Shown here piece after piece: positions 1 to 64,000 of a stretch of DNA of 64,000 nucleotides. Position numbers and translations under genes: made by a program. The notes under the pieces are model-generated. The model was given only the letters and a program-made list of their open reading frames with translations. It was not told the DNA's origin and searched no databases. The DNA comes from Hahella sp. CCB-MM4 (GTDB lineage Bacteria > Pseudomonadota > Gammaproteobacteria > Pseudomonadales > Oleiphilaceae). Numbering within the stretch: the stretch's first letter is position 1; every line of letters starts with the position of its first letter. The stretch covers positions 682,001 to 746,000 of the forward strand of contig NZ_MRYI01000002.1 in the NCBI RefSeq assembly GCF_002260525.1. The letters are read 5' to 3'.

Positions 1-2361
1 ACCATATTAAACAGGCTCCAGAGAGACATTTTTTACCTTCGACAAACTCCATGGGAGGACCATCCGACACCGGACCATAGCCTGCAGATTCATAGCTGCC
101 ACAGCCCATTGCGAGAGGTTGAGGTACTTTATGATCAACTACAGGCACTGTTTCAGAATGCACCGGATGATGCCCCGTTGGATCCGCGGGACGTGGTGGT
201 CATGACTCCGGACATCGGTACTTACGCCCCATTTATTGAAGCAGTATTCGGCGCACAGCAAGGCGATCGGGTGATTCCCTGGTCATTGGCGGACTTGAGC
301 CGCACCAGCGACACGCCCCTGGTGCAAATTTTTCTGTCATTTCTGGATTTACTGCAGGGCCCCCTGAATGCCCCGGACGTCATGGGAATATTGGAAGTTC
401 CAGCGATCACTCGCCGACTTGGCTGGGATATGGAGCAACTGGAACAGGTACGTCGCTGGGTTAACGAAGCCGCCATAAGATTTGGCTGGGACGCCTCCAG
501 CTCGAACGATACCGGTCTTTTCTCCTGGCAGGCAGGTCTGCAGCGCATGCTATTGGGCTATATGCTGCCCCAATCAATGGAACTCTATCAGGAGCTGGCA
601 CCTTACTCCCATCTGCAAAGTGCAGATGCGGAAACCCTCGGTGCGCTTGTCGCTCAATTCGAATCCTGGCGGCGCTGGCATCAGCAGCTGAAAAGGCCAC
701 AAGCTCCGGACGCCTGGGTACATTTATTACAGGATATCGTTGAGGAATTATTCGCCCCACAAGAATCTGTTCTGGACAGACAGGAAGCCGCCGCGGTGGA
801 GTCGATACGGGAAGCGGTTCAGGAATGGGCAGAAGAGCTGGCCCTGGCGAATATCCATACAGAACTACCCTTTGAGATCGTCAAACAGGAGTTGTCCCAA
901 CGTCTCGATGGTCCTAACCGGCGCCAACGCTTTTTGAACGGGACTGTCACTTTCTGCGCCATGGTGCCAATGCGTAGCCTGCCGTTTAAGGTCGTTGCAC
1001 TGCTCGGAATGAACCAGGAGCTGTTTCCACGTCAGGACCAGCCCATGAGTTTTGACCTGATCGCCAGAAGCCCCCGCAAAGGTGACCGCGCCAGACGGGA
1101 TGAAGATCGCTTCCTGTTTCTGGAAGCCCTGTTGTCAGCACGGGAGGTTTTCTATCTCAGTTATGTCGGCCGCAGCATCAAGGATAACAGCGAGCGTGCA
1201 CCTGCAGTGGTGATCAATGAACTGCTTGATCTTATCAGTGAACAGGGTGATTCCGAGTTGGCACAAAGCCTGATCCGGGAGCATCGCCTGCAACCGTTCC
1301 ATCCATCCTATTTTAAGGAAGGGTCCGGCACTTCCCTGAAAAGTTATCAACAAGACTGGTGTGCGGTCTCATCAGATGCGGATACCCTGCTCGAAGATTC
1401 CCCCTTTGTTGAAACCCCGCTTGAGGCCCCTGATCCTCCCTGGTTTGGCCTGGATAATCCATTGTCATTGAATTCGCTGCTCAGTTTCGTTGGCCACCCC
1501 ACACGTTATTTTGTTCGCCAGAGGCTGAATATTGAACTGGAGCAGGTCTCCGGTCTGGAGGATAGCGAGCCTTTCGAACTGGCCGCATTAACCGGTTACC
1601 GGATTCGCGAGCAATGGATGGAGAGAGTTGTCGCAGGTCAGTCCCCCGAACAGATTGAAAAAGTGTTGCGGGCCAAAGGGCAGCTCCCGTTGGGAGAATG
1701 GGGTGAACAGTGGCTTTCCCAAATGCGGACCACGACCGCAGAAATGACCGCCTACGCAGAACCATGGCTCCAGGGTAAACCGAGCCACCTTGATTTTGAC
1801 CTGACAGAATTGGGTGTCCCACTGCATGGCCGTCTCAATGGCTGCAGGGAGCAGGGAGTGCTGAAATTGTTCGCCGGTTCACTAAGGGGCAATCGATGGC
1901 TGCAGAGCTGGGTGGAACATCTGGTGTTGAATATCCTACAGCCGGAAAAAGTTCACCAACGGATGCAGTTGATCGGTTACAGCAAAGGTACGATTGATAG
2001 CTGGCAGCTCCCCCCACTTCCTCGTGAGGAAGCGCTGGGGCACCTCCAGCAATTCATGCAGCTTATCCATCAATCCGGCAGCCGCCCGTTACCGCTATTT
2101 CCGGATACAGCTCTGGCTTATACAGAGGCATTAACCTCCGGCAAGGATGCTTCGAACGAAGCTCAGCGGCGCTGGTACAATGAAAGCGCCCCCGACCGCA
2201 GTGAACTTCTCCATCCTTACAACAGGCTGGTCTGGCAACAAATCGAGCATCCCCTGGACGAGGAATTCGAGTCCCTGGCCAGACAAATCTGGACGCCGAT
2301 TCTCCAGCACCGGACACGAGGTCATTCGATCGATACCGGTGATACAGGGGAGGAGAGTTAG
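1..2361 (+). CDS. recC: Exodeoxyribonuclease V subunit gamma RecC, 5' end missing
   Basis: C-terminal 786 residues of RecC, the Chi-scanning subunit of the RecBCD helicase-nuclease for double-strand break repair. The reading frame is open from base 1, so the start lies upstream; E. coli RecC is about 1120 residues, so about 70% is present. Family landmarks seen: SCHSP followed by REVEVLYDQL near the start, the DVVVMTPDIGTYAPFIEAVF segment, and the PFKVVALLGMNQELFPRQD segment of the inactive helicase core. The TTG at 109 is internal, not a start. The stop overlaps the recB GTG by one base, so the two are translationally coupled. Identification is from recalled family sequence. Confidence 0.95.
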   Translation, partial: TILNRLQRDIFYLRQTPWEDHPTPDHSLQIHSCHSPLREVEVLYDQLQALFQNAPDDAPLDPRDVVVMTPDIGTYAPFIEAVFGAQQGDRVIPWSLADLSRTSDTPLVQIFLSFLDLLQGPLNAPDVMGILEVPAITRRLGWDMEQLEQVRRWVNEAAIRFGWDASSSNDTGLFSWQAGLQRMLLGYMLPQSMELYQELAPYSHLQSADAETLGALVAQFESWRRWHQQLKRPQAPDAWVHLLQDIVEELFAPQESVLDRQEAAAVESIREAVQEWAEELALANIHTELPFEIVKQELSQRLDGPNRRQRFLNGTVTFCAMVPMRSLPFKVVALLGMNQELFPRQDQPMSFDLIARSPRKGDRARRDEDRFLFLEALLSAREVFYLSYVGRSIKDNSERAPAVVINELLDLISEQGDSELAQSLIREHRLQPFHPSYFKEGSGTSLKSYQQDWCAVSSDADTLLEDSPFVETPLEAPDPPWFGLDNPLSLNSLLSFVGHPTRYFVRQRLNIELEQVSGLEDSEPFELAALTGYRIREQWMERVVAGQSPEQIEKVLRAKGQLPLGEWGEQWLSQMRTTTAEMTAYAEPWLQGKPSHLDFDLTELGVPLHGRLNGCREQGVLKLFAGSLRGNRWLQSWVEHLVLNILQPEKVHQRMQLIGYSKGTIDSWQLPPLPREEALGHLQQFMQLIHQSGSRPLPLFPDTALAYTEALTSGKDASNEAQRRWYNESAPDRSELLHPYNRLVWQQIEHPLDEEFESLARQIWTPILQHRTRGHSIDTGDTGEES

Positions 2362-5300
2362 TGGAGTCCTTAAATCCCCATTGTATTCCCCTACACGGTC
2401 GTCAACTGATTGAAGCCAGTGCGGGCACCGGTAAAACCTACACGATCACCACGCTGTATCTGCGGGCCATCGTGGAATCCCATCTGGATGTCGCCAATGT
2501 ACTGGTGGTGACCTTTACCCGTGCCGCAACAGACGAACTGCGCAATCGGATTCGGGAAAGACTGCATCATGCCTGGCAGGCACTACAGACTGACCCAGCA
2601 GAAACAGATGAATGGCAATGGCTGCGCGAAATCGCCAAAAACCATCCGGACGCCGAACAGGCTGATGGTGCAGATGCTCTGGAAAAAACCCGCTGGCGTC
2701 TGCAAAAAGCCATTCTGGAGATGGATACCGCGGCCATTTACACCATTCACGGATTTTGCCAGCGAGCCCTGCAGGACCATGCTTTCGACAGTGGCGTCCT
2801 GTTTGATACCACACTGGAACAGGATACCAGCCGGCTGTTGCAGCAAGCCTGCCAGGAAGTCTGGAGAGAACGGTTCTACAAGCATCCAATACTGGCACAT
2901 ACCGCCTTTGAGCTCGGATATCAGGGGCCTGATCACCTACGTGACATACTCAAAGGCTATCTGAATAAAACTGATCTTCAACTACCGGAATTCAACCTCG
3001 ACATTGACGGCATAAAGCAGCAATCCCAGACCCTCAAGCAGCACTGGCAAAACGAGGGTCATGATGCACTGGATCTCCTAAGAGAAGCTGCCCAGGCAAA
3101 AATCATCAGCGCGAGCGCCAAAAACTATGGGCCGGCCACGTTGGACGCTTTGCAGGAACAAATGGATGTCTGGTCAGGGTTGGAAGATGCTCTTTCGCTT
3201 CCGAAGCAATCGATCCTGCTGACCCAGTCATATCTCAATGAACAGGTGTTGAAAGCAGCAGTGAAAAAAGGACTCGATGCCCCCCAGCATCCCTTGTTTG
3301 AAGCAGTGGAGTCCTATCTGGAATACGGCGAACAATTAGCTCCCTGGCTTTTGGTCACGCTCCTGAAAGATGTGCGCTCTGCTTTTTCCAGACTCAAGCA
3401 ACAACGCCAGGTATTGGGTTTCGATGATCTCATTACCCGTCTCAGGGAAGCCGTCAAAGGGCCTCTGGGCGATCAACTGTGCAACACCCTGCGGCAGCGC
3501 TATCCCCTGGCCATGATTGACGAGTTCCAGGATACCGATCCCGCCCAATATGCCATCTTCAATGCCGTCTACCCGGCTGATCAGAATACCTGCGGACTAC
3601 TGATGATTGGTGATCCCAAGCAGGCGATCTACAGTTTCCGTGGCGCGGATATCTATGCCTATCTTCAGGCCAAGCATGACACGCCCTCCCGCTTCACCAT
3701 GGACACCAACTGGCGCTCACACAGCCAGCTGGTCAATGCCGTCAACCGACTGTTTATGTCCAACAGCAACGCATTTCTTATGGGGCAGGACATTGAGTTC
3801 TATCCGGTCAAAGCTGCCGGCCATGCAGATGCTTCGCCACTGATGCTCAACGATAAACCCGTGCCCCCTTTGCAATGCTGGATGTGGAACCGGGAGGCAG
3901 ATGAGCAAAAGAAATCTCTCGACAAAAAACAGGTGGTGCCGGTCATAGCTGCCACCATTGCCAGCGAGATTTCCCAATGGATCAACCTGGGACAGGTGGG
4001 ACAGGCCCGGCTCGGAGACAAACCACTGCAACCCGGTGACATTGCGATTCTGGTACGCAAAGGCACCGAGGCACTGGAACTTCAGACAGCGCTGCAGGAA
4101 TGCAATGTCAGCAGTGTTTTTCTGAGCCGTGAATCGGTCTATCAAACCATCGAGGCGGAAGACCTGTTTTACTTGATGCAGGCACTACTGGAACCGACAG
4201 ATGAGAGCAGGCTGCGCGCGGCACTGGTCACACATAGCTGGGGCTACAATGCAAACCGGCTGGAAACACTGGCCAGGGATGAACGATCCTGGGAAAAACT
4301 GCTGCACGAACTGCTGATGCTTAGACAAGACTGGCAGCGCCACGGTTTCATGGTGATGTTTCAGCGTTGGCTGCATCAATATCAGATCCCGGCTCGATTA
4401 CTGTCCCGGCCCCAGGGCGACAGGGCGCTGACCAATCTGCTGCACCTTGCCAGCCTGCTGCAGGCCGCCCAAAAGGAAGCTCCTACGCCTGAATCCCTCT
4501 GTATCTGGTTTGTCAGCCAGCGCGAGGGCGCCGGTGGACAGCAGGATGAACATCAGCTGAGACTGGAAAGCGATGATGATCTGGTGAAGATCGTCACCAT
4601 TCATAGTTCCAAGGGGTTGGAATATCCCCTCGTCTATTGTCCGTATATCGCCTTGGGTTCAAACTGGCCCAGTGCACCCTTCTGTATCCATGACCCGAAC
4701 CAGGACTTCCAGCTGGTCATGGATTTCGGTGACCGGGAACAGGCACAGACCCAGGCAAACCTGGAGTCTCTGGCTGAAGACCTGCGACTGCTTTACGTTG
4801 CCATGACACGGGCAAAACAACACTGTGTGTTTCCCTGGGGCGCTTTTAAACAAATGCAGAATACGGCTCTGGCCTGGTTGCTTTACGGGGCGCAGGCAGA
4901 TACCGCAAACAGCGAATTTCTGCCGGATACCAAACAATATCCTTCCGACGACGAAGGGATATTCGCTCCTCTGATTCAATTGAGTGAAATCGATTCCGGC
5001 ATTGCCTGCCTTCCCATGCCGGAACCTGGATACGTGCGTCAGGATGGCTCATTGGATAACCGTTCGCTGGCAGCACTCGCCATCAAGCGCCCGGTGCAGC
5101 AACGATGGTTCCAGTCGAGCTACAGCCAACTGGCACAGTACAGCCATGATGAACGGGTGACTGCAGCCACCACCCGTGCGGAAGAATTGGGCGAAGAAGA
5201 AACCATCCGCCCTGAAGAGGCGGCTCACCCCATCGAGAAGTCGCTCCTCAGCTTTGCCGCGGGTAGCCTCAGTGGCCTGTGCCTGCACAGCATCCTGGAA

Positions 5301-6032
5301 CATATCGATTTTGCCGAAATAGATCCGTCAGTCCACGATGAAGTCATTGCCCGGCAACTGGACTTCTACCGGCTATACCCGCCAGAGCAGACTCCGGACT
5401 GGACCCTGGCCCTGCGAAACGATTTATGGAAGGTGCTAAACACCCCCCTTGTTCAGCCTGATTCTCAGGATCGGGGGTCGTTTTGCCTGCATCAGATTCC
5501 AGCTTCTGACCGCATTGTGGAGATGGAGTTCTTTCTTTCGTTCCGGGATTTACAAGCCCGCCGAATTAACGATTACCTTCAGCGCTTCTGGAACGACGAT
5601 GACAACATTCATCTGGACTTCGCCAATCAGAGCGGTCAACTTCATGGATTTATTGACCTGATTTTCATGCACGAAGGCCGCTTTTATCTGGCGGATTACA
5701 AGAGCAACAAGCTCGGAGACAGCGCCTCTGCCTATGATCAGGAGGCAATGACGATTGCCATTCGGGAGCATCGGTACGACCTGCAGCTTTTGATATATTC
5801 CCTGGCTTTGCATCGCTATCTGGAAGCACGTCTGCCGGATTATGACTACGACACTCATTTCGGCGGTGCCTATTATCTGTTTTTGAGAGGAATGACCACA
5901 GAGTTGTTTTTGAAAGGGGAGACCACAGAGAACCCCGACAATATTGCCAGGACCAGTGGCGTATATTTCCATCGCCCGACCAGGGCGGCTTTGGAAGAAT
6001 TCAGAACTATCGTCCAGGGGGAAGCGTCATGA
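2361..6032 (+). CDS. recB: Exodeoxyribonuclease V subunit beta RecB (helicase-nuclease)
   Basis: Full-length RecB, 1223 residues, the 3'-5' helicase plus nuclease subunit of RecBCD. Walker A ASAGTGKT lies at residues 19-26; UvrD-family motifs follow (LAMIDEFQDTDPAQY, IGDPKQAIYSFRGADIYAY, VKIVTIHSSKGLEYPLVY, LLYVAMTRAK). The C-terminal nuclease domain shows GFIDLIF, YLADYKSNKLG and YDLQLLIYSLALHRYL, carrying the two acidic residues and the lysine expected of the RecB nuclease site. The start is GTG at 2361, overlapping the recC stop (TAGTG). The 3' end overlaps recD by 4 bases (ATGA), so recC, recB and recD are one operon. Confidence 0.97.
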   Translation: MESLNPHCIPLHGRQLIEASAGTGKTYTITTLYLRAIVESHLDVANVLVVTFTRAATDELRNRIRERLHHAWQALQTDPAETDEWQWLREIAKNHPDAEQADGADALEKTRWRLQKAILEMDTAAIYTIHGFCQRALQDHAFDSGVLFDTTLEQDTSRLLQQACQEVWRERFYKHPILAHTAFELGYQGPDHLRDILKGYLNKTDLQLPEFNLDIDGIKQQSQTLKQHWQNEGHDALDLLREAAQAKIISASAKNYGPATLDALQEQMDVWSGLEDALSLPKQSILLTQSYLNEQVLKAAVKKGLDAPQHPLFEAVESYLEYGEQLAPWLLVTLLKDVRSAFSRLKQQRQVLGFDDLITRLREAVKGPLGDQLCNTLRQRYPLAMIDEFQDTDPAQYAIFNAVYPADQNTCGLLMIGDPKQAIYSFRGADIYAYLQAKHDTPSRFTMDTNWRSHSQLVNAVNRLFMSNSNAFLMGQDIEFYPVKAAGHADASPLMLNDKPVPPLQCWMWNREADEQKKSLDKKQVVPVIAATIASEISQWINLGQVGQARLGDKPLQPGDIAILVRKGTEALELQTALQECNVSSVFLSRESVYQTIEAEDLFYLMQALLEPTDESRLRAALVTHSWGYNANRLETLARDERSWEKLLHELLMLRQDWQRHGFMVMFQRWLHQYQIPARLLSRPQGDRALTNLLHLASLLQAAQKEAPTPESLCIWFVSQREGAGGQQDEHQLRLESDDDLVKIVTIHSSKGLEYPLVYCPYIALGSNWPSAPFCIHDPNQDFQLVMDFGDREQAQTQANLESLAEDLRLLYVAMTRAKQHCVFPWGAFKQMQNTALAWLLYGAQADTANSEFLPDTKQYPSDDEGIFAPLIQLSEIDSGIACLPMPEPGYVRQDGSLDNRSLAALAIKRPVQQRWFQSSYSQLAQYSHDERVTAATTRAEELGEEETIRPEEAAHPIEKSLLSFAAGSLSGLCLHSILEHIDFAEIDPSVHDEVIARQLDFYRLYPPEQTPDWTLALRNDLWKVLNTPLVQPDSQDRGSFCLHQIPASDRIVEMEFFLSFRDLQARRINDYLQRFWNDDDNIHLDFANQSGQLHGFIDLIFMHEGRFYLADYKSNKLGDSASAYDQEAMTIAIREHRYDLQLLIYSLALHRYLEARLPDYDYDTHFGGAYYLFLRGMTTELFLKGETTENPDNIARTSGVYFHRPTRAALEEFRTIVQGEAS

Positions 6033-8074
6033 CAGCGCCATTTATTCCTCTGATCGATCTTGCCAGTGCTGCAGGAATCCTGCGTCCACTCGATCGCGCA
6101 CTGGGGCTGATGGTGGCTGATCTGGAAAGCGGACACCGTACCGAGGGACTGACTCAGGAAGAAAGGGGCCTCCTGGCGCTGACCACAGCCCAGGTTTCCC
6201 AAAGTCTGACTCAGGGGCATTTGTGTCTCGACCTGAGCCAACTGGCGGGAAAACCAATCTGGCCCGGCAATCAACGCTTGCAACAATGGTTGCAGGATAA
6301 TCACCATTCCTGGCCGGTTTGGCCGCCTCTGGAAAGTTGGCTGGACTTTCTACAGGGTTGTCGGCAAGTCGCTGAAGCTGGCTCCATATCTTCACCGGAC
6401 GACATCTCAGCAGTTGGACTGCTGTGTCTGGATGAACGTCACCGTCTGTATCTCAGTCGCTACTATGAAGCCGAGTTAGCCCTGGCGATCCACTTTAATC
6501 GACTTCAACAGACCCGTTGTGATCTGGACCAGGTCAAAGCCCGTGAACTGCTGCAGCGATACTTCGCGGATACCAATGGACAATTGGCAGCGGACAATCG
6601 ACAAGCCTTGGCCGCGTTATCCGCCTGCACCCACCATTTCTGCACAATTGTTGGTGGCCCGGGTACCGGAAAAACCACGACGGTTACCCGCATACTGGCG
6701 ATGCTGATGGAGCTTAACACTGCTCCACACCCTCTGCGGATGGCTCTATCTGCACCAACCGGCAAGGCAGCTGCCCGGCTGATGGAATCCATTGCCAAAG
6801 CCAGGAACCAATTGCCGGCTTCAGAGGAAATTAAAAACGGCATACCGGCGAATGCTTCCACACTTCACCGCTTGCTGAAGGTCCGCCCGGACGGAAAGGG
6901 GTTCCGCCACCACCGGGATAATCCTCTGGCTCTGGATCTGTTGCTGATAGACGAAGTTTCCATGGTGGACATCCAACTGATGCGCTCCGTCCTGGATGCC
7001 CTGCCACCTCACTGCCGGTTAATACTCCTCGGTGACAGCGACCAATTGGCTTCGGTAGAAGCCGGTAATGTTCTGGATGATATTTGTCGCCACCGGGAAT
7101 CCTTTGGCCTCAGTGATCATTTCATGACGTTCGCCGAAAGTCTGGGCCTCAGGCCGACACTGGGTACTGCGCATAATCCGCCACCGCTGACTGACCGCGT
7201 TATCCGACTGACACAGAGTTACCGCTTTACTGCCGACAGCGGCATCGGCCATCTCGCCAGATCAGTCAACGAAGGTCGTGCAGATGACGCCGTATCCATC
7301 CTTCTGGATCAACAATGGCCGGACGTCCACTGGCAGACGTTACCACCAGGGGAGCCGGTTCCGGTCGCTGTGCTCAAACCTGCGTTAGAGGCCTATCATG
7401 AATATCTGCAGTCAGGCACGGTCATTGAGGCTCTGAAGGCCTTTGACCGTTACCGAATCCTATGCGCCACCCGCGAAGGTTATTACGGCGTGGAAACGTT
7501 GAATCAACTGCTTGAGCAACATCTTCAGCGCAAGGGCTCCATTCCCCGCAATGTTACGGGCGCTCAAAGCCACTATCGGGGACGACCGGTGATGGTCACT
7601 CACAATGATTATCGAACCCAACTGTTTAACGGCGATATCGGCCTGATCTGGCCTGATGAACAGGACCGGTTAAAAGCCTGGTTTACCGATGACCAGGGCG
7701 AGGTGCGCTCCGTTCCCCTGTACCGTCTTCCCAGGCACGAAACCGTCTATGCGATGACCATTCATAAAAGTCAGGGCTCGGAATTCGAGCACTGTACTGT
7801 GCTAATGCCGGATCCGGAGCAATCACTGCTTACCCGGGAGTTACTGTATACCGGGATCACACGGGCTAAAAAGCAGGTCAGCCTGTGGGGTAACAAAGCC
7901 TCCCTGAGAGCGGCCGTTCATCGAAAAACCAATCGCATGTCCGGGTTGGCGGAACGCCTCTGGGGAAAAGCGGTGATTGCCGGGGCATCCTCCACTATTC
8001 TGCCACCAACCTCATCTTCCGGGGATAAAACTGACAAATCCGGTTCCTCCGGCGAGCAACTGAACCTCTGGTAG
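6029..8074 (+). CDS. recD: Exodeoxyribonuclease V subunit alpha RecD (5'-3' helicase)
   Basis: RecD, 681 residues, the 5'-3' superfamily 1B helicase of RecBCD. Walker A GGPGTGKTT is at residues 209-217; LLLIDEVSMVD is Walker B; LILLGDSDQLASVEAG, AMTIHKSQGSEFEH and LLYTGITRAKKQV are later helicase motifs. The start ATG overlaps the recB stop (ATGA). It is somewhat longer than E. coli RecD (608), with a low-complexity Ser/Gly/Asp tail before the stop. It is the last gene of the operon; the next gene is about 150 nt downstream. Confidence 0.96.
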   Translation: MTAPFIPLIDLASAAGILRPLDRALGLMVADLESGHRTEGLTQEERGLLALTTAQVSQSLTQGHLCLDLSQLAGKPIWPGNQRLQQWLQDNHHSWPVWPPLESWLDFLQGCRQVAEAGSISSPDDISAVGLLCLDERHRLYLSRYYEAELALAIHFNRLQQTRCDLDQVKARELLQRYFADTNGQLAADNRQALAALSACTHHFCTIVGGPGTGKTTTVTRILAMLMELNTAPHPLRMALSAPTGKAAARLMESIAKARNQLPASEEIKNGIPANASTLHRLLKVRPDGKGFRHHRDNPLALDLLLIDEVSMVDIQLMRSVLDALPPHCRLILLGDSDQLASVEAGNVLDDICRHRESFGLSDHFMTFAESLGLRPTLGTAHNPPPLTDRVIRLTQSYRFTADSGIGHLARSVNEGRADDAVSILLDQQWPDVHWQTLPPGEPVPVAVLKPALEAYHEYLQSGTVIEALKAFDRYRILCATREGYYGVETLNQLLEQHLQRKGSIPRNVTGAQSHYRGRPVMVTHNDYRTQLFNGDIGLIWPDEQDRLKAWFTDDQGEVRSVPLYRLPRHETVYAMTIHKSQGSEFEHCTVLMPDPEQSLLTRELLYTGITRAKKQVSLWGNKASLRAAVHRKTNRMSGLAERLWGKAVIAGASSTILPPTSSSGDKTDKSGSSGEQLNLW

Positions 8075-8227
8075 CCCCTTCGTTTCATCAAAAAACTCTC
8101 CATATCCGTGTATTCACTGACGTGGAAATTCACTATGGGCAAATTTTAACCAGATTCTAATCTTAATATGACAGTTCATGATTTTTCATGGCTGTCCACA
8201 ATTGAACCCGCTGTAACCGAGGTATCT

Positions 8228-8998
8228 ATGAGTCCTGTCAAACACTGTCTGCCAGTGCGCCAACTGGCATGTCTGATGACATTTATCGCGACCTTTTTTT
8301 TCACGGTATCGGCTCTTTCGGAGGATAAATTCAATCTGGTCACAGAGAATTTCCCACCGTTCAATATGAGCCTTCAGGACAATAAGTTTGAGCACAAGGA
8401 CGAGAATATCCACGGTATCAACACCGATATTGTTAAAGAGTTGTTCAGACGCGCCGGTTACGACTATCGCCTGAAACTCAGAAACTGGAACTATGCCTAC
8501 AACTTCGCCCAGCGGAAAGCTTTTCGGGGAGTATTCGGCACCACCTATACCGAGGCGAGAAAACCCCTCTTTAAATGGGTCGGCCCCCTGGCCACCAATG
8601 ACTGGGTACTCTTCGCCAAAAAGAATTCCAGTATCAAGCTGAAAAAAATCGAAGATGCTCACCCATATATCATCGGATGCTACAAGAATGATTCACGCGC
8701 CCAGTTCCTTAAACAGAACGGGTATAACGCGTCGGAACTGGAAGATGACAGCCTGAATCCCAAGCGATTGGATGAAGGCCAGGTGGATTTATGGATAACC
8801 AGCACCTCCTCTGGCCTTTACTACGCCATGCAGGCCGGCATTAATACCATTGAGCCGGTGTTCACGATCAAAGAAACCCAACTATATCTGGCGATGAACC
8901 TGGACACACCGGATCAGGACATCAGTCGCCTGAACACCGTGTTAAGTGGTATGCGTGACGATGGAACCGTTGAACGCATCCTCTCGTTATATCGCTAG
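8228..8998 (+). CDS. Periplasmic substrate-binding protein, family 3 (amino-acid-type)
   Basis: 256-residue secreted protein of the bacterial extracellular solute-binding protein family 3. An N-terminal signal peptide is visible: basic start, then a hydrophobic stretch (LACLMTFIATFFFTVSALS) with cleavage after ALS. The mature part starts with FNLVTENFPPFNMS, the typical beginning of these domains, and has the NTDIVKELFRRAGYDYRLKL segment. The ATG at 8228 is chosen over an upstream ATG at 8168 because GAGGT lies 5 nt before it and it puts the signal peptide at the N-terminus. No ABC permease or ATPase is adjacent. In this family orphan members are often sensory or of unknown role; a ligand cannot be read from the sequence. 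Confidence 0.85.
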   Translation: MSPVKHCLPVRQLACLMTFIATFFFTVSALSEDKFNLVTENFPPFNMSLQDNKFEHKDENIHGINTDIVKELFRRAGYDYRLKLRNWNYAYNFAQRKAFRGVFGTTYTEARKPLFKWVGPLATNDWVLFAKKNSSIKLKKIEDAHPYIIGCYKNDSRAQFLKQNGYNASELEDDSLNPKRLDEGQVDLWITSTSSGLYYAMQAGINTIEPVFTIKETQLYLAMNLDTPDQDISRLNTVLSGMRDDGTVERILSLYR

Positions 8999-9061
8999 CT
9001 TTTTGTGTACCGAAAGCTGCTTGTATACCGAGAGCTGTTTGCATACCGAAAGCTGAATTTC
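8988..9061. repeat. Degenerate 18-nt tandem repeat at the 3' end of the binding-protein gene
   Basis: Units: 8988-9007 (TATATCGCTAGC...), 9008-9025 (TACCGAAAGCTGCTTGTA), 9026-9043 (TACCGAGAGCTGTTTGCA) and 9044-9061 (TACCGAAAGCTGAATTTC). A further diverged copy starts at about 9069 (TATCGATAGCTGCTATC). The first unit contains the last two codons and the TAG stop of the upstream gene, so the repeat appears to have grown out of the gene end. No function is evident. Confidence 0.85.
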
Positions 9062-9261
9062 AAATCCTGTATCGATAGCTGCTATCGAGTATAGCGATCT
9101 CTACGGCGGGGCCATCTGGTCCCGCCGTCTTCAGCTCCCTTATCCCGCCCGGAATTTCAATGAGCCCGGATATATCGACTATGCTGATATAAGTATCCAT
9201 CCGCCACCTTAGCCATATGTGGATCAGCCCCTGACATGTCGGTATATACAAGGACTTAATC

Positions 9262-11232
9262 TTGCGGAAATATCTGGTTGCCTGCAGTATTTTTATCTTT
9301 GTGACAGGGATCGTTGAACTGATTCTGTTTCAGGAGATTCGCCGCCAGGAACTGATCCAGCACCGGAACACTCTCAGCCAGGCAGGGGAAATTCGCGGCA
9401 TTCTACAGTCCGAACTGAACGCCACACTGCACTTGGCCACCGGGCTGGTTTCCTACATTCAGGCCAACAAAGGCATCATCAAGCCTGACGACTTGTCTTT
9501 CTGGCTTGAGAGTCTGATCCGCCAGGGCAAATACATCCGCAACATCGGCCTGGCACCAGGCAATCGCCTGACCTACATATATCCATTGGAGGGCAATGAG
9601 GCCGCGCTAGGTTTGTACTACCCCGACCTGCCTCAGCAATGGCCCGCAGTGGAGAGAACCATCAAGGAACGTCAGGCCAAGCTGGCCGGTCCAATTGAGC
9701 TTGTTCAGGGTGGTAATGGGTTGATCTACCGGGTTCCCGTGTTTCTGGAATACGATCAATACTGGGGACTGGTCAGTACCGTCATTAATGCAGACCATCT
9801 GTATGATGTCGTCAGGGAAACCGCCGCCGAGCTACAGTTGGGAGTTATTCTCAAGCGAGACACCGACATCGGCACCCAGACTTTTTTCAAAACGGGCGAC
9901 TACCCTTCGCGGGCTAAATCCAGCCTGACCATACAGCTTCCAGGAGCCGTCTGGACCATGGACGCTTTCCCTCTTGGCATTGTGTCAGCCGAACAACATT
10001 ACCGGGCACTGCGCATCTGGGGAGCCATCGGCTCATTCCTGATCTCCCTGTTGGTGTACTCATTCCTGAGTGCCAGGGAAAAACATATCCGGGTGGAAAA
10101 AGATAAACAGCATGTGGAAACACGTTTCACCAGCGCCTTTGAAATGGCACCTATCGGGATGGTGATCGTTGATCATGAACTGAGAATCGAGTCCGCCAAT
10201 GCGGCATTTCACCACATGATTAAATGTGAGCCGGGAACACTCATCGATAAGCCCATCATGAAACTGATCTCCCCTGCATTTCTCAACAAGACTCTGGCAG
10301 AGCTCAATGCCTCCCTGAGTCAGGAACGGGGACCCCAGTCCTGGGAAATGACTCTCTCCAATATTGATGGAGAACCAGTCGATATCATGTTTCACATGGC
10401 CGGTCTGCAGGGAAAGACCAAAGGCAGCAGGAAATTGCTGCTACAGATTCACGATATAAGAGAGCGTAAACGGCTCGAGCGCATGAAGAATCAGTTTGTT
10501 TCCACTGTGAGCCATGAGTTACGCACGCCCATCACCTCAGTCAGCGGTTCCCTGTCACTTCTCGCCAAGACTGACATCCTTGATACTGATCCCAACCGCG
10601 CCCGAGACTTGATCGGCATTGCCATCAGGAACAGTAAGCGTCTTCAATTACTCATCAACGACCTGTTGGACATGGAGAAAATATCCGCAGGAATGCTCAG
10701 CCTGAAAATTCGCCGACTTGATCCTTCCGATGTGTTAAAGCAAGCCGTCGAAACCCTGCAGCCATTTGCAGACCAATACAAAATAACGATCGAATCGAAA
10801 CTGCCTGAGCAATCCCTGCATATTGAAGCGGACGATTCCCGCCTGCTTCAGGTATTGGCTAACTTCCTGTCAAATGCCATAAAGTTTTCCTGTGAAGGCG
10901 GCACTGTGACCGTTGCCCTGGAGACTATCGAACAGCACGCCAGACTATCCGTCATCGACCACGGTCCCGGCATCACAGAAGGTTTTCGGGAGCGTATTTT
11001 CAACCGATTTTCCCAGGCTGACAGTTCCGATAGCCGCATCAAAGGCGGTACTGGGCTGGGCCTTGCAATCTCCAAAGACCTGGTTGAAAAAATGGGAGGG
11101 ACCATCGGGTTCGAATCTGAGCCCAATGTTGAAACACGCTTCTACGCGGAGTTCCCCTTATCTACTGAACCTTACTCATCCGATGATTTCCCTTTATCCA
11201 CCGAATACTCTTCACCAGACGGACTCTCTTGA
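9262..11232 (+). CDS. CHASE-PAS sensor histidine kinase
   Basis: 656-residue membrane sensor kinase. Order: transmembrane helix (about 4-23); periplasmic CHASE-like sensor domain (about 45-235, with LASGL/TGLVSYIQANKGI and LVQGGNGLIYRVPVF); second transmembrane helix (about 252-270); PAS domain (about 285-400); HisKA with phospho-acceptor His418 in VSHELRTPI; HATPase with NAIKF, DHGPGI and GGTGLGLAI. The start is TTG at 9262, preceded by AGGA at 9251. It has no receiver domain and no adjacent response regulator, so it is an orphan kinase. The last 25 residues are an imperfect 12-residue duplication (FPLSTEPYSSDD / FPLSTEYSSPDG) with no counterpart in the family. Confidence 0.9.
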   Translation: MRKYLVACSIFIFVTGIVELILFQEIRRQELIQHRNTLSQAGEIRGILQSELNATLHLATGLVSYIQANKGIIKPDDLSFWLESLIRQGKYIRNIGLAPGNRLTYIYPLEGNEAALGLYYPDLPQQWPAVERTIKERQAKLAGPIELVQGGNGLIYRVPVFLEYDQYWGLVSTVINADHLYDVVRETAAELQLGVILKRDTDIGTQTFFKTGDYPSRAKSSLTIQLPGAVWTMDAFPLGIVSAEQHYRALRIWGAIGSFLISLLVYSFLSAREKHIRVEKDKQHVETRFTSAFEMAPIGMVIVDHELRIESANAAFHHMIKCEPGTLIDKPIMKLISPAFLNKTLAELNASLSQERGPQSWEMTLSNIDGEPVDIMFHMAGLQGKTKGSRKLLLQIHDIRERKRLERMKNQFVSTVSHELRTPITSVSGSLSLLAKTDILDTDPNRARDLIGIAIRNSKRLQLLINDLLDMEKISAGMLSLKIRRLDPSDVLKQAVETLQPFADQYKITIESKLPEQSLHIEADDSRLLQVLANFLSNAIKFSCEGGTVTVALETIEQHARLSVIDHGPGITEGFRERIFNRFSQADSSDSRIKGGTGLGLAISKDLVEKMGGTIGFESEPNVETRFYAEFPLSTEPYSSDDFPLSTEYSSPDGLS

Positions 11233-11257
11233 CCAGACGTACTCTAAACTTGACTGG
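11152..11257. repeat. 36-nt coding duplication plus 18-21-nt repeats across the kinase stop codon
   Basis: 11152-11187 and 11188-11223 are two in-frame 36-nt copies, both starting FPLSTE. Overlapping their end is a shorter periodicity: 11211-11228 (TTCACCAGACGGACTCTC), 11229-11249 (starting TTGACCAGACG) and a partial third copy from 11250 (TTGACTGGAAG). The kinase TGA (11230-11232) sits inside the second short unit. Confidence 0.75.
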
Positions 11258-11341
11258 AAGAGCATTAGGAACCCCGCCCGTATCCCCCTTTACTTTGTGT
11301 TGATTAATTGACATGGCTCTTCTTATTTGTCGCGAGGAACG

Positions 11342-11408
11342 ATTAATCGAGAGGTGCTTTATTTGAGAGAAGTTATTAATCGAGAGGCGCTACTAATCGG
11401 CGGAAGCT
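11342..11408. repeat. Four-copy degenerate 17-nt tandem repeat
   Basis: Units: 11342-11358 (ATTAATCGAGAGGTGCT), 11359-11374 (TTATTTGAGAGAAGTT), 11375-11391 (ATTAATCGAGAGGCGCT) and 11392-11408 (ACTAATCGGCGGAAGCT). A possible older copy precedes them (TTATTTGTCGCGAGGAA from about 11322). Copies 1 and 3 differ at one base. Confidence 0.85.
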
Positions 11409-11481
11409 AAGTCACCCACAGCACACATGAGCTATCAAACAACCTATCTTCATAGATATTTTTAATGACGTAAATGCTGAG

Positions 11482-11519
11482 AAAAAAACGCTTTCGACGT
11501 CAGTGGTCGAACGTTTTTT
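11482..11519. terminator. Rho-independent, probably bidirectional terminator
   Basis: Inverted repeat AAAAAACG and TTCGAC (11483-11498, CT bulge between) against GTCGAA and CGTTTTTT (11506-11519), with a 7-nt loop. An A-tract on one side and a T-tract on the other allow termination in both directions. On the + strand it ends the kinase transcript. Confidence 0.75.
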
Positions 11520-11578
11520 GTGGCCATTTTAAAAATTCATAACAGAAAACTACGCACTTCAATAAGCAGGAAGCCAAG

Positions 11579-12202
11579 ATGTCATCAGTGACTCGAGCAA
11601 ATATGCTCAACATCCAAATCAATAAGGTCTTCTCTGAAATCATCGATGAATCCCTTAAGTACTGGGCCAAGAACAGTAAAGGCTTTATTACCGATATGGG
11701 TTACAAAGACCTGTTCGTGATTACCGATCGCTGGGAATCCCAAATTCGCAGGATCAACAGGGACCTGAACTCTCTGGAACATGGAGCCAGGTTGGGTTTC
11801 AGCCAAGCAAAAGGAATGCATGGATTCAATGCTCATCGGACGAGGCAGTCTGCCACCGATAAGCTGAAAGTCATCAACGCCGTACAGGACAATGCAGGAA
11901 GAGCGTTAAACGCGGTTCTGGATTTGATTGCCGCCATACGCCGCCCCACCGACAGGGAGTGGATCGAGGGGCTGAAAAAACTGATCGACAATGCGGAAGG
12001 GTTCCACGGTAATCTCCACAAAATTGAAGCTACCGTGAAACAGCACGATCACGTACTGTATCAGGCAGTAGGCAGCGGATTTCGCGAAATCAGGGAGTTG
12101 CAGCCGCCTCCCGCAGCGACAGGAAGCATCTTTAAGATTCTTATCCTGTTATTGCTTTTCATCCCCGCCATGCGAAAGCTGGGCGGTTCAGAAAAGAGCT
12201 GA
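11579..12202 (+). CDS. Unknown protein with a C-terminal membrane anchor
   Basis: 207 residues, no family recognised. ATG at 11579 with AGGAAG 6 nt upstream. The body is predicted mostly alpha-helical and charged, with heptad-like spacing around residues 85-160, suggesting a coiled coil. A hydrophobic segment near the C-terminus (SIFKILILLLLFIPAM) followed by a short basic tail suggests a tail-anchored inner-membrane protein facing the cytoplasm. It is flanked by a terminator upstream and a strong hairpin downstream, so it is probably transcribed alone. Function not assignable. Confidence 0.7.
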   Translation: MSSVTRANMLNIQINKVFSEIIDESLKYWAKNSKGFITDMGYKDLFVITDRWESQIRRINRDLNSLEHGARLGFSQAKGMHGFNAHRTRQSATDKLKVINAVQDNAGRALNAVLDLIAAIRRPTDREWIEGLKKLIDNAEGFHGNLHKIEATVKQHDHVLYQAVGSGFREIRELQPPPAATGSIFKILILLLLFIPAMRKLGGSEKS

Positions 12203-12208
12203 TCCCGC

Positions 12209-12232
12209 CTCCCCCGGCCACTACCGGGGGAG
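12209..12232. terminator. GC-rich hairpin between convergent genes
   Basis: Perfect 9-bp stem CTCCCCCGG / CCGGGGGAG with a CCACTA loop, placed between the stop of the 11579 gene and the stop of pepD on the other strand. There is no T-tract on either side, so intrinsic termination is plausible but not certain. Confidence 0.5.
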
Positions 12233-12247
12233 AAACCCGTCGATACG

Positions 12248-13702
12248 TTATGCCGTTGCCAGGTGTTTCAACGCCGCCATTAAAAATTCCCAAAAGCTGG
12301 CAACGCTTTTAACATGCACAGCTTCATCCGGAGAGTGGGCACCGCGAATCGTAGGTCCGAATGAAATCATATCCCAATCAGGGTAGTTCGCCCCCAGAAT
12401 CCCACATTCCAAACCGGCATGTATCACCTGTATTTTGGGCTCGAATCCCATAACTTCCTGATGGAGTCCTGAAAGGGTTGCCAGCAGGTGGGAATCCTTA
12501 TTCGGCGCCCAACCGGGATAGGGATCATCGATGGCCACCTCAGCTCCGGCCAGCCTGAACAACGCTGCCACGCTTTCAGCCGCTTCATCCCGTGAGGAAT
12601 TTTTGAGACTCCGTGTCAGACACTCAAGCTTGATATGGTTTTCATCGATGGTGACAGAAGCCAGATTGTTGGATGTTTCCGTGACTCCATCAAAATCTGC
12701 ACTCATACGGAAAACCCCGTGAGGGCAGGCTGCGATGGTATCGAGCAATCGCTGCGCCAGGGCATCTTCCAATAGCGACTGCGGTTCACAGGGTTCCACC
12801 GCGAGACTGATATGAGGCTCAACCGAGCCGAGCTCCTGGATGAACAATGCCTGCAGTTCAGCCACCATGGCATTAACTCTATCCACATCAGCCGGCAGCA
12901 CCGCAACATTGGCAAAGGCTTCGCGGGGAATGGCGTTCCTCAACGAACCACCGGTCAGAGACGCCAAACGTACTCCGTTCAACTCCTTTTGCAGGGCAGT
13001 CGTCACCCTGGCGACCAGCTTCAATGCATTCCCCCGTCCCCGGTGAATATCGATACCGGAATGGCCACCACGCAACCCTTTCACTGAAATATGCAGATAA
13101 GACAGATCCGGCTCGGCTGCCTGAAGTTCAAATGGCAATACAGCAGTCACATCCACACCGCCGGCACATCCGATATAGAGTTCGCCTTCTTCCTCTGTGT
13201 CCAGATTTAACAGCAGCTTGCCTTTAATCACGCCCGGCTGAAGTCCCTTGGCTCCTGTCATACCGGCCTCTTCATTGATGGTCAGTACCGCTTCCAGAGG
13301 GCCATGAACAATTTCCCCACTGGTCATGACTGCCAGAATGGCAGCCACTCCGATACCGTTATCAGCCCCCAGAGTGGTTCCTGAAGCGGTTACCCATTCT
13401 CCGTCGACATAAGCCTTGATAGGGTCTGTCGAAAAGTTATGGCCAGTACCCTCGTTTTGCTGGGCCACCATGTCCAGATGACTCTGCAACACGACACCCG
13501 GTGCGGACTCATAACCAGGAGTGGCAGCCTTACGCAGAATCAGGTTACCGACAGCATCTTCATCAATCGTGACCGGAAAGTCGGCTAACTTCTCCCGAAT
13601 TCTGCGCTTGAGTTCGGCTTCTTCGTTTGACGGGCGAGGGGTATCACAAAGCAATTGAAAGTTTTCCCAAAGGGCTTTGGGTTCAAGTTCGGCAATAGAC
13701 AT
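12248..13702 (-). CDS. pepD: Cytosolic aminoacyl-histidine dipeptidase PepD (M20C)
   Basis: 484 residues, the size of E. coli PepD (485). It is a zinc-dependent cytosolic dipeptidase hydrolysing Xaa-His and other dipeptides. Metal-site motifs: QSHLDMV (His75, Asp77), LGADNGIG (Asp114) and INEEAGMTG (catalytic Glu144, ligand Glu145). The segment GLRGGHSGIDIHRGRGNA is the dimerisation/His region. The start is taken at 13702, with AGGA about 8 nt before it; an in-frame ATG at 13756 would add 18 residues that the family lacks. Monocistronic by layout, downstream of lysR on the same strand across a repeat-filled gap. Confidence 0.95.
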   Translation of the reverse strand: MSIAELEPKALWENFQLLCDTPRPSNEEAELKRRIREKLADFPVTIDEDAVGNLILRKAATPGYESAPGVVLQSHLDMVAQQNEGTGHNFSTDPIKAYVDGEWVTASGTTLGADNGIGVAAILAVMTSGEIVHGPLEAVLTINEEAGMTGAKGLQPGVIKGKLLLNLDTEEEGELYIGCAGGVDVTAVLPFELQAAEPDLSYLHISVKGLRGGHSGIDIHRGRGNALKLVARVTTALQKELNGVRLASLTGGSLRNAIPREAFANVAVLPADVDRVNAMVAELQALFIQELGSVEPHISLAVEPCEPQSLLEDALAQRLLDTIAACPHGVFRMSADFDGVTETSNNLASVTIDENHIKLECLTRSLKNSSRDEAAESVAALFRLAGAEVAIDDPYPGWAPNKDSHLLATLSGLHQEVMGFEPKIQVIHAGLECGILGANYPDWDMISFGPTIRGAHSPDEAVHVKSVASFWEFLMAALKHLATA

Positions 13703-13840
13703 AGAAATTCCTGTAACTGACTCATTAGCCTGCTCATTCAGGCGGCTTATGCTCATTCTCTAAACATTCGAGACCGTTTCTTTCACAGTTCTGAACTAAA
13801 TCCTTCACTGTTCTGGTCTCAGTAGTCGCTTTACAAAATT

Positions 13841-13931
13841 TGTGGCACTACATAAAAAATGGCATGACATGGGATATTGTGGCACGACATAAACAATGAC
13901 ATGACATGGATAGCGGCATGACCTGAATAGT
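13841..13931. repeat. Five-copy degenerate 17-19-nt tandem repeat after lysR
   Basis: Units: 13841-13859 (TGTGGCACTACATAAAAAA), 13860-13877 (TGGCATGACATGGGATAT), 13878-13896 (TGTGGCACGACATAAACAA), 13897-13914 (TGACATGACATGGATAGC) and 13915-13931 (GGCATGACCTGAATAGT). Alternating resemblance (1 like 3, 2 like 4) suggests a doubled unit of about 37 nt. It lies just past the lysR stop on the minus strand. Confidence 0.85.
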
Positions 13932-13956
13932 CGCACAAAATGACTCCAGGCTGGAA

Positions 13957-14880
13957 TCAGGAGTTTCCGGATTGCATCGGCAAAAACCAATATTCCCCTG
14001 CCTGCTCCCTGCTCAATGCCAATAAGCGGTCACCAAGGAAGCGACCTGCCGGGCCCTGACGATCTATATCGCCGTAAGCCAGATAAAGGGAACCTTCCCG
14101 ATCCCCCCCTTCCTGCAGATTCAACTGCTTGAGCTCTCCGGATTTCAGCAGCTCTCCAACCCAGGTCAAAGGCAGCCAGGAAAACCCCAGCCCCTTGCGA
14201 ACCATATCCACAGAGGTGCTGGCATGGGTCACGGTCCAGCGCTGCTCCGCACCCAGCCATCCCGTACTGCGTCCGGCACTGCCGGAGTCGCGCATGACAA
14301 TCTGCCGGTGGTCAGCCAGATCCTGCTTGGTCAGCGGACGGTCGATCTGATGCAGTGCATGACCGGGACAGGCAACCGGAACAAAAGGTATATCCATCAA
14401 CAGATTGCCGATAAACCCCTGGGGGACAAAAGGCGTCACAACGAGATCACAGATACCTCGTTTTAACAGATCTTCAGCGCCAGAAAGAACGGATTCAATC
14501 AGCTCCACCCTTGTATTGGGATAACACTCGGAAAAATCAGCCAGGGCCTGATACAGGGTCTTCTGGGGAAAAATAATATCCACCGCAATCTGAATCTGGG
14601 CCTCAACGCCTTTGGCCAGACCCTCAGCCACCTGCTCCAATTGAACAGCCTGGCGCATCAGGCTTTCAGATCGCCGCAGCAGTAATTGACCCGCTTCAGT
14701 AAGGACGGCCTTACGACCTTGAACTTCAAGAATTTTGACGCCCAGCATGGATTCCAGCTTGTGCACAGCATGGTGCACCGTGGATTGGCTTTTATGTACA
14801 GCTTCAGCGGCCTGGGCAAACCCACCATGGGTGATAACAGCATGAAGCATACGCCATTGTTCCAGCGTAGATTTCAGCAT
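13957..14880 (-). CDS. LysR-family transcriptional regulator
   Basis: 307 residues. An N-terminal winged helix-turn-helix (about residues 1-65, GGFAQAAEAVHKSQSTVHHAVHKLE) is followed by a LysR substrate-binding domain (about 92-295). It is divergent from the pirin gene with 103 nt between starts; LysR/pirin divergent pairs are common and the regulator usually controls its neighbour and itself. A 12-bp palindrome in the gap is a candidate operator. The effector cannot be read from the sequence. Confidence 0.93.
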   Translation of the reverse strand: MLKSTLEQWRMLHAVITHGGFAQAAEAVHKSQSTVHHAVHKLESMLGVKILEVQGRKAVLTEAGQLLLRRSESLMRQAVQLEQVAEGLAKGVEAQIQIAVDIIFPQKTLYQALADFSECYPNTRVELIESVLSGAEDLLKRGICDLVVTPFVPQGFIGNLLMDIPFVPVACPGHALHQIDRPLTKQDLADHRQIVMRDSGSAGRSTGWLGAEQRWTVTHASTSVDMVRKGLGFSWLPLTWVGELLKSGELKQLNLQEGGDREGSLYLAYGDIDRQGPAGRFLGDRLLALSREQAGEYWFLPMQSGNS

Positions 14881-14933
14881 TGTTCGATCTCTTCGAAAGA
14901 ATGTCGCAATAGTATGAGATTTTTTTTCGATTT

Positions 14934-14945
14934 TATAGCGCTATA
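14934..14945. promoter_or_regulatory. Candidate LysR operator between lysR and pirin gene
   Basis: Perfect palindrome TATAGC/GCTATA, 12 bp, centred 44 nt upstream of the pirin start and about 60 nt upstream of the lysR start. It satisfies the T-N11-A pattern of LysR sites. Assignment is by position and symmetry only. Confidence 0.45.
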
Positions 14946-14983
14946 TTCAGTTCATCAGTCACTTCCCAACGAGGAGGTCCAAA

Positions 14984-15823
14984 ATGACCATGCGTAAATT
15001 GACTCGCGTTGTTAACGCCACCCCAACTACTGATGGCGCCGGGGTCAAAATATCCCGTATTGCCGGATTCTCCGTTCCGGACCTTGAGCCGTTTCTGATG
15101 CTTGACGAGATAAAGTCTGCTGATCGAAACGACTTTGTCGCGGGGTTTCCGGACCACCCTCACCGGGGCATCGAAACTCTGACCTACATGAAGCAAGGCG
15201 GTTTTGAGCATCGAGACCATCTGGGGCATGTAGGCTCGATACGCAGCGGAGGCGCGCAATGGATGTCTGCCGGGCGCGGTATCATCCATTCTGAGACACC
15301 TTTACCGGAAGCTCAGGCCATGCACGGTTTCCAGATCTGGATCAATCTTCCAGGCAAGGACAAGTTGAAACCGGCCGAATGGCTGGACGCCCAACCGGAA
15401 ACCATTCCGGAACTCACCACTGCCGGAGGAAAACTGCGTGCCGTGACGGGACATTGGACAGTGAACGGCCAGAGCATGACATCACCGCTGACCTCTCTCA
15501 CCCAGGAGGCCAGTCTGCTTGATGTGGAACTTTCGGCTGGAGAAGAAGTCATTCTGGACACCAATGGTCAGCATCAGTTGGCTGTGTTCGTCTACAAAGG
15601 ACGGCTGGATTCCACCATCGGTCTGCAACGGCAGCAACTGGGGATTTTTGGCCCGGGAACCCAACTGCACCTGACAGCCGGCGATAGTGGCCTGGGAGCC
15701 CTGGTTCTCAGCGGCCAGCCCATAGGAGAACCTGTTGCCCACTACGGCCCCTTTGTCATGAATACAACAGAGGAGTTACAACAGGCCATGCATGACTATC
15801 AAACCGGTCAATTGACCGGGTGA
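14984..15823 (+). CDS. Pirin family protein (bicupin)
   Basis: 279 residues, YhhW/pirin type with two cupin domains. The first has the metal-binding signature: HPHRGIETLTYM supplies two His, then GFEHRDHLG, then SAGRGIIHSE. Some homologues act as quercetin 2,3-dioxygenases or redox-sensitive regulators; the physiological substrate is not known here. GAGGAGG at 14971-14977 precedes the ATG by 6 nt, an unusually strong ribosome binding site. Probably controlled by the divergent LysR protein. Confidence 0.9.
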   Translation: MTMRKLTRVVNATPTTDGAGVKISRIAGFSVPDLEPFLMLDEIKSADRNDFVAGFPDHPHRGIETLTYMKQGGFEHRDHLGHVGSIRSGGAQWMSAGRGIIHSETPLPEAQAMHGFQIWINLPGKDKLKPAEWLDAQPETIPELTTAGGKLRAVTGHWTVNGQSMTSPLTSLTQEASLLDVELSAGEEVILDTNGQHQLAVFVYKGRLDSTIGLQRQQLGIFGPGTQLHLTAGDSGLGALVLSGQPIGEPVAHYGPFVMNTTEELQQAMHDYQTGQLTG

Positions 15824-15849
15824 CACTCGCCGTGTGCTTGCCCTAAAAT
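15820..15849 (+). promoter_or_regulatory. Candidate sigma70 promoter of efpL
   Basis: GTGACA (15820-15825), 18-nt spacer, TAAAAT (15844-15849), giving a start near 15856, about 70 nt before the efpL ATG. The -35 overlaps the stop codon of the pirin gene, so efpL can be transcribed independently. Confidence 0.5.
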
Positions 15850-15872
15850 GCGCGGATCTTTTAAAAGTTACA

Positions 15873-15894
15873 CAGGGTCTGTCAACAGACCCTG
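15873..15894 (+). promoter_or_regulatory. Perfect hairpin in the efpL 5' leader
   Basis: CAGGGTCTG, TCAA loop, CAGACCCTG: 9 perfect base pairs with a tetraloop, ending 30 nt before the efpL start codon and about 17 nt after the predicted transcription start. No T-run follows, so it is more likely an mRNA-stabilising or translational element than a terminator. Confidence 0.5.
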
Positions 15895-15924
15895 GCCGCC
15901 GGTGCTTACTGAGGAGAGCATTTC

Positions 15925-16494
15925 ATGCCAAGGGCAAGTGAGATTAAAAAGGGTGAAGTGGTTGAACTGAACAACCAACTGCTGATCGTTAAAGATATCG
16001 AGGTGCATAGCCCGAGCGCCCGTGGTGCTGCGACGCTTTATAAAATGCGATTCAGCAATGTTCGTACAGGTCTCAAGTACGAAGAGTCTTTCAAGGGAGA
16101 TGAGATAGTAACGACCACGCTACTGGAACGTAAGCCGGTAACGTTCTCCTACATTGATGGGGACGATTATGTCTTCATGGATGCTGAGGACTACAGCCAA
16201 TATCTCCTCAAGAAAAACGATATCTCTGATCTTCTGCCCTACCTCACAGAGGAAACAGAAGGTATGCAGGTACTGATGGTCGATGGTCAGGTCATATCAC
16301 TGGAATTGCCTCAAACAGTGGAAATGGTCGTCATGGAGACCGCTCCGGCCATGAAGGCGGCCTCTGCCAGCGCTCGCACCAAACCTGCCACATTTGTTAC
16401 CGGGCTGACCATCCAGGTTCCCGAATACCTGGAACAGGGTGAAAAGGTCCGAATTCATACCGGTGAGAAACGATTTATGGGCCGCGCCGATTAG
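15925..16494 (+). CDS. efpL: Elongation factor P-like protein EfpL (YeiP)
   Basis: 189 residues, the YeiP/EfpL paralogue of EF-P (E. coli 190). It binds the ribosomal E-P region and relieves stalling at proline-rich and some other motifs. The N-terminal KOW-like domain carries the EfpL-type tip loop [12 protein letters not shown] with Arg33 in place of the modified Lys/Arg of EF-P. The two OB domains follow, with the [20 protein letters not shown] signature near the C-terminus. GAGGAGAG lies upstream of the ATG. Calling it EfpL rather than canonical EF-P rests on the loop sequence and on SARGA. Confidence 0.92.
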
Positions 16495-16684
16495 GCTCTC
16501 TGAGGGGATGGCGAACACCTGTAACCATCCCCGCTTTCCATCCCACCCTGCTCCAGATCATCAATTTAATTAAGCATAATTGGCCGCAAGCTTCTAAACT
16601 CTTAATACATACCAGGCTATCTGGTCACCCCACAAACCCAAATCCAACATGTTCATGCAGAAGTGGTGAGCCCGGAACGATACT

Positions 16685-18208
16685 ATGAGCAGCGCGAAGC
16701 CGCCTCTTTCAAAAATGGACAAGAGCAGCACCCTCATAGAAAACAAGCTGGCCAGAACCTGGCCTTCCAGAATCATGATTATCGCGACTCTGTTTATGAT
16801 TCTGGTGACGACACTGGATGCTGTTTTCGAAGGGTACCAACAGCTCCAGGTCGAGGTACAACATCGGCGGGAAATGGCCAACAACACACTGGATGCCATT
16901 AATCCCAGTGTGGCGTCGGCGGTATTCAATGATGACCTCCCTACGGTGAATCATCTGCTCGATCATTTGATGTCCTTTCCCAATATTCTCTATGCCAGTA
17001 TCCGAAATGATGCAGGCATTGCCGTGGCTGAGAAGGGGGATAATTCTGCCGCTGACCGACATATTCAGCTGGCCAAAGGCCTTAATTGGGTTGTCGATGA
17101 CGAACAGGTGGAGGCTGGGGAGATTACCGTGATCGTCGATGCCGATGTTTCACTACCCCATATTCTGAACCTGATGCTGCGGAAAAGCCTGTTGATGCTG
17201 TCGGGTCTGTTAATCATTGCATTGGGTATTACAGCCGCGTACCACCGCTTGACCATGCGGCTAAGAGATCTCAGTCTGGCAACACTGAGAATTTGCGACG
17301 GGCATACGGAGCAAAAAATCCCCTATCAGTCCGAAGCCGACGAAGTCGGCGATATTGCCAGAGCGATTCATAAACTCTATCGCAATGCGGAAAACCTATA
17401 CGACCTTCAGGATCGGCTGGTTCGGAATATGACCCAGAAAAGTCAGGAAATTATCTCCGCCAAACGCGATGTCACCACACTAAACAGAACCAACAATCTG
17501 TTTCTGGCTTCGGTGAGCCAGGAAATCCGCTCTCCACTAACCGCCATCCGAGGGGCTGTTACCCTGTGCAAGAATGGTATGGCCGGGGCAATACAGGAGC
17601 AGACTCTGAGTTTGTTGAGAATTGCAGAGGAAAACTGCCTGCGGCTGGAGGACCTGATCCAGGAGGTCATGGATGTCTACGAATTACAATCCGGGAGCCT
17701 GGAACTGGAGCTACGAGAGGTGGATCTCAAGTCGGTCATCCAAAGGGTAGCTGCGCGCTGGGATCCCAGAGCACGACGAAAGCTGCAACGTATCAATTTT
17801 GATGCATTCCTCGACATTCCCAACGTCCTGGCAGACTCCATCCGCCTGGAGCAGGTACTGGATATTGTGATTGGCAATGCCGTGTACTACTGCGGCAATG
17901 GCTGCAACATCCAGGTCACACTGTCTCATACCGAAGAGCAGGTCCGTATTTCGATCGCCGATGACGGCCCGGGAATCCCCATGAGACTCAGGCCTTCACT
18001 GTTCCACATTATCAGCGAGGAAAAAGAGTCACAGACGCGGATGCAAGGCCGGGGTGTCGGCCTGGGGCTGGCAAAAGGGATCATGACCACCATGCAGGGA
18101 GATATTTCCTACGAATCCATGTCCGCAGAGAATATCAAGGACTCCACCCTCAACTCGGGCACCACGTTTTTTATCGATTTACCGATCTACAAAAGAGAAG
18201 ACGCATAA
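16685..18208 (+). CDS. HAMP-type membrane sensor kinase with His-to-Gln change in the H-box
   Basis: 507 residues. Transmembrane helices at about 30-47 and 168-187 flank a periplasmic domain of about 120 residues; a HAMP-like region and coiled coil (190-270) lead into a HisKA-like domain and a HATPase domain. The H-box reads SVSQEIRSPL where SVSHELRTPL is expected: Gln279 (codon CAG, 17519-17521) replaces the phospho-acceptor His. The ATP-binding parts are kept (IGNAVYY, DDGPGIP, GVGLGLAKG). It therefore looks like a pseudokinase or a kinase acting through another protein. No response regulator is adjacent. The ATG at 16685 has GGAA upstream; the ATG at 16715 is an alternative. Confidence 0.85.
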   Translation: MSSAKPPLSKMDKSSTLIENKLARTWPSRIMIIATLFMILVTTLDAVFEGYQQLQVEVQHRREMANNTLDAINPSVASAVFNDDLPTVNHLLDHLMSFPNILYASIRNDAGIAVAEKGDNSAADRHIQLAKGLNWVVDDEQVEAGEITVIVDADVSLPHILNLMLRKSLLMLSGLLIIALGITAAYHRLTMRLRDLSLATLRICDGHTEQKIPYQSEADEVGDIARAIHKLYRNAENLYDLQDRLVRNMTQKSQEIISAKRDVTTLNRTNNLFLASVSQEIRSPLTAIRGAVTLCKNGMAGAIQEQTLSLLRIAEENCLRLEDLIQEVMDVYELQSGSLELELREVDLKSVIQRVAARWDPRARRKLQRINFDAFLDIPNVLADSIRLEQVLDIVIGNAVYYCGNGCNIQVTLSHTEEQVRISIADDGPGIPMRLRPSLFHIISEEKESQTRMQGRGVGLGLAKGIMTTMQGDISYESMSAENIKDSTLNSGTTFFIDLPIYKREDA

Positions 18209-18224
18209 GCCTTCAGCCGCTTAC

Positions 18225-18284
18225 AGTGGAGGCTTTACGTGTCTGCCGGAGTCCTTGTGTGTCTAGTGGAGTCCCTGCCTGGGC
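18225..18284. repeat. Three-copy 20-nt tandem repeat across the hspQ 3' end
   Basis: Units: 18225-18244 (AGTGGAGGCTTTACGTGTCT), 18245-18264 (GCCGGAGTCCTTGTGTGTCT) and 18265-18284 (AGTGGAGTCCCTGCCTGGGC), with exact 20-nt spacing. On the minus strand the third unit encodes the last hspQ codons and the stop lies at the junction with the second, so the array extends downstream from the gene end. Confidence 0.8.
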
Positions 18285-18574
18285 AGGTAGCGGGAACCGT
18301 CGAAACGGTCAAAATAATGGCCAAGCAGAGGATGGTCAATCTGACGGTCTTCAAGGCTAGTCCGCAAATTACGCTCAGCAACGTAGGTTACATAATCGGA
18401 TTCATCTACCAGAACATGGTACCAGGGCTTGTCTTTGGGCGGGCGAGACTTCGCCACGCTTTCATACCAGGAATCTGTGTGATTGAAACAGGAATCCACT
18501 CCTACCACGACCCCCCGGTATCCGAAAAGGTTGTGCTCGATCAACTGTCCGATATAAAACCGTGCCTTAACCAT
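18263..18574 (-). CDS. hspQ: Heat shock protein HspQ (YccV family)
   Basis: 103 residues. HspQ binds hemimethylated oriC DNA and acts as a Lon specificity enhancer in enterobacteria. Family landmarks: ARFYIGQLIEHNLFGYRGVVVGVD at the N-terminus, PWYHVLVDESD and TYVAERNL. The ATG at 18574 is chosen because a GGGGG stretch precedes it; a GTG two codons upstream is possible. An open frame on the opposite strand covers the same DNA but has no family resemblance. The C-terminal residues RQGLH lie in the tandem repeat and are probably not conserved. Confidence 0.9.
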   Translation of the reverse strand: MVKARFYIGQLIEHNLFGYRGVVVGVDSCFNHTDSWYESVAKSRPPKDKPWYHVLVDESDYVTYVAERNLRTSLEDRQIDHPLLGHYFDRFDGSRYLPRQGLH

Positions 18575-18664
18575 GACCACCCCCGTCCATAAAACTGCGC
18601 AATATCCCTTATCACAGTGTTAAAGCCTTTAATGAGTATAGTTGTTCAATCAAAAAATGCTTTA

Positions 18665-19219
18665 TTAAAAAGATGAGCCGGGCTGTTGGAGGAAATCGAT
18701 TTCTTCGGCGGTCGACTTTCTTCCCAGGATGTCATTGCGATGGGGATATCGTCCAAATCGATCAATAATCGCTTTGTGGCGAATCTCAAAATCCAGGTTG
18801 TTTTCCAACCCCGGCTGGTTGAACAACTGCATCGCTCTTTCGTGAATGAGAGCGGATTCACTATGCATGAAAGGCAAATATAGAAAAGCTTTGTGAGTCG
18901 CATCCAAGGACTGGTCAGCGCCAGCGGAGATGGCCGTCTGAGCCAGCACCAGCGCCATTCCGTCGGCTGCAAAGGCCTCGGGCCGATCCCGGAAAATATT
19001 TCGGGAGAACTGATCCAGAACGATCACTTCCGCCAGCCGCCCCATTGGCTCTGTTCTCCAGGCTTCACACTCACCGGCGCAGGCAGCCTGATGAATAGTT
19101 CCGAAACGACGGGCGATGGTGCTATCCAGTTGATGACTTTTGCGCCACCAGTCTTTAGGGTCTAACTCCTGAAACCAGAATTCCAGAACCCCTTGCGCCT
19201 GCGATGCCAATGTAGACAT
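18665..19219 (-). CDS. DUF924 family protein
   Basis: 184 residues of the alpha-helical, TPR-like DUF924 family. Landmarks: VLEFWFQELDPKDWW at the N-terminus, VIVLDQFSRNIFRDRPEAFA in the centre and FLYLPFMHSE. Biochemical role unknown; found widely in proteobacteria, often alone. GGAGAGA precedes the ATG. Transcribed convergently with nothing: the upstream neighbour (19323) is divergent and hspQ lies downstream on the same strand. Confidence 0.9.
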   Translation of the reverse strand: MSTLASQAQGVLEFWFQELDPKDWWRKSHQLDSTIARRFGTIHQAACAGECEAWRTEPMGRLAEVIVLDQFSRNIFRDRPEAFAADGMALVLAQTAISAGADQSLDATHKAFLYLPFMHSESALIHERAMQLFNQPGLENNLDFEIRHKAIIDRFGRYPHRNDILGRKSTAEEIDFLQQPGSSF

Positions 19220-19322
19220 TGTCTCTCCTTGTTACGGATATTACTGAAACCTTTATTATGGGGTATGCTCTCTAAAACTGATGAGCAACACAACCCTGGC
19301 GAACCGACGGATGGGAGAAGCA

Positions 19323-20723
19323 ATGGCAACAGACTCAAAAGACCTCGCATCCAGACTGGCCAAGCTGAACAAGGCGGACATGGTGGACCTGCTGCTGGAA
19401 CTCCACGGCAGGCATCCGGATATTGATAACTATATCGACCGCTACCTGTTGAAGAACGCCCCCCAGGAACTCGCCGAGAGTCTGCGCCAATCTATCGCCA
19501 GACATGGACGCTCCAGACGTTTTATAGAATATAGTGCCTCTTTCAGCTATGCCTCCCAACTGCAGCAGTTATTAAGTGACATACAGAGCTCCCTGCTGCC
19601 GGACCATCCCATGCTGGCTTGTGATGTTATTGTGGATTTCATTGATACCCACGAAAAAATCCTGTTACGCAGCGATGATTCAGCGGGGGTCGTGGCCGAC
19701 GTCTATCGCGAAGCCACGCTGTTGCTCATTACCTCCATCAAAACCGCCCGTAAAACCCATGATTTTGAGGAAGGTTACTGGCTGGGCAGATTTGATATCT
19801 GGCGAAAACGGGATCCCTATCACTTCTACCTCGATATGCTCAAAGACATAGCCGGGGCCTTATCCCAAGAGGAATTGGGACGCCTGGCCTGGCGCTATCG
19901 GCAACATCTGAAAACCGCCCCCACAGACTGCTACGCCGAAGACCAGAAACGACTGGAGGCGCTGGTCGGACTCAGAGCGGTAGCGAAGGCTCTCAAGAAC
20001 CCAATGCTTTATGCTGAAGCGCTGACACTATATAGCAGCGAGCCAAGCCAGCCGGATCTGATTGATGTTGCCCGGAATTACCTCGACTTCCTCCAGGCAG
20101 ACGAAGCCATTGGAGTACTGGAAAAGTTGCATCCTGCCACGAAGGAAATCCTGGAACTGCTGTTAAGTGCTTACCGTCTGAAGGATGATGAACTTGCAGA
20201 ACGAAATCTGCTGAACCGCTTATTCGCCCTGGAACCCAGTACGGAAAACTTCCAGGCCTTATTGGCTTCCACTCCAAAATCCGAACATCAACAAGTGTTG
20301 AATACCGCCATTGCCAAAGCCGAACAGGCGGATAACGGCACCCTGGCAGCCAATCTGTTACTGGAGCTCAACCAATCATCCAAGGCACTGAATCTGCTGC
20401 TGCGGCAGGGCGATCAGCTGCAACAGTATTACTATGGCGACCTGTTGGCACTGGCGGAGAGTTTCAAGGAAAGTAAGGTCCCCTTGGGGGCAATACTGTG
20501 TTACCGGGCATTGCTGGAGGACATATTGAACCGCGCCTACAGCAAAGCTTATTTATATGCGGCGGACTATGTTCAGTCACTACTGGAATTGGACAGGATC
20601 TGTCAGGACTACGCGCATCTGCCCAACCATAGTGAATATCTTCGCGAGTTACGTCTTAAACACGGTACAAAAAAAGGTTTCTGGACCAGGGTGGATGGGT
20701 CAGTCCTGCTGAAGGGGCTGTAA
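19323..20723 (+). CDS. Unknown alpha-helical protein (DUF6880-like)
   Basis: 466 residues, soluble, dominated by helical repeats of TPR/HEAT appearance (for example YLDFLQADEAIGVLEKLH and AERNLLNRLFALEPS). It starts with a SAP-like or helix-hairpin segment (DLASRLAKLNKADMVDLLLELH), then a region resembling uncharacterised proteins grouped in DUF6880; that assignment is from memory and uncertain. The ATG at 19323 has GGGAG 5 nt before it; an in-frame ATG at 19281 has no such site. It ends 14 nt from the convergent YafY-type gene. Confidence 0.7.
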   Translation: MATDSKDLASRLAKLNKADMVDLLLELHGRHPDIDNYIDRYLLKNAPQELAESLRQSIARHGRSRRFIEYSASFSYASQLQQLLSDIQSSLLPDHPMLACDVIVDFIDTHEKILLRSDDSAGVVADVYREATLLLITSIKTARKTHDFEEGYWLGRFDIWRKRDPYHFYLDMLKDIAGALSQEELGRLAWRYRQHLKTAPTDCYAEDQKRLEALVGLRAVAKALKNPMLYAEALTLYSSEPSQPDLIDVARNYLDFLQADEAIGVLEKLHPATKEILELLLSAYRLKDDELAERNLLNRLFALEPSTENFQALLASTPKSEHQQVLNTAIAKAEQADNGTLAANLLLELNQSSKALNLLLRQGDQLQQYYYGDLLALAESFKESKVPLGAILCYRALLEDILNRAYSKAYLYAADYVQSLLELDRICQDYAHLPNHSEYLRELRLKHGTKKGFWTRVDGSVLLKGL

Positions 20724-20737
20724 CCGGCAGGCAACGA

Positions 20738-21457
20738 TCATTCTGTCTGATCAGAGGCTCCCATATGGGCGGCATATTGTGAGGTGACGAACGCCACATA
20801 ATGATCCAGGTTTTTTTCACGCTCCAATTCAAAATAGTCAGAATCCATTTCCAGGGCCAAAATCCGATCCAGGCGAAATTCCCTATATCCCTGACGTAAC
20901 CGGCACCAGGCAACTAAGGTCCAGGTACGCCCCCAATAGAACAGACCCAGTGGTTCAAGGAAACGCTCGCTGATTTCACCATCCGCACGCTGGTACCTTA
21001 TTCGAATCACCTTCTGACGCCGAATCGCCGAGCGTAGTTCTTCGCCATACTGGGCAACCTTTTTATCCACAAAGAACTGCGGGGAATGAATTTGAGTCTG
21101 GTCACCCAGCCGTTTCAGATGGGGTGGCAACTCTGCCAGAATCTTCTGCAGTGCCTGAGTGGCCGCCTTGCCTAAAGCCCGATCACTCCAGGCCTGCACC
21201 ATCCTCATCCCCACCAGCAGGGCTTCCAGCTCCTCTTCCTGAAAATTCAATGGTGGCAAGGTAAACCCCCGCATCAGCCGGTATCCCACCCCCGCTTCAC
21301 TCTCTATCGGAACCCCGGAACACATCAATGCCTGCATATCGCGATAGATGGTTCTCTCGGTCACTTCCAACTGTTCTGCAATGGCGCGGGCGGTAACCGC
21401 ACCCCGTTGGCTACGCAGAATCGTAACAATCTGGAACAGGCGATCTGCTTTACGCAT
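20738..21457 (-). CDS. YafY-type transcriptional regulator (HTH-11 and WYL)
   Basis: 239 residues. N-terminal helix-turn-helix (about 1-60, TARAIAEQLEVTERTIYRDMQAL) and C-terminal WYL ligand-sensing domain (about 135-210, VIRIRYQRADGEISERFLEPLGLFYW). WYL regulators bind nucleotides or single-stranded nucleic acid in the cases studied. It follows the ABM-domain gene on the same strand by 36 nt, so the two are probably one operon; such pairs of YafY with a small monooxygenase-like protein are common. A perfect palindrome lies upstream of the pair. Confidence 0.9.
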   Translation of the reverse strand: MRKADRLFQIVTILRSQRGAVTARAIAEQLEVTERTIYRDMQALMCSGVPIESEAGVGYRLMRGFTLPPLNFQEEELEALLVGMRMVQAWSDRALGKAATQALQKILAELPPHLKRLGDQTQIHSPQFFVDKKVAQYGEELRSAIRRQKVIRIRYQRADGEISERFLEPLGLFYWGRTWTLVAWCRLRQGYREFRLDRILALEMDSDYFELEREKNLDHYVAFVTSQYAAHMGASDQTE

Positions 21458-21493
21458 GGGGTACGTACCCTTTCCGGCAGGTTAAAAGAATAA

Positions 21494-21826
21494 TCAATCG
21501 CAGGAGGCGATGCTGACAGCGACAGGAAGATGCTGCATGTTCACACTCGCCGGGTCAATACAGGACAGTGCAGCCTTGGTTAGCGGCGATACCATAAAGG
21601 CTTTGTCAGCCGCAGCGGCGGTTTCCTGATCCTGCCAGTAAATGATATCAGTCCACTCCTCATCACCGGCCTTCCGGCACAGGCTTCGGTAGAGAAAACC
21701 GGGCTGTTGTTTTACGAATTGCTGAATACCCTCATTGGCCTTCAGAAAGTCCTGCTCCGTGGTTCCAGCCAGCAACTTGAACTGCACCATCTCCACAATG
21801 TTGGTTTGAACGCTTGTATCAGACAT
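21494..21826 (-). CDS. Antibiotic biosynthesis monooxygenase (ABM) domain protein
   Basis: 110 residues forming a single ABM-type ferredoxin-like fold (VEMVQFKLLAGTTEQDFLKANEGIQQFVKQ in two halves, then GFLYRSLC and WTDIIYWQDQETAAAADKAF). Members are cofactor-free monooxygenases or simply small dimeric binding proteins; the substrate is unknown. The gene is first in a likely operon with the YafY regulator and has the palindrome 21885-21908 about 60 nt upstream of its start. Confidence 0.8.
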   Translation of the reverse strand: MSDTSVQTNIVEMVQFKLLAGTTEQDFLKANEGIQQFVKQQPGFLYRSLCRKAGDEEWTDIIYWQDQETAAAADKAFMVSPLTKAALSCIDPASVNMQHLPVAVSIASCD

Positions 21827-21884
21827 ATTTCAGATTCCTTGTAAATTCATCATGCGTAATCCGCCGGAATAAATTAATCCATAT

Positions 21885-21908
21885 CTACTGACAGCATTCT
21901 GTCAGTAG
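21885..21908. promoter_or_regulatory. Perfect 10-bp inverted repeat upstream of the ABM-yafY operon
   Basis: CTACTGACAG, CATT spacer, CTGTCAGTAG. It lies 58 nt upstream of the ABM gene start and about 100 nt after the DUF3592 stop. It has no T-run, so an operator for the YafY protein is the favoured reading; a processed 3' end of the DUF3592 message is the alternative. Confidence 0.5.
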
Positions 21909-22006
21909 GAATCAGGCAACAATGAAAATAACTGAAGAGCAGGGGCAGCTTTCAGCAACACTAAGGGCCGACACTATCACAAACCGGCATTACCAGAGGA
22001 AAATCG

Positions 22007-22456
22007 TCAGGGCTTACCAAATACCCGATACACGGCATATCCTGCAGCAAGGAACATCCCGCCCATAAATAGTAAAGCGATGTCACCGGCCCACAAGGCA
22101 GAGAAAGAATTGATACGGGCCTCCTGAGGTTGTTCCGGTTGATAGGCTACCGACACTGAAACCCCTTCTTGGAGAGGGCCCTCAATCAGTCCATAGGCAT
22201 GCTCGAAACGAACCGTCGTACCCGATTCCGGGGAATATCGAATCAATGCTATATCCGTCCAGTTGCGGGTTTTATTGGAGCCTGAGCCCATTTCCGAATA
22301 CTGGGTGGATATATTTTCCACAGTCCCGGTGGCTGAGGCTGCATTTTCAAGAAACTGCCAGGTATCGGCCAAGTCATCCAGGCCAAAGTACAAGATAAAA
22401 AGGCCTGCTATACCGAAGATCAGACTGCCGAATAGAATGGGAAGAGGGGTTTTCAC
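22007..22456 (-). CDS. DUF3592 membrane protein
   Basis: 149 residues with two transmembrane helices (about 7-27 and 121-142) flanking an extracytoplasmic beta domain. The central ASATGTVENISTQYSEMGSG and TTVRFEHAYGLIEGP segments, then VSVAYQPEQPQEARI, are the usual DUF3592 landmarks. No function is established for the family. Transcribed alone; direct 9-bp repeats lie about 50-80 nt upstream. Confidence 0.85.
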   Translation of the reverse strand: MKTPLPILFGSLIFGIAGLFILYFGLDDLADTWQFLENAASATGTVENISTQYSEMGSGSNKTRNWTDIALIRYSPESGTTVRFEHAYGLIEGPLQEGVSVSVAYQPEQPQEARINSFSALWAGDIALLFMGGMFLAAGYAVYRVFGKP

Positions 22457-22776
22457 GTTATTCAGTCCTGTGCGATCCGTTTTGTCCTTCTTATTGACAC
22501 TATAAAGTATTCAATACCGCATGGGGTATTCAATGCGGTTAGTGAACAATATCGTTTCCGAAGATTGATGACTGATTTGGCAGCCTAGTGAATGTCGTTC
22601 CTGAAACCAAAGGTGATCCGGGCAAAGTAGCTGATAGCTGGAGAGTAAAAAAGGAGAGTATAAAAAAAGGGTCGACAGGAGGTATCGACCCTAAAACCTT
22701 CCCGAGGGTATGTTTAGCCAACGGAAGTCCGAACGCTAAAAGGGAAGACGCTCTATTCGGAAAGGTGGTGACTGTT
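22457..22776. other. Non-coding stretch between DUF3592 and lysE-type genes
   Basis: 320 nt without a convincing gene. It contains two GTATTCAAT direct repeats 18 nt apart (22508-22516, 22526-22534) close upstream of the DUF3592 gene, and the terminator of the LysE-type gene at 22662-22691. A 68-codon open frame on the + strand here has no start-site support and no recognisable relative. Confidence 0.6.
22662..22691 (-). terminator. Rho-independent terminator of the LysE-type gene
   Basis: Read on the minus strand: GGGTCGA, 9-nt loop, TCGACCC, then seven T. It lies 85 nt past the stop of the exporter gene. One of the clearest terminators in the window. Confidence 0.85.
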
Positions 22777-23379
22777 TCAGGCCATCCTGGCTGATATCAT
22801 CGGCAGAACAGATAACAACAGCAGGGAAGCCATGGTGAGATTGAACAACCGCAGCTGTTTTGGTTCGCTCAACCAGTTTCTGAGGGCTGCGCCTCCCATG
22901 AGCCAAAGACCCACACAAGGAAAGCTCACCAAAAAGAACGCCGAGGAAATCCATAGGGACTGCATCAACACTTCACCATTCACCGTGGTAAAAGCGGCCA
23001 TTGCCCCCACAGCCATAACCCAGGCTTTAGGATTCACCCATTGGAACATGGCAGCCTGAACAAAGGTCAACGGACGATCATTATCCGTGTCAGACGGACC
23101 ACTGCGAGTGGTGGCAATTTTGTAGGCCAGATATAGCAGGTAGCTGATGCCAACAACCTTAATGACTGTATGCAGCATGGGAACTTCTTCGAACAACGCC
23201 CCCAGGCCAACTCCCACCGCGACGACCATGGCAGGGAACCCCAGACAAATACCAAAAAAATGGGGCAGGGTCCGATAAACCCCGTAGTTAAGACCAGAGG
23301 TCATAACCATGATGTTATTGGGTCCGGGAGTCACTGTGGACACCAACGCGAACAGTAATGCACTCAGCAAAATTTCCAT
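22777..23379 (-). CDS. LysE/RhtB family amino-acid exporter
   Basis: 200 residues, six predicted transmembrane helices. N-terminal landmark FALVSTVTPGPNNIMVMTSGLNYG is the LysE/RhtB signature; the FVQAAMFQWVNPKAWVMAVGA segment is also typical. It exports amino acids or derivatives; the substrate is not predictable. The start is taken at the ATG at 23379, where the first helix begins; an upstream in-frame start at 23436 would add 19 unlikely residues. A DUF1127 gene precedes it on the same strand and a MocR regulator is divergent beyond that. Confidence 0.9.
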   Translation of the reverse strand: MEILLSALLFALVSTVTPGPNNIMVMTSGLNYGVYRTLPHFFGICLGFPAMVVAVGVGLGALFEEVPMLHTVIKVVGISYLLYLAYKIATTRSGPSDTDNDRPLTFVQAAMFQWVNPKAWVMAVGAMAAFTTVNGEVLMQSLWISSAFFLVSFPCVGLWLMGGAALRNWLSEPKQLRLFNLTMASLLLLSVLPMISARMA

Positions 23380-23489
23380 GAGAAATTCCAAGCTATATCT
23401 GTGTTTATTCAGGTGTTCTGGGTCAATAGAGACCATCTGTTGCGTCAGAAATCCAGAGCGTGTGCCCTGATACTTCTGACGTTAACGGA

Positions 23490-23735
23490 TCAATCCTGCC
23501 AGAATTTCTTGTTCAGCTCTCTTTGCACCTGGTGGGTGCTCAGGCCGATATCATCCAGAATGGAATCCGGCAGCTCCGCCAGTTGACGACGGGTCTGATA
23601 GTTATGTTTCCACTGGGACAGCATTGCCATGACCGGATGACCGATGAACTGGCCTAACAAGCCCTGCGTCCTGCTGGTTAAAGTAGTATTTACGAAATGA
23701 GATGAATGGCTGATGCCGTCAACTCGTGCGCTCAT
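23490..23735 (-). CDS. DUF1127 (YjiS-like) small protein
   Basis: 81 residues. The C-terminal half is the DUF1127 motif: RRQLAELPDSILDDIGLS followed by QVQRELNKKFW. Small DUF1127 proteins bind RNA or tune phosphate/carbon metabolism in the alphaproteobacteria studied; the role here is unknown. GGAGG lies 6 nt before the ATG at 23735, which is preferred over an in-frame ATG at 23768. Such genes are often found next to MocR regulators, as here. Confidence 0.85.
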   Translation of the reverse strand: MSARVDGISHSSHFVNTTLTSRTQGLLGQFIGHPVMAMLSQWKHNYQTRRQLAELPDSILDDIGLSTHQVQRELNKKFWQD

Positions 23736-23932
23736 GTTATGCCTCCAAAACTTGATCTTAATCTTCAATTTTTCGCAATCACTGCGTTGAAAATTCTAAC
23801 GAGTGCTCACGATGTGCCTTATTCAAACTGACTGTGGAATACCCTGCGGGGCGGGACTGGTTATTTTTGTTAGGAGGTCTTTTAGGTCCATCACAGTGGC
23901 GGCTTCCACGGTGATCATAATAACGGGACGAA

Positions 23933-23962
23933 TTGAACCGTTACAGATTCAAATACTATAAA
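23933..23962 (+). promoter_or_regulatory. Candidate sigma70 promoter of the MocR-type gene
   Basis: TTGAAC (23933-23938), 18-nt spacer, TATAAA (23957-23962). The predicted start near 23969 gives a leader of about 114 nt that includes the inverted repeat. Confidence 0.45.
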
Positions 23963-24016
23963 CATTGACCATGACAGATGAAGTAATTACTCTTCTGTTA
24001 TGGCTATTTTTTAAGA

Positions 24017-24053
24017 ATCTGTACTGGTCACATCCGAAATCATCAGTACAGAT
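24017..24053 (+). promoter_or_regulatory. 10-bp inverted repeat upstream of the MocR-type gene
   Basis: ATCTGTACTG and CAGTACAGAT, 17 nt apart, perfect. It is followed by CGTTTTTT, so the RNA form resembles an attenuator-terminator 30 nt before the start codon. As DNA it would be a two-site operator for the MocR dimer and autoregulation. Both readings fit. Confidence 0.5.
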
Positions 24054-24082
24054 CGTTTTTTACGGGCTGACAGGGCACAACC

Positions 24083-25507
24083 ATGGAAACCAATCTTTAT
24101 GCACAACTGGCGGAACAACTGACCGAACAGATTCGGGAGGGTGTATTTCAGGTGGGAGACCGGATGCCGTCCGTGCGTGAACTGTCCCGCCGTCAGGCCG
24201 TCAGCATTTCAACCGTGACCACAGCCTATGGACTGTTGGAAGAACGGGGCTGGGTGGAATCCAGACCAAAATCCGGCTACTACGTACGCAGACGCCATGA
24301 GGAATCCCTTGCTGTTCCCCGGCAGATTCGCACCATGCCGCGTCCGCGTCCAGCCACCACTTCCCAGCTGGTCATGGAAGTTCAGCGGGACGTGGCGGCA
24401 AGCAAAGGGGTCAGTATGTCCGCCGCCATACCGGCACTGGATTTCCCTATCGTCAAACATGTACAAAGGACCTTCACCCAGATTTCCCGCACCCGCCGCC
24501 TGCTCGGAATAGGCTATGACAGCCCCGAGGGCTTACCGGAGTTGCGCCAACAAATCGCCCGCCGAGCCGTGGATGCGGGCGTTTTTGTCTCCCCCGAAGC
24601 CATTATTACGACCGCCGGCTGCCAGAATGCCATGGCTCTATGCCTGCGGGTACTGACGCAACCCGGAGATATCGTGGCCGTTGAGTCTCCCAGCTACTAT
24701 GGTTTGCTGCAGATGATCGAGGCCTTCGGTCTCAAAGCGCTGGAGATTCCTGCCAACCATGAGACCGGGATCAGCCTGGAAGCATTACAGTTGGCTTTAG
24801 ACAAGTGGCCAATCAAGGCCATACTGAGCGTTTCCACGTTTTCCAACCCGTTGGGCAGCACCATTCCCGATGAACGCAAGCAAGCGTTGATCGATCTGCT
24901 GGAGCGTTACGATATACCTCTGGTAGAAGATGATATTTACGGAGATCTGTATTTCGGCGAGCGACGGCCCAGAGCGGTCAAGGCCTTCGACCCGGACGGA
25001 CGGGTGCTGTTGTGCTCCTCACTGTCAAAGACCATCGACCCGCAGTTACGTGTTGGCTGGGTCATGCCGGGCAGATACTTCGAAGAGGTGGTACACAGGA
25101 AGTTTATTAACTCGATCGCCGTTCCTTCACTGCAACAGATGGTCGCCGCTGAGGTTCTGGCCCAGGGAATCTACGAGCGCCACCTGCGGCAGGCCAGGGA
25201 AACTTATCGGCAGCGTTATCTGAGACTGCTGGATCTGGTGGCGGAATACTTTCCCCAGGAAACCCGAATTTCCCGTCCCGACGGCGGCTTGGTTGCCTGG
25301 TTTGAATTACCCGCAAAAGTGAACACCACAGAGCTGTATCACCGAGGACACGCAGAAAGCGTTTTTATTGCCCCCGGAGAACTGTTTTCTGTTACCGGGC
25401 AATACCGCAATTGTTTCCGCCTGAATTATGCCCAGGGCTGGACACCTGAGCGGGAAGACGCGATCCGCAAGCTGGGTATGTGGATCAAAGAAGCCCTGGG
25501 CCGCTAG
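24083..25507 (+). CDS. MocR-family regulator (GntR HTH fused to aminotransferase fold)
   Basis: 474 residues. GntR-type winged helix at about 5-75 (RMPSVRELSRRQAVSISTVTTAY) followed by a class I aminotransferase fold (about 110-470). The PLP lysine is Lys316 in SSLSKTIDPQLRVGW, and ESPSYYGLL and YGDLYFGE are typical fold I segments. MocR proteins use PLP adducts as effectors. The divergent LysE exporter and DUF1127 gene are the likely targets. The ectoine regulator EnuR is also MocR-type, but the ectoine genes are 30 kb away and nothing here links them. Confidence 0.93.
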   Translation: METNLYAQLAEQLTEQIREGVFQVGDRMPSVRELSRRQAVSISTVTTAYGLLEERGWVESRPKSGYYVRRRHEESLAVPRQIRTMPRPRPATTSQLVMEVQRDVAASKGVSMSAAIPALDFPIVKHVQRTFTQISRTRRLLGIGYDSPEGLPELRQQIARRAVDAGVFVSPEAIITTAGCQNAMALCLRVLTQPGDIVAVESPSYYGLLQMIEAFGLKALEIPANHETGISLEALQLALDKWPIKAILSVSTFSNPLGSTIPDERKQALIDLLERYDIPLVEDDIYGDLYFGERRPRAVKAFDPDGRVLLCSSLSKTIDPQLRVGWVMPGRYFEEVVHRKFINSIAVPSLQQMVAAEVLAQGIYERHLRQARETYRQRYLRLLDLVAEYFPQETRISRPDGGLVAWFELPAKVNTTELYHRGHAESVFIAPGELFSVTGQYRNCFRLNYAQGWTPEREDAIRKLGMWIKEALGR

Positions 25508-25546
25508 GATCTCTGACGCTTATATGAAGGGCCGGGAGAGGATGAA

Positions 25547-26572
25547 ATGATGACCGAGCATACAGAAACATCCAAACATCGGGAAAAGCGGGTCGCCTGG
25601 TCACCAAAATGGGGCCTGAGAAATCCGCATATCCAGTCAATGCTGGCCTCAATCAAGTTGAGAGCACCAGTGGTCCGCCGACGCGCCCGTGAGGTTCTGG
25701 ATAAAGCCGAAGAGGTTCTGCTGGAGTGCAGTAGCGGGGCTAAAATCCATGGATTGCTCAGCCGGCACGGCGACCAGCCCAGAGAAACAGCCGTTCTGAT
25801 CCATGGTTGGGAAGGCTGCGCCGATTCACTGTATCTGCTTTCCATTGCCGGCGTACTGTATCGGCAGGGGTATGACATTTTCCGTCTGCATCTCAGGGAC
25901 CACGGACCGACCCATCACCTGAACCCGGAAATGTTTCATGCCTGCCTGTTGGAAGAAACCTGCGAAGCGCTTCAGGTGCTGCAATCCCGCATTGATCCGC
26001 CCCAGTGGTTTCTCATTGGTTTTTCCCTGGGGGGCAACTTTGCTTTAAGAGTAGGTACCAAAGCCAGGGAATATGATCTCAAGATGCGTCGGGTCATCGG
26101 TGTATCGCCTTTGCTGCATGCAAAAAATACACTATGGGCATTGGAAAACGGGCTCCCCATCTACCGCGGTTATTTCCGTAAGAAGTGGCGAAGGTCCATA
26201 AGCCGCAAGGCAGAAGCTTATCCCGAACACGTAGATACGGAAGCATTCTTTGCCGGGGATAACCTGACAGACATGTCTCAATATTTTGTGACCCACCATA
26301 CACCTTTTGACCGGTTGCAGGACTACTTCGACAGTTATGCGCTTACCGGTGCCACCCTGGGACAGCTGCAGGTTCCTTCCACACTGATTCTCAGTGAGGA
26401 TGACCCGGTTATTCCGTTGCAGGATCTGGCAGAAGTCCGGGGTAATGAGTTCCTGGACATCGTGCGCTCACCTTTCGGGGGGCATTGTGGATTCATCGAA
26501 AATTACCGGCTGGATGCCTGGGTCGACCAATTTATCTACGAGCTATTACAATCAGAACGAGCCATTCGCTAA
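25547..26572 (+). CDS. Alpha/beta hydrolase, YheT-like
   Basis: 341 residues, an alpha/beta hydrolase of the YheT/EMB8 type. Oxyanion-loop segment LIHGWEGCADS; nucleophile elbow GFSLGGN; acid in LSEDDPVIP; catalytic His in FGGHCGFIE. The N-terminal RNPHIQSMLASIKL resembles the 'NPHLQT' start of YheT proteins. Carboxylesterase activity is inferred; the natural substrate is unknown. GGAGAGGATGA lies upstream of the ATG at 25547. It is 39 nt after the MocR-type gene and 11 nt before the SUI1 gene on the same strand. Confidence 0.85.
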   Translation: MMTEHTETSKHREKRVAWSPKWGLRNPHIQSMLASIKLRAPVVRRRAREVLDKAEEVLLECSSGAKIHGLLSRHGDQPRETAVLIHGWEGCADSLYLLSIAGVLYRQGYDIFRLHLRDHGPTHHLNPEMFHACLLEETCEALQVLQSRIDPPQWFLIGFSLGGNFALRVGTKAREYDLKMRRVIGVSPLLHAKNTLWALENGLPIYRGYFRKKWRRSISRKAEAYPEHVDTEAFFAGDNLTDMSQYFVTHHTPFDRLQDYFDSYALTGATLGQLQVPSTLILSEDDPVIPLQDLAEVRGNEFLDIVRSPFGGHCGFIENYRLDAWVDQFIYELLQSERAIR

Positions 26573-26583
26573 AGAGAAGTCAA

Positions 26584-27003
26584 ATGAGTCAGAAATCCAA
26601 GTTCACGTCCCTTGCCGATCTGAAGAAGTCCATGGGGGTCGAAGACAGCCCCGCTGAAGCAGAATCCGGTGTGGTCTATTCCACCTCTCAGGGACGTACC
26701 TGCCCGGATTGCGGACAGCCGGTAGTGGCATGCACTTGTAAAGCACCCCAAGCGGCTCCGGGCGATGGCAGGGTAAGAGTCAGCCGGGAAACGAAAGGCC
26801 GCAAAGGCAAAGGGGTCACGTTGATCACCGGTATTCCACTGGCAGGTGAAGAGCTGAAATCCCTGGCCAAAAACCTAAAGCAGAAGTGTGGGGTGGGCGG
26901 CACAATCAAGGATGGCGTCATTGAAATCCAGGGCGACCACAGAGACTTACTGGTGCAGGAGCTGATCAAACAAGGTTACGACGCCAAAAAATCAGGGGGC
27001 TGA
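26584..27003 (+). CDS. yciH: SUI1/YciH translation factor
   Basis: 139 residues, bacterial homologue of eIF1. A CPDCGQPVVACTC zinc-ribbon-like segment (about 41-53) precedes the SUI1 domain (about 60-135), with VRVSRETKGRKGKGVTLITG and LKQKCGVGGTIKDG as signature. E. coli YciH discriminates initiation complexes and affects stress translation. The ATG at 26584 follows AGAGAAG; longer in-frame starts run into the upstream hydrolase gene. Its TGA stop forms the loop of the terminator described separately. Confidence 0.93.
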   Translation: MSQKSKFTSLADLKKSMGVEDSPAEAESGVVYSTSQGRTCPDCGQPVVACTCKAPQAAPGDGRVRVSRETKGRKGKGVTLITGIPLAGEELKSLAKNLKQKCGVGGTIKDGVIEIQGDHRDLLVQELIKQGYDAKKSGG

Positions 27004-27013
27004 GCCCCCTTTT
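26994..27013. terminator. Bidirectional terminator with the yciH stop codon as its loop
   Basis: AGGGGGC, TGA, GCCCCCT, then TTT. The three-base loop is exactly the yciH stop codon (27001-27003). On the minus strand the same stem is followed by a six-T run, so it also ends the flavin reductase transcript. Confidence 0.8.
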
Positions 27014-27027
27014 GACATCGTTAGCCA

Positions 27028-27657
27028 TTAGATTTCCCTGAGAGGCCGGTCAGGTTTGGCATAGCTTAACCTGGCCAGGTGTTCGCTGCGGTGGTATCGA
27101 TCCAACCCTGATAGCGCCAGAGTGCCCGCCTTTTCGATATCGACCATCCCGTCTTCCCTGACACAATCATCCGGCACCAGAACCTGCATAATTTCACCAA
27201 TAATCAATTCTGTCCCATTGATGGCCAGATGATGATGTTCACGGAATTTCAGTCCCAGACGAATATTTGCTTCCCGCACATAGGGAGCTTTCCAGCCATC
27301 CTGCCAGCATTCTGTCAGACCGGTCGCCTCAAATTCCGATACCTCCTTGGGGTACCTGGCAGATGTCTGGTGAGCCTGCCGATAGATGTCCTGATGAATG
27401 TGATTCAGCGTGTACTCTCCCACTTCCAGAATATTCTCCAGACTATGACGGCCCACCGAATGAGGCCGGATAATCATCGATAGCAAAGGAGGATGTGCCC
27501 CAATATGGACACAGGAGCTGACCACGGAAAGGTTAGTCTGACCTGAATGGTCCACGGTCCCCAAAAGATTCGCACTCTTAAAACCGGACAAAGAATTTAC
27601 AAAAGCAACTCTGTAAAGATGCTCCATATTTTCTATGGCCAGCCGATCAATGAACAT
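27028..27657 (-). CDS. Flavin reductase-like (FMN-binding split barrel) protein
   Basis: 209 residues, split-barrel flavin reductase family. Landmarks: FVNSLSGFKSANLLGTVD, NLSVVSSCVHIGAHPPLLSMI and RPHSVGRHSLENILEVGEYTLNHI, then LKFREHHHLAINGTELIIGEI. Probably binds FMN and reduces it or is a flavoprotein oxidoreductase; the partner is unknown. The start is taken at 27657 (GGAG about 12 nt upstream); the open frame continues to 27819 but that part runs through tandem repeats and looks non-coding. Convergent with yciH. Confidence 0.85.
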   Translation of the reverse strand: MFIDRLAIENMEHLYRVAFVNSLSGFKSANLLGTVDHSGQTNLSVVSSCVHIGAHPPLLSMIIRPHSVGRHSLENILEVGEYTLNHIHQDIYRQAHQTSARYPKEVSEFEATGLTECWQDGWKAPYVREANIRLGLKFREHHHLAINGTELIIGEIMQVLVPDDCVREDGMVDIEKAGTLALSGLDRYHRSEHLARLSYAKPDRPLREI

Positions 27658-27679
27658 TAATGAAATACTCCAGCACAGA

Positions 27680-27736
27680 TAAACGGGTGGATAAGTACTA
27701 AACGGGTGAATAGTTACTAACAGGTAGAGAAGTTTT
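27680..27736. repeat. Three-copy 19-nt tandem repeat upstream of the flavin reductase gene
   Basis: Units: 27680-27698 (TAAACGGGTGGATAAGTAC), 27699-27717 (TAAACGGGTGAATAGTTAC) and 27718-27736 (TAACAGGTAGAGAAGTTTT). It is one of the few arrays at a gene's 5' rather than 3' side. Confidence 0.8.
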
Positions 27737-27875
27737 AACGCCATTCCATGTACGCAGCAACCCAGCAAGGGGTTCACTGAAGTGGAACAGGCCTGCCCTT
27801 TTCCCATGTGGAGCAACATTTTCCCCAGTTGAGCGCTATAGCCATTGACTCAGCTTCGTCTTGCGGTATCGATAA

Positions 27876-27904
27876 ATAACAATTATTATCATTTACATTA
27901 TACT
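27876..27904 (+). promoter_or_regulatory. Fur box overlapping the promoter of the imelysin cluster
   Basis: TAACAAT-T-ATTATCA (27877-27891) matches the 7-1-7 Fur consensus TGATAAT-n-ATTATCA at 12 of 14 positions. It covers a -35 (ATAACA, 27876-27881) with a -10 TATACT (27899-27904) 17 nt further. Repression by Fe-Fur is the straightforward reading. Confidence 0.8.
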
Positions 27905-27934
27905 TATAAATTAAGTTTTGGACGGAAGACAACC

Positions 27935-29323
27935 ATGATGCCGACATTCAAGCTTTCCACCGTGAAAGCATCCCTGGCGACTGTTTCTGCGGCAGCGCTG
28001 CTGACCGCATGTGCAGGCAATAATGCGCAGCAGGCGGACCAGGAAATCACGCCAGTAACAGTGGCAGAGCACTACGCCGATATGGCCTACGCGGAATACA
28101 GTGATTCCCTGGAAACGGCCAAAGCATTGCAATCCCGCATTGCCACCTTCCTCGATAACCCGACTTCTGAAAACCTGGCGGCAGCGAAAGAAGCCTATCT
28201 ACAGGCACGGGTGCCATACCAGCAAAGCGAAGCTTTCCGCTTTGATCTGGAAAACGGTCACGTGACTCCTGGTCTGGATGAAGACGGTGGTCCTGCCAGC
28301 ATTGATGACTGGGAAGGACAAGTGAATGCCTGGCCTTTGGACGAAGCGTTGATCGACTATGTCGACGCAAGCTCCTATCAGGGCGAATACAGTGCCCCGG
28401 CCAATATTATCAACAGCTTCACCACATTGACCGTCAGCGGCGAAGATTTGGATGTCAGCAATCTCACACCGGAACTGCTGGCCGGCCTGAACGAAGTCGG
28501 CGGCGCTGAAGCGAACGTTACTACCGGCATTCATTCGATTGAGTTCTTATTGTGGGGACAAGACACCAACGGTACTAATCCTGGTGCAGGACAGCGTCCG
28601 GTCAGCGATTACTATACTCAGGCTTCGCAAGGCGCCTGCACCAGCGGTCCGGAACAGGTTGATGCCAAGGTCTGCCAACGCCGGGCACAATACCTGCGGG
28701 CGGTCACCTCACTCCTAGTTAGTGATCTGACCGAAATGGCAAATGAATGGACTCCGGAAGCCGGTGCCACCAAAGGCACTCTGCGCAACGACTTTCTTTC
28801 CAGAGGGGATGGAGTGCAGAGAGTTCTGGACTCCATGGGAGACCTGGCCATCGGCGAACTGGCCAGCGAACGCATGAAAGTGGCCATCCTGTTTGGCAGC
28901 ACTGAAGACGAGCATGACTGTTTCAGCGACGCCACTCACATTGCCATTTTCAATAATGCCCAGGGCGTCATTAATGCCTACACCGGAACTTACAAGCGGG
29001 TAGACGGCACTGTGGTCTCCGGCCCCAGCCTGTCAGATCTGGTTCGCATGAAAGACAGCGCCCTGGATACCGAGGTACGCGCTCAACTGGACCTGATTTC
29101 TCAGCATATGCAGGCCATTGTGGATTCAGCCAACAACGGCAAGCACTTCGACCAATTAGTTGGTGGCAGCCAGGATGATAAGAAACTGGTGCTGTCAGCA
29201 GCTGAAGCGCTGGTTAATCTTGAAGAGCCTCTTAGCGACGGCGTTGGCAAAGTACTGGCTGTTCAGGTCGCCGAGTTTGATGCCGGGACCTGCCCCACAG
29301 ATAACGTTTCTGATTGCGGATAA
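27935..29323 (+). CDS. Imelysin family lipoprotein (iron-regulated)
   Basis: 462 residues. Lipoprotein signal peptide with lipobox LLTAC (Cys about residue 25). The imelysin domain has the GxHxxE motif in TTGIHSIEFLLWGQD, typical of IrpA/ICMP-like proteins, which bind haem or metal outside the cytoplasm and are related to EfeO. The start is one of two adjacent ATGs (27935 or 27938) after GGAAG; upstream in-frame codons run through the promoter. It is the first gene of a cluster with a di-heme oxidoreductase, a second imelysin and a DUF1513 protein, all on the + strand. The Fur box implies induction in iron limitation. Confidence 0.9.
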   Translation: MMPTFKLSTVKASLATVSAAALLTACAGNNAQQADQEITPVTVAEHYADMAYAEYSDSLETAKALQSRIATFLDNPTSENLAAAKEAYLQARVPYQQSEAFRFDLENGHVTPGLDEDGGPASIDDWEGQVNAWPLDEALIDYVDASSYQGEYSAPANIINSFTTLTVSGEDLDVSNLTPELLAGLNEVGGAEANVTTGIHSIEFLLWGQDTNGTNPGAGQRPVSDYYTQASQGACTSGPEQVDAKVCQRRAQYLRAVTSLLVSDLTEMANEWTPEAGATKGTLRNDFLSRGDGVQRVLDSMGDLAIGELASERMKVAILFGSTEDEHDCFSDATHIAIFNNAQGVINAYTGTYKRVDGTVVSGPSLSDLVRMKDSALDTEVRAQLDLISQHMQAIVDSANNGKHFDQLVGGSQDDKKLVLSAAEALVNLEEPLSDGVGKVLAVQVAEFDAGTCPTDNVSDCG

Positions 29324-29330
29324 CAGACTA

Positions 29331-29350
29331 AAGCGGCCTGAAGGCCGCTT
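29331..29350 (+). terminator. Hairpin after the first imelysin gene
   Basis: AAGCGGCC, TGAA loop, GGCCGCTT: 8 perfect pairs, 8 nt after the stop, followed by CTAGCTTTCT. A weak or partial terminator within the cluster would lower expression of downstream genes relative to the lipoprotein. Confidence 0.6.
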
Positions 29351-29437
29351 CTAGCTTTCTGCAGGGACGCAGTATATACAGGATCAAATATCAAAAAACC
29401 AAAATAACGTGCTGTTGAATAAGGTTTTAACACTCAG

Positions 29438-30928
29438 ATGAAAACAACTTTTCCCCAGGGACGCAAAGGCGTCCTTTTTGCGTTTGCAGTCACTGCCTCA
29501 GGCGCTTCCCTTTACGCCGCTCACGCAGCTGCTGCCGATCCCGCCAAGCTGGGCGGTGAGACGACCGTTCAGGCCGAACATGCAGGTGCTTATTCATTGA
29601 ACTCAGCCAACATGAGTGCCCGACGTAAAGGAAACTTTCTGATCGGCAACGATTTTTTCGAAGATCCCTGGGTAATAGCACCAGCCACAACAGACCTGAG
29701 GGATGGTCTGGGCCCTGTCTTTAATGTCAGTGCCTGCCAGAGCTGTCATTTCAACGACGGCCGCGGACACGCTCCAAATGCATTGGGCACCGGCAGCGTG
29801 CAGGACGACGTGGACAGCCTGTTGGTCAGGTTGAGCCGCCCAGCCATAAGCCAGGCAGAGCAGGAAAAGCTTCAGCAACCACAAGTCGGTAACCTTGGAG
29901 AGCCCGTTTATGGTGGCCAGCTACAGGATCGCGGCATTCCTGGCGTGGCGCCCGAAGTTCGTATCGGAGTGACCTACACAGATGTTCCGGTACGCTTCAG
30001 TGACGGCTTTGAAATAACTCTGCGCAAGCCGCAATGGCATTTCAGTCAGTGGGGTTACGGCGTACCACAGGACACCACCACGTTCTCCGTCAGGGTGGCT
30101 CCGCCGGTTATTGGACTGGGATTACTGCAGGCCATTCCGGAAGAATCTGTTCTGGCCATGGCCGACCCAGAAGACAGTAATGGCGATGGCATCAGTGGTC
30201 GTCCCAACCAGGTCTGGCATGTTGCCTCCTCGAAGAGCACCCTGGGACGCTTTGGGTGGAAGGCCGGACAACCGACCGTCAAACAGCAGACAGCCGGAGC
30301 CTTCAATGGTGATATGGGCCTGACGACATCTCTGTTTAAACAGGACAGCTGCACTGAGAGTCAGCCTGATTGCAGAAAAGCTGCCAACGGCAATGATGAA
30401 AACGGCATTGAAGTGCGTGATGACATCCTGGACTTTGTCGCATTCTACGCCAGCAATCTGGCAGTTCCTGCTCGTCGCAATATGAACGATCCCCAGGTAC
30501 AACAGGGTGAAAAGCTGTTTCAGCAGGCGGGTTGCCAAAGTTGCCACGCCGGTCCTTATGTCACTCCGAAACTGGACAAGGATCAGATCGAACAATCAGA
30601 ACAGACCATTTATCCCTATACTGACTTATTATTGCACGACATGGGATCTGCCCTGGCAGACTTCAAACGGGATAACCAGCCCGCACCTGCCAACGAGCCG
30701 GTCGAATTCGCAGCGACTGCCAACGAGTGGCGCACGCCTCCATTATGGGGAATCGGTCTGGCTCAGGTCGTCAATGCCAATGCCACCTTCCTGCACGACG
30801 GTCGTGCGCGGACACCTATGGAAGCGGTACTTTGGCACGGTGGGGAAGCCCAGCAAGCGAAGGATAAGGTATTGACCTTTAACGTTCAGGAAAGGGCTGC
30901 TTTGGAAGCCTTCCTGCTGTCACTCTGA
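29438..30928 (+). CDS. Di-heme oxidoreductase family c-type cytochrome (DUF1111)
   Basis: 496 residues, exported (hydrophobic segment at about 12-30). Two haem c sites: CQSCH at 100-104 and CQSCH at 366-370. The DHOR family is often annotated 'thiol oxidoreductase'; the ILDFVAFYASNLAVPARRN and TPPLWGIGLAQVVN...FLHDGRARTPMEAVLWHGGE segments are typical. It probably oxidises iron or another substrate in the periplasm for the imelysin-based uptake route. The last two codons and the stop lie in the first unit of a 20-nt tandem repeat. Confidence 0.9.
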   Translation: MKTTFPQGRKGVLFAFAVTASGASLYAAHAAAADPAKLGGETTVQAEHAGAYSLNSANMSARRKGNFLIGNDFFEDPWVIAPATTDLRDGLGPVFNVSACQSCHFNDGRGHAPNALGTGSVQDDVDSLLVRLSRPAISQAEQEKLQQPQVGNLGEPVYGGQLQDRGIPGVAPEVRIGVTYTDVPVRFSDGFEITLRKPQWHFSQWGYGVPQDTTTFSVRVAPPVIGLGLLQAIPEESVLAMADPEDSNGDGISGRPNQVWHVASSKSTLGRFGWKAGQPTVKQQTAGAFNGDMGLTTSLFKQDSCTESQPDCRKAANGNDENGIEVRDDILDFVAFYASNLAVPARRNMNDPQVQQGEKLFQQAGCQSCHAGPYVTPKLDKDQIEQSEQTIYPYTDLLLHDMGSALADFKRDNQPAPANEPVEFAATANEWRTPPLWGIGLAQVVNANATFLHDGRARTPMEAVLWHGGEAQQAKDKVLTFNVQERAALEAFLLSL

Positions 30929-31000
30929 CAGAACCAAAGTCACCCTGATAGAACCTAAGCCACTCTGACAGGACCAAATTCACACTGACGGGATTCACTA
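30921..31000. repeat. Four-copy exact-period 20-nt tandem repeat
   Basis: 30921-30940 (CACTCTGACAGAACCAAAGT), 30941-30960 (CACCCTGATAGAACCTAAGC), 30961-30980 (CACTCTGACAGGACCAAATT) and 30981-31000 (CACACTGACGGGATTCACTA). It starts in the final codons of the di-heme gene, repeats its CTCTGA stop context and fills the whole gap up to the A of the next start codon. The cleanest example of the pattern in the window. Confidence 0.92.
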
Positions 31001-32085
31001 TGCGCAATTGCCTGCTGATTCTTATTTTGCTTTGCTCAACCTTCAGCCACGCAGCAGAACGTGAGCCGGAGGCTTACCTGAAAATGCTGAATCAAGCCCT
31101 GAAGCTGATTCAGCCGGCCCATCAGTTGTTCGCTGATCAGGCAGAAGAACTGCACAACCAGATAGGTCAGCTGTGCCAGTCCCCCTCAGAGGATTCGCTT
31201 CAGACCACCAGGAACCAATGGCGAAAGACCATGGAATCCTGGATGAAAGTATCCGTCATACAGTTTGGTCCGCTATTGGAGAACGACAGTCGTTTGAGGA
31301 TACAGGCCTGGCCGATCCGAGCCCGACTGCTGACCATGGGCATCAAACAACTGGAAACCGCAGAAGCACCACCCACCCTGGAGCAGATAGCCCAGGGAAC
31401 GGTCGCCGTCCAGGGCCTTCCGGCTCTTGAAGCCCTACTGTTCAGAACCGATGCGCTATCGGGACTGCAACAAGGCCAAGCCTGTGCTGCTGCACAAACC
31501 ATAGCCGAACATCTTATAGTTCTGGCAAACACTCTCAACCAACGCTGGCAGAATGAATTCGGCCGCGATTTTGCCGACCCGGTCAACACACCCGGTGGCT
31601 TTGACACCCCTCAAGAAGCCTTTGATGAATACATGAATGGACTGGTGACCGCGGTTCAGCAGATCAAACGCCGTAAACTGGAAGATCCTCTGGGTCTGGC
31701 AGGCAAACCCGGCAAAGCGGGCGCTACCGAGTCCTATCTGAGCGAAAACTCCCGGGACAACCTTCACAACAACCTGACCGCCCTGATTCTGTATCTGACA
31801 GGCGGAGAGGGCTACGGGGTCGATGATGACCTGATAGCGCAGGATCCCGACAGTATTGCCGTATTGGTCCTGGATGACCGTATCAAAGGGATTACCAAAT
31901 ACAACAAGCAACTGACCATGCCCCTGGAAGCCCTGGTCAAACCAGCCACTCCAGAGGCGGAAGCTCAAAGGGAAGTGGCTGAGTCAATCTTCAAGGAACT
32001 CAGCCTGCTGAACAAAGCGTTTGAAAATCAGATTTTTGAAGCCTTGGGGGTAACCCGGGACTTCAACAGCGAGGATGGTGACTGA
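31000..32085 (+). CDS. Second imelysin family protein
   Basis: 361 residues, with a cleavable signal peptide (LLILILLCSTFSHA). Imelysin-type helical domain: WMKVSVIQFGPLLENDSRLRIQAWP, GLPALEALLFR, and a later ALVKPATPEAEAQREVAESIFKELSLLNKAF. The GxHxxE motif of the first copy is here GLPALEALLF, so metal or haem binding may differ. Third gene of the Fur-type cluster; it overlaps or abuts the DUF1513 gene. Confidence 0.88.
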   Translation: MRNCLLILILLCSTFSHAAEREPEAYLKMLNQALKLIQPAHQLFADQAEELHNQIGQLCQSPSEDSLQTTRNQWRKTMESWMKVSVIQFGPLLENDSRLRIQAWPIRARLLTMGIKQLETAEAPPTLEQIAQGTVAVQGLPALEALLFRTDALSGLQQGQACAAAQTIAEHLIVLANTLNQRWQNEFGRDFADPVNTPGGFDTPQEAFDEYMNGLVTAVQQIKRRKLEDPLGLAGKPGKAGATESYLSENSRDNLHNNLTALILYLTGGEGYGVDDDLIAQDPDSIAVLVLDDRIKGITKYNKQLTMPLEALVKPATPEAEAQREVAESIFKELSLLNKAFENQIFEALGVTRDFNSEDGD

Positions 32086-32086
32086 T

Positions 32087-33205
32087 ATGCAGGTTACTCG
32101 CAGACAATTGTTACAGGCTGGCCTGCTCGCGACAGCCGGTCTGGTGATCCCCGCACTTGGACGTACAGCAGATAACAGCAAAGAAAATCTCCTGTTGTCT
32201 TCCGTTACTGACAAGGACGACAAGAACTGGTGGGTGCTGAGCGACTCACAGGGAAATATCCTGGCTCAACACCTGCTGCCAGGACGTGGACACGGCAGTG
32301 CACGGCATCCTTCAGGTAAATCAGCAGTCATCGTTGGACGCAGGCCCGCCACTTTCATGTCTGTGGTGGAAGTCTCGCCTCAGGGAGAGTACAAGTTCAC
32401 GGATCTAACCTCTGCTACCGGCCGCCACTTCTTTGGTCATGCCGTGTATTCAGTAGATGGGAAGTTTATCTACACCACTGAAAACGACTTCGACAATGGG
32501 CGAGGCGTCATTGTGGTTCGGGATATCAGCAACGACTACAAAGTAATCGCTGAATGGGAGAGTGGCGGCATCGGCCCCCACGAGCTTCGCATGATGCCGG
32601 ATGGGCATACCCTCGTCATCGCCAACGGAGGCATTCTCACTCGCCCGGATCAACCCCGTGAAAAGCTCAATCTGGATACCATGAAGCCAAACCTGGCCTA
32701 TTTGGATACCCGGACCGGGGAAATGCTTTCCAAACATGAGCTGCCTGATCACCAACTCAGCATTCGTCATATTGATGTGGCCGACACTGGTCGTGTGTGG
32801 ATAGGTTGCCAATATGAAGGCATGGCCCTGGACCCGATGCCCCTGGTTTACCATCATGACCTCAATCAGGGTGGCCTGCAGGCAGCAGAGGCGTCAATGG
32901 ATACCTGGCGAGCCTTGAAACATTATACGGGGAGCGTCGTTGCCGATAACCAACAGGGAATCATCGGGATCAGCTCCCCCCGCGGAGACCGGGTTACGTT
33001 CTGGGATAACCAGTCAGGTAAACATCTCCAGGACATCAAGCTCAGGGATGTCTGTGGCCTGATCCCCAGCCCCAACGGAAAGCAGTTTGTAGCGACAACA
33101 GGGAAAGGAGATATTGCCATAATTGATGCCCAAACTCTTGCTGTCACCAGCGAGAGTCGCACTCCTGAGTTGCATTGGGACAATCATTTGCAGGTACTGG
33201 CGTAA
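32087..33205 (+). CDS. DUF1513 beta-propeller-like exported protein
   Basis: 372 residues from the ATG at 32087; an ATG at 32075 overlapping the previous gene by 11 nt is an alternative. The N-terminus MQVTRRQLLQAGLLATAGL resembles a Tat signal (TRRQLLQ then hydrophobic stretch), implying export in a folded state. The rest has propeller-like blades (GRGHGSARHPSGKSAVIVGRR, FGHAVYSVDGKFIYTTENDFD, GIGPHELRMMPDGHTLVIANGG). DUF1513 proteins regularly close imelysin/di-heme clusters; the function is unknown. Confidence 0.88.
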   Translation: MQVTRRQLLQAGLLATAGLVIPALGRTADNSKENLLLSSVTDKDDKNWWVLSDSQGNILAQHLLPGRGHGSARHPSGKSAVIVGRRPATFMSVVEVSPQGEYKFTDLTSATGRHFFGHAVYSVDGKFIYTTENDFDNGRGVIVVRDISNDYKVIAEWESGGIGPHELRMMPDGHTLVIANGGILTRPDQPREKLNLDTMKPNLAYLDTRTGEMLSKHELPDHQLSIRHIDVADTGRVWIGCQYEGMALDPMPLVYHHDLNQGGLQAAEASMDTWRALKHYTGSVVADNQQGIIGISSPRGDRVTFWDNQSGKHLQDIKLRDVCGLIPSPNGKQFVATTGKGDIAIIDAQTLAVTSESRTPELHWDNHLQVLA

Positions 33206-33367
33206 GCCCCCACACAGCCGGAAACATGATCGTTGTCAGAAAGCGATGACTTTGGGAACAGGAAAAAGTTCATCTGAGTGGCACCCGGCTGTAGTTTTCT
33301 GCTTCATCACACAGTAATCTTCTCCCCTACATCAATACTGATCTGAAAAAGCAGGGGAGAAGACTCT

Positions 33368-35140
33368 ATGACATGGGACGCGTGGTTCACGCTGGGTTTG
33401 CTGGCGGCAGTTCTGATCACGCTGATTGTCACCGAGATCGCCCCTTACCTTGCGATGATGGCCGCACTGACGCTGTTAAGCCTGAGCGGTATTCTCAGCG
33501 CACAGGAAGCGCTCTCCGGGTTCAGCAACCCTGGCTTGATGACGGTAGCCGCGATGTTCATTATTGCCGCAGGGATGAAGGCATCCGGCGCATTGCACGG
33601 TATTGTGGACAAAGTTCTGGCTCGCCCCAAATCCATTCCGGCCGCCTTATTTCGTCTCTGCGTTCCCACAGTATTTCTCAGTGCCTTCCTGAACAATACG
33701 CCGGTCGTTGCCACATTGATTCCCGCCGTCAAAAGCTGGGCGGACAAGATCGATATCCCTATCTCCAAACTGTTGATTCCGCTTAGCTATGCCTCGATTC
33801 TGGGTGGAACCATCACTCTGATCGGCACCAGCACCAACCTGATTGTCAGCAGCCAGTATGAGCAGCTTACCGGTCAGCCTGCCTTCCCGCTGTTTTCCAT
33901 TACCGTTATCGGGTTACCCGTGGCGGTAACAGGCATCGTTATCATGATGTTGTTTTTCCCCCGCTGGCTACCCGGGCGCAAAAGCAAACCTGCATTCGCC
34001 AAGTTACGGGAATTCACGCTGGATGTGACCGTGGCCACCGACGGACCTTTGGTCGGAAAGACCATTACAGAAGCAGGCCTGCGTAACCTGAAACGGGTAT
34101 TTCTGGCAGAGATTGAACGGGACGGCAGCCTGCTTACCGCCGTATCGCCCCTGGAGCGCTTGAAAGGTGGCGACCGCCTGACATTCGCAGGTGATACCGA
34201 TGCCCTTTCAGACCTTTTGTCTATCCGCGGTATTGTTCCTTCCAACCATGTCGGAGAAGTACCGCTGGAAGAAAACCGTCCGGAGCGCTGTCTGGTGGAA
34301 GTCGTGCTATCGCCCCATTCGGCTGTTCTGGGTCAGACTATCAAGGACAGCCAGTTCAGAGACCGCTATGCATCGGTTATTCTGGCCGTCGCCCGTAACG
34401 GGGAACGGGTGAGGGGGAATCTCGGCTCTATAACACTAAAGGCAGGTGATACCCTGCTATTGGAAGCCCGTCCCAACTTCGCCCGGCAGCAGCGCAATAA
34501 CCGGGATTTTCTCCTGGTTAACGATCTGGAACGGGAGTCTATTCGTCACAGTAAAGCCGGAATTGCCTGGGTAATCCTTCTCGCCGTCGTACTCAGCGCT
34601 GCCAGCGGCCTGACCTCCATATTCAACGCCGCCCTGGTCGGTGCAGCCGCTATGCTGGTGTTGGGGTGCTGTTCGGTTTCCCAGGCCCACCGAAGCCTGG
34701 ACATCCCGGTTCTGGTGACCATCGGTGCCTCGTTTGCCCTGGGTAATGCACTCTATAAAACCGGTGCAGCCAATGCCATTGCCGATCTGGTGGTTTCCAT
34801 CAGTGGCGGACAGCCATGGCTTCTATTGATCGCCATCTATGTCACGGTCTCTCTGCTGACGGAATCCATTACCAACAACGGCGCTGCCATCCTGATGCTC
34901 CCCATCGTGCTCCACATTACCGGGCAATTGGCATTGAATCCGATTCCTTATGTGTTCTGCATTATGATGGCGGCTTCTGCCAGCTTTGCCACACCTCTGG
35001 GCTATCACACCAACCTGATGGTGTACGGGCCGGGTAACTACTCCTTCAGGGACTTCCTGAGAGTGGGGATTCCCATGAACATTTTGATTGGACTGGCGAC
35101 GGTATTGATCATCGGTCTGGTGTTTCCGCTGGTTGGCTAA
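33368..35140 (+). CDS. SLC13-family permease with two RCK_C domains
   Basis: 590 residues. Two membrane halves (about 5-205 and 395-588) of the SLC13/DASS ion transporter family flank two cytosolic RCK_C (TrkA-C) domains (about 215-290 and 305-380). Landmarks: FLNNTPVVATLIPAVKSWA, GGTITLIGTSTNLIVSSQYE and SITNNGAAILMLPIVLH. Family members carry sulfate, dicarboxylates or related anions with sodium; the substrate here is not predictable. GGGGAGAAG precedes the ATG. Transcribed alone. Confidence 0.92.
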   Translation: MTWDAWFTLGLLAAVLITLIVTEIAPYLAMMAALTLLSLSGILSAQEALSGFSNPGLMTVAAMFIIAAGMKASGALHGIVDKVLARPKSIPAALFRLCVPTVFLSAFLNNTPVVATLIPAVKSWADKIDIPISKLLIPLSYASILGGTITLIGTSTNLIVSSQYEQLTGQPAFPLFSITVIGLPVAVTGIVIMMLFFPRWLPGRKSKPAFAKLREFTLDVTVATDGPLVGKTITEAGLRNLKRVFLAEIERDGSLLTAVSPLERLKGGDRLTFAGDTDALSDLLSIRGIVPSNHVGEVPLEENRPERCLVEVVLSPHSAVLGQTIKDSQFRDRYASVILAVARNGERVRGNLGSITLKAGDTLLLEARPNFARQQRNNRDFLLVNDLERESIRHSKAGIAWVILLAVVLSAASGLTSIFNAALVGAAAMLVLGCCSVSQAHRSLDIPVLVTIGASFALGNALYKTGAANAIADLVVSISGGQPWLLLIAIYVTVSLLTESITNNGAAILMLPIVLHITGQLALNPIPYVFCIMMAASASFATPLGYHTNLMVYGPGNYSFRDFLRVGIPMNILIGLATVLIIGLVFPLVG

Positions 35141-35179
35141 CCCCTATTGTCCCTCCTGAAATAAATCCTATAGAATCCT

Positions 35180-35205
35180 GAGTGTTTGTATCATTTCAAA
35201 CACTC
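35180..35205 (+). terminator. Hairpin after the SLC13 gene
   Basis: GAGTGTTTG, 8-nt loop, CAAACACTC: 9 perfect pairs, 40 nt after the stop. No T-tract follows, so termination is tentative. Confidence 0.45.
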
Positions 35206-35275
35206 TCAGATCCCGTTCACTCTTTACCAACATCTGCTTGTTGGCAGGAAAATAACAGTAAAGGAATAAAAAGGA

Positions 35276-36073
35276 ATGAAGACGAAGTATCCCAGATTCA
35301 TATTCACCAGCGTTGTTCTAGTGGCATTAACGGCCTGTGGGGGCGGCGGAGGTGGCAGCTCCGATTCGAGCCGGGAAAACACGTTGGTGATTACAAGCTC
35401 CAACGCCACAGAGGTGGCGAATCAGGTGACCTCCAGCGAACTGCCCATAGATAACCTGCGAACCACTTCTTCAACGTCTACGCTGAATACCCAGCTCCGG
35501 ACCCTGGCTTCCGATTCTCAGGAAAGAAGCTCTCTGGCAACGGAAAATTTTGCCTGCAGCAATTCAGGCAGTGGCACAGTCACCTACAATGCCTCCGGAG
35601 CCAGTTCAGGTACTGTGTCCGGACAAGTGACGCTTAATAATTGCAGTGATGATGGAGAGTACACCCTTGACGGCAGCCTTTCCGTCTCAGGCACCTATTC
35701 GGAGTCTGGCGAATCCGCTGATCTGGACATCACCGGCACCCTGACCATGACCGAACTGGCTACCTCGAAGTACCTGAAACTCTCCAGTATGCACTTCGAC
35801 CTGAGCTATGCTGGTACGTCTATGCAGTATTCCCAGTCCTATTACGCATCCGGAACAGCCATCGATGGTTCTTTCAGTGTCGAGACCACCGAAGCGATCC
35901 AGATCGATGGCGGCACCTTTCCAACCAGCGGCAAAGTTGTCGTGCATGGTGCGGAAGGTTCTTCCCTGGTCATTGAATTTGATTCCAGCGGCTCTGGCGT
36001 CTACCTGAGTGTTAACGGCGGCGCAGCAGAGTTCTATACCTACGAAGCTCTGGCAGCTTCACCATTGGACTAA
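35276..36073 (+). CDS. Unknown lipoprotein
   Basis: 265 residues. Lipoprotein signal with lipobox ALTAC followed by a run of glycines (GGGGGGSSDSS), a flexible linker usual in surface lipoproteins. The mature part is Ser/Thr/Gly-rich and predicted beta, with no family recognised (ASGASSGTVSGQVTLNNCSD; two Cys pairs that could form disulfides). AAAGGAATAAAAAGGA lies before the ATG. Probably an outer-membrane lipoprotein of unknown role. Confidence 0.75.
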   Translation: MKTKYPRFIFTSVVLVALTACGGGGGGSSDSSRENTLVITSSNATEVANQVTSSELPIDNLRTTSSTSTLNTQLRTLASDSQERSSLATENFACSNSGSGTVTYNASGASSGTVSGQVTLNNCSDDGEYTLDGSLSVSGTYSESGESADLDITGTLTMTELATSKYLKLSSMHFDLSYAGTSMQYSQSYYASGTAIDGSFSVETTEAIQIDGGTFPTSGKVVVHGAEGSSLVIEFDSSGSGVYLSVNGGAAEFYTYEALAASPLD

Positions 36074-36108
36074 CGACTGCTCACACGAATTCAAGCAACG
36101 TCCTGTCT

Positions 36109-36141
36109 CACCGGGCGCTTTCCTCAGGAAGGCGTCCGGTG
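36109..36141. terminator. Long hairpin with the RND pump stop codon as its loop
   Basis: 15 paired bases on each side (36109-36123 with 36127-36141; two G-T wobbles) around the triplet TCA, which on the minus strand is the TGA stop of the RND gene. It lies between two convergent genes. No T-run, so its role may be mRNA 3'-end protection rather than termination. Confidence 0.6.
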
Positions 36142-39100
36142 TTCCAACGCTACATCTTCATGCAGCTGCAGTTCTTTATTAAGCTGGGTTTCCACCGCCT
36201 TGGGTGATGAAGTTTTCTTCGCCAACAAACTGTAGGCCACCGGTACCACAAAGATGGTGAACAGAGTTGCCGCAGATACTCCCCATAGAATAACCGTACC
36301 GATCACCGAACGGGTTTCTGATCCAGGGCCGGCAGATATCATCAGAGGGACAGCACCCGCGATAGTGGTGACCGCCGTCATGAGAATAGGGCGCAGCCGG
36401 GCAACAGAGGCTTCCACCAGAGCATTATCAAATGTCAGCCCCTGATCTCTGAGCTGGTTGCTGAATTCCACAATCAGAATACCGTTTTTGGCTGCCAGCC
36501 CCACCAGCATGATCAAACCGATCTGGGTATAGAGATTGAGGGAGTTACCTGTCACGTACAATCCCAGCATTCCCCCGGCTACCGCCAGAGGAACCGTCAA
36601 CATGATGACAAAGGGATGAATATAACTCTCAAATTGTGCGGCAAGCACCAGGAACACAATCAGTATCCCCAGCAGCAACGTGGTATAAACCGCCGTGCCG
36701 GCTTCCCTGAAGTCTGCTGACTGCCCCTTGTAATCAATCTGGGCATAATCCGGCAGATTATCCCGAACCAGACCTTCAAGGTAACCCAGGGCATCGCCAA
36801 GGTTGAGATTGTCATCAAGGTTCGCCTCTATAGTCAGCGCCCGTAGTCTATTGAACCGGTTTAAGGATGCAGAGTCTGCATACTCCTGCAGGGTTACCAC
36901 ATTAGACAGGGGAATCAATTCGCCCGAGCGACTGGAACGAACATAGATGTTTTCAATGCTGCTGGGGGTTCGCTGCAGATCCGGCTCCCCTTCCACAATG
37001 ACACTGTATTCCTGGCCGTTATCCAGGTAGGTGGTGACTGTGCGGCCTCCAAGCATCGTTTCAAGTGTCCGTCCAATGTCCTGAACCTTCACTCCCAGAT
37101 CCGCCGCCCGGTTGTAATCTATCTGTACGGAAAGGAACGGTCGGGTTTCCTTATAGTCAAAATCGACGCCATCCAGACCAGGATTATCTTCATCAATCTT
37201 GCTTTGCAATATATCCCGCCACTCCGCCAATTCCCGGTAAGTACCTCCACCAATGACAAACTGTACCGGTTTCTGCACACCGCCGCCAAAGCCCTGCCGC
37301 ATAACAGGGAATGCACGCACACCCGGCAGATCAGACAGCTTTTTACGGACTTCCGCCATGATATCCCAGGCAGAACGACGTTGATCCCAGGGCGTCAGCG
37401 TCACGATGGCAAAACCGGAATTAAAATCTTCAATATTGCCCCATCCCCGGGGAGCCCTGACCAATACCTGCTGGGCTTCGCCACTATCAACCAATGGCAG
37501 CAGTCGCCGCTCCACTTCGTTCATGTAGTCCAGCATGTATTCGTAGGTAGCGCCCTCAGGACCATTCACAATGATAAAAAAGGCCCCACGATCCTCTTTT
37601 GGCGCATACTCCTGGGGAAGCTCCCGATACAGCCACCAGGTTCCCACACAGAAACCCGCCAATAACAGCAACCAGAGCCATCGCACCTTGAGGCACCACT
37701 TAAGCGTCTTACCATATAGATTTTGCACCCCTTCAAAAAAGTGGGTCTCTTTCCCCTCAGATTCAGAGTTACGATGGATACTGTGCAAAGGCGGGAGAAT
37801 CTTGGAAGCCAGGGCAGGTGACACGGTTAGCGCGACAACGCTTGAGAATGACACGGCTGCCGCAAGGGTCAGTGCAAATTCTGAAAACAGACGTCCCACA
37901 TCTCCCTGCATAAACGCGATTGGCACGAACACCGCAACCAGCACCAGCGTCGTTGCTACCACGGCAAAGGCAATCTGGCGACTTCCCCTGAAGGCCGCCA
38001 CCAGTCTTGTCTCACCATGCTCATGCATGCGACGGTCAATATTTTCGAGTACCACAATGGCATCATCCACCACCATCCCAATCGCTAATACCAGCGCCAG
38101 CAGGGTGAACATATTAATGGTGAATCCAAATGCATAGATTGCAATAAAGGCAGCAATCAACGAAATCGGCACCGTAACAGCCGGCACCATGGTCGCCCGA
38201 ATACTGCGCAGGAACACCAGAATCACCAGTACCACCAGTCCAATGGCAATAAATAAGGTCTTCACAACCTCATTGACGGCCTCCTCGACGAACACTGACG
38301 AATCGTAGCTTGAGGTTAAAACCATGCCTTCCGGAAGGCCCTTATTAACCCTCTTTGCCTGGGCTTTGACCGCTCGGGCCACATCAATGACATTGGCATT
38401 GGACTGCTTGCTGATGCCTATCCCGACCCGGGTTACGCCATTGCCACGATATATGCCACGATCTTCTGTGGCCCCCAGTTCCACCCGGGCAATGTCTCCC
38501 AATCTGATCAGATAGCCGTCTTCACCGGCACCTAGCACCAGATTGCGGAAATCCTCAGCTGTATTGAAATTCCGCTCAGTCCGAACCCGGAACTGCAGGT
38601 CTCTGGATTCGATACTACCAGCGGGCAGTTCCACGTTTTCTGCCCGCAATGCCTGCTCAATATCCGACACCGTAAGACCACGGGCCGTCATGGCATTGCG
38701 ATCCAGCCAGATACGCATGGCGTAGACCTTGCCACCGCCAACGCGAACCCGGGCGACCCCGTCCAGGACCGAGAAACGATCGATCAGGTAACGCCGGGCA
38801 TAATCGGTGAGTTCCGGGACGGTCATGCTTTCCGCTGACAGGCTCATCCACAGTATGGTGTCATCGCTACTATCTTCCTTGGCAATGTCCGGTGGATCCG
38901 CTTCATCCGGAAGATTATCAACAATGCGGGATACGCGGTCGCGAATGTCATTGGTGGCCGCATCAATATCCCGATTGATATTGAACTCCACCGTGATCCG
39001 GGAACGCCCATTGCTGGATCGAGAGGAGATCGTGTTGATTCCTTCCACGCCGGATATCCGTTCCTCGATGATTTCCGTAATACGAGTTTCCACGATATTG

Positions 39101-39267
39101 GCAGACGCACCGGGATAATCCGTTGAAATGCTGACGACCGGAGGATCAATGGCCGGATATTCCCGCAACGGCAAACGCTCAAAGCACAGGTAGCCGATCG
39201 CAATCAACAGTAACCCGACAACAGACGCAAATACCGGACGTTTGACGGAAATATCGGATAGGATCAT
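36124..39267 (-). CDS. RND efflux transporter, HAE1-type inner-membrane pump
   Basis: 1047 residues, the usual size, with twelve transmembrane helices in two repeats. N-terminus ILSDISVKRPVFASVVGLLLI and the LREYPAIDPPVVSI segment are HAE1 landmarks. The proton-relay aspartates are seen in LAIGMVVDDAIVVLENIDRR. With its adaptor it exports drugs or other amphiphiles through an outer-membrane channel. No TolC-type gene is adjacent, so a shared channel is implied. Its ATG overlaps the adaptor gene's stop by 4 nt; adaptor and pump form one operon. Confidence 0.95.
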   Translation of the reverse strand: MILSDISVKRPVFASVVGLLLIAIGYLCFERLPLREYPAIDPPVVSISTDYPGASANIVETRITEIIEERISGVEGINTISSRSSNGRSRITVEFNINRDIDAATNDIRDRVSRIVDNLPDEADPPDIAKEDSSDDTILWMSLSAESMTVPELTDYARRYLIDRFSVLDGVARVRVGGGKVYAMRIWLDRNAMTARGLTVSDIEQALRAENVELPAGSIESRDLQFRVRTERNFNTAEDFRNLVLGAGEDGYLIRLGDIARVELGATEDRGIYRGNGVTRVGIGISKQSNANVIDVARAVKAQAKRVNKGLPEGMVLTSSYDSSVFVEEAVNEVVKTLFIAIGLVVLVILVFLRSIRATMVPAVTVPISLIAAFIAIYAFGFTINMFTLLALVLAIGMVVDDAIVVLENIDRRMHEHGETRLVAAFRGSRQIAFAVVATTLVLVAVFVPIAFMQGDVGRLFSEFALTLAAAVSFSSVVALTVSPALASKILPPLHSIHRNSESEGKETHFFEGVQNLYGKTLKWCLKVRWLWLLLLAGFCVGTWWLYRELPQEYAPKEDRGAFFIIVNGPEGATYEYMLDYMNEVERRLLPLVDSGEAQQVLVRAPRGWGNIEDFNSGFAIVTLTPWDQRRSAWDIMAEVRKKLSDLPGVRAFPVMRQGFGGGVQKPVQFVIGGGTYRELAEWRDILQSKIDEDNPGLDGVDFDYKETRPFLSVQIDYNRAADLGVKVQDIGRTLETMLGGRTVTTYLDNGQEYSVIVEGEPDLQRTPSSIENIYVRSSRSGELIPLSNVVTLQEYADSASLNRFNRLRALTIEANLDDNLNLGDALGYLEGLVRDNLPDYAQIDYKGQSADFREAGTAVYTTLLLGILIVFLVLAAQFESYIHPFVIMLTVPLAVAGGMLGLYVTGNSLNLYTQIGLIMLVGLAAKNGILIVEFSNQLRDQGLTFDNALVEASVARLRPILMTAVTTIAGAVPLMISAGPGSETRSVIGTVILWGVSAATLFTIFVVPVAYSLLAKKTSSPKAVETQLNKELQLHEDVALEHRTPS

Positions 39268-40373
39268 GGGGTTGATTCCGACTCACCGGCCTCCCGAAGA
39301 ACCTTGGCGATATCGAGATTGCCGTCATCGACGGCCAGAATTTTGACCGGGTTGCCGTCGGACACCTTAAGTGTTCCATGGACGATGACAAAATCTCCGG
39401 CTTCCACGCCTTGGGTGATTTCCACCAGACCCGCCTTGCGGGTACCAATAGTCACAGTGTGGCGCTTGGCCCTGGCGGGTTTTTTCCCTTCTATTGCATA
39501 GAGAAAATGCTGGCGCCCAACGGCGAAAACGGCACTTTCAGGCACCACAAGTGTGTCACGAGGTTTGGATTGCAATGAGAGCTGCATCAACATGCCGGGG
39601 AGCAACTCCCGACGAGGATTGGCGAACCAGGCCCTGGCTTTAACCGTCCGGGTAACCGGATCGATGCGGGATGAGATACTTTTCAGTTCCCCGGTAAATA
39701 ACCTGCCTGGGTAGGCACTGGTAGAGGCATCCACCTGTAACCCGGTTTCCAACTGACTCAGGTACACCACGGGGATATCAAAATCCACCTTCATCACACT
39801 GAGATCATCCAGTGTTGTCAGGACATCGTCTGGTTCCACCAGAGCACCCTCACTGACTTCGCGCAGGCCAACGACACCATTAAATGGAGCCGTAATTCTG
39901 TGGGCGGAAATCCGGGACTTAATTGCCTCAATATCCGACTGGGTCTGGCTGACTTGAGCCCTGGCCAGATCGAGATCCGCCTCACTTCCCACCTTACGAT
40001 TGAAAAGCTCTTCGGTTCGACGCAAAACACTCTGCCGTTCCTTCAGGATGGCCTGTTCCGATCTCAAATTAGCCTGTTCTTCCTGATCATCCAGTTGCAC
40101 CAGCAGCTGCCCCCGCTTCACCTGCTGGCCGTCTGCAAAGTGAATACTGACAATCTTCTCCGTGATCTTGGTGGTGACCGTGACAGACTCATTGGCAGAG
40201 GCCGTGCCCAGTGCTTCAATGTTATCCACCATAGGAAATTGCTCAACAGGTGCCGCAATAACGCCTGTGGGAGGTTTACCAGCCGCCAGCAGTTCGTCAG
40301 CCACCACCAGTAACAATAGGGAAATGAGGAAACGTAAACGGATGCAGCAGAACTCCGTTTTGCCTGAAATCAT
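39264..40373 (-). CDS. RND efflux periplasmic adaptor (membrane fusion protein)
   Basis: 369 residues. Signal sequence (LRFLISLLLLVVADELLAAG), then biotinyl-lipoyl hairpin (VSIHFADGQQVKRGQLLVQLD), an alpha-hairpin (about 95-150) and beta-barrel segments (ITAPFNGVVGLREVSEGALV; DTLVVPESAVFAVG). It bridges the pump and an outer-membrane channel. It lies just upstream of the pump gene on the minus strand, overlapping by 4 nt (ATGA). Confidence 0.94.
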   Translation of the reverse strand: MISGKTEFCCIRLRFLISLLLLVVADELLAAGKPPTGVIAAPVEQFPMVDNIEALGTASANESVTVTTKITEKIVSIHFADGQQVKRGQLLVQLDDQEEQANLRSEQAILKERQSVLRRTEELFNRKVGSEADLDLARAQVSQTQSDIEAIKSRISAHRITAPFNGVVGLREVSEGALVEPDDVLTTLDDLSVMKVDFDIPVVYLSQLETGLQVDASTSAYPGRLFTGELKSISSRIDPVTRTVKARAWFANPRRELLPGMLMQLSLQSKPRDTLVVPESAVFAVGRQHFLYAIEGKKPARAKRHTVTIGTRKAGLVEITQGVEAGDFVIVHGTLKVSDGNPVKILAVDDGNLDIAKVLREAGESESTP

Positions 40374-40600
40374 CTGAAATTCCTACCTTCAAAGGAATGC
40401 ATACGCACAGTTTTCTATACGCTGAGCATAGAAGTTTCAGTTTGCCACGGATATGGGGGATTGATTACTTTTTATTAATCATCTATCTGTCGCTGAAGCC
40501 TCTGACTTTTCTTTTGCCTGAGAAGAAATAACACCGGTTCACAGCACCTCAGAAAAAGATCGTGAAGATCTCCGGGGCCTGGCTCAACAGGCTGGTAAAA

Positions 40601-40825
40601 CTATTCCTTTGGCTTGAATTTGGCCGCATCCACGATCGACCACAAATGGGCGATTCCCCCGATAATTGCGGGTACAACCAGGAACCACAGGGCATAACCC
40701 CCAAATGCGACAATGGCAAAAATCAATGCCGCCAATATGCGACCTTGAACCAACTGCCCAAGCCCTGGGAAAAACACATTACATATTGCCGCCAGAACAT
40801 TACCACCAGATCCTTGACCTGACAT
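40601..40825 (-). CDS. Small two-helix membrane protein
   Basis: 74 residues. It resembles short Proteobacterial proteins with two hydrophobic helices (ALIFAIVAFGGYALWFLVV and the preceding AAICNVFFPGLGQLVQG). The FFPGLGQL-x-G pattern resembles TM2-domain-type proteins. No function is known. The ATG has AAGGAG upstream (read on the minus strand). It is separated from the RND operon by 227 nt in which only weak signals are seen. Confidence 0.75.
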   Translation of the reverse strand: MSGQGSGGNVLAAICNVFFPGLGQLVQGRILAALIFAIVAFGGYALWFLVVPAIIGGIAHLWSIVDAAKFKPKE

Positions 40826-40928
40826 AAGTACTCCTTGGTTTTCTGCTTGATTCTCTAATTAACTGTTTGATACCTAATTAGATATGAAGTGACCTGTCAT
40901 TGTCACCGGGAAATTGAGGTTGCCATAG

Positions 40929-41037
40929 TTACTTTAAATAGTTTCTAGGGTTACTTTGTTTTATAGATAGGCGTTACTTCATTTAATAGATAGTATTACT
41001 CCCTTAATAGATAGTATTGCTCCATTTATCAGAATCG
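40929..41037. repeat. Five-copy degenerate 21-23-nt tandem repeat
   Basis: Units: 40929-40950 (TTACTTTAAATAG...), 40951-40973 (TTACTTTGTTTTATAGATAG...), 40974-40995 (TTACTTCATTTAATAGATAG...), 40996-41016 (TTACTCCCTTAATAGATAGT...) and a partial copy from 41017 (TTGCTCCATTTATC). It fills the space directly upstream of the DUF1993 start codon and is AT-rich. Confidence 0.85.
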
Positions 41038-41045
41038 AATCTCTT

Positions 41046-41552
41046 ATGGCATTTATTCCATCCCGCGTATTTATTCACTATCTGGAACAACTACACCGTC
41101 TTCTCAAAAACATCGAAAATCAGTGTTCAGATGAAGCCTCATTACTCAAAACCGGACTTGCAGACTCGATGTTTCCCCTGGCCCAGCAGGCACGCACAAC
41201 GATCGGTTTTTCGCTGAGAACCTGCTGTCCTCTGGCGGGACTGGATATTGTCAGCTTTGACAGTCAGGAAACGACCTTTCTATCGCTTCAGAGCGATCTG
41301 TTGAAAACCCTGGATTTTCTCAGGAGCATTCCTGCGGACAGCTTTGCCGGTTATCAAGATCTCCAGATTACAACCAGAGCCGGTTTTGCCGATCATGAAA
41401 TGACAGGTGAAGACTACTTACAGCTATACGCGCTGCCGAATTTTTTCTTCCACCTTTCCATGGTATACGCGATCGCCAGAAAACAGGGAATCACCCTAAG
41501 CAAAGGAGACTTCGACGGCTTTCACCAGTATCCGGAAGGATTTTCCTTCTAG
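41046..41552 (+). CDS. DUF1993 family protein
   Basis: 168 residues, helical, of the DUF1993 family (DinB-like four-helix bundle). Landmarks: LKTGLADSMFPLAQQARTTIGF and YALPNFFFHLSMVYAIARKQGI, and the closing KGDFDG. No biochemical role is known. The ATG at 41046 directly follows the tandem repeats; no clear ribosome binding site is visible, so the repeat sequence itself forms the leader. Confidence 0.85.
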   Translation: MAFIPSRVFIHYLEQLHRLLKNIENQCSDEASLLKTGLADSMFPLAQQARTTIGFSLRTCCPLAGLDIVSFDSQETTFLSLQSDLLKTLDFLRSIPADSFAGYQDLQITTRAGFADHEMTGEDYLQLYALPNFFFHLSMVYAIARKQGITLSKGDFDGFHQYPEGFSF

Positions 41553-41631
41553 ATCATGAAAACCAGTACCCCGCGAGAGAACGCCAATCTATTTCAGGGC
41601 ACTAAATTTAAACTACGCCCCTTGTAGACGC

Positions 41632-42039
41632 CTAAAGCCCGTAACGATTCATGGTTGCCTGTCGCCCCAGCTCTATTTCAATTTCACGCAAAGCTTCCTT
41701 TACATCGTCACTGACGCCACCGGTCTCAAATTTGAGACCGTATTGGCTGCCCACTTCAGTCTCATTGGAATACACCAATTCGAATGGCAGGCCGGTAATT
41801 TCGATCAGCTGTCTGTCTTCACGCTCAAATTGAAAACTGACCATGCCGCCATCAACATTCGGCAACCGGCCGTTAACAAAAATCCCCAGTCCATTGCGAT
41901 TGAAATTGATCGAGTCAGCTTCATACTGTGCCCCACCAATTTCCAGCAGGCTGTTGCTGAAAGCTGGGGGACACAACAATCGCGGTAGTTCACGTTTCTC
42001 AGTGAAACCAAATGAGTCCCCGGTGTCTTCAGTTGCCAT
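41632..42039 (-). CDS. PilZ-like domain protein
   Basis: 135 residues. It has the c-di-GMP-binding RxxxR motif (RELPR, Arg16 and Arg20). The second PilZ motif D/N-x-S-x-x-G is NFNRNG, with Asn for Ser. The closing strand FELVYSNETEVGSQYGLKFE is PilZ-like. GGAGG lies upstream. It sits 31 nt downstream of an HD-GYP phosphodiesterase gene on the same strand, so a shared c-di-GMP function is likely. Binding needs testing because of the changed motif. Confidence 0.75.
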   Translation of the reverse strand: MATEDTGDSFGFTEKRELPRLLCPPAFSNSLLEIGGAQYEADSINFNRNGLGIFVNGRLPNVDGGMVSFQFEREDRQLIEITGLPFELVYSNETEVGSQYGLKFETGGVSDDVKEALREIEIELGRQATMNRYGL

Positions 42040-42070
42040 AATTTTCCCTCCTTGCCGGAATCTGTTAACG

Positions 42071-43435
42071 CTACATGTCGGTTAACAATTCATCGTCATT
42101 TGCCCCCTTGAGTACAAGACCTTTGTTCAGGTACTCACGAAGATCCACACCATAACTGCCGTTCGCCAATTCATGGGCAATAGCATAAGGCTGTTCGTTA
42201 CGATCCAGCGCATTGCGATTTAAATCGACTACCCGTTCCCGACAGGTTTGTTTCTGGGCATCCAAAACCATAAGGACTTTGGGCTTCAGCTTATTGTTTT
42301 CATCCGTCGCCAGTACAATCGCAACCTCTCCGTTGGACATCTGGACGATAGACCCAGGAGGATAGATGCCAATGCACTTGATAAATTCGAGCGCCAACTC
42401 CTCATCAAATTGCGACCCCCGACACTTGTAGATGATATCCAGCGCTTCCATAGAGGCCCTTCCAGAGTCATAGCAGCGATGGCTGGTAATGGCATCGTAA
42501 CAGTCTGCCAGTGCCACAATCTTGGCAAAGTAGGGAATCTGGTGTTCTTTGAGTTGCCTGGGGTAACCCCGCCCATCAACCCGCTCGTGATGGCTATGGG
42601 CAACGTCAATCGCAATACGGTCTTCAGAAGTCATCGTCATGAGCAGATCCCGGCCATATGTTGTGTGCATCTTCATGATTTGGAACTCTTCGTCCGTAAA
42701 ACGACCTTCCTTGTTCAGAATATCATCCGGAATTCTGGATTTTCCCACGTCATGCAACAGACCGGACAAGGCAATTTTGCGTATATCGGATTCGTCGTGC
42801 CCCAAATGACGGGCAAAGGTTGTCGCCAGAATGCACACATTCAGTGAATGCTCAGCCGTATAATCATCTTTTTCTTTAATTTTGGTCAGCCAGGCAAGTG
42901 CATCTTTGTTGCGCAACACACTGTCGACCACAGTGTTTACGGTTTCCCTGGCCTGGTTCATATCGATCATGCGCCCCAGACGAATTCCATTCAGGATGCT
43001 TTTCACTGTCCCCTTGGCAGAGGTATAGGTATTTTCGGCCTTGGGTAATTCGCTCTGGACATTAATCTTGTTGATGTAAGCAACTTTATGCTGTGTCGGC
43101 GGAGGGGAAGCTGTTCCAATGGGCTTTCTTGATGCGGAAGAGGAAGGGGAAGAGGCGTACTCCGTCTTGCGACGCGTTACACGGGCAAACAGCCCCTGCT
43201 TTTCCCGACGACGCTCCCTGGTCGCAGGAGGAGGCGGTGGAGGGCTGTTGACAATTTTGGCTTCGACAAAAACATACTCACACTGCCGTTGCAGCGCTTC
43301 AATATCGTCCCATGAGGTAATCACGAACCCCTGCATCAGAAAGTCGGTTTCTATCCATTCCCGGTCCAGCCGGACAACATGCATCCCTAGCTCCAGCTCC
43401 TGCACGGAAATCTGGAGTTCTTTGCTTTCAGCCAT
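42071..43435 (-). CDS. HD-GYP cyclic-di-GMP phosphodiesterase with DUF3391 domain
   Basis: 454 residues. N-terminal DUF3391 (about 7-120) with a proline-rich linker (PPPPPPATRERR) and the HD-GYP domain (about 160-345). Metal/catalytic signature: HSLNVCILA, LLHDVGKSRIP (His228-Asp229), HTTYGRDLL and HHERVDGRGYP. HD-GYP enzymes hydrolyse c-di-GMP to GMP or pGpG. It is probably in an operon with the PilZ-like gene that follows. Complete active-site motifs suggest an active enzyme. Confidence 0.93.
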   Translation of the reverse strand: MAESKELQISVQELELGMHVVRLDREWIETDFLMQGFVITSWDDIEALQRQCEYVFVEAKIVNSPPPPPPATRERRREKQGLFARVTRRKTEYASSPSSSASRKPIGTASPPPTQHKVAYINKINVQSELPKAENTYTSAKGTVKSILNGIRLGRMIDMNQARETVNTVVDSVLRNKDALAWLTKIKEKDDYTAEHSLNVCILATTFARHLGHDESDIRKIALSGLLHDVGKSRIPDDILNKEGRFTDEEFQIMKMHTTYGRDLLMTMTSEDRIAIDVAHSHHERVDGRGYPRQLKEHQIPYFAKIVALADCYDAITSHRCYDSGRASMEALDIIYKCRGSQFDEELALEFIKCIGIYPPGSIVQMSNGEVAIVLATDENNKLKPKVLMVLDAQKQTCRERVVDLNRNALDRNEQPYAIAHELANGSYGVDLREYLNKGLVLKGANDDELLTDM

Positions 43436-43652
43436 CGGATACCCACGCTATCGAACTTCACCGAAAATACTCAATAATCAGAGATCATTCCGATGAAAAC
43501 AGAAGCACAAAGGCTACCTAATAATATGTAGACCATATCCCGGGTTCTATCCAATAGCCTGCCTGTGGCTAGAGGATAGACCCGATACATTGTGGGAACC
43601 TGGAAGAATCTGAGAACAGGGGCGAAAGGCTATCGAAAGATGTGAACAGGCC

Positions 43653-43967
43653 CTAGTCTGCACATTTCACGCATAACGTGGTTTCCGGCATGATGGCCAG
43701 ACGTCCTGGCTGAATCTCCTCTCCGCAACTTTCGCAAACACCGTAACTCCCTTCGGCAATTCGCAGCAAGGCGGACTGTATGCGCCGGATGGACAGTCGG
43801 GTTTCATTACCTAACTGATCCAGCACTTCATCATTCTCCCGCTCCTGAGCCTGCTCAGCGGAATCACTGGAATGCCCCTGAGTGGCGTCCTGCTTTATTT
43901 TTTCCAGCCGGGCTTCCAGCTCAACCAAACGGGTACGAAGATCTGTTTCTATCTGCTCTGTATCCAT
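43653..43967 (-). CDS. TraR/DksA-family zinc-finger protein
   Basis: 104 residues from the ATG at 43967 (GAAGAG upstream); the frame extends seven codons further upstream. C-terminal C4 zinc finger CESCGEEIQPGR followed by LCVKC, after an N-terminal coiled coil (about 5-45). Shorter than DksA (151) and lacking its acidic DxxDxA tip, so it probably binds RNA polymerase's secondary channel, if at all, without full DksA function. Divergent from the frameshifted binding-protein gene. Confidence 0.85.
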   Translation of the reverse strand: MDTEQIETDLRTRLVELEARLEKIKQDATQGHSSDSAEQAQERENDEVLDQLGNETRLSIRRIQSALLRIAEGSYGVCESCGEEIQPGRLAIMPETTLCVKCAD

Positions 43968-44157
43968 GGCAATGCTCTTCACAACCATTTTTCATTCATA
44001 CTTGAGCCAGCATAGCACAGAGTTTCATTTTGGCTCTGTTCTGAACACAGACTCAGGTTGGTCCAAGTAGGTTATACTGATAGCGGGTTGAACCGACAAT
44101 GACCCTTAACCGCATGTGTAATGACGATTTCTGGACCCGGTAAATGGATAGGTAAGT

Positions 44158-45191
44158 ATGCTTGTCGCTCTGTTTTTTATCCTATGCCTGATCATCCCAT
44201 TTGATGCACTTTCCGAGCCTGTGAGTGAACCGTTTCCGTGGCATGGGCCGATCGCAGGCCCTTCAGCCCAGCCGGATAAACACATTATCTTCATCTCTCA
44301 AGACTCCAATAATGGAGGTATTTCAACGCTGTTTCGTCACTTCCAGCAGGCTTCGCAAACACTGGGCTGGCAAATTGAATATGTAGACGGCAGGAATGAC
44401 CTATCCAGAATCAAAAAAGCCTTCATCGACGCGAAAACCTCCCCGGCCGATGCCGTCGTCGTAGGTGGAATTTCCTTCAGCAGTGTAGAGGAGGAAATAA
44501 TATCCGTAAAAAAGCCGGAAAGATTCTCGCTGGCTGGCACGCCACTGCCGAGCCAGGCCCAACTAACGAGCTTTATGTCAACATAGCGACCCCGTCGTTA
44601 GAGGTCGCGCGTCTCGCTGCAGAATATGTGATAAAAGACAGTCAGGGCCCTGTCGGGGTTGTCATTTTTAACGACTCCCGATTTGAAGTCGCCAACGCCA
44701 AAACAAATCAGATGGCAAAGATCATATCTACATGTGACCGATGCCGGGTTCTGTCTATTGAGAACATCAGTCTCGGAGAAACTCTGACAGAGGTTCCAAA
44801 AGCGGTAGACCGACTGATTGCCAAATTTGGATTCTCCTGGACACACAGTCTGGGCATCAACGATTTGTATTTCGATTCGATTACCTACCCACTCCGAAAA
44901 CATGGGCGGCAAGACGTTCGGAACATTTCTGCAGGAGACGGCTCTTTCCTGGCACTGAACAGGATACGCAGTGGCCTGTCCACACAGGTGGCAACCGTTG
45001 CGGAACCAACCGGTCTGCAGGGATGGCAGTTAGCTGACGAGCTGAATAGAGCCTTTGCCGGTATGCCGCCAAGCGGCTTTGTCAGCCAGCCGATTCTGGT
45101 AACATCCGACACGCTTCACTCCTCCGATGTTTATGAATTGGGTAGCGATATCCCCTACAAGCAATGGTATCAGGCCATTTGGTTTGAGTAA
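44158..45191 (+). pseudogene. Sugar-type periplasmic binding protein split by a -1 frameshift (programmed or broken)
   Basis: Two adjacent open frames together encode one periplasmic binding protein of the ribose/GGDEF-associated type (Peripla_BP_4-like). Frame 0 (44158-44586) has a signal peptide (LVALFFILCLIIPFDALS) and the first half; the other half continues in the -1 frame to the TGA/TAA at 45191. Joining at 44514 by a -1 step gives a 344-residue protein, usual for the family, with KKAGKILAGWHATAEPGPTN across the join. Without the shift, frame 0 stops at 44584-44586 after 142 residues. The join falls on an A-AAA-AAG heptamer with dnaX-like signals (separate entry). No permease gene is nearby. 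It is either a programmed frameshift, a recent pseudogene or a homopolymer sequencing error. Confidence 0.75.
44488..44556 (+). promoter_or_regulatory. dnaX-like -1 frameshift signal: internal SD, A-AAA-AAG and hairpin
   Basis: GAGGAGG at 44488-44494; 13-nt spacer; heptamer A-AAA-AAG at 44508-44514 in the X-XXY-YYZ phase (zero frame AAA at 44509-44511, AAG at 44512-44514); then CTGGCT-GGCA / TGCC-AGCCAG hairpin at 44530-44556 with one bulge. In E. coli dnaX a Shine-Dalgarno-like sequence about 10 nt upstream and a hairpin downstream stimulate -1 slippage on the same heptamer. The hairpin here starts 15 nt after the heptamer, further than usual. Confidence 0.6.
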
Positions 45192-45413
45192 GGCGAGCAG
45201 GCTTCAGTACCGATCAGTCCGAGCTATCCTTTGTAGTTAGCGGTAATTCAATTTATCACAGATGCCCCCATATTCCGGGGAGTGAATGGCAAGCGTCCCC
45301 CTCCGAATTTGCCATCAAATGTCACTACTTTACCTGCAGGTCTGGATTTTCAGATCTTACTAGCTACACTACCCGCCCTTTGAAACAAACCACCCCATTG
45401 GAAATAAATAAAC

Positions 45414-45839
45414 ATGGAATTAAGAAGTCTTCGCAAATTCTTTTCAACGACCCTGACAGCACTACTTCTGGCATCGGTATTATCAGGATGTGCAACTAAT
45501 CGCTACGTGAACGCCCCAGTCAAAGACCACGAAAAGTTCAGCTGTGCAATCACTGAGAAAGTTTGCGGTATACAGTTCAGCATTGGGCATGTTGCTTACA
45601 GGGTGAATAAGATCGGCGAAAACAAATATCATACGGTCGGCGAAGTCAGGTTTGACCCTGAGGCTACCGGAGAACTGCATGTCACGTTTTATCTGCTGTT
45701 TATGGACGAGGAAAAGGTGATTTTCGAGCGCCGGGTGAAAACAGCGACGGCAGATGGCGTTTTTGAATTTGATGTGGAGACTCCCACTCCTGTGGCAACA
45801 TCCACTTTGGAAAATGTACGTCTGATGATTAGAAGCTAG
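45414..45839 (+). CDS. Unknown lipoprotein
   Basis: 141 residues with a lipoprotein signal peptide: basic start, hydrophobic stretch and lipobox VLSGC (Cys about residue 26). The mature protein is predicted beta, with no recognised family (FSCAITEKVCGIQFSIGHVAY; TFYLLFMDEEKVIFERRVKT). Lone gene between 222 and 166 nt gaps. The ATG has no strong ribosome binding site (GGAAATAAATAAAC upstream). Function unknown. Confidence 0.7.
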   Translation: MELRSLRKFFSTTLTALLLASVLSGCATNRYVNAPVKDHEKFSCAITEKVCGIQFSIGHVAYRVNKIGENKYHTVGEVRFDPEATGELHVTFYLLFMDEEKVIFERRVKTATADGVFEFDVETPTPVATSTLENVRLMIRS

Positions 45840-46005
45840 CGTCTCTTCCATCTCCCTCACACCATATTTGGAAAGGCAACTACCTCAGGACGAATTGAGG
45901 AAACGGCCTTTCCGAACTGTCTTAGATCAAACCCTCCCCTCAAACTTGTGCTAAGTTTCCTTATACAGGACACACACAGTTATAGCTAATCCAGGCTGGG
46001 AGATT

Positions 46006-46926
46006 ATGTCGACTGATAGCAAGCATATATCTATCAGCCCCCTCCAGGCGGCAGTCGGAGTCATGAGACTTCCCTTTCTAACCTTGACGGTCATCTGTAT
46101 CTTTCTAGGAGCCGCTTTAGCCTATCATGAGCAAGGCTCCCTGGATGCGCTCCGAGTAATCTTCATCTTGATCGCCGCCTTATCTGCCCACGCTTCGGTC
46201 AACGCTCTGAATGAATATGAGGACTTCAAATCAGGCCTGGATATGAACACCCATCGGACGCCCTTTTCCGGTGGCAGTGGAACATTACCCCGTTCACCTC
46301 AATATGCCGCACTGGCCAAATGGTTAGGCATCATTTTAAGCCTGTTGTCTCTGGGAATCGGCGCATGGCTGGCCTATATTTCAGGTCCCTGGTTATGGGT
46401 TCTGGGGGCTCTGGGCCTGTTGTTGATCTGGAGCTATACCAGCATTCTGAATAAAAATCCCTGGCTCTGCCTGATTGCTCCCGGCGTGGGTTTTGGGGCT
46501 TGTATAGTGGTCGGCTCAGAATATGCGCTTACCGGCGGGTTCAGCTGGAGTGGATTGGTATCCGGCATCACGGTTGGATTGATGGCCAGCAGTTTACTGC
46601 TGCTAAATCAGTTTCCCGATCGAGAAGCAGATGCTGACGCCGGCAGAGATCATCTTATTATCAGATACGGATATGAAACCGGCGTCAAAGTCCTGATCGG
46701 AATGCTGACGGCGGCCTTCTGCTTTCTGGCAACCGGCGTTCTATGGAAGGCCCTGCCGCTGGCAGCAGTGATATCCTTGGTTCCTTCAGGTCTGTTCATC
46801 AGAATGCTGCCATTGATTCTGGATCATCCCAACAATACGGAGAACCTCGTTCCGGCGATGAGGCAGAATGTTCTTCTGGTGAACATAACACCTCTTTTAC
46901 TGGGTATTGGCATCATTTTCGGATAG
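46006..46926 (+). CDS. UbiA-family membrane prenyltransferase (MenA-like)
   Basis: 306 residues, about eight transmembrane helices. Two Asp-rich motifs of the family are seen: NALNEYEDFKSGLD (binding Mg-diphosphate) and LNQFPDREADADAGRDHL. The layout and the HRTPFSGGSGTLPRS loop resemble the MenA/DHNA-prenyltransferase branch more than UbiA. It would attach an isoprenoid chain to an aromatic acceptor; quinone or other lipid product cannot be decided. A start ATG at 46006 follows GGGAG. Confidence 0.88.
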   Translation: MSTDSKHISISPLQAAVGVMRLPFLTLTVICIFLGAALAYHEQGSLDALRVIFILIAALSAHASVNALNEYEDFKSGLDMNTHRTPFSGGSGTLPRSPQYAALAKWLGIILSLLSLGIGAWLAYISGPWLWVLGALGLLLIWSYTSILNKNPWLCLIAPGVGFGACIVVGSEYALTGGFSWSGLVSGITVGLMASSLLLLNQFPDREADADAGRDHLIIRYGYETGVKVLIGMLTAAFCFLATGVLWKALPLAAVISLVPSGLFIRMLPLILDHPNNTENLVPAMRQNVLLVNITPLLLGIGIIFG

Positions 46927-46960
46927 CTGGCTGAATGTCCCTATCCAGCCAGGGAATCCC

Positions 46961-47728
46961 CTAGGTCAGCAGATCCACCCCACAGTTCAACTCTTCAAAC
47001 CAGTCCAGGAAAGCCGCCACATTCTGCTTACCGATGAATGCCTTTCCATGCTGGGGAACCATCACCTCCACATCCAGTTGACGCACCTTTCTAACCCACG
47101 CTCGGCAGGCTTTATTGGACGCCATATAACGGCGATGAAAGCCTTCCATCAGCGGAATATGATCATCCATATTCTCCACCGGCAAATGGTCCTGTCCGGG
47201 CGTCATAGCTGCCCCTACATCACCTGAAAACAATATTTTGCTGATAGGATCATAAAAATGAAAATTACCGACAGAATGCAGGAAATGCGCAGGAACGGCT
47301 CTGATGAAAGACTTTCCTAAACGGATATTGGCTCCTTCATCAGGAATCTCCACCATGCGGTCATCGAGAGACTTATGCATCTTACCGGAAACAAAACCTG
47401 ATACCAGATGCGGCAGAAAGCGGCTCCACAAACGTGATGTCACCACTTTGCAATCCGTATGCATCAGCCAGCGTGGCAGTGATGTGATAATGTCCGGATC
47501 CTGGTGAGAGGCAAACACATATTGCAGAGAATGAATAGAAATATGCTTGGACAATTCTATCGAAAGCGGTGTGTAGGTCAGTTCACCTCCCGGATCAAAC
47601 AGCGCAGCCTCTCCATGGTCGACAATTACCAGCTGGTTACTCGGAATAGCCTCGCCTTCAACCAGACCGGTAAAGAACAGACAGACATGCCCGCCCTTGT
47701 CATATAGCTTCACAACTTTCTGAGTCAT
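46961..47728 (-). CDS. MBL-fold protein of the oxygen-binding diiron (FprA/ODP-like) type
   Basis: 255 residues. Metallo-beta-lactamase fold without a flavodoxin domain. Metal ligands: FASHQDPDII in place of the usual HxHxDH, AVPAHFLHSVGNF, FSGDVGAA and VPQHGKAF. This variant matches the diiron oxygen-binding ODP/FprA-like proteins rather than hydrolases. Role: oxygen sensing or flavin-linked O2 reduction with a partner; not established here. The start is the ATG at 47728 with AGGAG 7 nt upstream; a GTG two codons earlier is possible. Convergent with the prenyltransferase gene. Confidence 0.85.
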   Translation of the reverse strand: MTQKVVKLYDKGGHVCLFFTGLVEGEAIPSNQLVIVDHGEAALFDPGGELTYTPLSIELSKHISIHSLQYVFASHQDPDIITSLPRWLMHTDCKVVTSRLWSRFLPHLVSGFVSGKMHKSLDDRMVEIPDEGANIRLGKSFIRAVPAHFLHSVGNFHFYDPISKILFSGDVGAAMTPGQDHLPVENMDDHIPLMEGFHRRYMASNKACRAWVRKVRQLDVEVMVPQHGKAFIGKQNVAAFLDWFEELNCGVDLLT

Positions 47729-47937
47729 ACACACACTCCTGTGGGATAGGGGGAATCCAAAAGGGGCGCTATTCTATGGCGACTCTTTCGCCCATGTAGC
47801 TGACAGGGATCAATTAAACTCCAATTAGGATTGCGACTTATTTACTATAAGCAACAGCAGCAGGGACCGCTGAGAAAAACGGGATAAACTAAGAGCCTGG
47901 AAACAATAAATTTCTCAACTTTTGGACACAGAGCACA

Positions 47938-48690
47938 ATGCCGCAGACAGCCCCATTGATCGACACCATTAAACGAGTACTCAAAGCTCAGGGCAAAACC
48001 TATGCGGATGTCGCACTGGTGCTGGACCTGTCTGAGGCCAGCGTCAAACGGCTGTTCGCAGAAAAGAACTTCACTCTGCAAAGGCTGGATAAAATCTGTG
48101 AATTTCTCGGCATGGAAATTTCAGATCTCGTCAGAACCATGGAAGCCACTGGAGATAAGCTGACTGAATTTACCGAGGAGCAGGAAAAAGAACTGGCAGC
48201 CGACACCAAACTTCTGCTCTTGGCGGTACTGCTACTCAATAAATGGTCTTTTGAAGAAATCACCTCGACCTACCAGATGGATACGCATGAAGGCATTCAG
48301 CTTCTGGCCCGGCTGGACCGGATGAAATTGATTGATCTGCTGCCGGGAAATCGGGTCAAACTCAAAATCTCCCGAAACTTTTCCTGGCGGAAAAACGGGC
48401 CTATCCAGCAGTTTTTCGAAGAACAGGTACAAGCTGACTTTTTACAGTCACGTTTCAATAAACCTGGGGAAAACCGGATATTTGTCAGTGGAATGATATC
48501 TCGAAGATCTAATGAAGAAATTCAACGGCGAATGAAACGATTGAATAACGAGATTCTGGCCTTGCTGGCAGAAGATGAGGCATTACCTGTGGAAGAGAAG
48601 TTTGGAACTGCCATGGTAATGGCTTTACGTCCGTGGGAACCGAAATTGTTTGAGGCGTTACGCAGATCGCCCTCAACCAAGAAATTCTGA
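47938..48690 (+). CDS. Xre-family transcriptional regulator
   Basis: 250 residues. N-terminal Cro/CI helix-turn-helix (about 8-62: KTYADVALVLDLSEASVKRLFAEKN, then LDKICEFLGMEISDLVR) and a C-terminal domain of about 170 residues with no recognised family. Such single-gene Xre regulators are common and their targets unknown. A run of Glu/Lys (TEEQEKELAADTKLLLLAVLLL) links the two domains. A long inverted repeat follows the stop. Confidence 0.87.
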   Translation: MPQTAPLIDTIKRVLKAQGKTYADVALVLDLSEASVKRLFAEKNFTLQRLDKICEFLGMEISDLVRTMEATGDKLTEFTEEQEKELAADTKLLLLAVLLLNKWSFEEITSTYQMDTHEGIQLLARLDRMKLIDLLPGNRVKLKISRNFSWRKNGPIQQFFEEQVQADFLQSRFNKPGENRIFVSGMISRRSNEEIQRRMKRLNNEILALLAEDEALPVEEKFGTAMVMALRPWEPKLFEALRRSPSTKKF

Positions 48691-48710
48691 ATTTAAATAA
48701 TCACTGATGA

Positions 48711-48750
48711 CGCGTCGCAGAACCAGAAAAACCTCAGATTCTGCGACGCG
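48711..48750. terminator. 12-bp inverted repeat between convergent genes
   Basis: CGCGTCGCAGAA and TTCTGCGACGCG, perfect, 16-nt loop. It lies 20 nt after the Xre gene and 6 nt before the small minus-strand gene. No T-run; position suggests 3'-end formation for both. Confidence 0.5.
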
Positions 48751-48755
48751 CACGC

Positions 48756-48971
48756 TTACAAAGGTGGATCCTCTCCTTTAGACCGCTTCAAAGGATTGAT
48801 CTCCAATTTTCTGGAAACCATATCCTTCTCCATCGGCAGGACTCTACCTCCAACCCTTTCCAGACCGATATCCTTCAACAGATAGTCTTCCAGATGTTCG
48901 ACGCCTCCAATTCCAGGACCGGCGAACAAACCAGATACTGAACGGGCCAGAAAACGCTTGAACTTACGCAT
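48756..48971 (-). CDS. Small basic protein, weakly DUF1127-like
   Basis: 71 residues, no confident family. A segment LEDYLLKDIGLERVGG resembles the motif of DUF1127 proteins (compare LPDSILDDIGLS in the 23490 gene), after a basic N-terminus (MRKFKRFLARSVSGLF). GAGGAATA precedes the ATG with normal spacing (minus strand), which supports it as a real gene. Followed by the inverted repeat 48711-48750. Confidence 0.55.
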   Translation of the reverse strand: MRKFKRFLARSVSGLFAGPGIGGVEHLEDYLLKDIGLERVGGRVLPMEKDMVSRKLEINPLKRSKGEDPPL

Positions 48972-49037
48972 AATGTATTCCTCTTTAAAAAGGACCGGGA
49001 ATACATCGGGGAAAGGAACGAAAAAAGAGTTGAACCA

Positions 49038-49169
49038 GGCCGCGATGAATTCCGCGGCCGATAGTGTACTAAGGGGTTATCAGCTCACGGACAAGCAATG
49101 CTGTACGACAATCTCGTACGCGCTTGGTAATGGAATGTTGGATTTGATACATCCGCATAACGCTTGTCC
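49038..49169. ncRNA. Candidate structured RNA in the gap before the decarboxylase gene
   Basis: Two hairpins: GGCCGCG / CGCGGCC (49038-49059, 8-nt loop) and a longer one, CAAGC...GTACGA / TCGTAC...GCTTG (49092-49126, about 13 pairs, one internal loop). A more distant arm, GGACAAGC (49089-49096) against GCTTGTCC (49162-49169), can replace the outer stem. The 299-nt gap has no gene. The direction is unknown and no promoter or family was recognised, so this is only a candidate. Confidence 0.35.
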
Positions 49170-49270
49170 TTAGGTGAACTGAACAGTTAATAGACTCTAT
49201 TTTAGATTATTCAACAATACGCACTATTACCTAACACGTCTTTTTCCATAGATATCTACGACGAAAAACC

Positions 49271-50686
49271 TTAATGACGGATCAATTTTTCAAGTAGATG
49301 GCAGACACGGGCAACATCGTCTGAAGTCGTCTGCCAGTTGCTGAAAGCGGCCCTGATAGCGGCATGGCCTTGCCATACTCCGGGAGTCATAAAGACCTCA
49401 CCTGTTTGGTTGATCTCACTCAGGAAACGAGCGACATCCTCTCCCTGCAGTGCTGCAGGCTTAAATACCACCACATTCATCTGGCATTCCTTCAGCAACG
49501 AAAAATCGTCTGATGACTGTAACCAGTTCGCAAACTGTCTGGCCTGCTCACAGTTGGCACTAACTATCTGCCTGACACCTTCCACGCCATAGGCTTCCAA
49601 CGACATCCACAGAGGTAGTGCACGGAACCGGCGGGAGTTTTCAATTCCCATGTTCATAAACGATGGTATCCGGCTTTCTGTTTTCAAATAGGCCGCATCC
49701 GCTGAGCAGCTCTCCATCAGCAATTGCTGGTGGCGGGTGAAGAAAATGCCACAGTCGTATGGGACATTCAGCCATTTGTGCGCGTCTGATGTAATGGAGT
49801 CTGCTCTTTCCAGCCCCGCACTCCAAGGTTTCATCTCGGGTATCAGGCGGGAAAACAGGCCAAAGGCAGCGTCTACATGCAGCCATGCCTGGTAACGCTG
49901 ACATAAATCCGCAATTGCCTGAAGGTCGTCGAAGTCATTTCCAGTGACCGTCCCTGTACTGGCTACCACAACCTTGCCAGGACAGGTGGATGCTGCCAGC
50001 TGACGCTCAAGATCGGAGACATCCATCGCCTCTGAATTTTCAAGGCATGCAACCGGACGCCAGGATTTACGCCCCAGTCCTACCATTGCAAGGCATTTCA
50101 CTGTACTTGCGTGAGGCGTGGCACTGAACACTTCAATATCAGCGTTGGACAAACCTTCCTCCGCAATATCAATACCCTGCTGCAGACCGGCATGTTGGCG
50201 ACCACAGGTGAGTCCCAGTAAATTTGAAGCGGTGGCGCCGGTTGTCAGTATGCCGCTAAATTCGCTCGGTAGATCAACCATGTCCAGCAACCACCCAATC
50301 GTCTGCTGCTCAATTGCCGAAGCAATGCTGTCTCCTGCGCTGCCGACATTCTGATCTATTGTAGAGACCAACCAGTCTCCCAACTGTGCAGCAGGGGTAG
50401 CGCCTCCGGTAACAAAGCCCCAATAACGGGGGCCGGCCGATGCCGCCAGGTGAGGAGCGATCAGGTTCCTGAACGCCCTGAATGCCCCTTCAAAACCATT
50501 ACCGGTTTCAGGGGAAGGCCTGCTTTCGGGTATGGGGTCACTCATATCAGCAACCGGCATGGATTCCAGTTGCCGATTGAATTCAGCCGCCCAGCGACTA
50601 ACCAGACCGGCATGGTCTTCAAACTGGCTGAAATCAATCACCATGGGGGACAATGAGGGCAACTCTGCTGACGGCTTATTTGACAC
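49271..50686 (-). CDS. Group II PLP-dependent decarboxylase family protein
   Basis: 471 residues. The PLP lysine is Lys304 in TSDAHKWLNVPYDCG; stacking His192 in ATPHASTVKCL and Asp272 in LHVDAAFG. It belongs to the aromatic amino acid/glutamate-type decarboxylase fold, where aminotransferase annotations are also frequent; the substrate is not predictable. ATG at 50686 with GGAGG upstream (minus strand). Transcribed alone. The gap before it holds tandem repeats. Confidence 0.88.
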   Translation of the reverse strand: MSNKPSAELPSLSPMVIDFSQFEDHAGLVSRWAAEFNRQLESMPVADMSDPIPESRPSPETGNGFEGAFRAFRNLIAPHLAASAGPRYWGFVTGGATPAAQLGDWLVSTIDQNVGSAGDSIASAIEQQTIGWLLDMVDLPSEFSGILTTGATASNLLGLTCGRQHAGLQQGIDIAEEGLSNADIEVFSATPHASTVKCLAMVGLGRKSWRPVACLENSEAMDVSDLERQLAASTCPGKVVVASTGTVTGNDFDDLQAIADLCQRYQAWLHVDAAFGLFSRLIPEMKPWSAGLERADSITSDAHKWLNVPYDCGIFFTRHQQLLMESCSADAAYLKTESRIPSFMNMGIENSRRFRALPLWMSLEAYGVEGVRQIVSANCEQARQFANWLQSSDDFSLLKECQMNVVVFKPAALQGEDVARFLSEINQTGEVFMTPGVWQGHAAIRAAFSNWQTTSDDVARVCHLLEKLIRH

Positions 50687-50819
50687 AATCCACCTCCTGA
50701 CAGGGGTACTTATGGATAACAGGTCCTTTTAATGGTGTCGTGACAAAAGCTTTGCTTAAAGGTACAGATCGGATATTTCGTCGACGAATCTGTCATGCAG
50801 ATACACCAACAGCCAAGGC

Positions 50820-50887
50820 ATAAAACTAGACAGAAAATAAAACAAGATAGGAAATAGAACAGGATAGGGAATAAAACGAGATGATAA
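50820..50887. repeat. Four-copy exact-period 17-nt tandem repeat
   Basis: 50820-50836 (ATAAAACTAGACAGAAA), 50837-50853 (ATAAAACAAGATAGGAA), 50854-50870 (ATAGAACAGGATAGGGA) and 50871-50887 (ATAAAACGAGATGATAA). All units are 17 nt. It lies downstream of the GIY-YIG-like gene on the minus strand. Confidence 0.9.
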
Positions 50888-50960
50888 GTTTATTGGGCAA
50901 TTCGAGAGAGGGGCTGGAGAGAATTCCAGCTCCCCTTACCGGGGAACTGGAAAATGATGA

Positions 50961-51857
50961 CTACATACGACGATGAATACGGGCAGCTGTCTTAGCCCTT
51001 TCATCAAGTTTGGCCATAATTTCGCGCATTTCCTGTGCTTCAGCTGCCGCCTGACTACGCTTTTGGGATTCCATATCAGCCTTTTCCGCTGCAATAGCTT
51101 CCCGGATACGTTTTTCTTTGGCAGAAGAGCTGGACCGGCCAACCGACAATTTCGGCTTTTCAAGCGTTGTCGATTCTGCGCCCGATTTACCGGAAGCAGA
51201 CGCTTTCTGGGCGGTACCGGTCACTTTACCGATAGCAGAAGACACTGACTTCTTGCCAGGAGCCTTCCGGTTGGACTTCAAACCAGCCCGACGTCTGGCT
51301 TCAATACCGGCAATCAGCGCACGCATTTCAGCGGCTTCCTCGGTAGACCTGGTCTGCCGTAGTGGTTTGGGGTCAGCCGCTTTGGGCTTGACCGCAACTT
51401 CCACTTTTTCCTGCCCCGCAGGCTTTTCGGAACCTGCAGATTTGCTGACAGGTTCAAAATCATCATCCGGATCTCCGGATTCCATGGCCTGTTTCAGCTC
51501 TTCAAGCTCTTGCATAACGGCATTAGCCGCTTTGACTTCAACTTTGCGAACAGAACCGAGGACAGGTTTGATCGGCAATGCGCCTAGATCTTCCATGGCT
51601 TCGGCCAACATTTCGCGCAGTTCTTTGGGATTATCGGAATAACCCCATTCTTCCAGCTTGAACGCATCAACACCACTTTCACGCAGTGTTTCAAAAAACT
51701 CGCCCATGGCGCCTTCCGACTCTTTGGTCAAAAGACTATCCCAATGGTCTTCCAATGACTGGCGGGTGCTTCCTGCAAAAATTTTTCCTGAAACCTTATC
51801 GGTAGCAGTAAAAACGATCACCAAAAACCTCTTCTCTATTGACTCATAAATCGGCAC
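50961..51857 (-). CDS. Degenerate GIY-YIG-like domain protein with charged tail
   Basis: 298 residues. The first 95 residues resemble a GIY-YIG nuclease domain: KIFAGSTRQSLEDHWDSLL in place of the usual YVGST(K/R)xxLRxRWxxH, then AFKLEEWGYSDNPKELREMLAEAMEDLGA. The GIY tripeptide is not present and the YIG motif reads FAG, so catalysis is doubtful. The rest is a low-complexity Lys/Glu/Ala/Ser linker with two similar basic helices, EMRALIAGIEARRRAG and EMREIMAKLDERAKTAARIH. The domain assignment is by inspection and weak. Function unknown. Confidence 0.5.
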   Translation of the reverse strand: MPIYESIEKRFLVIVFTATDKVSGKIFAGSTRQSLEDHWDSLLTKESEGAMGEFFETLRESGVDAFKLEEWGYSDNPKELREMLAEAMEDLGALPIKPVLGSVRKVEVKAANAVMQELEELKQAMESGDPDDDFEPVSKSAGSEKPAGQEKVEVAVKPKAADPKPLRQTRSTEEAAEMRALIAGIEARRRAGLKSNRKAPGKKSVSSAIGKVTGTAQKASASGKSGAESTTLEKPKLSVGRSSSSAKEKRIREAIAAEKADMESQKRSQAAAEAQEMREIMAKLDERAKTAARIHRRM

Positions 51858-52124
51858 AAAAAGGCCGCGTATTATATAGGGAAATTGTTAAAAGATAAGG
51901 ATTGACGAACGTCTAATTTTCGGCAGGTAGCCCCTCAACAGGTGAAGTCTTCATACGAAACATTCGCGCAATCAGTCAGTTAGCCAGTTTTTTGAAAAAA
52001 GGTAAAAAAATGAAAGCGTTAGGCTAAGTGATACTACCTATCCTATATCCGACATGGAACACGGGGAGGTTGCGAAGGTCATGATCCCACCTCCGGAACC
52101 CCCTTGGAGAAAAATTTGTCGATG

Positions 52125-53528
52125 TTATTTGGCTTGGAAATTTAACTCCCGCATCAGCAGCGAGTACTCACCGACAGAAGGACTGCCTTCCGGTAAGGAT
52201 AAACGAACACGATGACCTGATCCCGGGGCAGCATCAACTGACTGTCCCTTCGCATTCTCAAGATCCTTCAACTGAAAACGCACATTGCCGGAGGGAGACA
52301 TCAATTCCAACGTATCCCCCACAACAAATCGATTCTTAACATCTACCAGAATATCGTGGCGAGTTTCGTCGTATTCCACCACTTCCCCCACAAATTGCTG
52401 ACTGCCCAACAGCGAGGTTCCTGTTTCATAGTTCTGATATTCATCATGCACATGACGACGATAGAATCCTTCGGTATAACCCCGGTGGGAAAGCTTCTCC
52501 AGAGTATCCATAAGCTGCATATTAAACGGCCTTCCCGCCGCCGCATCATCGATGGCCTGCCGATAGACCTGTGCCGTTCGTGCAACATAGTAATGGGATT
52601 TGGTACGCCCTTCGATTTTCAGTGAGTGCACACCGATCTGGCAGAACTTCTCCACGTGCTGAACGGCTCTCAGGTCTTTTGAGTTCATGATGTAAGTACC
52701 ATGCTCATCTTCAAAAGCGGGCATGGTTTCTCCGGGACGTCCTTTCTCCTGGAGCAGGAACATCTGATCCGTTGTTGACCCATCTCCCAATGTTGGGCTC
52801 TGATCCGGAGTCCAAAGTACCGGCTGTGCCCCCTTCGTATCCGGCTGTGCATTTTGTGTATCCGGCTGTGCACTATGCGTAGGGATAATATTGCCCGCGC
52901 TGTCCTGCTCCCCCGGAACAGTTTCATATTTCCAGCGGCAGGCATTGGTACAGGTTCCCTGGTTAGGATCACGCTTGTTCATGTATCCCGAAAGCAGGCA
53001 ACGGCCGGAATAAGCGATACACAGAGCTCCGTGGACAAACACTTCCAGCTCCATGCCGGGAACACGCTCGCGGATTTCAGCCACCTCCTCCAGAGAAAGC
53101 TCCCTAGACAAGATTACACGCTCAAGCCCCATCCGGTGCCAGAATTCCACCGCCGCATAGTTTACGGCATTGGCCTGGACCGACAGATGAACCGGCATAT
53201 CCGGCCAGGTTTCGCGCACCATCATAATCAGACCGGGATCCGACATAATCAGGGCATCCGGCCCCATTTCCACAATAGGAGCCATATCTTTCAGAAAGGT
53301 TTTCACCTTGCTGTTATGGGGCGCAATATTGGCCGCCAGATAGAATTTCTTGCCCGCCTGATGTGCGATATTGATACCCTCTGCGAGGGTCGGCATATCA
53401 AAGCTGTTTTCTCTGACCCGCAGGCTGTAGCGGGGCTGCCCTGCATACACCGCATCCGCACCATAGGCGTAGGCATATTGCATATGTTTGAGGGAACCTG
53501 CAGGAGAGAGAAGCTCGGGCTTGAACAT
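52125..53528 (-). CDS. trhP: tRNA hydroxylation protein TrhP (U32 peptidase family, YegQ)
   Basis: 467 residues, E. coli TrhP/YegQ type (453). It is needed for 5-hydroxyuridine at tRNA position 34 made from prephenate. Landmarks: PELLSPAGSLKHMQYAYAYGADAVYAG; HLSVQANAVNYAAVEFW; conserved Cys region GALCIAYSGRCLLSGYMNKRD and CTNACRWKYE; HGTYIMNSKDLRAVQHVE and HSLKIEGRTKSHYYVART. A linker at about 218-240 (NAQPDTKGAQPVLW) holds a three-copy 7-residue repeat absent from E. coli as far as recalled. Divergent from the ectoine genes. Confidence 0.9.
   Translation of the reverse strand: MFKPELLSPAGSLKHMQYAYAYGADAVYAGQPRYSLRVRENSFDMPTLAEGINIAHQAGKKFYLAANIAPHNSKVKTFLKDMAPIVEMGPDALIMSDPGLIMMVRETWPDMPVHLSVQANAVNYAAVEFWHRMGLERVILSRELSLEEVAEIRERVPGMELEVFVHGALCIAYSGRCLLSGYMNKRDPNQGTCTNACRWKYETVPGEQDSAGNIIPTHSAQPDTQNAQPDTKGAQPVLWTPDQSPTLGDGSTTDQMFLLQEKGRPGETMPAFEDEHGTYIMNSKDLRAVQHVEKFCQIGVHSLKIEGRTKSHYYVARTAQVYRQAIDDAAAGRPFNMQLMDTLEKLSHRGYTEGFYRRHVHDEYQNYETGTSLLGSQQFVGEVVEYDETRHDILVDVKNRFVVGDTLELMSPSGNVRFQLKDLENAKGQSVDAAPGSGHRVRLSLPEGSPSVGEYSLLMRELNFQAK
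52809..52871 (-). repeat. trhP: In-frame 21-nt repeat in trhP
   Basis: Three 21-nt copies reading AQPDTQN, AQPDTKG and AQPVLWT in the coding direction. They sit in the variable linker between the cysteine region and the KxFLLxExxRPGE segment, a place where insertion is tolerated. Confidence 0.85.
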
Positions 53529-53576
53529 GTTTATTGACCGCTGGAAAAAATAAAATGGCGAAGCATTTTACGGATC

Positions 53577-53597
53577 CCTCAAAAAGCCTTTTTGAGG
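53577..53597. other. Hairpin in the trhP-doeB2 divergent region
   Basis: CCTCAAAAA, GCC, TTTTTGAGG, perfect 9-bp stem, 50 nt upstream of trhP. In either direction it could act as a terminator-like structure or an operator. Function not known. Confidence 0.35.
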
Positions 53598-53698
53598 CAG
53601 GTCAAATTCACAACGGATTATCCGCAATACATTAAAATTTGATAATTCCTTGCATCATTGAGGGAGATGACACTAGGGTAAAGGTAGAGAATACATTC

Positions 53699-53734
53699 TT
53701 CAGCCACCGGCTAACGATTGTATCCGGTGCTGAA
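53699..53734 (+). promoter_or_regulatory. Candidate operator or leader hairpin upstream of doeB2
   Basis: TTCAGCCACCGG and CCGGTGCTGAA, 11 pairs with one bulged C and 13 nt between arms, 57 nt before the doeB2 start. The inverted symmetry and position suit a regulator site for the ectoine genes, but no regulator gene is adjacent. Confidence 0.35.
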
Positions 53735-53790
53735 GACGGGAAAACGCGTTTAAGGAAGGGTGTCCACAACCCTTTGGAGTGTGAGGCAAC

Positions 53791-54966
53791 GTGTCGAAAC
53801 ATCCTATGAACTTTTGGCAGGATTACATCAATACCGCTGTAACTTTCCGGCGTGAGTTGCATCGACACCCTGAACTGGGATGGTCAGAAAATCAGACTGC
53901 ACAACGCATACGCCACCGGTTGACCACACTCGGCATTCCCTGGCGTGAGTGCGCAGGTACGGGAACGGTGGCGACCCTCGCATCCGGTCGTCCGGGACCG
54001 CATATCGCCCTGAGGGCCGATATTGACGCGCTGCCGATTGCTGAGCAATCCGGCGTCGACTGGACCTCTCATCATGAAGGCTGCATGCATGCGTGCGGAC
54101 ATGACGGCCATACTGCCACGCTCTATAACACCGCCCAGTGGCTCAAGGCCCACGAAGAACTCTTACCCGGTCCTGTCACTCTATTGTTCCAGCCGGCGGA
54201 AGAGGGCGGGCATGGCGCCAAACGAATGATTGAAGACGGTGCCCTGGAGGGGGTTCAGAAAATCTTCGGATGGCACAACTGGCCGGCCATTCCCTTGGGG
54301 CAGGCGGTATGTCCGCAAGGTCCGGTGATGGCTGGTAACGGAGTATTCAAGCTGGACGTCCAGGGAGCGGGGGGACATTCAAGCCAGCCAGAACTATGCC
54401 GTGATCCCGTCCTAGCAGGTTCGGCCATCGTGCTGGCACTACAGCAGATAGTCAGCCGCCGGCTTCCCGCCCAAAGCGCAACGGTGATCAGTATTACGTC
54501 ATTCGACGCCAAGAGCGGCGTCACCGTCATCCCCGACAGAGCCATATTGGAAGGCAGCTACCGGCTGGTAGACCCGAATGATCAGGAGACGATAGCCGGC
54601 CTTATTAAAGAGGTCGCCGAGTCCACTGCCCGAGCCTATGGCGTGACCTGCCATGTTGACATTCATCCCCGCTACCAGCCGACCATCAACCACACCACCG
54701 AAGCCTCTCTGTTCAGAGGGATTCTCAAGGAAGAATTCGGCCCGGACGTTATTTCCAGTGAAGTTCGGGTACCGATCATGGCATCAGAAGATTTCAGCTA
54801 CTATCTCAATGAGATACCCGGGGCTTTTGCATTGATTGGCTCCGGTACTGGGGAAGTACGTCATAGCGTGCCCTGTCACAGTCCGAAATACGATTTCAAT
54901 GACGCGTTGATACCTCACGTCACGCGCATCTTTACCCGTCTGGTGGGAGCACCGCTGCCCGAGTAA
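53791..54966 (+). CDS. doeB2: M20 amidohydrolase, probable N2-acetyl-diaminobutanoate deacetylase DoeB2
   Basis: 391 residues, M20 (HipO/aminoacylase-like) family. Metal motifs: HACGHDGHTA, FQPAEEGGHG and the dimerisation segment GAGGHSSQPE. In the ectoine pathway the DoeB step removes acetyl from N-alpha-acetyl-2,4-diaminobutyrate. Canonical DoeB is an M14-like enzyme; here the position next to doeD, doeA and doeC points to the M20 type known as DoeB2. The GTG at 53791 (GAGG upstream) or the ATG at 53806 may be the start. The specific substrate is inferred from context. Confidence 0.8.
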   Translation: MSKHPMNFWQDYINTAVTFRRELHRHPELGWSENQTAQRIRHRLTTLGIPWRECAGTGTVATLASGRPGPHIALRADIDALPIAEQSGVDWTSHHEGCMHACGHDGHTATLYNTAQWLKAHEELLPGPVTLLFQPAEEGGHGAKRMIEDGALEGVQKIFGWHNWPAIPLGQAVCPQGPVMAGNGVFKLDVQGAGGHSSQPELCRDPVLAGSAIVLALQQIVSRRLPAQSATVISITSFDAKSGVTVIPDRAILEGSYRLVDPNDQETIAGLIKEVAESTARAYGVTCHVDIHPRYQPTINHTTEASLFRGILKEEFGPDVISSEVRVPIMASEDFSYYLNEIPGAFALIGSGTGEVRHSVPCHSPKYDFNDALIPHVTRIFTRLVGAPLPE

Positions 54967-55144
54967 AGGTGCAGCCTCCCGCCGGATAAGTTCATTACTG
55001 GCTGCAATAACGCCAGCTATACAAGCCGATTTCACCATCGGCATATCAGGGGTGTTTCCCGGATATTCACCGTTTGCTGACACGGTCTGAATCCTCTGGC
55101 GCGAAACATCTTCATTCATTAGCTCAACCCTGGGGAGGGCTGCC

Positions 55145-56422
55145 ATGAACGTGTTTGAAAAGTGGGAATCGGATATCCGTGGCTACTGCCGACTTTATCC
55201 GACGGTATTCACCAGTGCTTCCAATGCGAGGCAAGTGGATGAAGCTGGAAAATCCTACATCGACTTCTTCGCCGGTGCCGGCGTTCTCAATTTCGGACAT
55301 AACAACGAGCGCATGAAAAAGGCGCTGATTGAGTTCATCGAGAACGATGGGGTCGCCCACAGCCTGGATATGTATACCACTCCCAAACGACGATTTATCG
55401 AAACCTTTGTGCAGACGATTCTCGAGCCCAGAGGTATGAACCACAAAATGATGTTTATGGGACCAACCGGCACCAATGCAGTGGAGAGTGCTATGAAGCT
55501 GGCCCGCAAGGTTACCGGACGTCAAACCATTGTAGCCTTTAACTCTGGATTTCACGGCATGACCCTGGGGGCGTTGGCCGCCACAGCCAACAGCTATTTC
55601 CGCAACGCGGCGGGCGTGCCACTGAACCATATTCTGCGTCAGCCTTTCGGTTGCGAACGCCCTTGTGTGGGTTGCGACCTGGGCTGTGGTTTGCAGTCGG
55701 TCGATCGTCTACGGTCTTTCTACGCCGACGCTTCCAGTGGACTGGAGCCTCCGGCAGCGTTTCTGGTAGAGGCCATTCAGGCTGAAGGGGGGGTTCACGT
55801 TGCCAGTCAGGAATGGCTGCAAGCCATTGAAAATCTGGCTCACGATCTTGGAGCCCTGTTGATTATCGACGACATACAGGCAGGCTGCGGTCGCACAGGC
55901 TCCTATTTCAGCTTCGACGGCATGGGACTGGATCCCGATATTATCACCCTGGCCAAAGGTATCGGCGGATTCGGAACACCTCTGGCCATGAACCTGATCA
56001 AGCCGGAACATGATAAACACTGGTTTCCCGGCGAACATACCGGCACTTTCCGGGGTCAGGGCCTTTCTTTCGTCGCAGGAACCGAGGCGCTTTCCTATTT
56101 CCAGGATGACACCCTGATGCAGGATGTCAGAGGTAAAGGAGCCCAAATACAGGAATTTCTCCAAGGGATCTGCAATGAGCATAGTGCACAACATTTCCAG
56201 GTTCGCGGGAAAGGGATGATGCAGGGTATCGACTTGCGGGATGGCAATCTGGCCAAGACAGCCGCTTCCATCTGCTTTGAATCCGGCCTGCTCATTGGCG
56301 CCTGCGGTACGGGGGGTAAAGTCCTGAAACTGATACCGCCTCTGACGATACCGGATAATGACCTGAACGAGGGGCTTTCGATTCTGTCAGACGCAATTGC
56401 AAAAGCATTGGAGGCGGCATGA
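55145..56422 (+). CDS. doeD: Class III aminotransferase DoeD (2,4-diaminobutyrate transaminase)
   Basis: 425 residues, EctB-like class III aminotransferase. PLP Lys in IITLAKGIGG; cofactor region GTNAVESAMKLARK; GEHTGTFRGQGLSFVAG is the segment shared with diaminobutyrate aminotransferases. It would convert L-2,4-diaminobutyrate and 2-oxoglutarate to aspartate semialdehyde and glutamate. GGGGAGGG lies before the ATG at 55145; a 178-nt gap separates it from doeB2. Its stop overlaps the doeA ATG by 4 nt, so the two are coupled. EctB itself would be a biosynthetic alternative, but no ectA or ectC is in the window. Confidence 0.85.
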   Translation: MNVFEKWESDIRGYCRLYPTVFTSASNARQVDEAGKSYIDFFAGAGVLNFGHNNERMKKALIEFIENDGVAHSLDMYTTPKRRFIETFVQTILEPRGMNHKMMFMGPTGTNAVESAMKLARKVTGRQTIVAFNSGFHGMTLGALAATANSYFRNAAGVPLNHILRQPFGCERPCVGCDLGCGLQSVDRLRSFYADASSGLEPPAAFLVEAIQAEGGVHVASQEWLQAIENLAHDLGALLIIDDIQAGCGRTGSYFSFDGMGLDPDIITLAKGIGGFGTPLAMNLIKPEHDKHWFPGEHTGTFRGQGLSFVAGTEALSYFQDDTLMQDVRGKGAQIQEFLQGICNEHSAQHFQVRGKGMMQGIDLRDGNLAKTAASICFESGLLIGACGTGGKVLKLIPPLTIPDNDLNEGLSILSDAIAKALEAA

Positions 56423-57777
56423 AACAGCGAGACGATATGACCTTTCCATTCGACGAATATGTCCGCCGTCTGCAGGCACTTAGAGAAAGAATGGAGCAGC
56501 GACTGCTGGATGCGGTCGTCATCACCGACCCGGAAAACCTGATGTATCTCACAGACTACCAGACCACGGGTTACTCGTTTTTTCAGGCGCTTGTGGTGCC
56601 GCTTGAAAACGAGCCTTTCATGATTACACGTGCCATGGAGGAGTCCAATATCCATGCCCGGACCTGGCTGGAGCTAACACGCCCTTACCCGGATACGGGA
56701 GATGCCATACAGATGCTGGTGGAGTCCTTGCGTGAATTTGGACTCACCGGGAAAAATATCGGTTATGAACGAAATAGCTATTTCTTCCCCGCCTATCATC
56801 AGGACAGCATCCATACCACCTTCCTTGATGGCCGTCTGATGGACTGTTTCGGCATTGTGGAAGAGGGCCGGGTATGCAAATCTCCGGTGGAAATTGAGAT
56901 CATGAAAAAAGCGGCCCATGCCACCGAACAGGGCATGCTGGCAGGTTTTGAAGCAACTATTGCCGGTGCCACGGAAAATGAAATTGGCGCAGCGATATCC
57001 AATGCCATGTTCAGAGCGGGAGGCGAACCTCCGGCAGTCATGCCTTATGTCACATCGGGACCACGCACGATGATCGGGCATGCCACCTGGGAAGGGCGCA
57101 CCGTACAACCGGGCGAGCACGTTTTTCTGGAAGTCGGCGGCTGCTATCGGCGATACCACACTGCGATGATGAGAACCGTCGTGCTGGGGGATCTCAGTGA
57201 CTCCATGCACCACGCCCAGGAGCGTATGAAGTATGCACTGGATGAGGTTAAATCACAGATCCAGCCCGGGCTGACAGTCTCAGATGTGGATAACCTTATA
57301 CGCAATATCATTAACGACAATAAGGTTGGAGCCCGACTGATAACCCGCTCAGGCTATTCCATTGGTATCGCTTTTCCACCGAGCTGGGACGAAGGCTATA
57401 TCGTCAGTCTGAAACAGGGTGACTCTCAGGTGCTCCGCGAGGGAATGACCTTCCACATTATCCCCTGGATGTGGGGGGTCGACGGGGATAAAACTGTCGG
57501 CATCTCAGATACCATTTATGTTACGGACCGAGGCTGCAAATCCTTTTTTAGTCTGGACATGGATTTTGTTGTGAAACCCGAATCCGGAGTCCGTGCGAAA
57601 AGCCAAACCAATACCTCCAGACCCCAGACAAAATCTGCGCCTGTACAGAACAATACAAGTGAGCAGAGCAATACAACCGAACGGGACAATACGAAGGTTG
57701 CCGATTCGCCAGGCGGTAATGGCAAGAACCGCAAAGGAAAACGGGAGACTACGCAAACTGCTTCCCCGGACCACTAA
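56419..57777 (+). CDS. doeA: Ectoine hydrolase DoeA with extended repeat tail
   Basis: 452 residues, M24 creatinase/aminopeptidase P fold. It opens the ectoine ring to N-acetyl-diaminobutyrate. Landmarks: ITDPENLMYLTDYQTTGY, HATWEGRTVQPGEHVFLEVGG, GYSIGIAFPPSWDEGYIVSL, TFHIIPWMWGVDGDKTVGIS and DTIYVTDRGC. Known DoeA is near 400 residues; about 55 extra residues at the C-terminus (from roughly 395) are low-complexity with 6-residue repeats (QNNTSE, QSNTTE, RDNTKV). The tail is likely disordered and dispensable. The start overlaps doeD (ATGA). Confidence 0.88.
   Translation: MKQRDDMTFPFDEYVRRLQALRERMEQRLLDAVVITDPENLMYLTDYQTTGYSFFQALVVPLENEPFMITRAMEESNIHARTWLELTRPYPDTGDAIQMLVESLREFGLTGKNIGYERNSYFFPAYHQDSIHTTFLDGRLMDCFGIVEEGRVCKSPVEIEIMKKAAHATEQGMLAGFEATIAGATENEIGAAISNAMFRAGGEPPAVMPYVTSGPRTMIGHATWEGRTVQPGEHVFLEVGGCYRRYHTAMMRTVVLGDLSDSMHHAQERMKYALDEVKSQIQPGLTVSDVDNLIRNIINDNKVGARLITRSGYSIGIAFPPSWDEGYIVSLKQGDSQVLREGMTFHIIPWMWGVDGDKTVGISDTIYVTDRGCKSFFSLDMDFVVKPESGVRAKSQTNTSRPQTKSAPVQNNTSEQSNTTERDNTKVADSPGGNGKNRKGKRETTQTASPDH
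57604..57699 (+). repeat. doeA: In-frame 18-nt repeats in the doeA tail
   Basis: 57646-57663 (QNNTSE), 57664-57681 (QSNTTE) and 57682-57699 (RDNTKV) are exact-period 18-nt units; an older unit, QTNTSR, is at 57604-57621. All have an AACAATAC-type core. Because the period is a multiple of three the frame is kept. Confidence 0.85.
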
Positions 57778-57830
57778 TCCACAGAATGACCGAATACATT
57801 TTCGGTGCCTCCAGCTATAGGAGATTGACC

Positions 57831-59201
57831 ATGCTAACAGCCATTAATCCAACGACAGGAAAGGTGCTGAATGAGGTCGAACCAGCCACTCCTGAACAAT
57901 TGGAAACGATCCTTTCCCGCGCAGACAGTGCATATCAGACATGGCGGACCACCCGTTTTGAGGAGCGGGCAGAGATACTTCGCACAGTCGCAAAATTAAT
58001 GCGTGAGGACACTGAGAACCTCGCCCTCTTGATGACCGAAGAGATGGGTAAACCCATCCGGGAAGCCAGGGGTGAGGTGCAAAAGGCCGCGTGGTGCGCT
58101 GAACATTACGCCGATAACGCTGAGTCTTACCTCAAGAGTCATGTCATCGGTTCAGATGCGGCTCTCAGTTATGTACATTATCTCCCGCTTGGCCCCATCC
58201 TGGGAATTTTGCCCTGGAATGCGCCCTTCTGGCTGGCGTTCCGATTTTGTGCTCCCACCTTGATGGCGGGGAATACCTGCGTCATGAAACACGACCCTCA
58301 TGTGCCGGCTTGCGGAATAGCCATCGGAAAACTATTCGAAAAAGCCGGCGCACCGGTAGGGATATTCCAGAACCTCCCCCTGGAAACTCCCAAAGTGGAA
58401 TCCGTCATCCGGGACAAACGCATCAAAGCCGTATCATTCACCGGTTCAGATAAGGGCGGAGCCGCCGTTGCCTCGATTGCCGCCTCGGAGATAAAACACT
58501 CGGTCCTGGAACTGGGAGGGTCGGATCCATGTATCGTGCTGGCAGATGCCGACCTGGAGCAGGCAGCGGACGTCATCACGCTGTCCCGAATCATCAACGC
58601 CGGTCAGAGCTGTATCGCGGCGAAACGAATTATCGTCGAGGCTCCTGTCTACGATGATATGGTCCGCTTGCTCAAGCTGCGATTGGAAAAACTCAAAGTG
58701 GGGGACCCCAGGGAAGAATCAACAGATATCGGTCCGATTGCACGAGCCGATTTAAGAGATAACCTTCACCGCCAGGTACTACAATCCATCGAAGCGGGGG
58801 CTAAATGTCTTCTCGGTGGTGATATCCCCAACAACCCGGGATACTTCTATCCAGTCACATTACTGAGCGATGTAACAGAGTCTATGGTCGCGGCCTGTGA
58901 AGAAACCTTTGGCCCTGTGGCCGTCGTGATGAAGGCAGTCGATGAGGAAGATGCCATTAGAATGGCCAATAACACAGATTATGGGCTGGCAGCAGGCGTA
59001 TGGACCGATGCGAAGAAAGGCGAAGCTCTTGCCCGTCGATTGGATACCGGTCAGGTGGCAATCAACGGTATTGTGAAAACCGACCCACGTCTCCCTAGCG
59101 GAGGAATCAAACGCTCGGGCTTTGGGCGCGAACTGGGCCCACATGGAATCCATGAATTTGTGAATGCTCAGCAGGTCTGGGTGGGACCGAAACAGGAATA
59201 G
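57831..59201 (+). CDS. doeC: Aldehyde dehydrogenase DoeC (aspartate-semialdehyde type)
   Basis: 456 residues, NAD(P)-dependent aldehyde dehydrogenase of the succinate-semialdehyde dehydrogenase subfamily. Catalytic Cys261 in NAGQSCIAAKR and Glu227 in LELGGSDP. In ectoine clusters this enzyme oxidises aspartate semialdehyde to aspartate, completing the route to the TCA cycle. The ATG at 57831 is chosen over the earlier in-frame one at 57786 because of AGGAG 8 nt upstream. It is 53 nt after doeA. The last codons and TAG are inside a tandem repeat. Confidence 0.88.
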   Translation: MLTAINPTTGKVLNEVEPATPEQLETILSRADSAYQTWRTTRFEERAEILRTVAKLMREDTENLALLMTEEMGKPIREARGEVQKAAWCAEHYADNAESYLKSHVIGSDAALSYVHYLPLGPILGILPWNAPFWLAFRFCAPTLMAGNTCVMKHDPHVPACGIAIGKLFEKAGAPVGIFQNLPLETPKVESVIRDKRIKAVSFTGSDKGGAAVASIAASEIKHSVLELGGSDPCIVLADADLEQAADVITLSRIINAGQSCIAAKRIIVEAPVYDDMVRLLKLRLEKLKVGDPREESTDIGPIARADLRDNLHRQVLQSIEAGAKCLLGGDIPNNPGYFYPVTLLSDVTESMVAACEETFGPVAVVMKAVDEEDAIRMANNTDYGLAAGVWTDAKKGEALARRLDTGQVAINGIVKTDPRLPSGGIKRSGFGRELGPHGIHEFVNAQQVWVGPKQE

Positions 59202-59237
59202 GAATTGGAACAGGAATTGGAATAGGAATAGGTATCC
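59191..59237. repeat. 18-nt tandem repeat over the doeC stop codon
   Basis: 59191-59208 (AACAGGAATAGGAATTGG), 59209-59226 (AACAGGAATTGGAATAGG) and a partial third copy from 59227 (AATAGGTATCC). The doeC stop (TAG in GGAATAGG) is within the first copy. Confidence 0.88.
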
Positions 59238-59253
59238 AAGCTAATGCAAAGAA

Positions 59254-59277
59254 CCTCCGGGCTAACCGGCCCGGAGG
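59254..59277 (+). terminator. Terminator after doeC
   Basis: CCTCCGGGC, TAACCG loop, GCCCGGAGG, followed by GTTTCC: 9 perfect GC-rich pairs. It overlaps the last codons of the minus-strand nucleotidyltransferase gene. Confidence 0.6.
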
Positions 59278-60083
59278 GTTTCCAAGAACAGCTGATCGAA
59301 GCAGCTTTCAGCCAACGGTTCTGCTTTCTTGACCTGCATCTGCTCCAATTCGGCCAATAGATTGAACAGAAAGTCGTCGATAACCCCGACTCGGGGTATC
59401 GAACACTTTTCCGCTGATATCACTTTCAGGTGCAGCAGTTCGTCGATAGCGACACGAACGTTCTTACACGAGACCGTTCCTTCCACTAGTTTCCCAAAAG
59501 GAACAGGAGGCATGGCCGAAAGCTCTGGGTCTGACGTCCACAATGCACACAATGCTGTCCTTAGTATGTAAAAGTAACGCTTCAACGGTGATTCTTCGGC
59601 TGCCTGTAACTTACGCCAATCGTGTCTGGCCATCGAGCTGTAATGATGAAACAACGCTCTGCGATCCAGACTCTTGAGTGCCAGTTGCCGCAACCTGTGA
59701 AGGAACAGCTCGTCCATCCGGTACACCACAGGTGAATGCAGCCACTCAAGCAAAGTGGGGTTACTTTTGCGCATCAGCAAAAGTGCTTTGCGCAGGTCCC
59801 AACCATTGACATCCAGCTCATCCACGATAGGCTCTTCAATCACATCACGTTGGCGGCTGATCGATAAATACCGGGTTTCCGGATGCACGTAGATGAACCG
59901 CACATCATAGTCACTGTTGGGTGAGGCGAATCCCCAGGCACGGCTTCCTGATTCACAGGCGTAGAGAATGTCCACGCCGTGCTCCCATTCTATCCGCTCC
60001 AATGATTCCAGTATTCTGTTATCCATTGTCTTAGCCCTACTGCTCATTTCACTTATTAACTCGTCACTCTGGGCAAGCATCAT
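59262..60083 (-). CDS. YcgL/RlaP-type nucleotidyltransferase
   Basis: 273 residues. Polymerase-beta-fold nucleotidyltransferase: GSRAWGFASPNSDYDVRF gives the GS...DxD core (about residues 46-63). This group (COG3541, YcgL, called RlaP when linked to RNA ligases) is predicted to add nucleotides or process RNA ends. It is 5 nt after the slipin gene, so the two form an operon under the predicted sigma54 promoter. The start ATG at 60083 is used; ATG at 60026 fits the family start and has AGGG upstream. Activity is inferred from fold and context. Confidence 0.8.
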   Translation of the reverse strand: MMLAQSDELISEMSSRAKTMDNRILESLERIEWEHGVDILYACESGSRAWGFASPNSDYDVRFIYVHPETRYLSISRQRDVIEEPIVDELDVNGWDLRKALLLMRKSNPTLLEWLHSPVVYRMDELFLHRLRQLALKSLDRRALFHHYSSMARHDWRKLQAAEESPLKRYFYILRTALCALWTSDPELSAMPPVPFGKLVEGTVSCKNVRVAIDELLHLKVISAEKCSIPRVGVIDDFLFNLLAELEQMQVKKAEPLAESCFDQLFLETLRAG

Positions 60084-60088
60084 GGTGA

Positions 60089-61279
60089 CTACCTGCCAGA
60101 GTTATCCATTGTCTGGGCGCTTTTTCCATTCATGGCTTTCCCAGACATCGCTTTCCCTGTAATGGTAACCAGATCATTCATCAATCCTTCCAGTCCTCCG
60201 TATACCGTCAGATGACCGATGCGATCCGCGACTTTTTCCAACGCCTCAAGTTCCTTCAAGCGCAGTAACACAGGATTTCCTTCCATCATTTTGGCTGTGT
60301 TATGCAAAGATCTAGTCGCTGCCGTTTCTTCTCGACGGCGGATCAGATTCGCTTCTGCCGTTTTCTGAGCCTGTACCACTTGGTTCAGGATTTCCTTCAT
60401 CTCTCCAGGCAGGATGATGTCTTTGACACCCACCTGTTCCAGTTCAAAGCCCATCTCCAGAAGCGGCTCAGCGACCGCCTTGCTGATGGATTTAGCGATG
60501 GCGTTTTTATCTGCCAAAAGCTCATCCAGGGTACGTGTACCAATCGCTTCTCTTAATGCCAGCTGTAAGCGGCGGTAAACATAGTCACCAGGATTCTTCA
60601 CCTTTGAAACCGCTGCAACGGCATCCTTGAAGCGATAGGCGGCATTCAGGTTAAGGCGCAGGCTCACACGATCCTTGGTGAGAATTTCCTGTCCAGACAC
60701 TTCCACACTTTGCCACTTCATTTCAATAACCTGGGTGGTCAATTCACGATTGAATGTCCAGTATCCGTAGCGGCCTGCTTTCAGGGTTTCTTTCAGCTCA
60801 CCATCCACGTACAGCAACCCTACTGACTGGTCAGGAACCGTGATTTTTACCCAGGCTCTGCGATTACCGACGGTATCCAGGCCCAGACGGTCCAATTGAG
60901 ACAATAACGTGGACGTTAACCGATATTGCTCAGCGATATTGATCATCTCCACCGTCACATCGGTCGCGGTTTTCCAGGTCACCAACCTGGCTCCAGGTTC
61001 CAAAAGGCTTTTGATCTGCCCATCCCGACGAACAATCCCCACTTCATCCTGGCCGACCATGATCACGTCAACTTCATTGCGAAAGGTTTCGAGGGTCAGC
61101 AACACATCCAGTTTTGAGTGCTGAACTGCCACATCTTTCAGCGAAAAGGTTTCCGCCTGATAGCGCTTGTTGGCTCCCCAAAAACGATAGCGTCCGGCGC
61201 TTAATACCTGGACCAGATGGCGGTCCCGGTACAACAAAACTTTTTCATCATCAGCTACATCGATTTTTTGCCAAAACAT
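60089..61279 (-). CDS. Slipin (SPFH/band-7) protein of the RtcR operon
   Basis: 396 residues, SPFH/band-7 domain (about 150-325), with a duplicated N-terminal beta region (AGRYRFWG and AGRYGYWT). No strong N-terminal membrane helix is seen, unlike YbbK-type slipins. The VGVKDIILPGEMKEILNQVVQAQKTAEANLIRRREETAATRS stretch is the typical coiled-coil end of the domain. Slipins with this layout recur in RtcR-regulated RNA-repair loci. GGAGAAG precedes the ATG. The C-terminus ends in a 5-residue repeat GKAMS/GKAMN/GKSAQ (60113-60157, 15-nt period). Confidence 0.85.
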   Translation of the reverse strand: MFWQKIDVADDEKVLLYRDRHLVQVLSAGRYRFWGANKRYQAETFSLKDVAVQHSKLDVLLTLETFRNEVDVIMVGQDEVGIVRRDGQIKSLLEPGARLVTWKTATDVTVEMINIAEQYRLTSTLLSQLDRLGLDTVGNRRAWVKITVPDQSVGLLYVDGELKETLKAGRYGYWTFNRELTTQVIEMKWQSVEVSGQEILTKDRVSLRLNLNAAYRFKDAVAAVSKVKNPGDYVYRRLQLALREAIGTRTLDELLADKNAIAKSISKAVAEPLLEMGFELEQVGVKDIILPGEMKEILNQVVQAQKTAEANLIRRREETAATRSLHNTAKMMEGNPVLLRLKELEALEKVADRIGHLTVYGGLEGLMNDLVTITGKAMSGKAMNGKSAQTMDNSGR

Positions 61280-61386
61280 CTTACTTCTCCTTGGCTGTCC
61301 TAATTACATTCTTCTGTCCCAATAACACCTGAGCTGCCTGATATGCAGCACTGCTGTTTAAGGACCTGCGAGGGGAGACTGGTTTA

Positions 61387-61454
61387 CCTGCCAGGGACAT
61401 GACCAATTCACCCTGAATTCAATCCTTCCCTGGTTTGAACATGTCACGGGCAGG
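61387..61454 (-). ncRNA. Long imperfect hairpin in the slipin leader
   Basis: CCTGCC (61387-61392) and GACATG (61396-61401) pair with CATGTC (61440-61445) and GGCAGG (61449-61454), with a symmetric 3-nt internal loop and a 38-nt apical region in which ACCA and TGGT also pair. It lies about 110 nt upstream of the slipin start. Closed-stem-with-large-loop geometry recalls Y RNAs, but no Ro protein gene is present. Confidence 0.4.
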
Positions 61455-61535
61455 CGCCCACAATCTCTCGACTCACAGGTTTTGTATGCCTGATTCCTGC
61501 CGACAGCCTGACTGACAGAAATCTTCATACCGGTT

Positions 61536-61549
61536 TGGGCCGAAGCCCA
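61536..61549 (-). ncRNA. UUCG-tetraloop hairpin
   Basis: On the minus strand: TGGGC, TTCG, GCCCA, a very stable hairpin directly after the tRNA-3'-half-like element. No T-tract follows. It could protect or define the 3' end of the processed RNA. Confidence 0.5.
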
Positions 61550-61555
61550 CTTTCA

Positions 61556-61590
61556 TGTTAAGAGAGGAGTCGAACCTCAACCTTTCGGTT
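61556..61590 (-). ncRNA. tRNA-3'-half-like element beside the tRNA
   Basis: On the minus strand: AACC-GAAA-GGTT (GNRA hairpin), then GAGG-TTCGACT-CCTC (a T-arm with four pairs and a canonical loop), then TCTTAACA. The order T-arm plus 7-8-nt acceptor-like strand copies the end of the neighbouring tRNA (T-arm then TCAAACA). No D-arm or anticodon arm is present, so it is a tRNA remnant or a mimic. Confidence 0.45.
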
Positions 61591-61595
61591 TACCG

Positions 61596-61671
61596 TGGCT
61601 GTTTGAGTGGGATTCGAACCCACTACCAATTGATTCTCAGTCAACTGCTCTACCCGATGAGCTATCAAACA
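61596..61671 (-). tRNA. Type I tRNA with GAG anticodon and encoded CCA
   Basis: 76-nt complete cloverleaf on the minus strand. Acceptor TGTTTGA / TCAAACA (7 perfect pairs), linker TA, D-stem GCTC/GAGC with loop ATCGGGTA, anticodon stem GTTGA/TCAAT with loop CTGAGAA (anticodon GAG), 5-nt variable loop TGGTA, T-arm GTGGG-TTCGAAT-CCCAC, discriminator G, CCA. GAG reads leucine CUC/CUU, yet bacterial leucine tRNAs have a long variable arm and discriminator A, both absent here. It is therefore not a normal tRNA-Leu. It lies in the predicted leader of the slipin operon, transcribed with it from the sigma54-type promoter. Confidence 0.85.
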
Positions 61672-61745
61672 CATGAATGTCCCGGATGTCCGTTTCGGCG
61701 CACCCAGCGGCTCTGTCGGTACATCCCAACCCAGCGGGAGGATGC

Positions 61746-61771
61746 CAGCCTGATCTTCAGAATCAGCGCTG
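61746..61771 (-). ncRNA. Hairpin just after the predicted sigma54 start
   Basis: CAGC and CTGAT pair with ATCAG and GCTG (9 pairs, one bulged base) around a 7-nt loop. It falls within the first 50 nt of the predicted transcript. An arm of this size resembles an anticodon arm, but no cloverleaf surrounds it. Confidence 0.4.
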
Positions 61772-61800
61772 CTGCCAGATACCACATTCCCTTTTTCTAT

Positions 61801-61817
61801 TTCATGGTGCGTGCCAA
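61801..61817 (-). promoter_or_regulatory. Candidate sigma54 (-24/-12) promoter of the slipin operon
   Basis: On the minus strand: TTGGCACG, four bases, ATGAA. The -24 half is a perfect match to TTGGCACG; the -12 half has TG but lacks the C of TTGCA. It is positioned between rtcR and the tRNA, as expected for a promoter activated by RtcR, which is a sigma54 enhancer-binding protein. Predicted start near 61790. Confidence 0.6.
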
Positions 61818-61898
61818 TTGTCTGAAGTTATTCAAAGAAAATATTTATCTATTTGATTTATATGACTTTATTAAACAAAGGCTGTAATAAACATACAT

Positions 61899-61927
61899 TT
61901 GACCCAAGCCCGACACCTATCGATAAT
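61899..61927 (+). promoter_or_regulatory. Sigma70 promoter of rtcR
   Basis: TTGACC (61899-61904), 17-nt spacer, GATAAT (61922-61927). The predicted start near 61934 gives a 30-nt leader before the ATG at 61964. It also argues against a start for rtcR at 61853. Confidence 0.7.
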
Positions 61928-61963
61928 GATCAAATTCAATCACCAGTTATCTTTTTGGATCAT

Positions 61964-63553
61964 ATGAAAACAGTTGTGATAGGCCTGCTCGGCACGGTAA
62001 TGGACAAACGCGGAAAAGGCGTTAAAAGATGGAATTCCTGGCGCCCCACGATAGGCATATTTATGCAGGATGATCTGCTGGTCGATCGGGTAGAGCTCCT
62101 GCATGACGATCGGGATGAACGTCTGGCTAACAATGTGGGGGCTGACATTGAATCCCTTTCGCCGGACACTGAGGTTGGCCTGCATCGCATCAAGTTCAAA
62201 GATCCGTGGGATTTCGAACATGTGTACAGCACACTGTTGGATTTTGTCGAACGCTATCCGTTCAAGCCGGAGGAAGAGCGCTACCTGATCCATATCACCA
62301 CCGGAACACACGTGGCACAGATCTGTTGGTTCCTATTATGCGAAGCCAACTATATTCCGGGAGCTCTACTGCAGACATCTCCGGGGCGGGGAGATAAGTC
62401 CGTTGCCGGCAACTATCATATTATCGATCTGGACCTTTCCAAATATGACGCTATCAGCTCCCGCTTTAAGCGCCAGCAACTGGAAGGCACCGAATTCCTG
62501 AAATCCGGTATTGCCACTCGAAATAGTCGTTTCAACAGCATGATTCAGCAGATCGAAAGGGTGGCCATTCGCTCCCCTGCACCGATTCTAATTACCGGCC
62601 CAACAGGAGCTGGCAAGTCCCAATTGGCAAGGAAGATCTATGAACTGAAAAATATGCGTGGGCTGGTTCAGGGGGAGTTCGTCGCCGTGAATTGCGCCAC
62701 ATTACGGGGAGACAGTGCCATGTCAGCGCTGTTCGGCCATAGTCGTGGCGCTTTTACAGGCGCACAAAGTGCCCGCAAAGGCCTGCTGACAAAAGCCCAT
62801 CAGGGACTCCTGTTTCTGGATGAGATCGGAGAGCTCGGTCTTGACGAACAAGCCATGCTGCTTCACGCCATCGAAGAAAAAACCTTTTATCCCGTTGGTT
62901 CCGACAACCCTGTTCTCAGCGATTTTCAGCTGATCGCCGGCACTAATCGAGACCTGCAAAAGCAGGTTCAGGAAGGCAGTTTTCGTGAAGACCTTTTGGC
63001 CCGCATCAATCTCTGGAGTTACCAGCTTCCCGGCCTGAAAGACCGCAGAGAAGACATCGAACCCAACCTGGAATTCGAACTACAGAAAGCAGAGCAGCAA
63101 TTGAGTCACAAAGTCAGTTTCAATAAGACGGCAAGAGAGCGGTTTCTGGCTTTTGCCAATCAACCGGATTCCTTATGGTCGGGTAATTTCCGCGACCTCA
63201 ATGCGGCGGTACAACGCATGGCAACACTGTCTGACGGCGGCCGTATCAATGAAACCACCGTAAAGGAAGAATGCGAACGCCTGCAACGGTTCTGGCACCA
63301 TACCCAGGCGGCCGGTTCGCTGCCCGCTTTAGAGGAAGTATTAAGCGGAGAACAGATAGAGGACATCGATCTGTTTGACCAGTACCAACTACGCCAGGTT
63401 ATCGCCATCTGCCGGGACAGCCGCACAATGTCCGATGCAGGGCGCCAACTGTTTAACCGCTCAAGGTTAAAGAAGAGCTCCAGCAATGACTCACACAGGC
63501 TACGTCAATACCTGACCAAGTTCGGGTTGAGCTTTGAAGATTTGCAGGATTGA
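61964..63553 (+). CDS. rtcR: RNA repair transcriptional activator RtcR
   Basis: 529 residues. N-terminal CARF sensor domain (about 1-180, with LIHITTGTHVAQICWFLL and NYHIIDLDLSKYDAI as in E. coli RtcR), AAA+ domain (about 185-430: GPTGAGKS at 212-219, GAFTGA at 262-267 that contacts sigma54, LLFLDEIGELGLDEQAML) and a C-terminal DNA-binding region. RtcR is activated by RNA ends or tRNA fragments in the systems studied and turns on RNA-repair operons. Here its target is the divergent tRNA-slipin-nucleotidyltransferase operon; no rtcA or rtcB is adjacent. The start at 61964 fits the family and the promoter. Confidence 0.95.
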   Translation: MKTVVIGLLGTVMDKRGKGVKRWNSWRPTIGIFMQDDLLVDRVELLHDDRDERLANNVGADIESLSPDTEVGLHRIKFKDPWDFEHVYSTLLDFVERYPFKPEEERYLIHITTGTHVAQICWFLLCEANYIPGALLQTSPGRGDKSVAGNYHIIDLDLSKYDAISSRFKRQQLEGTEFLKSGIATRNSRFNSMIQQIERVAIRSPAPILITGPTGAGKSQLARKIYELKNMRGLVQGEFVAVNCATLRGDSAMSALFGHSRGAFTGAQSARKGLLTKAHQGLLFLDEIGELGLDEQAMLLHAIEEKTFYPVGSDNPVLSDFQLIAGTNRDLQKQVQEGSFREDLLARINLWSYQLPGLKDRREDIEPNLEFELQKAEQQLSHKVSFNKTARERFLAFANQPDSLWSGNFRDLNAAVQRMATLSDGGRINETTVKEECERLQRFWHHTQAAGSLPALEEVLSGEQIEDIDLFDQYQLRQVIAICRDSRTMSDAGRQLFNRSRLKKSSSNDSHRLRQYLTKFGLSFEDLQD

Positions 63554-63716
63554 TTCTTGTGCACCGGGCTCCCTGAAAGTGAAACACCGTCTCACCATCA
63601 TGGCCTTTTCGTAATTTGTCACAGCCATGCAACCTTTTAGAATGCTCAAAAAGCATCCAGATTCAATGGATGACGATATCAGCAATATTTTGGGGCAACT
63701 ATTTTTGAGGAAAGCT

Positions 63717-64000
63717 ATGCAACAGTGGATTCAAAAACTCTGGCGGGAAAATAAAACGTTTCTGGCTTTCATCATGCTCATGTTTGTGTTTCGCAGCGCG
63801 GTAGCCGACTGGAATGAAGTTCCCACTGGCTCGATGAAGCCCACCATCGTGGAAGGTGACAGGATCTGGGTGAATAAGATGGCTTACGATATCCGCGTTC
63901 CGTTTACCCATATCTCTCTGTATAAACTGGCCGATCCGGAGCGGGGAGATATCGTGATATTTGACTCAGAGGTGTCGGATAAACGTCTGGTCAAGAGAGT
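63717..64000 (+). CDS. lepB: Signal peptidase I LepB, 3' end missing
   Basis: First 94 codons of signal peptidase I, which cleaves signal peptides at the inner membrane. ATG at 63717 with GAGG 6 nt upstream. One membrane helix (FLAFIMLMFVFRSAVA), then the catalytic Ser in PTGSMKPTIVEGDRIWVNK and the GDIVIFDSEVSDKRLVKR region leading to the catalytic Lys. The frame is open to base 64000. It is short at the N-terminus compared with E. coli LepB, as in many marine genera. Confidence 0.92.
   Translation, partial: MQQWIQKLWRENKTFLAFIMLMFVFRSAVADWNEVPTGSMKPTIVEGDRIWVNKMAYDIRVPFTHISLYKLADPERGDIVIFDSEVSDKRLVKR

What the first reader, a model, noticed from the sequence alone, without database searches (positions are those of the whole stretch)
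59262..63553. RtcR-controlled locus with tRNA, slipin and nucleotidyltransferase but no RtcB/RtcA
Seen: rtcR faces a sigma54-type promoter, then a complete tRNA, other RNA hairpins, a slipin gene and a YcgL/RlaP-type nucleotidyltransferase 5 nt after it. Known: RtcR is a CARF-AAA+ sigma54 activator that senses damaged RNA and classically drives rtcBA; slipin and RlaP-type genes have been noted in related RNA-repair neighbourhoods. Inferred: an RNA-end sensing system whose output makes its own tRNA-like RNA plus an end-modifying enzyme, with the slipin as a membrane or scaffold partner. The lack of ligase and cyclase nearby suggests a repair or decoy chemistry different from RtcA/RtcB.
Basis: partly seen in the sequence, partly recalled or inferred. 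Interest (0 to 1): 0.85.

Follow-up and report, generated by a model that had tools for sequence, protein, structure and literature searches.

The report
RNA-repair locus with non-decoding tRNA mimic
This is an ordinary bacterial RNA-repair gene cluster whose ligase and cyclase lie just past the edge of the window, but the tRNA beside its slipin gene appears to be a tRNA look-alike whose anticodon changes freely, and sister regulators in the same genus face whole sets of spare tRNA genes.

Summary
The parts are real: RlaP, slipin, a tRNA-shaped RNA and RtcR, with a sigma54-like site between. The headline claim, no RtcB/RtcA, is wrong: rtcB starts about 1.1 kb and rtcA about 2.4 kb beyond the window edge, downstream of rtcR. 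The order is conserved: 65 of 88 related slipin loci have an ARAGORN tRNA within 700 nt 5' of slipin, and 84 of 88 have a T-arm motif there. That RNA is probably not a decoding tRNA. It shows free anticodons (GAG in the window, TTT on nearly the same body in a sister species), A34 anticodons (13 of 65, against 0 of 108 other tRNAs in the loci), few encoded CCA ends (11 of 65 against 93 of 108) and, in six Burkholderiales loci, a GNRA tetraloop instead of an anticodon loop. A slipin-linked tRNA-like RNA in RNA-repair loci was, as I recall, already reported (Burroughs and Aravind 2016; not readable here). A second point, for which ten searches of an open library gave no printed account: other RtcR copies in this genus face arrays of 3-10 ordinary-looking spare tRNAs and no RtcB.

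The parts
59262..60083 (-). RlaP, pol-beta-type nucleotidyltransferase (273 aa)
   Evidence: PF10127 E 3.7e-81; GS...SDYD signature
60089..61279 (-). slipin (SPFH/Band-7) protein, 396 aa, no evident membrane helix
   Evidence: PF01145 E 1.5e-31; AF2 model mean pLDDT 82: three five-strand beta modules, SPFH domain, long helix; hydropathy
61564..61578 (-). second T-arm-like hairpin just after the tRNA mimic
   Evidence: motif scan; 66 of 88 slipin loci have two or more T-arm motifs upstream of slipin, tandem tRNA-likes included
61596..61671 (-). tRNA-shaped RNA, anticodon GAG, short (5-nt) variable region, G73, CCA encoded; read here as a non-decoding tRNA mimic
61801..61816 (-). sigma54-type -24/-12 site facing the tRNA-like/slipin/RlaP operon
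   Evidence: TGGCACGCACCATGAA, 12 of 15 weighted score, p=0.115 alone; position matches relatives
61964..63553 (+). rtcR, CARF-AAA+ sigma54 activator (529 aa from ATG)
   Evidence: NF038308 813 bits, PF06956 276 bits; GPTGAGKS and GAFTGA present
63627..64000 (+). start of a signal-peptidase-like (lepB) ORF that runs off the window; orf137, rtcB and rtcA follow outside the window (C74:746693, 747096, 748365)
   Evidence: L013; the name lepB is my reading of the sequence, no family search was run on it

Best explanation
The locus is one arm of an RtcR RNA-repair island. [quoted passage not shown] The RNA would not decode: it keeps the tRNA elbow (D and T arms) and overall fold but not the anticodon. 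Most likely it is a structural RNA partner of the slipin, in the way Y RNA partners Ro60, helping to recognise, hold or compete for tRNA-shaped molecules while RtcA/RtcB/RlaP mend their ends. Shown by sequence: gene identity, order and its conservation, the sigma54-like sites, the freed anticodon, co-occurrence with repair genes. Inferred: induction by RNA damage here, binding of RNA to slipin, and the scaffold role.
For: Conserved placing: 65 of 88 slipin loci have an ARAGORN tRNA within 700 nt 5' of slipin, 84 of 88 a T-arm motif (0.18 expected from shuffles); in a further order sample 24 of 29 slipin loci have one within 725 nt (some are the same species as in the 88). Non-decoding: A34 other than ACG in 13 of 65 nearest RNAs and 7 of 25 further copies in the same 700 nt, 0 of 108 other tRNAs; T33 in 33 of 56 against 102 of 106; CCA 11 of 65 against 93 of 108. 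Anticodon loop differs in 88 of 218 positions against 180 of 1976 in the body over 31 close pairs that share no member. Six loci have a GNRA tetraloop on the anticodon arm; the two of them tested still match the Rfam tRNA model. RNA plus slipin without RtcR, RtcB, RtcA or RlaP detected in 16 of 56 well-flanked loci. Sigma54 site before rtcR facing the divergent gene at p<0.05 in 65 of 82 loci. Anabaena TrcR controls rtcB, a slipin gene and a tRNA operon together (PMC10272220, passages).
Against: No binding or expression data for this organism. The window's own sigma54 site is weak (p=0.115), and 17 of 82 loci have no site at p<0.05. 13 of the 16 solo slipin loci show no sigma54 site at p<=0.05 before the RNA, so RtcR control is not universal. 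22 of 88 slipin loci have no ARAGORN tRNA within 1.5 kb; in the E. coli and Citrobacter stretches read only a T-arm is recognisable. The triplet changes faster than other loops only when more distant pairs are included. Body gaps are ignored, ARAGORN misplaces some loops, some pairs may not be orthologous, and a few of the 65 (L087, L155, L160) look misparsed or like other tRNAs but were kept in the counts.
Confidence: 0.55

Rival explanations
1. Decoy: the RNA is made in bulk after tRNA damage and occupies anticodon nucleases; anticodon variety reflects the local nucleases.
For: Triplet is the fastest-changing part in the wider pair sets (27 pairs, p 2.7e-5 against D plus variable loops); seven species of one genus share nearly the same body with differing loops; tandem copies carry different anticodons (L078, L203). 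[quoted passage not shown]
Against: Six Burkholderiales loci have a GNRA tetraloop in place of an anticodon loop, so no anticodon can be offered, though a non-cleavable competitor remains possible. In the closest pairs the triplet is not significantly faster than D plus variable loops (8 pairs p=0.17; 12 pairs p=0.21), and D and variable loops also vary among the seven species. No PrrC/RloC-type (PF13166) match in the own genome; other nuclease families were not searched.
Confidence: 0.25
2. Sensor bait: nucleases cut the RNA and its 5' half with cyclic phosphate feeds RtcR, amplifying the alarm.
For: [quoted passage not shown] the RNA is the first recognisable product of the RtcR-facing operon in the window.
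Against: GNRA-capped versions and stand-alone slipin loci without RtcR nearby; PMC7790460 did not detect fragments of the comparable YrlA RNA (passage).
Confidence: 0.08
3. A real tRNA-Leu(GAG) that happens to sit in the operon.
For: Full cloverleaf, CCA encoded, Rfam tRNA 69.3 bits.
Against: Short variable region and G73, unlike bacterial tRNA-Leu (recalled identity rules); a separate 86-nt tRNA-Leu(GAG) with a long variable arm exists in the genome (L249); the sister species has TTT on nearly the same body.
Confidence: 0.04

Closest known systems
RtcR-RtcB-RtcA RNA-repair operon (E. coli, Salmonella rsr-yrlBA-rtcBA)
   Same: RtcR over the NF038308 cut-off; rtcB and rtcA adjacent; sigma54-type sites
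   Different: rtcBA lie downstream of rtcR on the same strand, with a lepB-like ORF and a small ORF between; the divergent operon holds the tRNA-like RNA, slipin and RlaP; no TROVE/Ro60 match in the genome
SPFH/Band-7 module with a tRNA-like RNA and RlaP in RNA-repair systems (Burroughs and Aravind 2016; recalled, not held)
   Same: slipin, RlaP, Rtc genes and a tRNA-like RNA
Y RNA / YrlA with Ro60
   Same: non-coding RNA with a tRNA-like fold in an RNA-repair operon
   Different: neighbouring protein is a slipin, not a TROVE protein; the window RNA is a complete cloverleaf
Anabaena TrcR regulon (PMC10272220)
   Same: rtcB, a slipin gene and a tRNA operon under one regulator (passages)
   Different: a repressor, no RtcR; tRNA operon on a megaplasmid
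PaFlo8 of Pseudomonas aeruginosa (PMC13086221)
   Same: SPFH gene inside the rtc locus
   Different: the term 'tRNA' does not occur in the main text of that paper

Membership tests
RtcR (NF038308) | score over curated cut-off 650 and RtcR N-terminal domain | tested here: met
   813 bits; PF06956 275.9 bits
RtcR (NF038308) | Walker A and GAFTGA loop of a sigma54 activator | tested here: met
RtcR-RtcBA operon | rtcB and rtcA adjacent to rtcR | tested here: met
   C74:747096-748310 and 748365-749363
RtcR-RtcBA operon | sigma54 site before rtcBA and induction through RtcR | tested here: inconclusive
   site of score 12.5 of 15 about 80 nt before orf137 (L013:8611); induction not testable
RlaP (PF10127) | family score and nucleotidyltransferase signature | tested here: met
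   272.9 bits, GSRAWGFASPNSDYD
slipin/SPFH | Band-7 domain | tested here: met
   110.3 bits; stomatin first in Foldseek
slipin/SPFH | membrane segment of the classical stomatins (recalled) | tested here: not met
   highest 19-residue hydropathy mean 0.94 in the window protein
translation tRNA (tRNA-Leu) | anticodon conserved between orthologues | tested here: not met
   GAG against TTT; 31 pairs
translation tRNA (tRNA-Leu) | long variable arm and A73 (recalled rule) | tested here: not met
   5-nt variable region, G73; the genome's other Leu(GAG) gene has the long arm
translation tRNA (tRNA-Leu) | charged with leucine | not testable with these tools
   needs an acid gel or charging assay
Band-7-linked tRNA-like RNA (Burroughs and Aravind 2016) | tRNA-like RNA beside a Band-7 gene in an RNA-repair locus | tested here: met
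   for the adjacency; the definition is recalled, paper not held
Y RNA with Ro60 | a TROVE protein in the genome | tested here: not met
   no PF05731 match in G000
vault (MVP) protein | MVP-type repeats | tested here: inconclusive
   full-length model aligns to MVP over about 400 columns at E about 1e-11, but the N-terminal modules alone reach only E 0.12 and the MVP shoulder model hits 4 of 38 members, best E 0.022

The most novel reading that the evidence does not exclude
RtcR is a general alarm for broken tRNA with three kinds of answer: mend (RtcB, RtcA, RlaP), replace (foreign spare tRNA sets facing RtcR copies in this genus, no ligase there) and mimic (a slipin particle built on a non-decoding tRNA mimic, perhaps a small cytoplasmic cage distantly like the vault). 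The spare tRNAs keep their anticodons but differ from the housekeeping set in the anticodon stem, which could let them escape the nuclease that broke the originals.
Probability: 0.35. Interest if true: 0.8.

Novelty: new variant of a known kind. Interest (0 to 1): 0.6.

Why it matters
If right, bacteria facing tRNA-cutting toxins or phage-triggered nucleases do more than mend: RtcR copies would turn on replacement tRNA sets. The slipin-linked RNA is a natural tRNA mimic whose anticodon has been released from decoding, in places swapped for a tetraloop, which makes the role of the tRNA elbow in RNA repair directly testable. E. coli offers a handle: in 1617 of 5426 complete genomes one place covers at least 80% of a leader-slipin-RlaP stretch; the sigma54 site was checked in one E. 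coli stretch of these (L166).

Tried and rejected
Absence of RtcB/RtcA: rejected, they lie past the window edge.

Membrane slipin: not supported.

Leader hairpins as a special RNA: no better than shuffles.

Diversifying selection on the anticodon as proven: rejected. With the closest pairs the triplet is not significantly faster than D plus variable loops; relaxed constraint may explain most of it.

PrrC/RloC nuclease in the own genome as the reason for the anticodon: no PF13166 match.

Vault kinship as established: not accepted. The N-terminal modules alone gave no hit at E 0.001 or better and the profile search with them listed no vault sequence.

E. coli as a population test of the anticodon: not possible, ARAGORN finds no tRNA in the stretches read, and single-sequence folds of the E. 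coli and Citrobacter leaders were not clearly better than shuffles (24 and 107 of 200 as good).

Phages: no slipin match. Plasmid collection: 47 records, 8 covering at least 80% of the query; three were read.

Rows dropped before counts: identical tRNA-likes collapsed 92 to 79; region-wise pairs used 77 of 79 or 65 of 79 with regular loops and parsable arms; loop columns use 56 of 65 regular loops; one RtcR match at a contig start was not among the 20 stretches and was fetched later (L085); matches in three genomes (G058 and G179 below the cut-off, G095 a fragment) were not mapped; one locus (L164) whose tRNA lies 1.36 kb away counts as without although one search lists it.
Full report
What is there. 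The four features are real. RlaP (59262-60083, minus) and a slipin (60089-61279, minus) are 5 nt apart; a tRNA-shaped RNA (61596-61671, minus) lies about 316 nt before the slipin start; rtcR (ATG 61964 to 63553, plus) faces away. RtcR passes the NCBIfam cut-off (813 against 650 bits) and carries GPTGAGKS and GAFTGA. RlaP scores 272.9 bits against PF10127.

The absence of RtcB and RtcA is a window artefact. The window is G000:C74:682001-746000. RtcB is the ORF C74:747096-748310 and RtcA C74:748365-749363, on the same strand as rtcR; a lepB-like ORF and a 137-codon ORF lie between rtcR and rtcB. A sigma54-like site (12.5 of 15) sits about 80 nt before the 137-codon ORF. A second RtcB lies at C74:500980-502092. 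So this is a complete RtcR-RtcB-RtcA-RlaP island.

The order is conserved. With eight loci from the RtcR survey that makes 88. In 65 of 88 an ARAGORN tRNA lies on the same strand within 700 nt before slipin. In 84 of 88 a T-arm motif is there, against 0.18 expected from shuffles; 68 of 88 have the D-arm motif. In a further sample of one order, 24 of 29 slipin loci have such a tRNA within 725 nt; some of these are the same species as in the 88. Of 56 named loci with at least 6 kb on both sides, 45 have the RNA, 37 RtcR, 40 RtcB, 26 RtcA and 20 RlaP; 16 have none of the other four, and all 16 have the RNA. RNA plus slipin is therefore the smallest unit seen.

The RNA is probably not a translation tRNA. 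Among the 65, the anticodon starts with A (ACG excepted) in 13, and in 7 of 25 further tRNA-likes in the same 700 nt; among 108 other tRNAs in the same loci, 0. Irregular anticodon loops: 9 of 65 against 2 of 108. T33: 33 of 56 regular loops against 102 of 106. CCA encoded: 11 of 65 against 93 of 108. A few of the 65 (L087, L155, L160) look misparsed or like other tRNAs; they were kept. In the window RNA the variable region has 5 nt and position 73 is G, unlike bacterial tRNA-Leu (recalled), and the genome has a separate 86-nt tRNA-Leu(GAG) with a long variable arm.

The anticodon is free. The RNA of the window (GAG) and of sister genome G006 (TTT) differ at 7 of 75 aligned positions, 3 of them in the anticodon loop. 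In the same two genomes nine array tRNAs present in both keep 9 of 9 anticodons, with 0 of 63 loop and 31 of 641 body differences. Seven species of one unnamed genus share nearly the same body with differing loops; D and variable loops vary there too. Over 31 close pairs that share no member the loop differs at 88 of 218 positions and the body at 180 of 1976. The control was 12 pairs of other tRNAs: loop 15 of 84, body 81 of 792; the eight control pairs with the same anticodon differ at 1 of 56 loop positions. Pairs were chosen by body similarity, so some may not be orthologous. I tested whether this exceeds the rate of other loops. The anticodon triplet against D plus variable loops gives p=0.17 (8 closest pairs), 0.21 (12), 0.022 (17), 0.006 (19) and 2.7e-5 (27); an earlier version with 11 pairs gave p=0.21 for the whole loop. 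Freedom from decoding is well supported; active diversification is not proven.

In six Burkholderiales loci (L104, L121, L131, L135, L142, L152; L104 and L121 have the same arm) the loop is a GAAA or GCAA tetraloop on a short stem (sequences, folds). The Rfam tRNA model still scores the two tested, L104 and L131, at 35.9 and 31.9 bits against a gathering score of 29. The elbow is kept and the anticodon is dispensable, which favours a structural or competing role over a cleavable bait.

Control. In 82 RtcR loci I scored the best sigma54-type site in the region before rtcR, facing away: 65 have p<0.05 and 50 p<=0.01 against a rough dinucleotide-block shuffle, and in 67 the best site lies 120-230 nt from the rtcR start. 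The loci are not independent. The window's own site is weak (p=0.115), and four same-genus rtcR-rtcB loci without a tRNA-like (L039, L040, L042, L043) have none. Of 16 solo slipin loci, only L144, L149 and, at p=0.05, L095 have such a site before the RNA, so RtcR control is not universal.

Spare tRNA arrays. RtcR (PF06956) was found over the cut-off in 12 of 58 related genomes and 13 of 369 of the class. The second RtcR of the own genome (C45) faces ten tRNA genes: Tyr, Ser, Met, Lys, Asn, Cys, Arg, Leu, Gln, His. Of 35 RtcR loci mapped (23 from the own and related genomes, 12 from the class sample), 13 have divergent tRNAs within 6 kb, 10 have three or more, and 8 of those have no RtcB in the stretch. 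All 8 are from the window's genus, in six genomes. The array tRNAs in nine such stretches look functional: 0 of 49 with A34, 46 of 49 with CCA, 49 of 49 with T33. Each of the ten in the own genome is only 62-76% identical to the nearest housekeeping tRNA gathered with the same anticodon, with a different anticodon stem. Sigma54 sites at p<=0.01 face seven of the eight arrays (L048, L050, L051, L052, L054, L055, L057); for L012 p=0.10. Against a simple reading: in L012 a terminator-like hairpin lies between the site and the array (three such hairpins in the stretch, 1.7 expected), in L049 the array is about 7 kb away, and L053 has none. Seven of 56 named slipin loci also hold at least three further tRNAs on the slipin strand.

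The slipin. No segment of the window protein looks like a membrane helix. The AF2 model (mean pLDDT 82, pTM 0.60) has three five-strand modules, an SPFH domain and a long helix. Foldseek ranks stomatin first; major vault protein aligns over about 400 columns at E about 1e-11. The three modules alone (pLDDT 94.8) reach vault only at E 0.12, so vault kinship is a lead only.

Literature. I saw the abstract and passages of PMC7790460 (Salmonella RtcR and tRNA fragments; RtcA needed), the start of the abstract and passages of PMC9650030 (RtcAB needed for RtcR activation), and passages of PMC10272220, PMC11090510 (CoCoNuTs with RtcR homologues), PMC13086221 (PaFlo8 in the rtc locus) and PMC7652931. 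None of what I saw describes the slipin-linked RNA or RtcR-facing tRNA arrays. From memory, Burroughs and Aravind (NAR 2016) named Band-7 modules with a tRNA-like RNA and a new nucleotidyltransferase in RNA-repair systems; it is not held. I therefore treat the slipin-RNA-RlaP unit as known in kind, and the anticodon data, the tetraloop caps and the RtcR-facing arrays as possibly new.

Verdict. An ordinary, complete RNA-repair island with a known-in-kind but unusual RNA, next to a more surprising pattern in the same genus: RtcR copies that seem to call up replacement tRNAs. Everything about function is inferred from sequence.

Noticed in passing
L012 (G000:C45:38000-57000), rtcR2 at 8050-9678, tRNAs 6477-7418: A second RtcR in the same genome faces a ten-tRNA array; sister genome G006 has nine of the ten, with the same anticodons.
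   Followed up: partly
L048, L050, L052, L054 and L049, L051, L053, L055: Two further RtcR types in the genus; one faces Met-Cys-Glu tRNAs about 90 nt after a strong sigma54 site, the other Ser-Ser-Asp-Leu-Trp-Gln tRNAs about 700 nt from rtcR in L051 and L055, about 7 kb away in L049, none in L053.
   Followed up: partly
L166:5466-7925 and E. coli genomes: A leader-slipin-RlaP stretch, beside lysC in the record read, is covered at 80% or more in 1617 of 5426 complete E. coli genomes; L166 has a strong sigma54 site and a T-arm, and no rtcR is annotated in the stretch read.
   Followed up: partly
L095, L102, L107, L111, L112, L118, L119, L129, L143-L145, L147, L149, L150, L154, L160: Slipin with a tRNA-like RNA but no RtcR, RtcB, RtcA or RlaP detected in the stretch held.
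   Followed up: partly
window 60089-61279: Slipin model aligns full length with major vault protein, but its N-terminal modules alone do not reach significance.
   Followed up: partly
window 63627-64000 and L013:7628-8383: A lepB-like signal peptidase ORF lies between rtcR and rtcB here but not in sister locus L041.
   Followed up: no
   Followed up: no
G000:C74:500980-502092: A second RtcB gene in the genome, away from rtcR.
   Followed up: no
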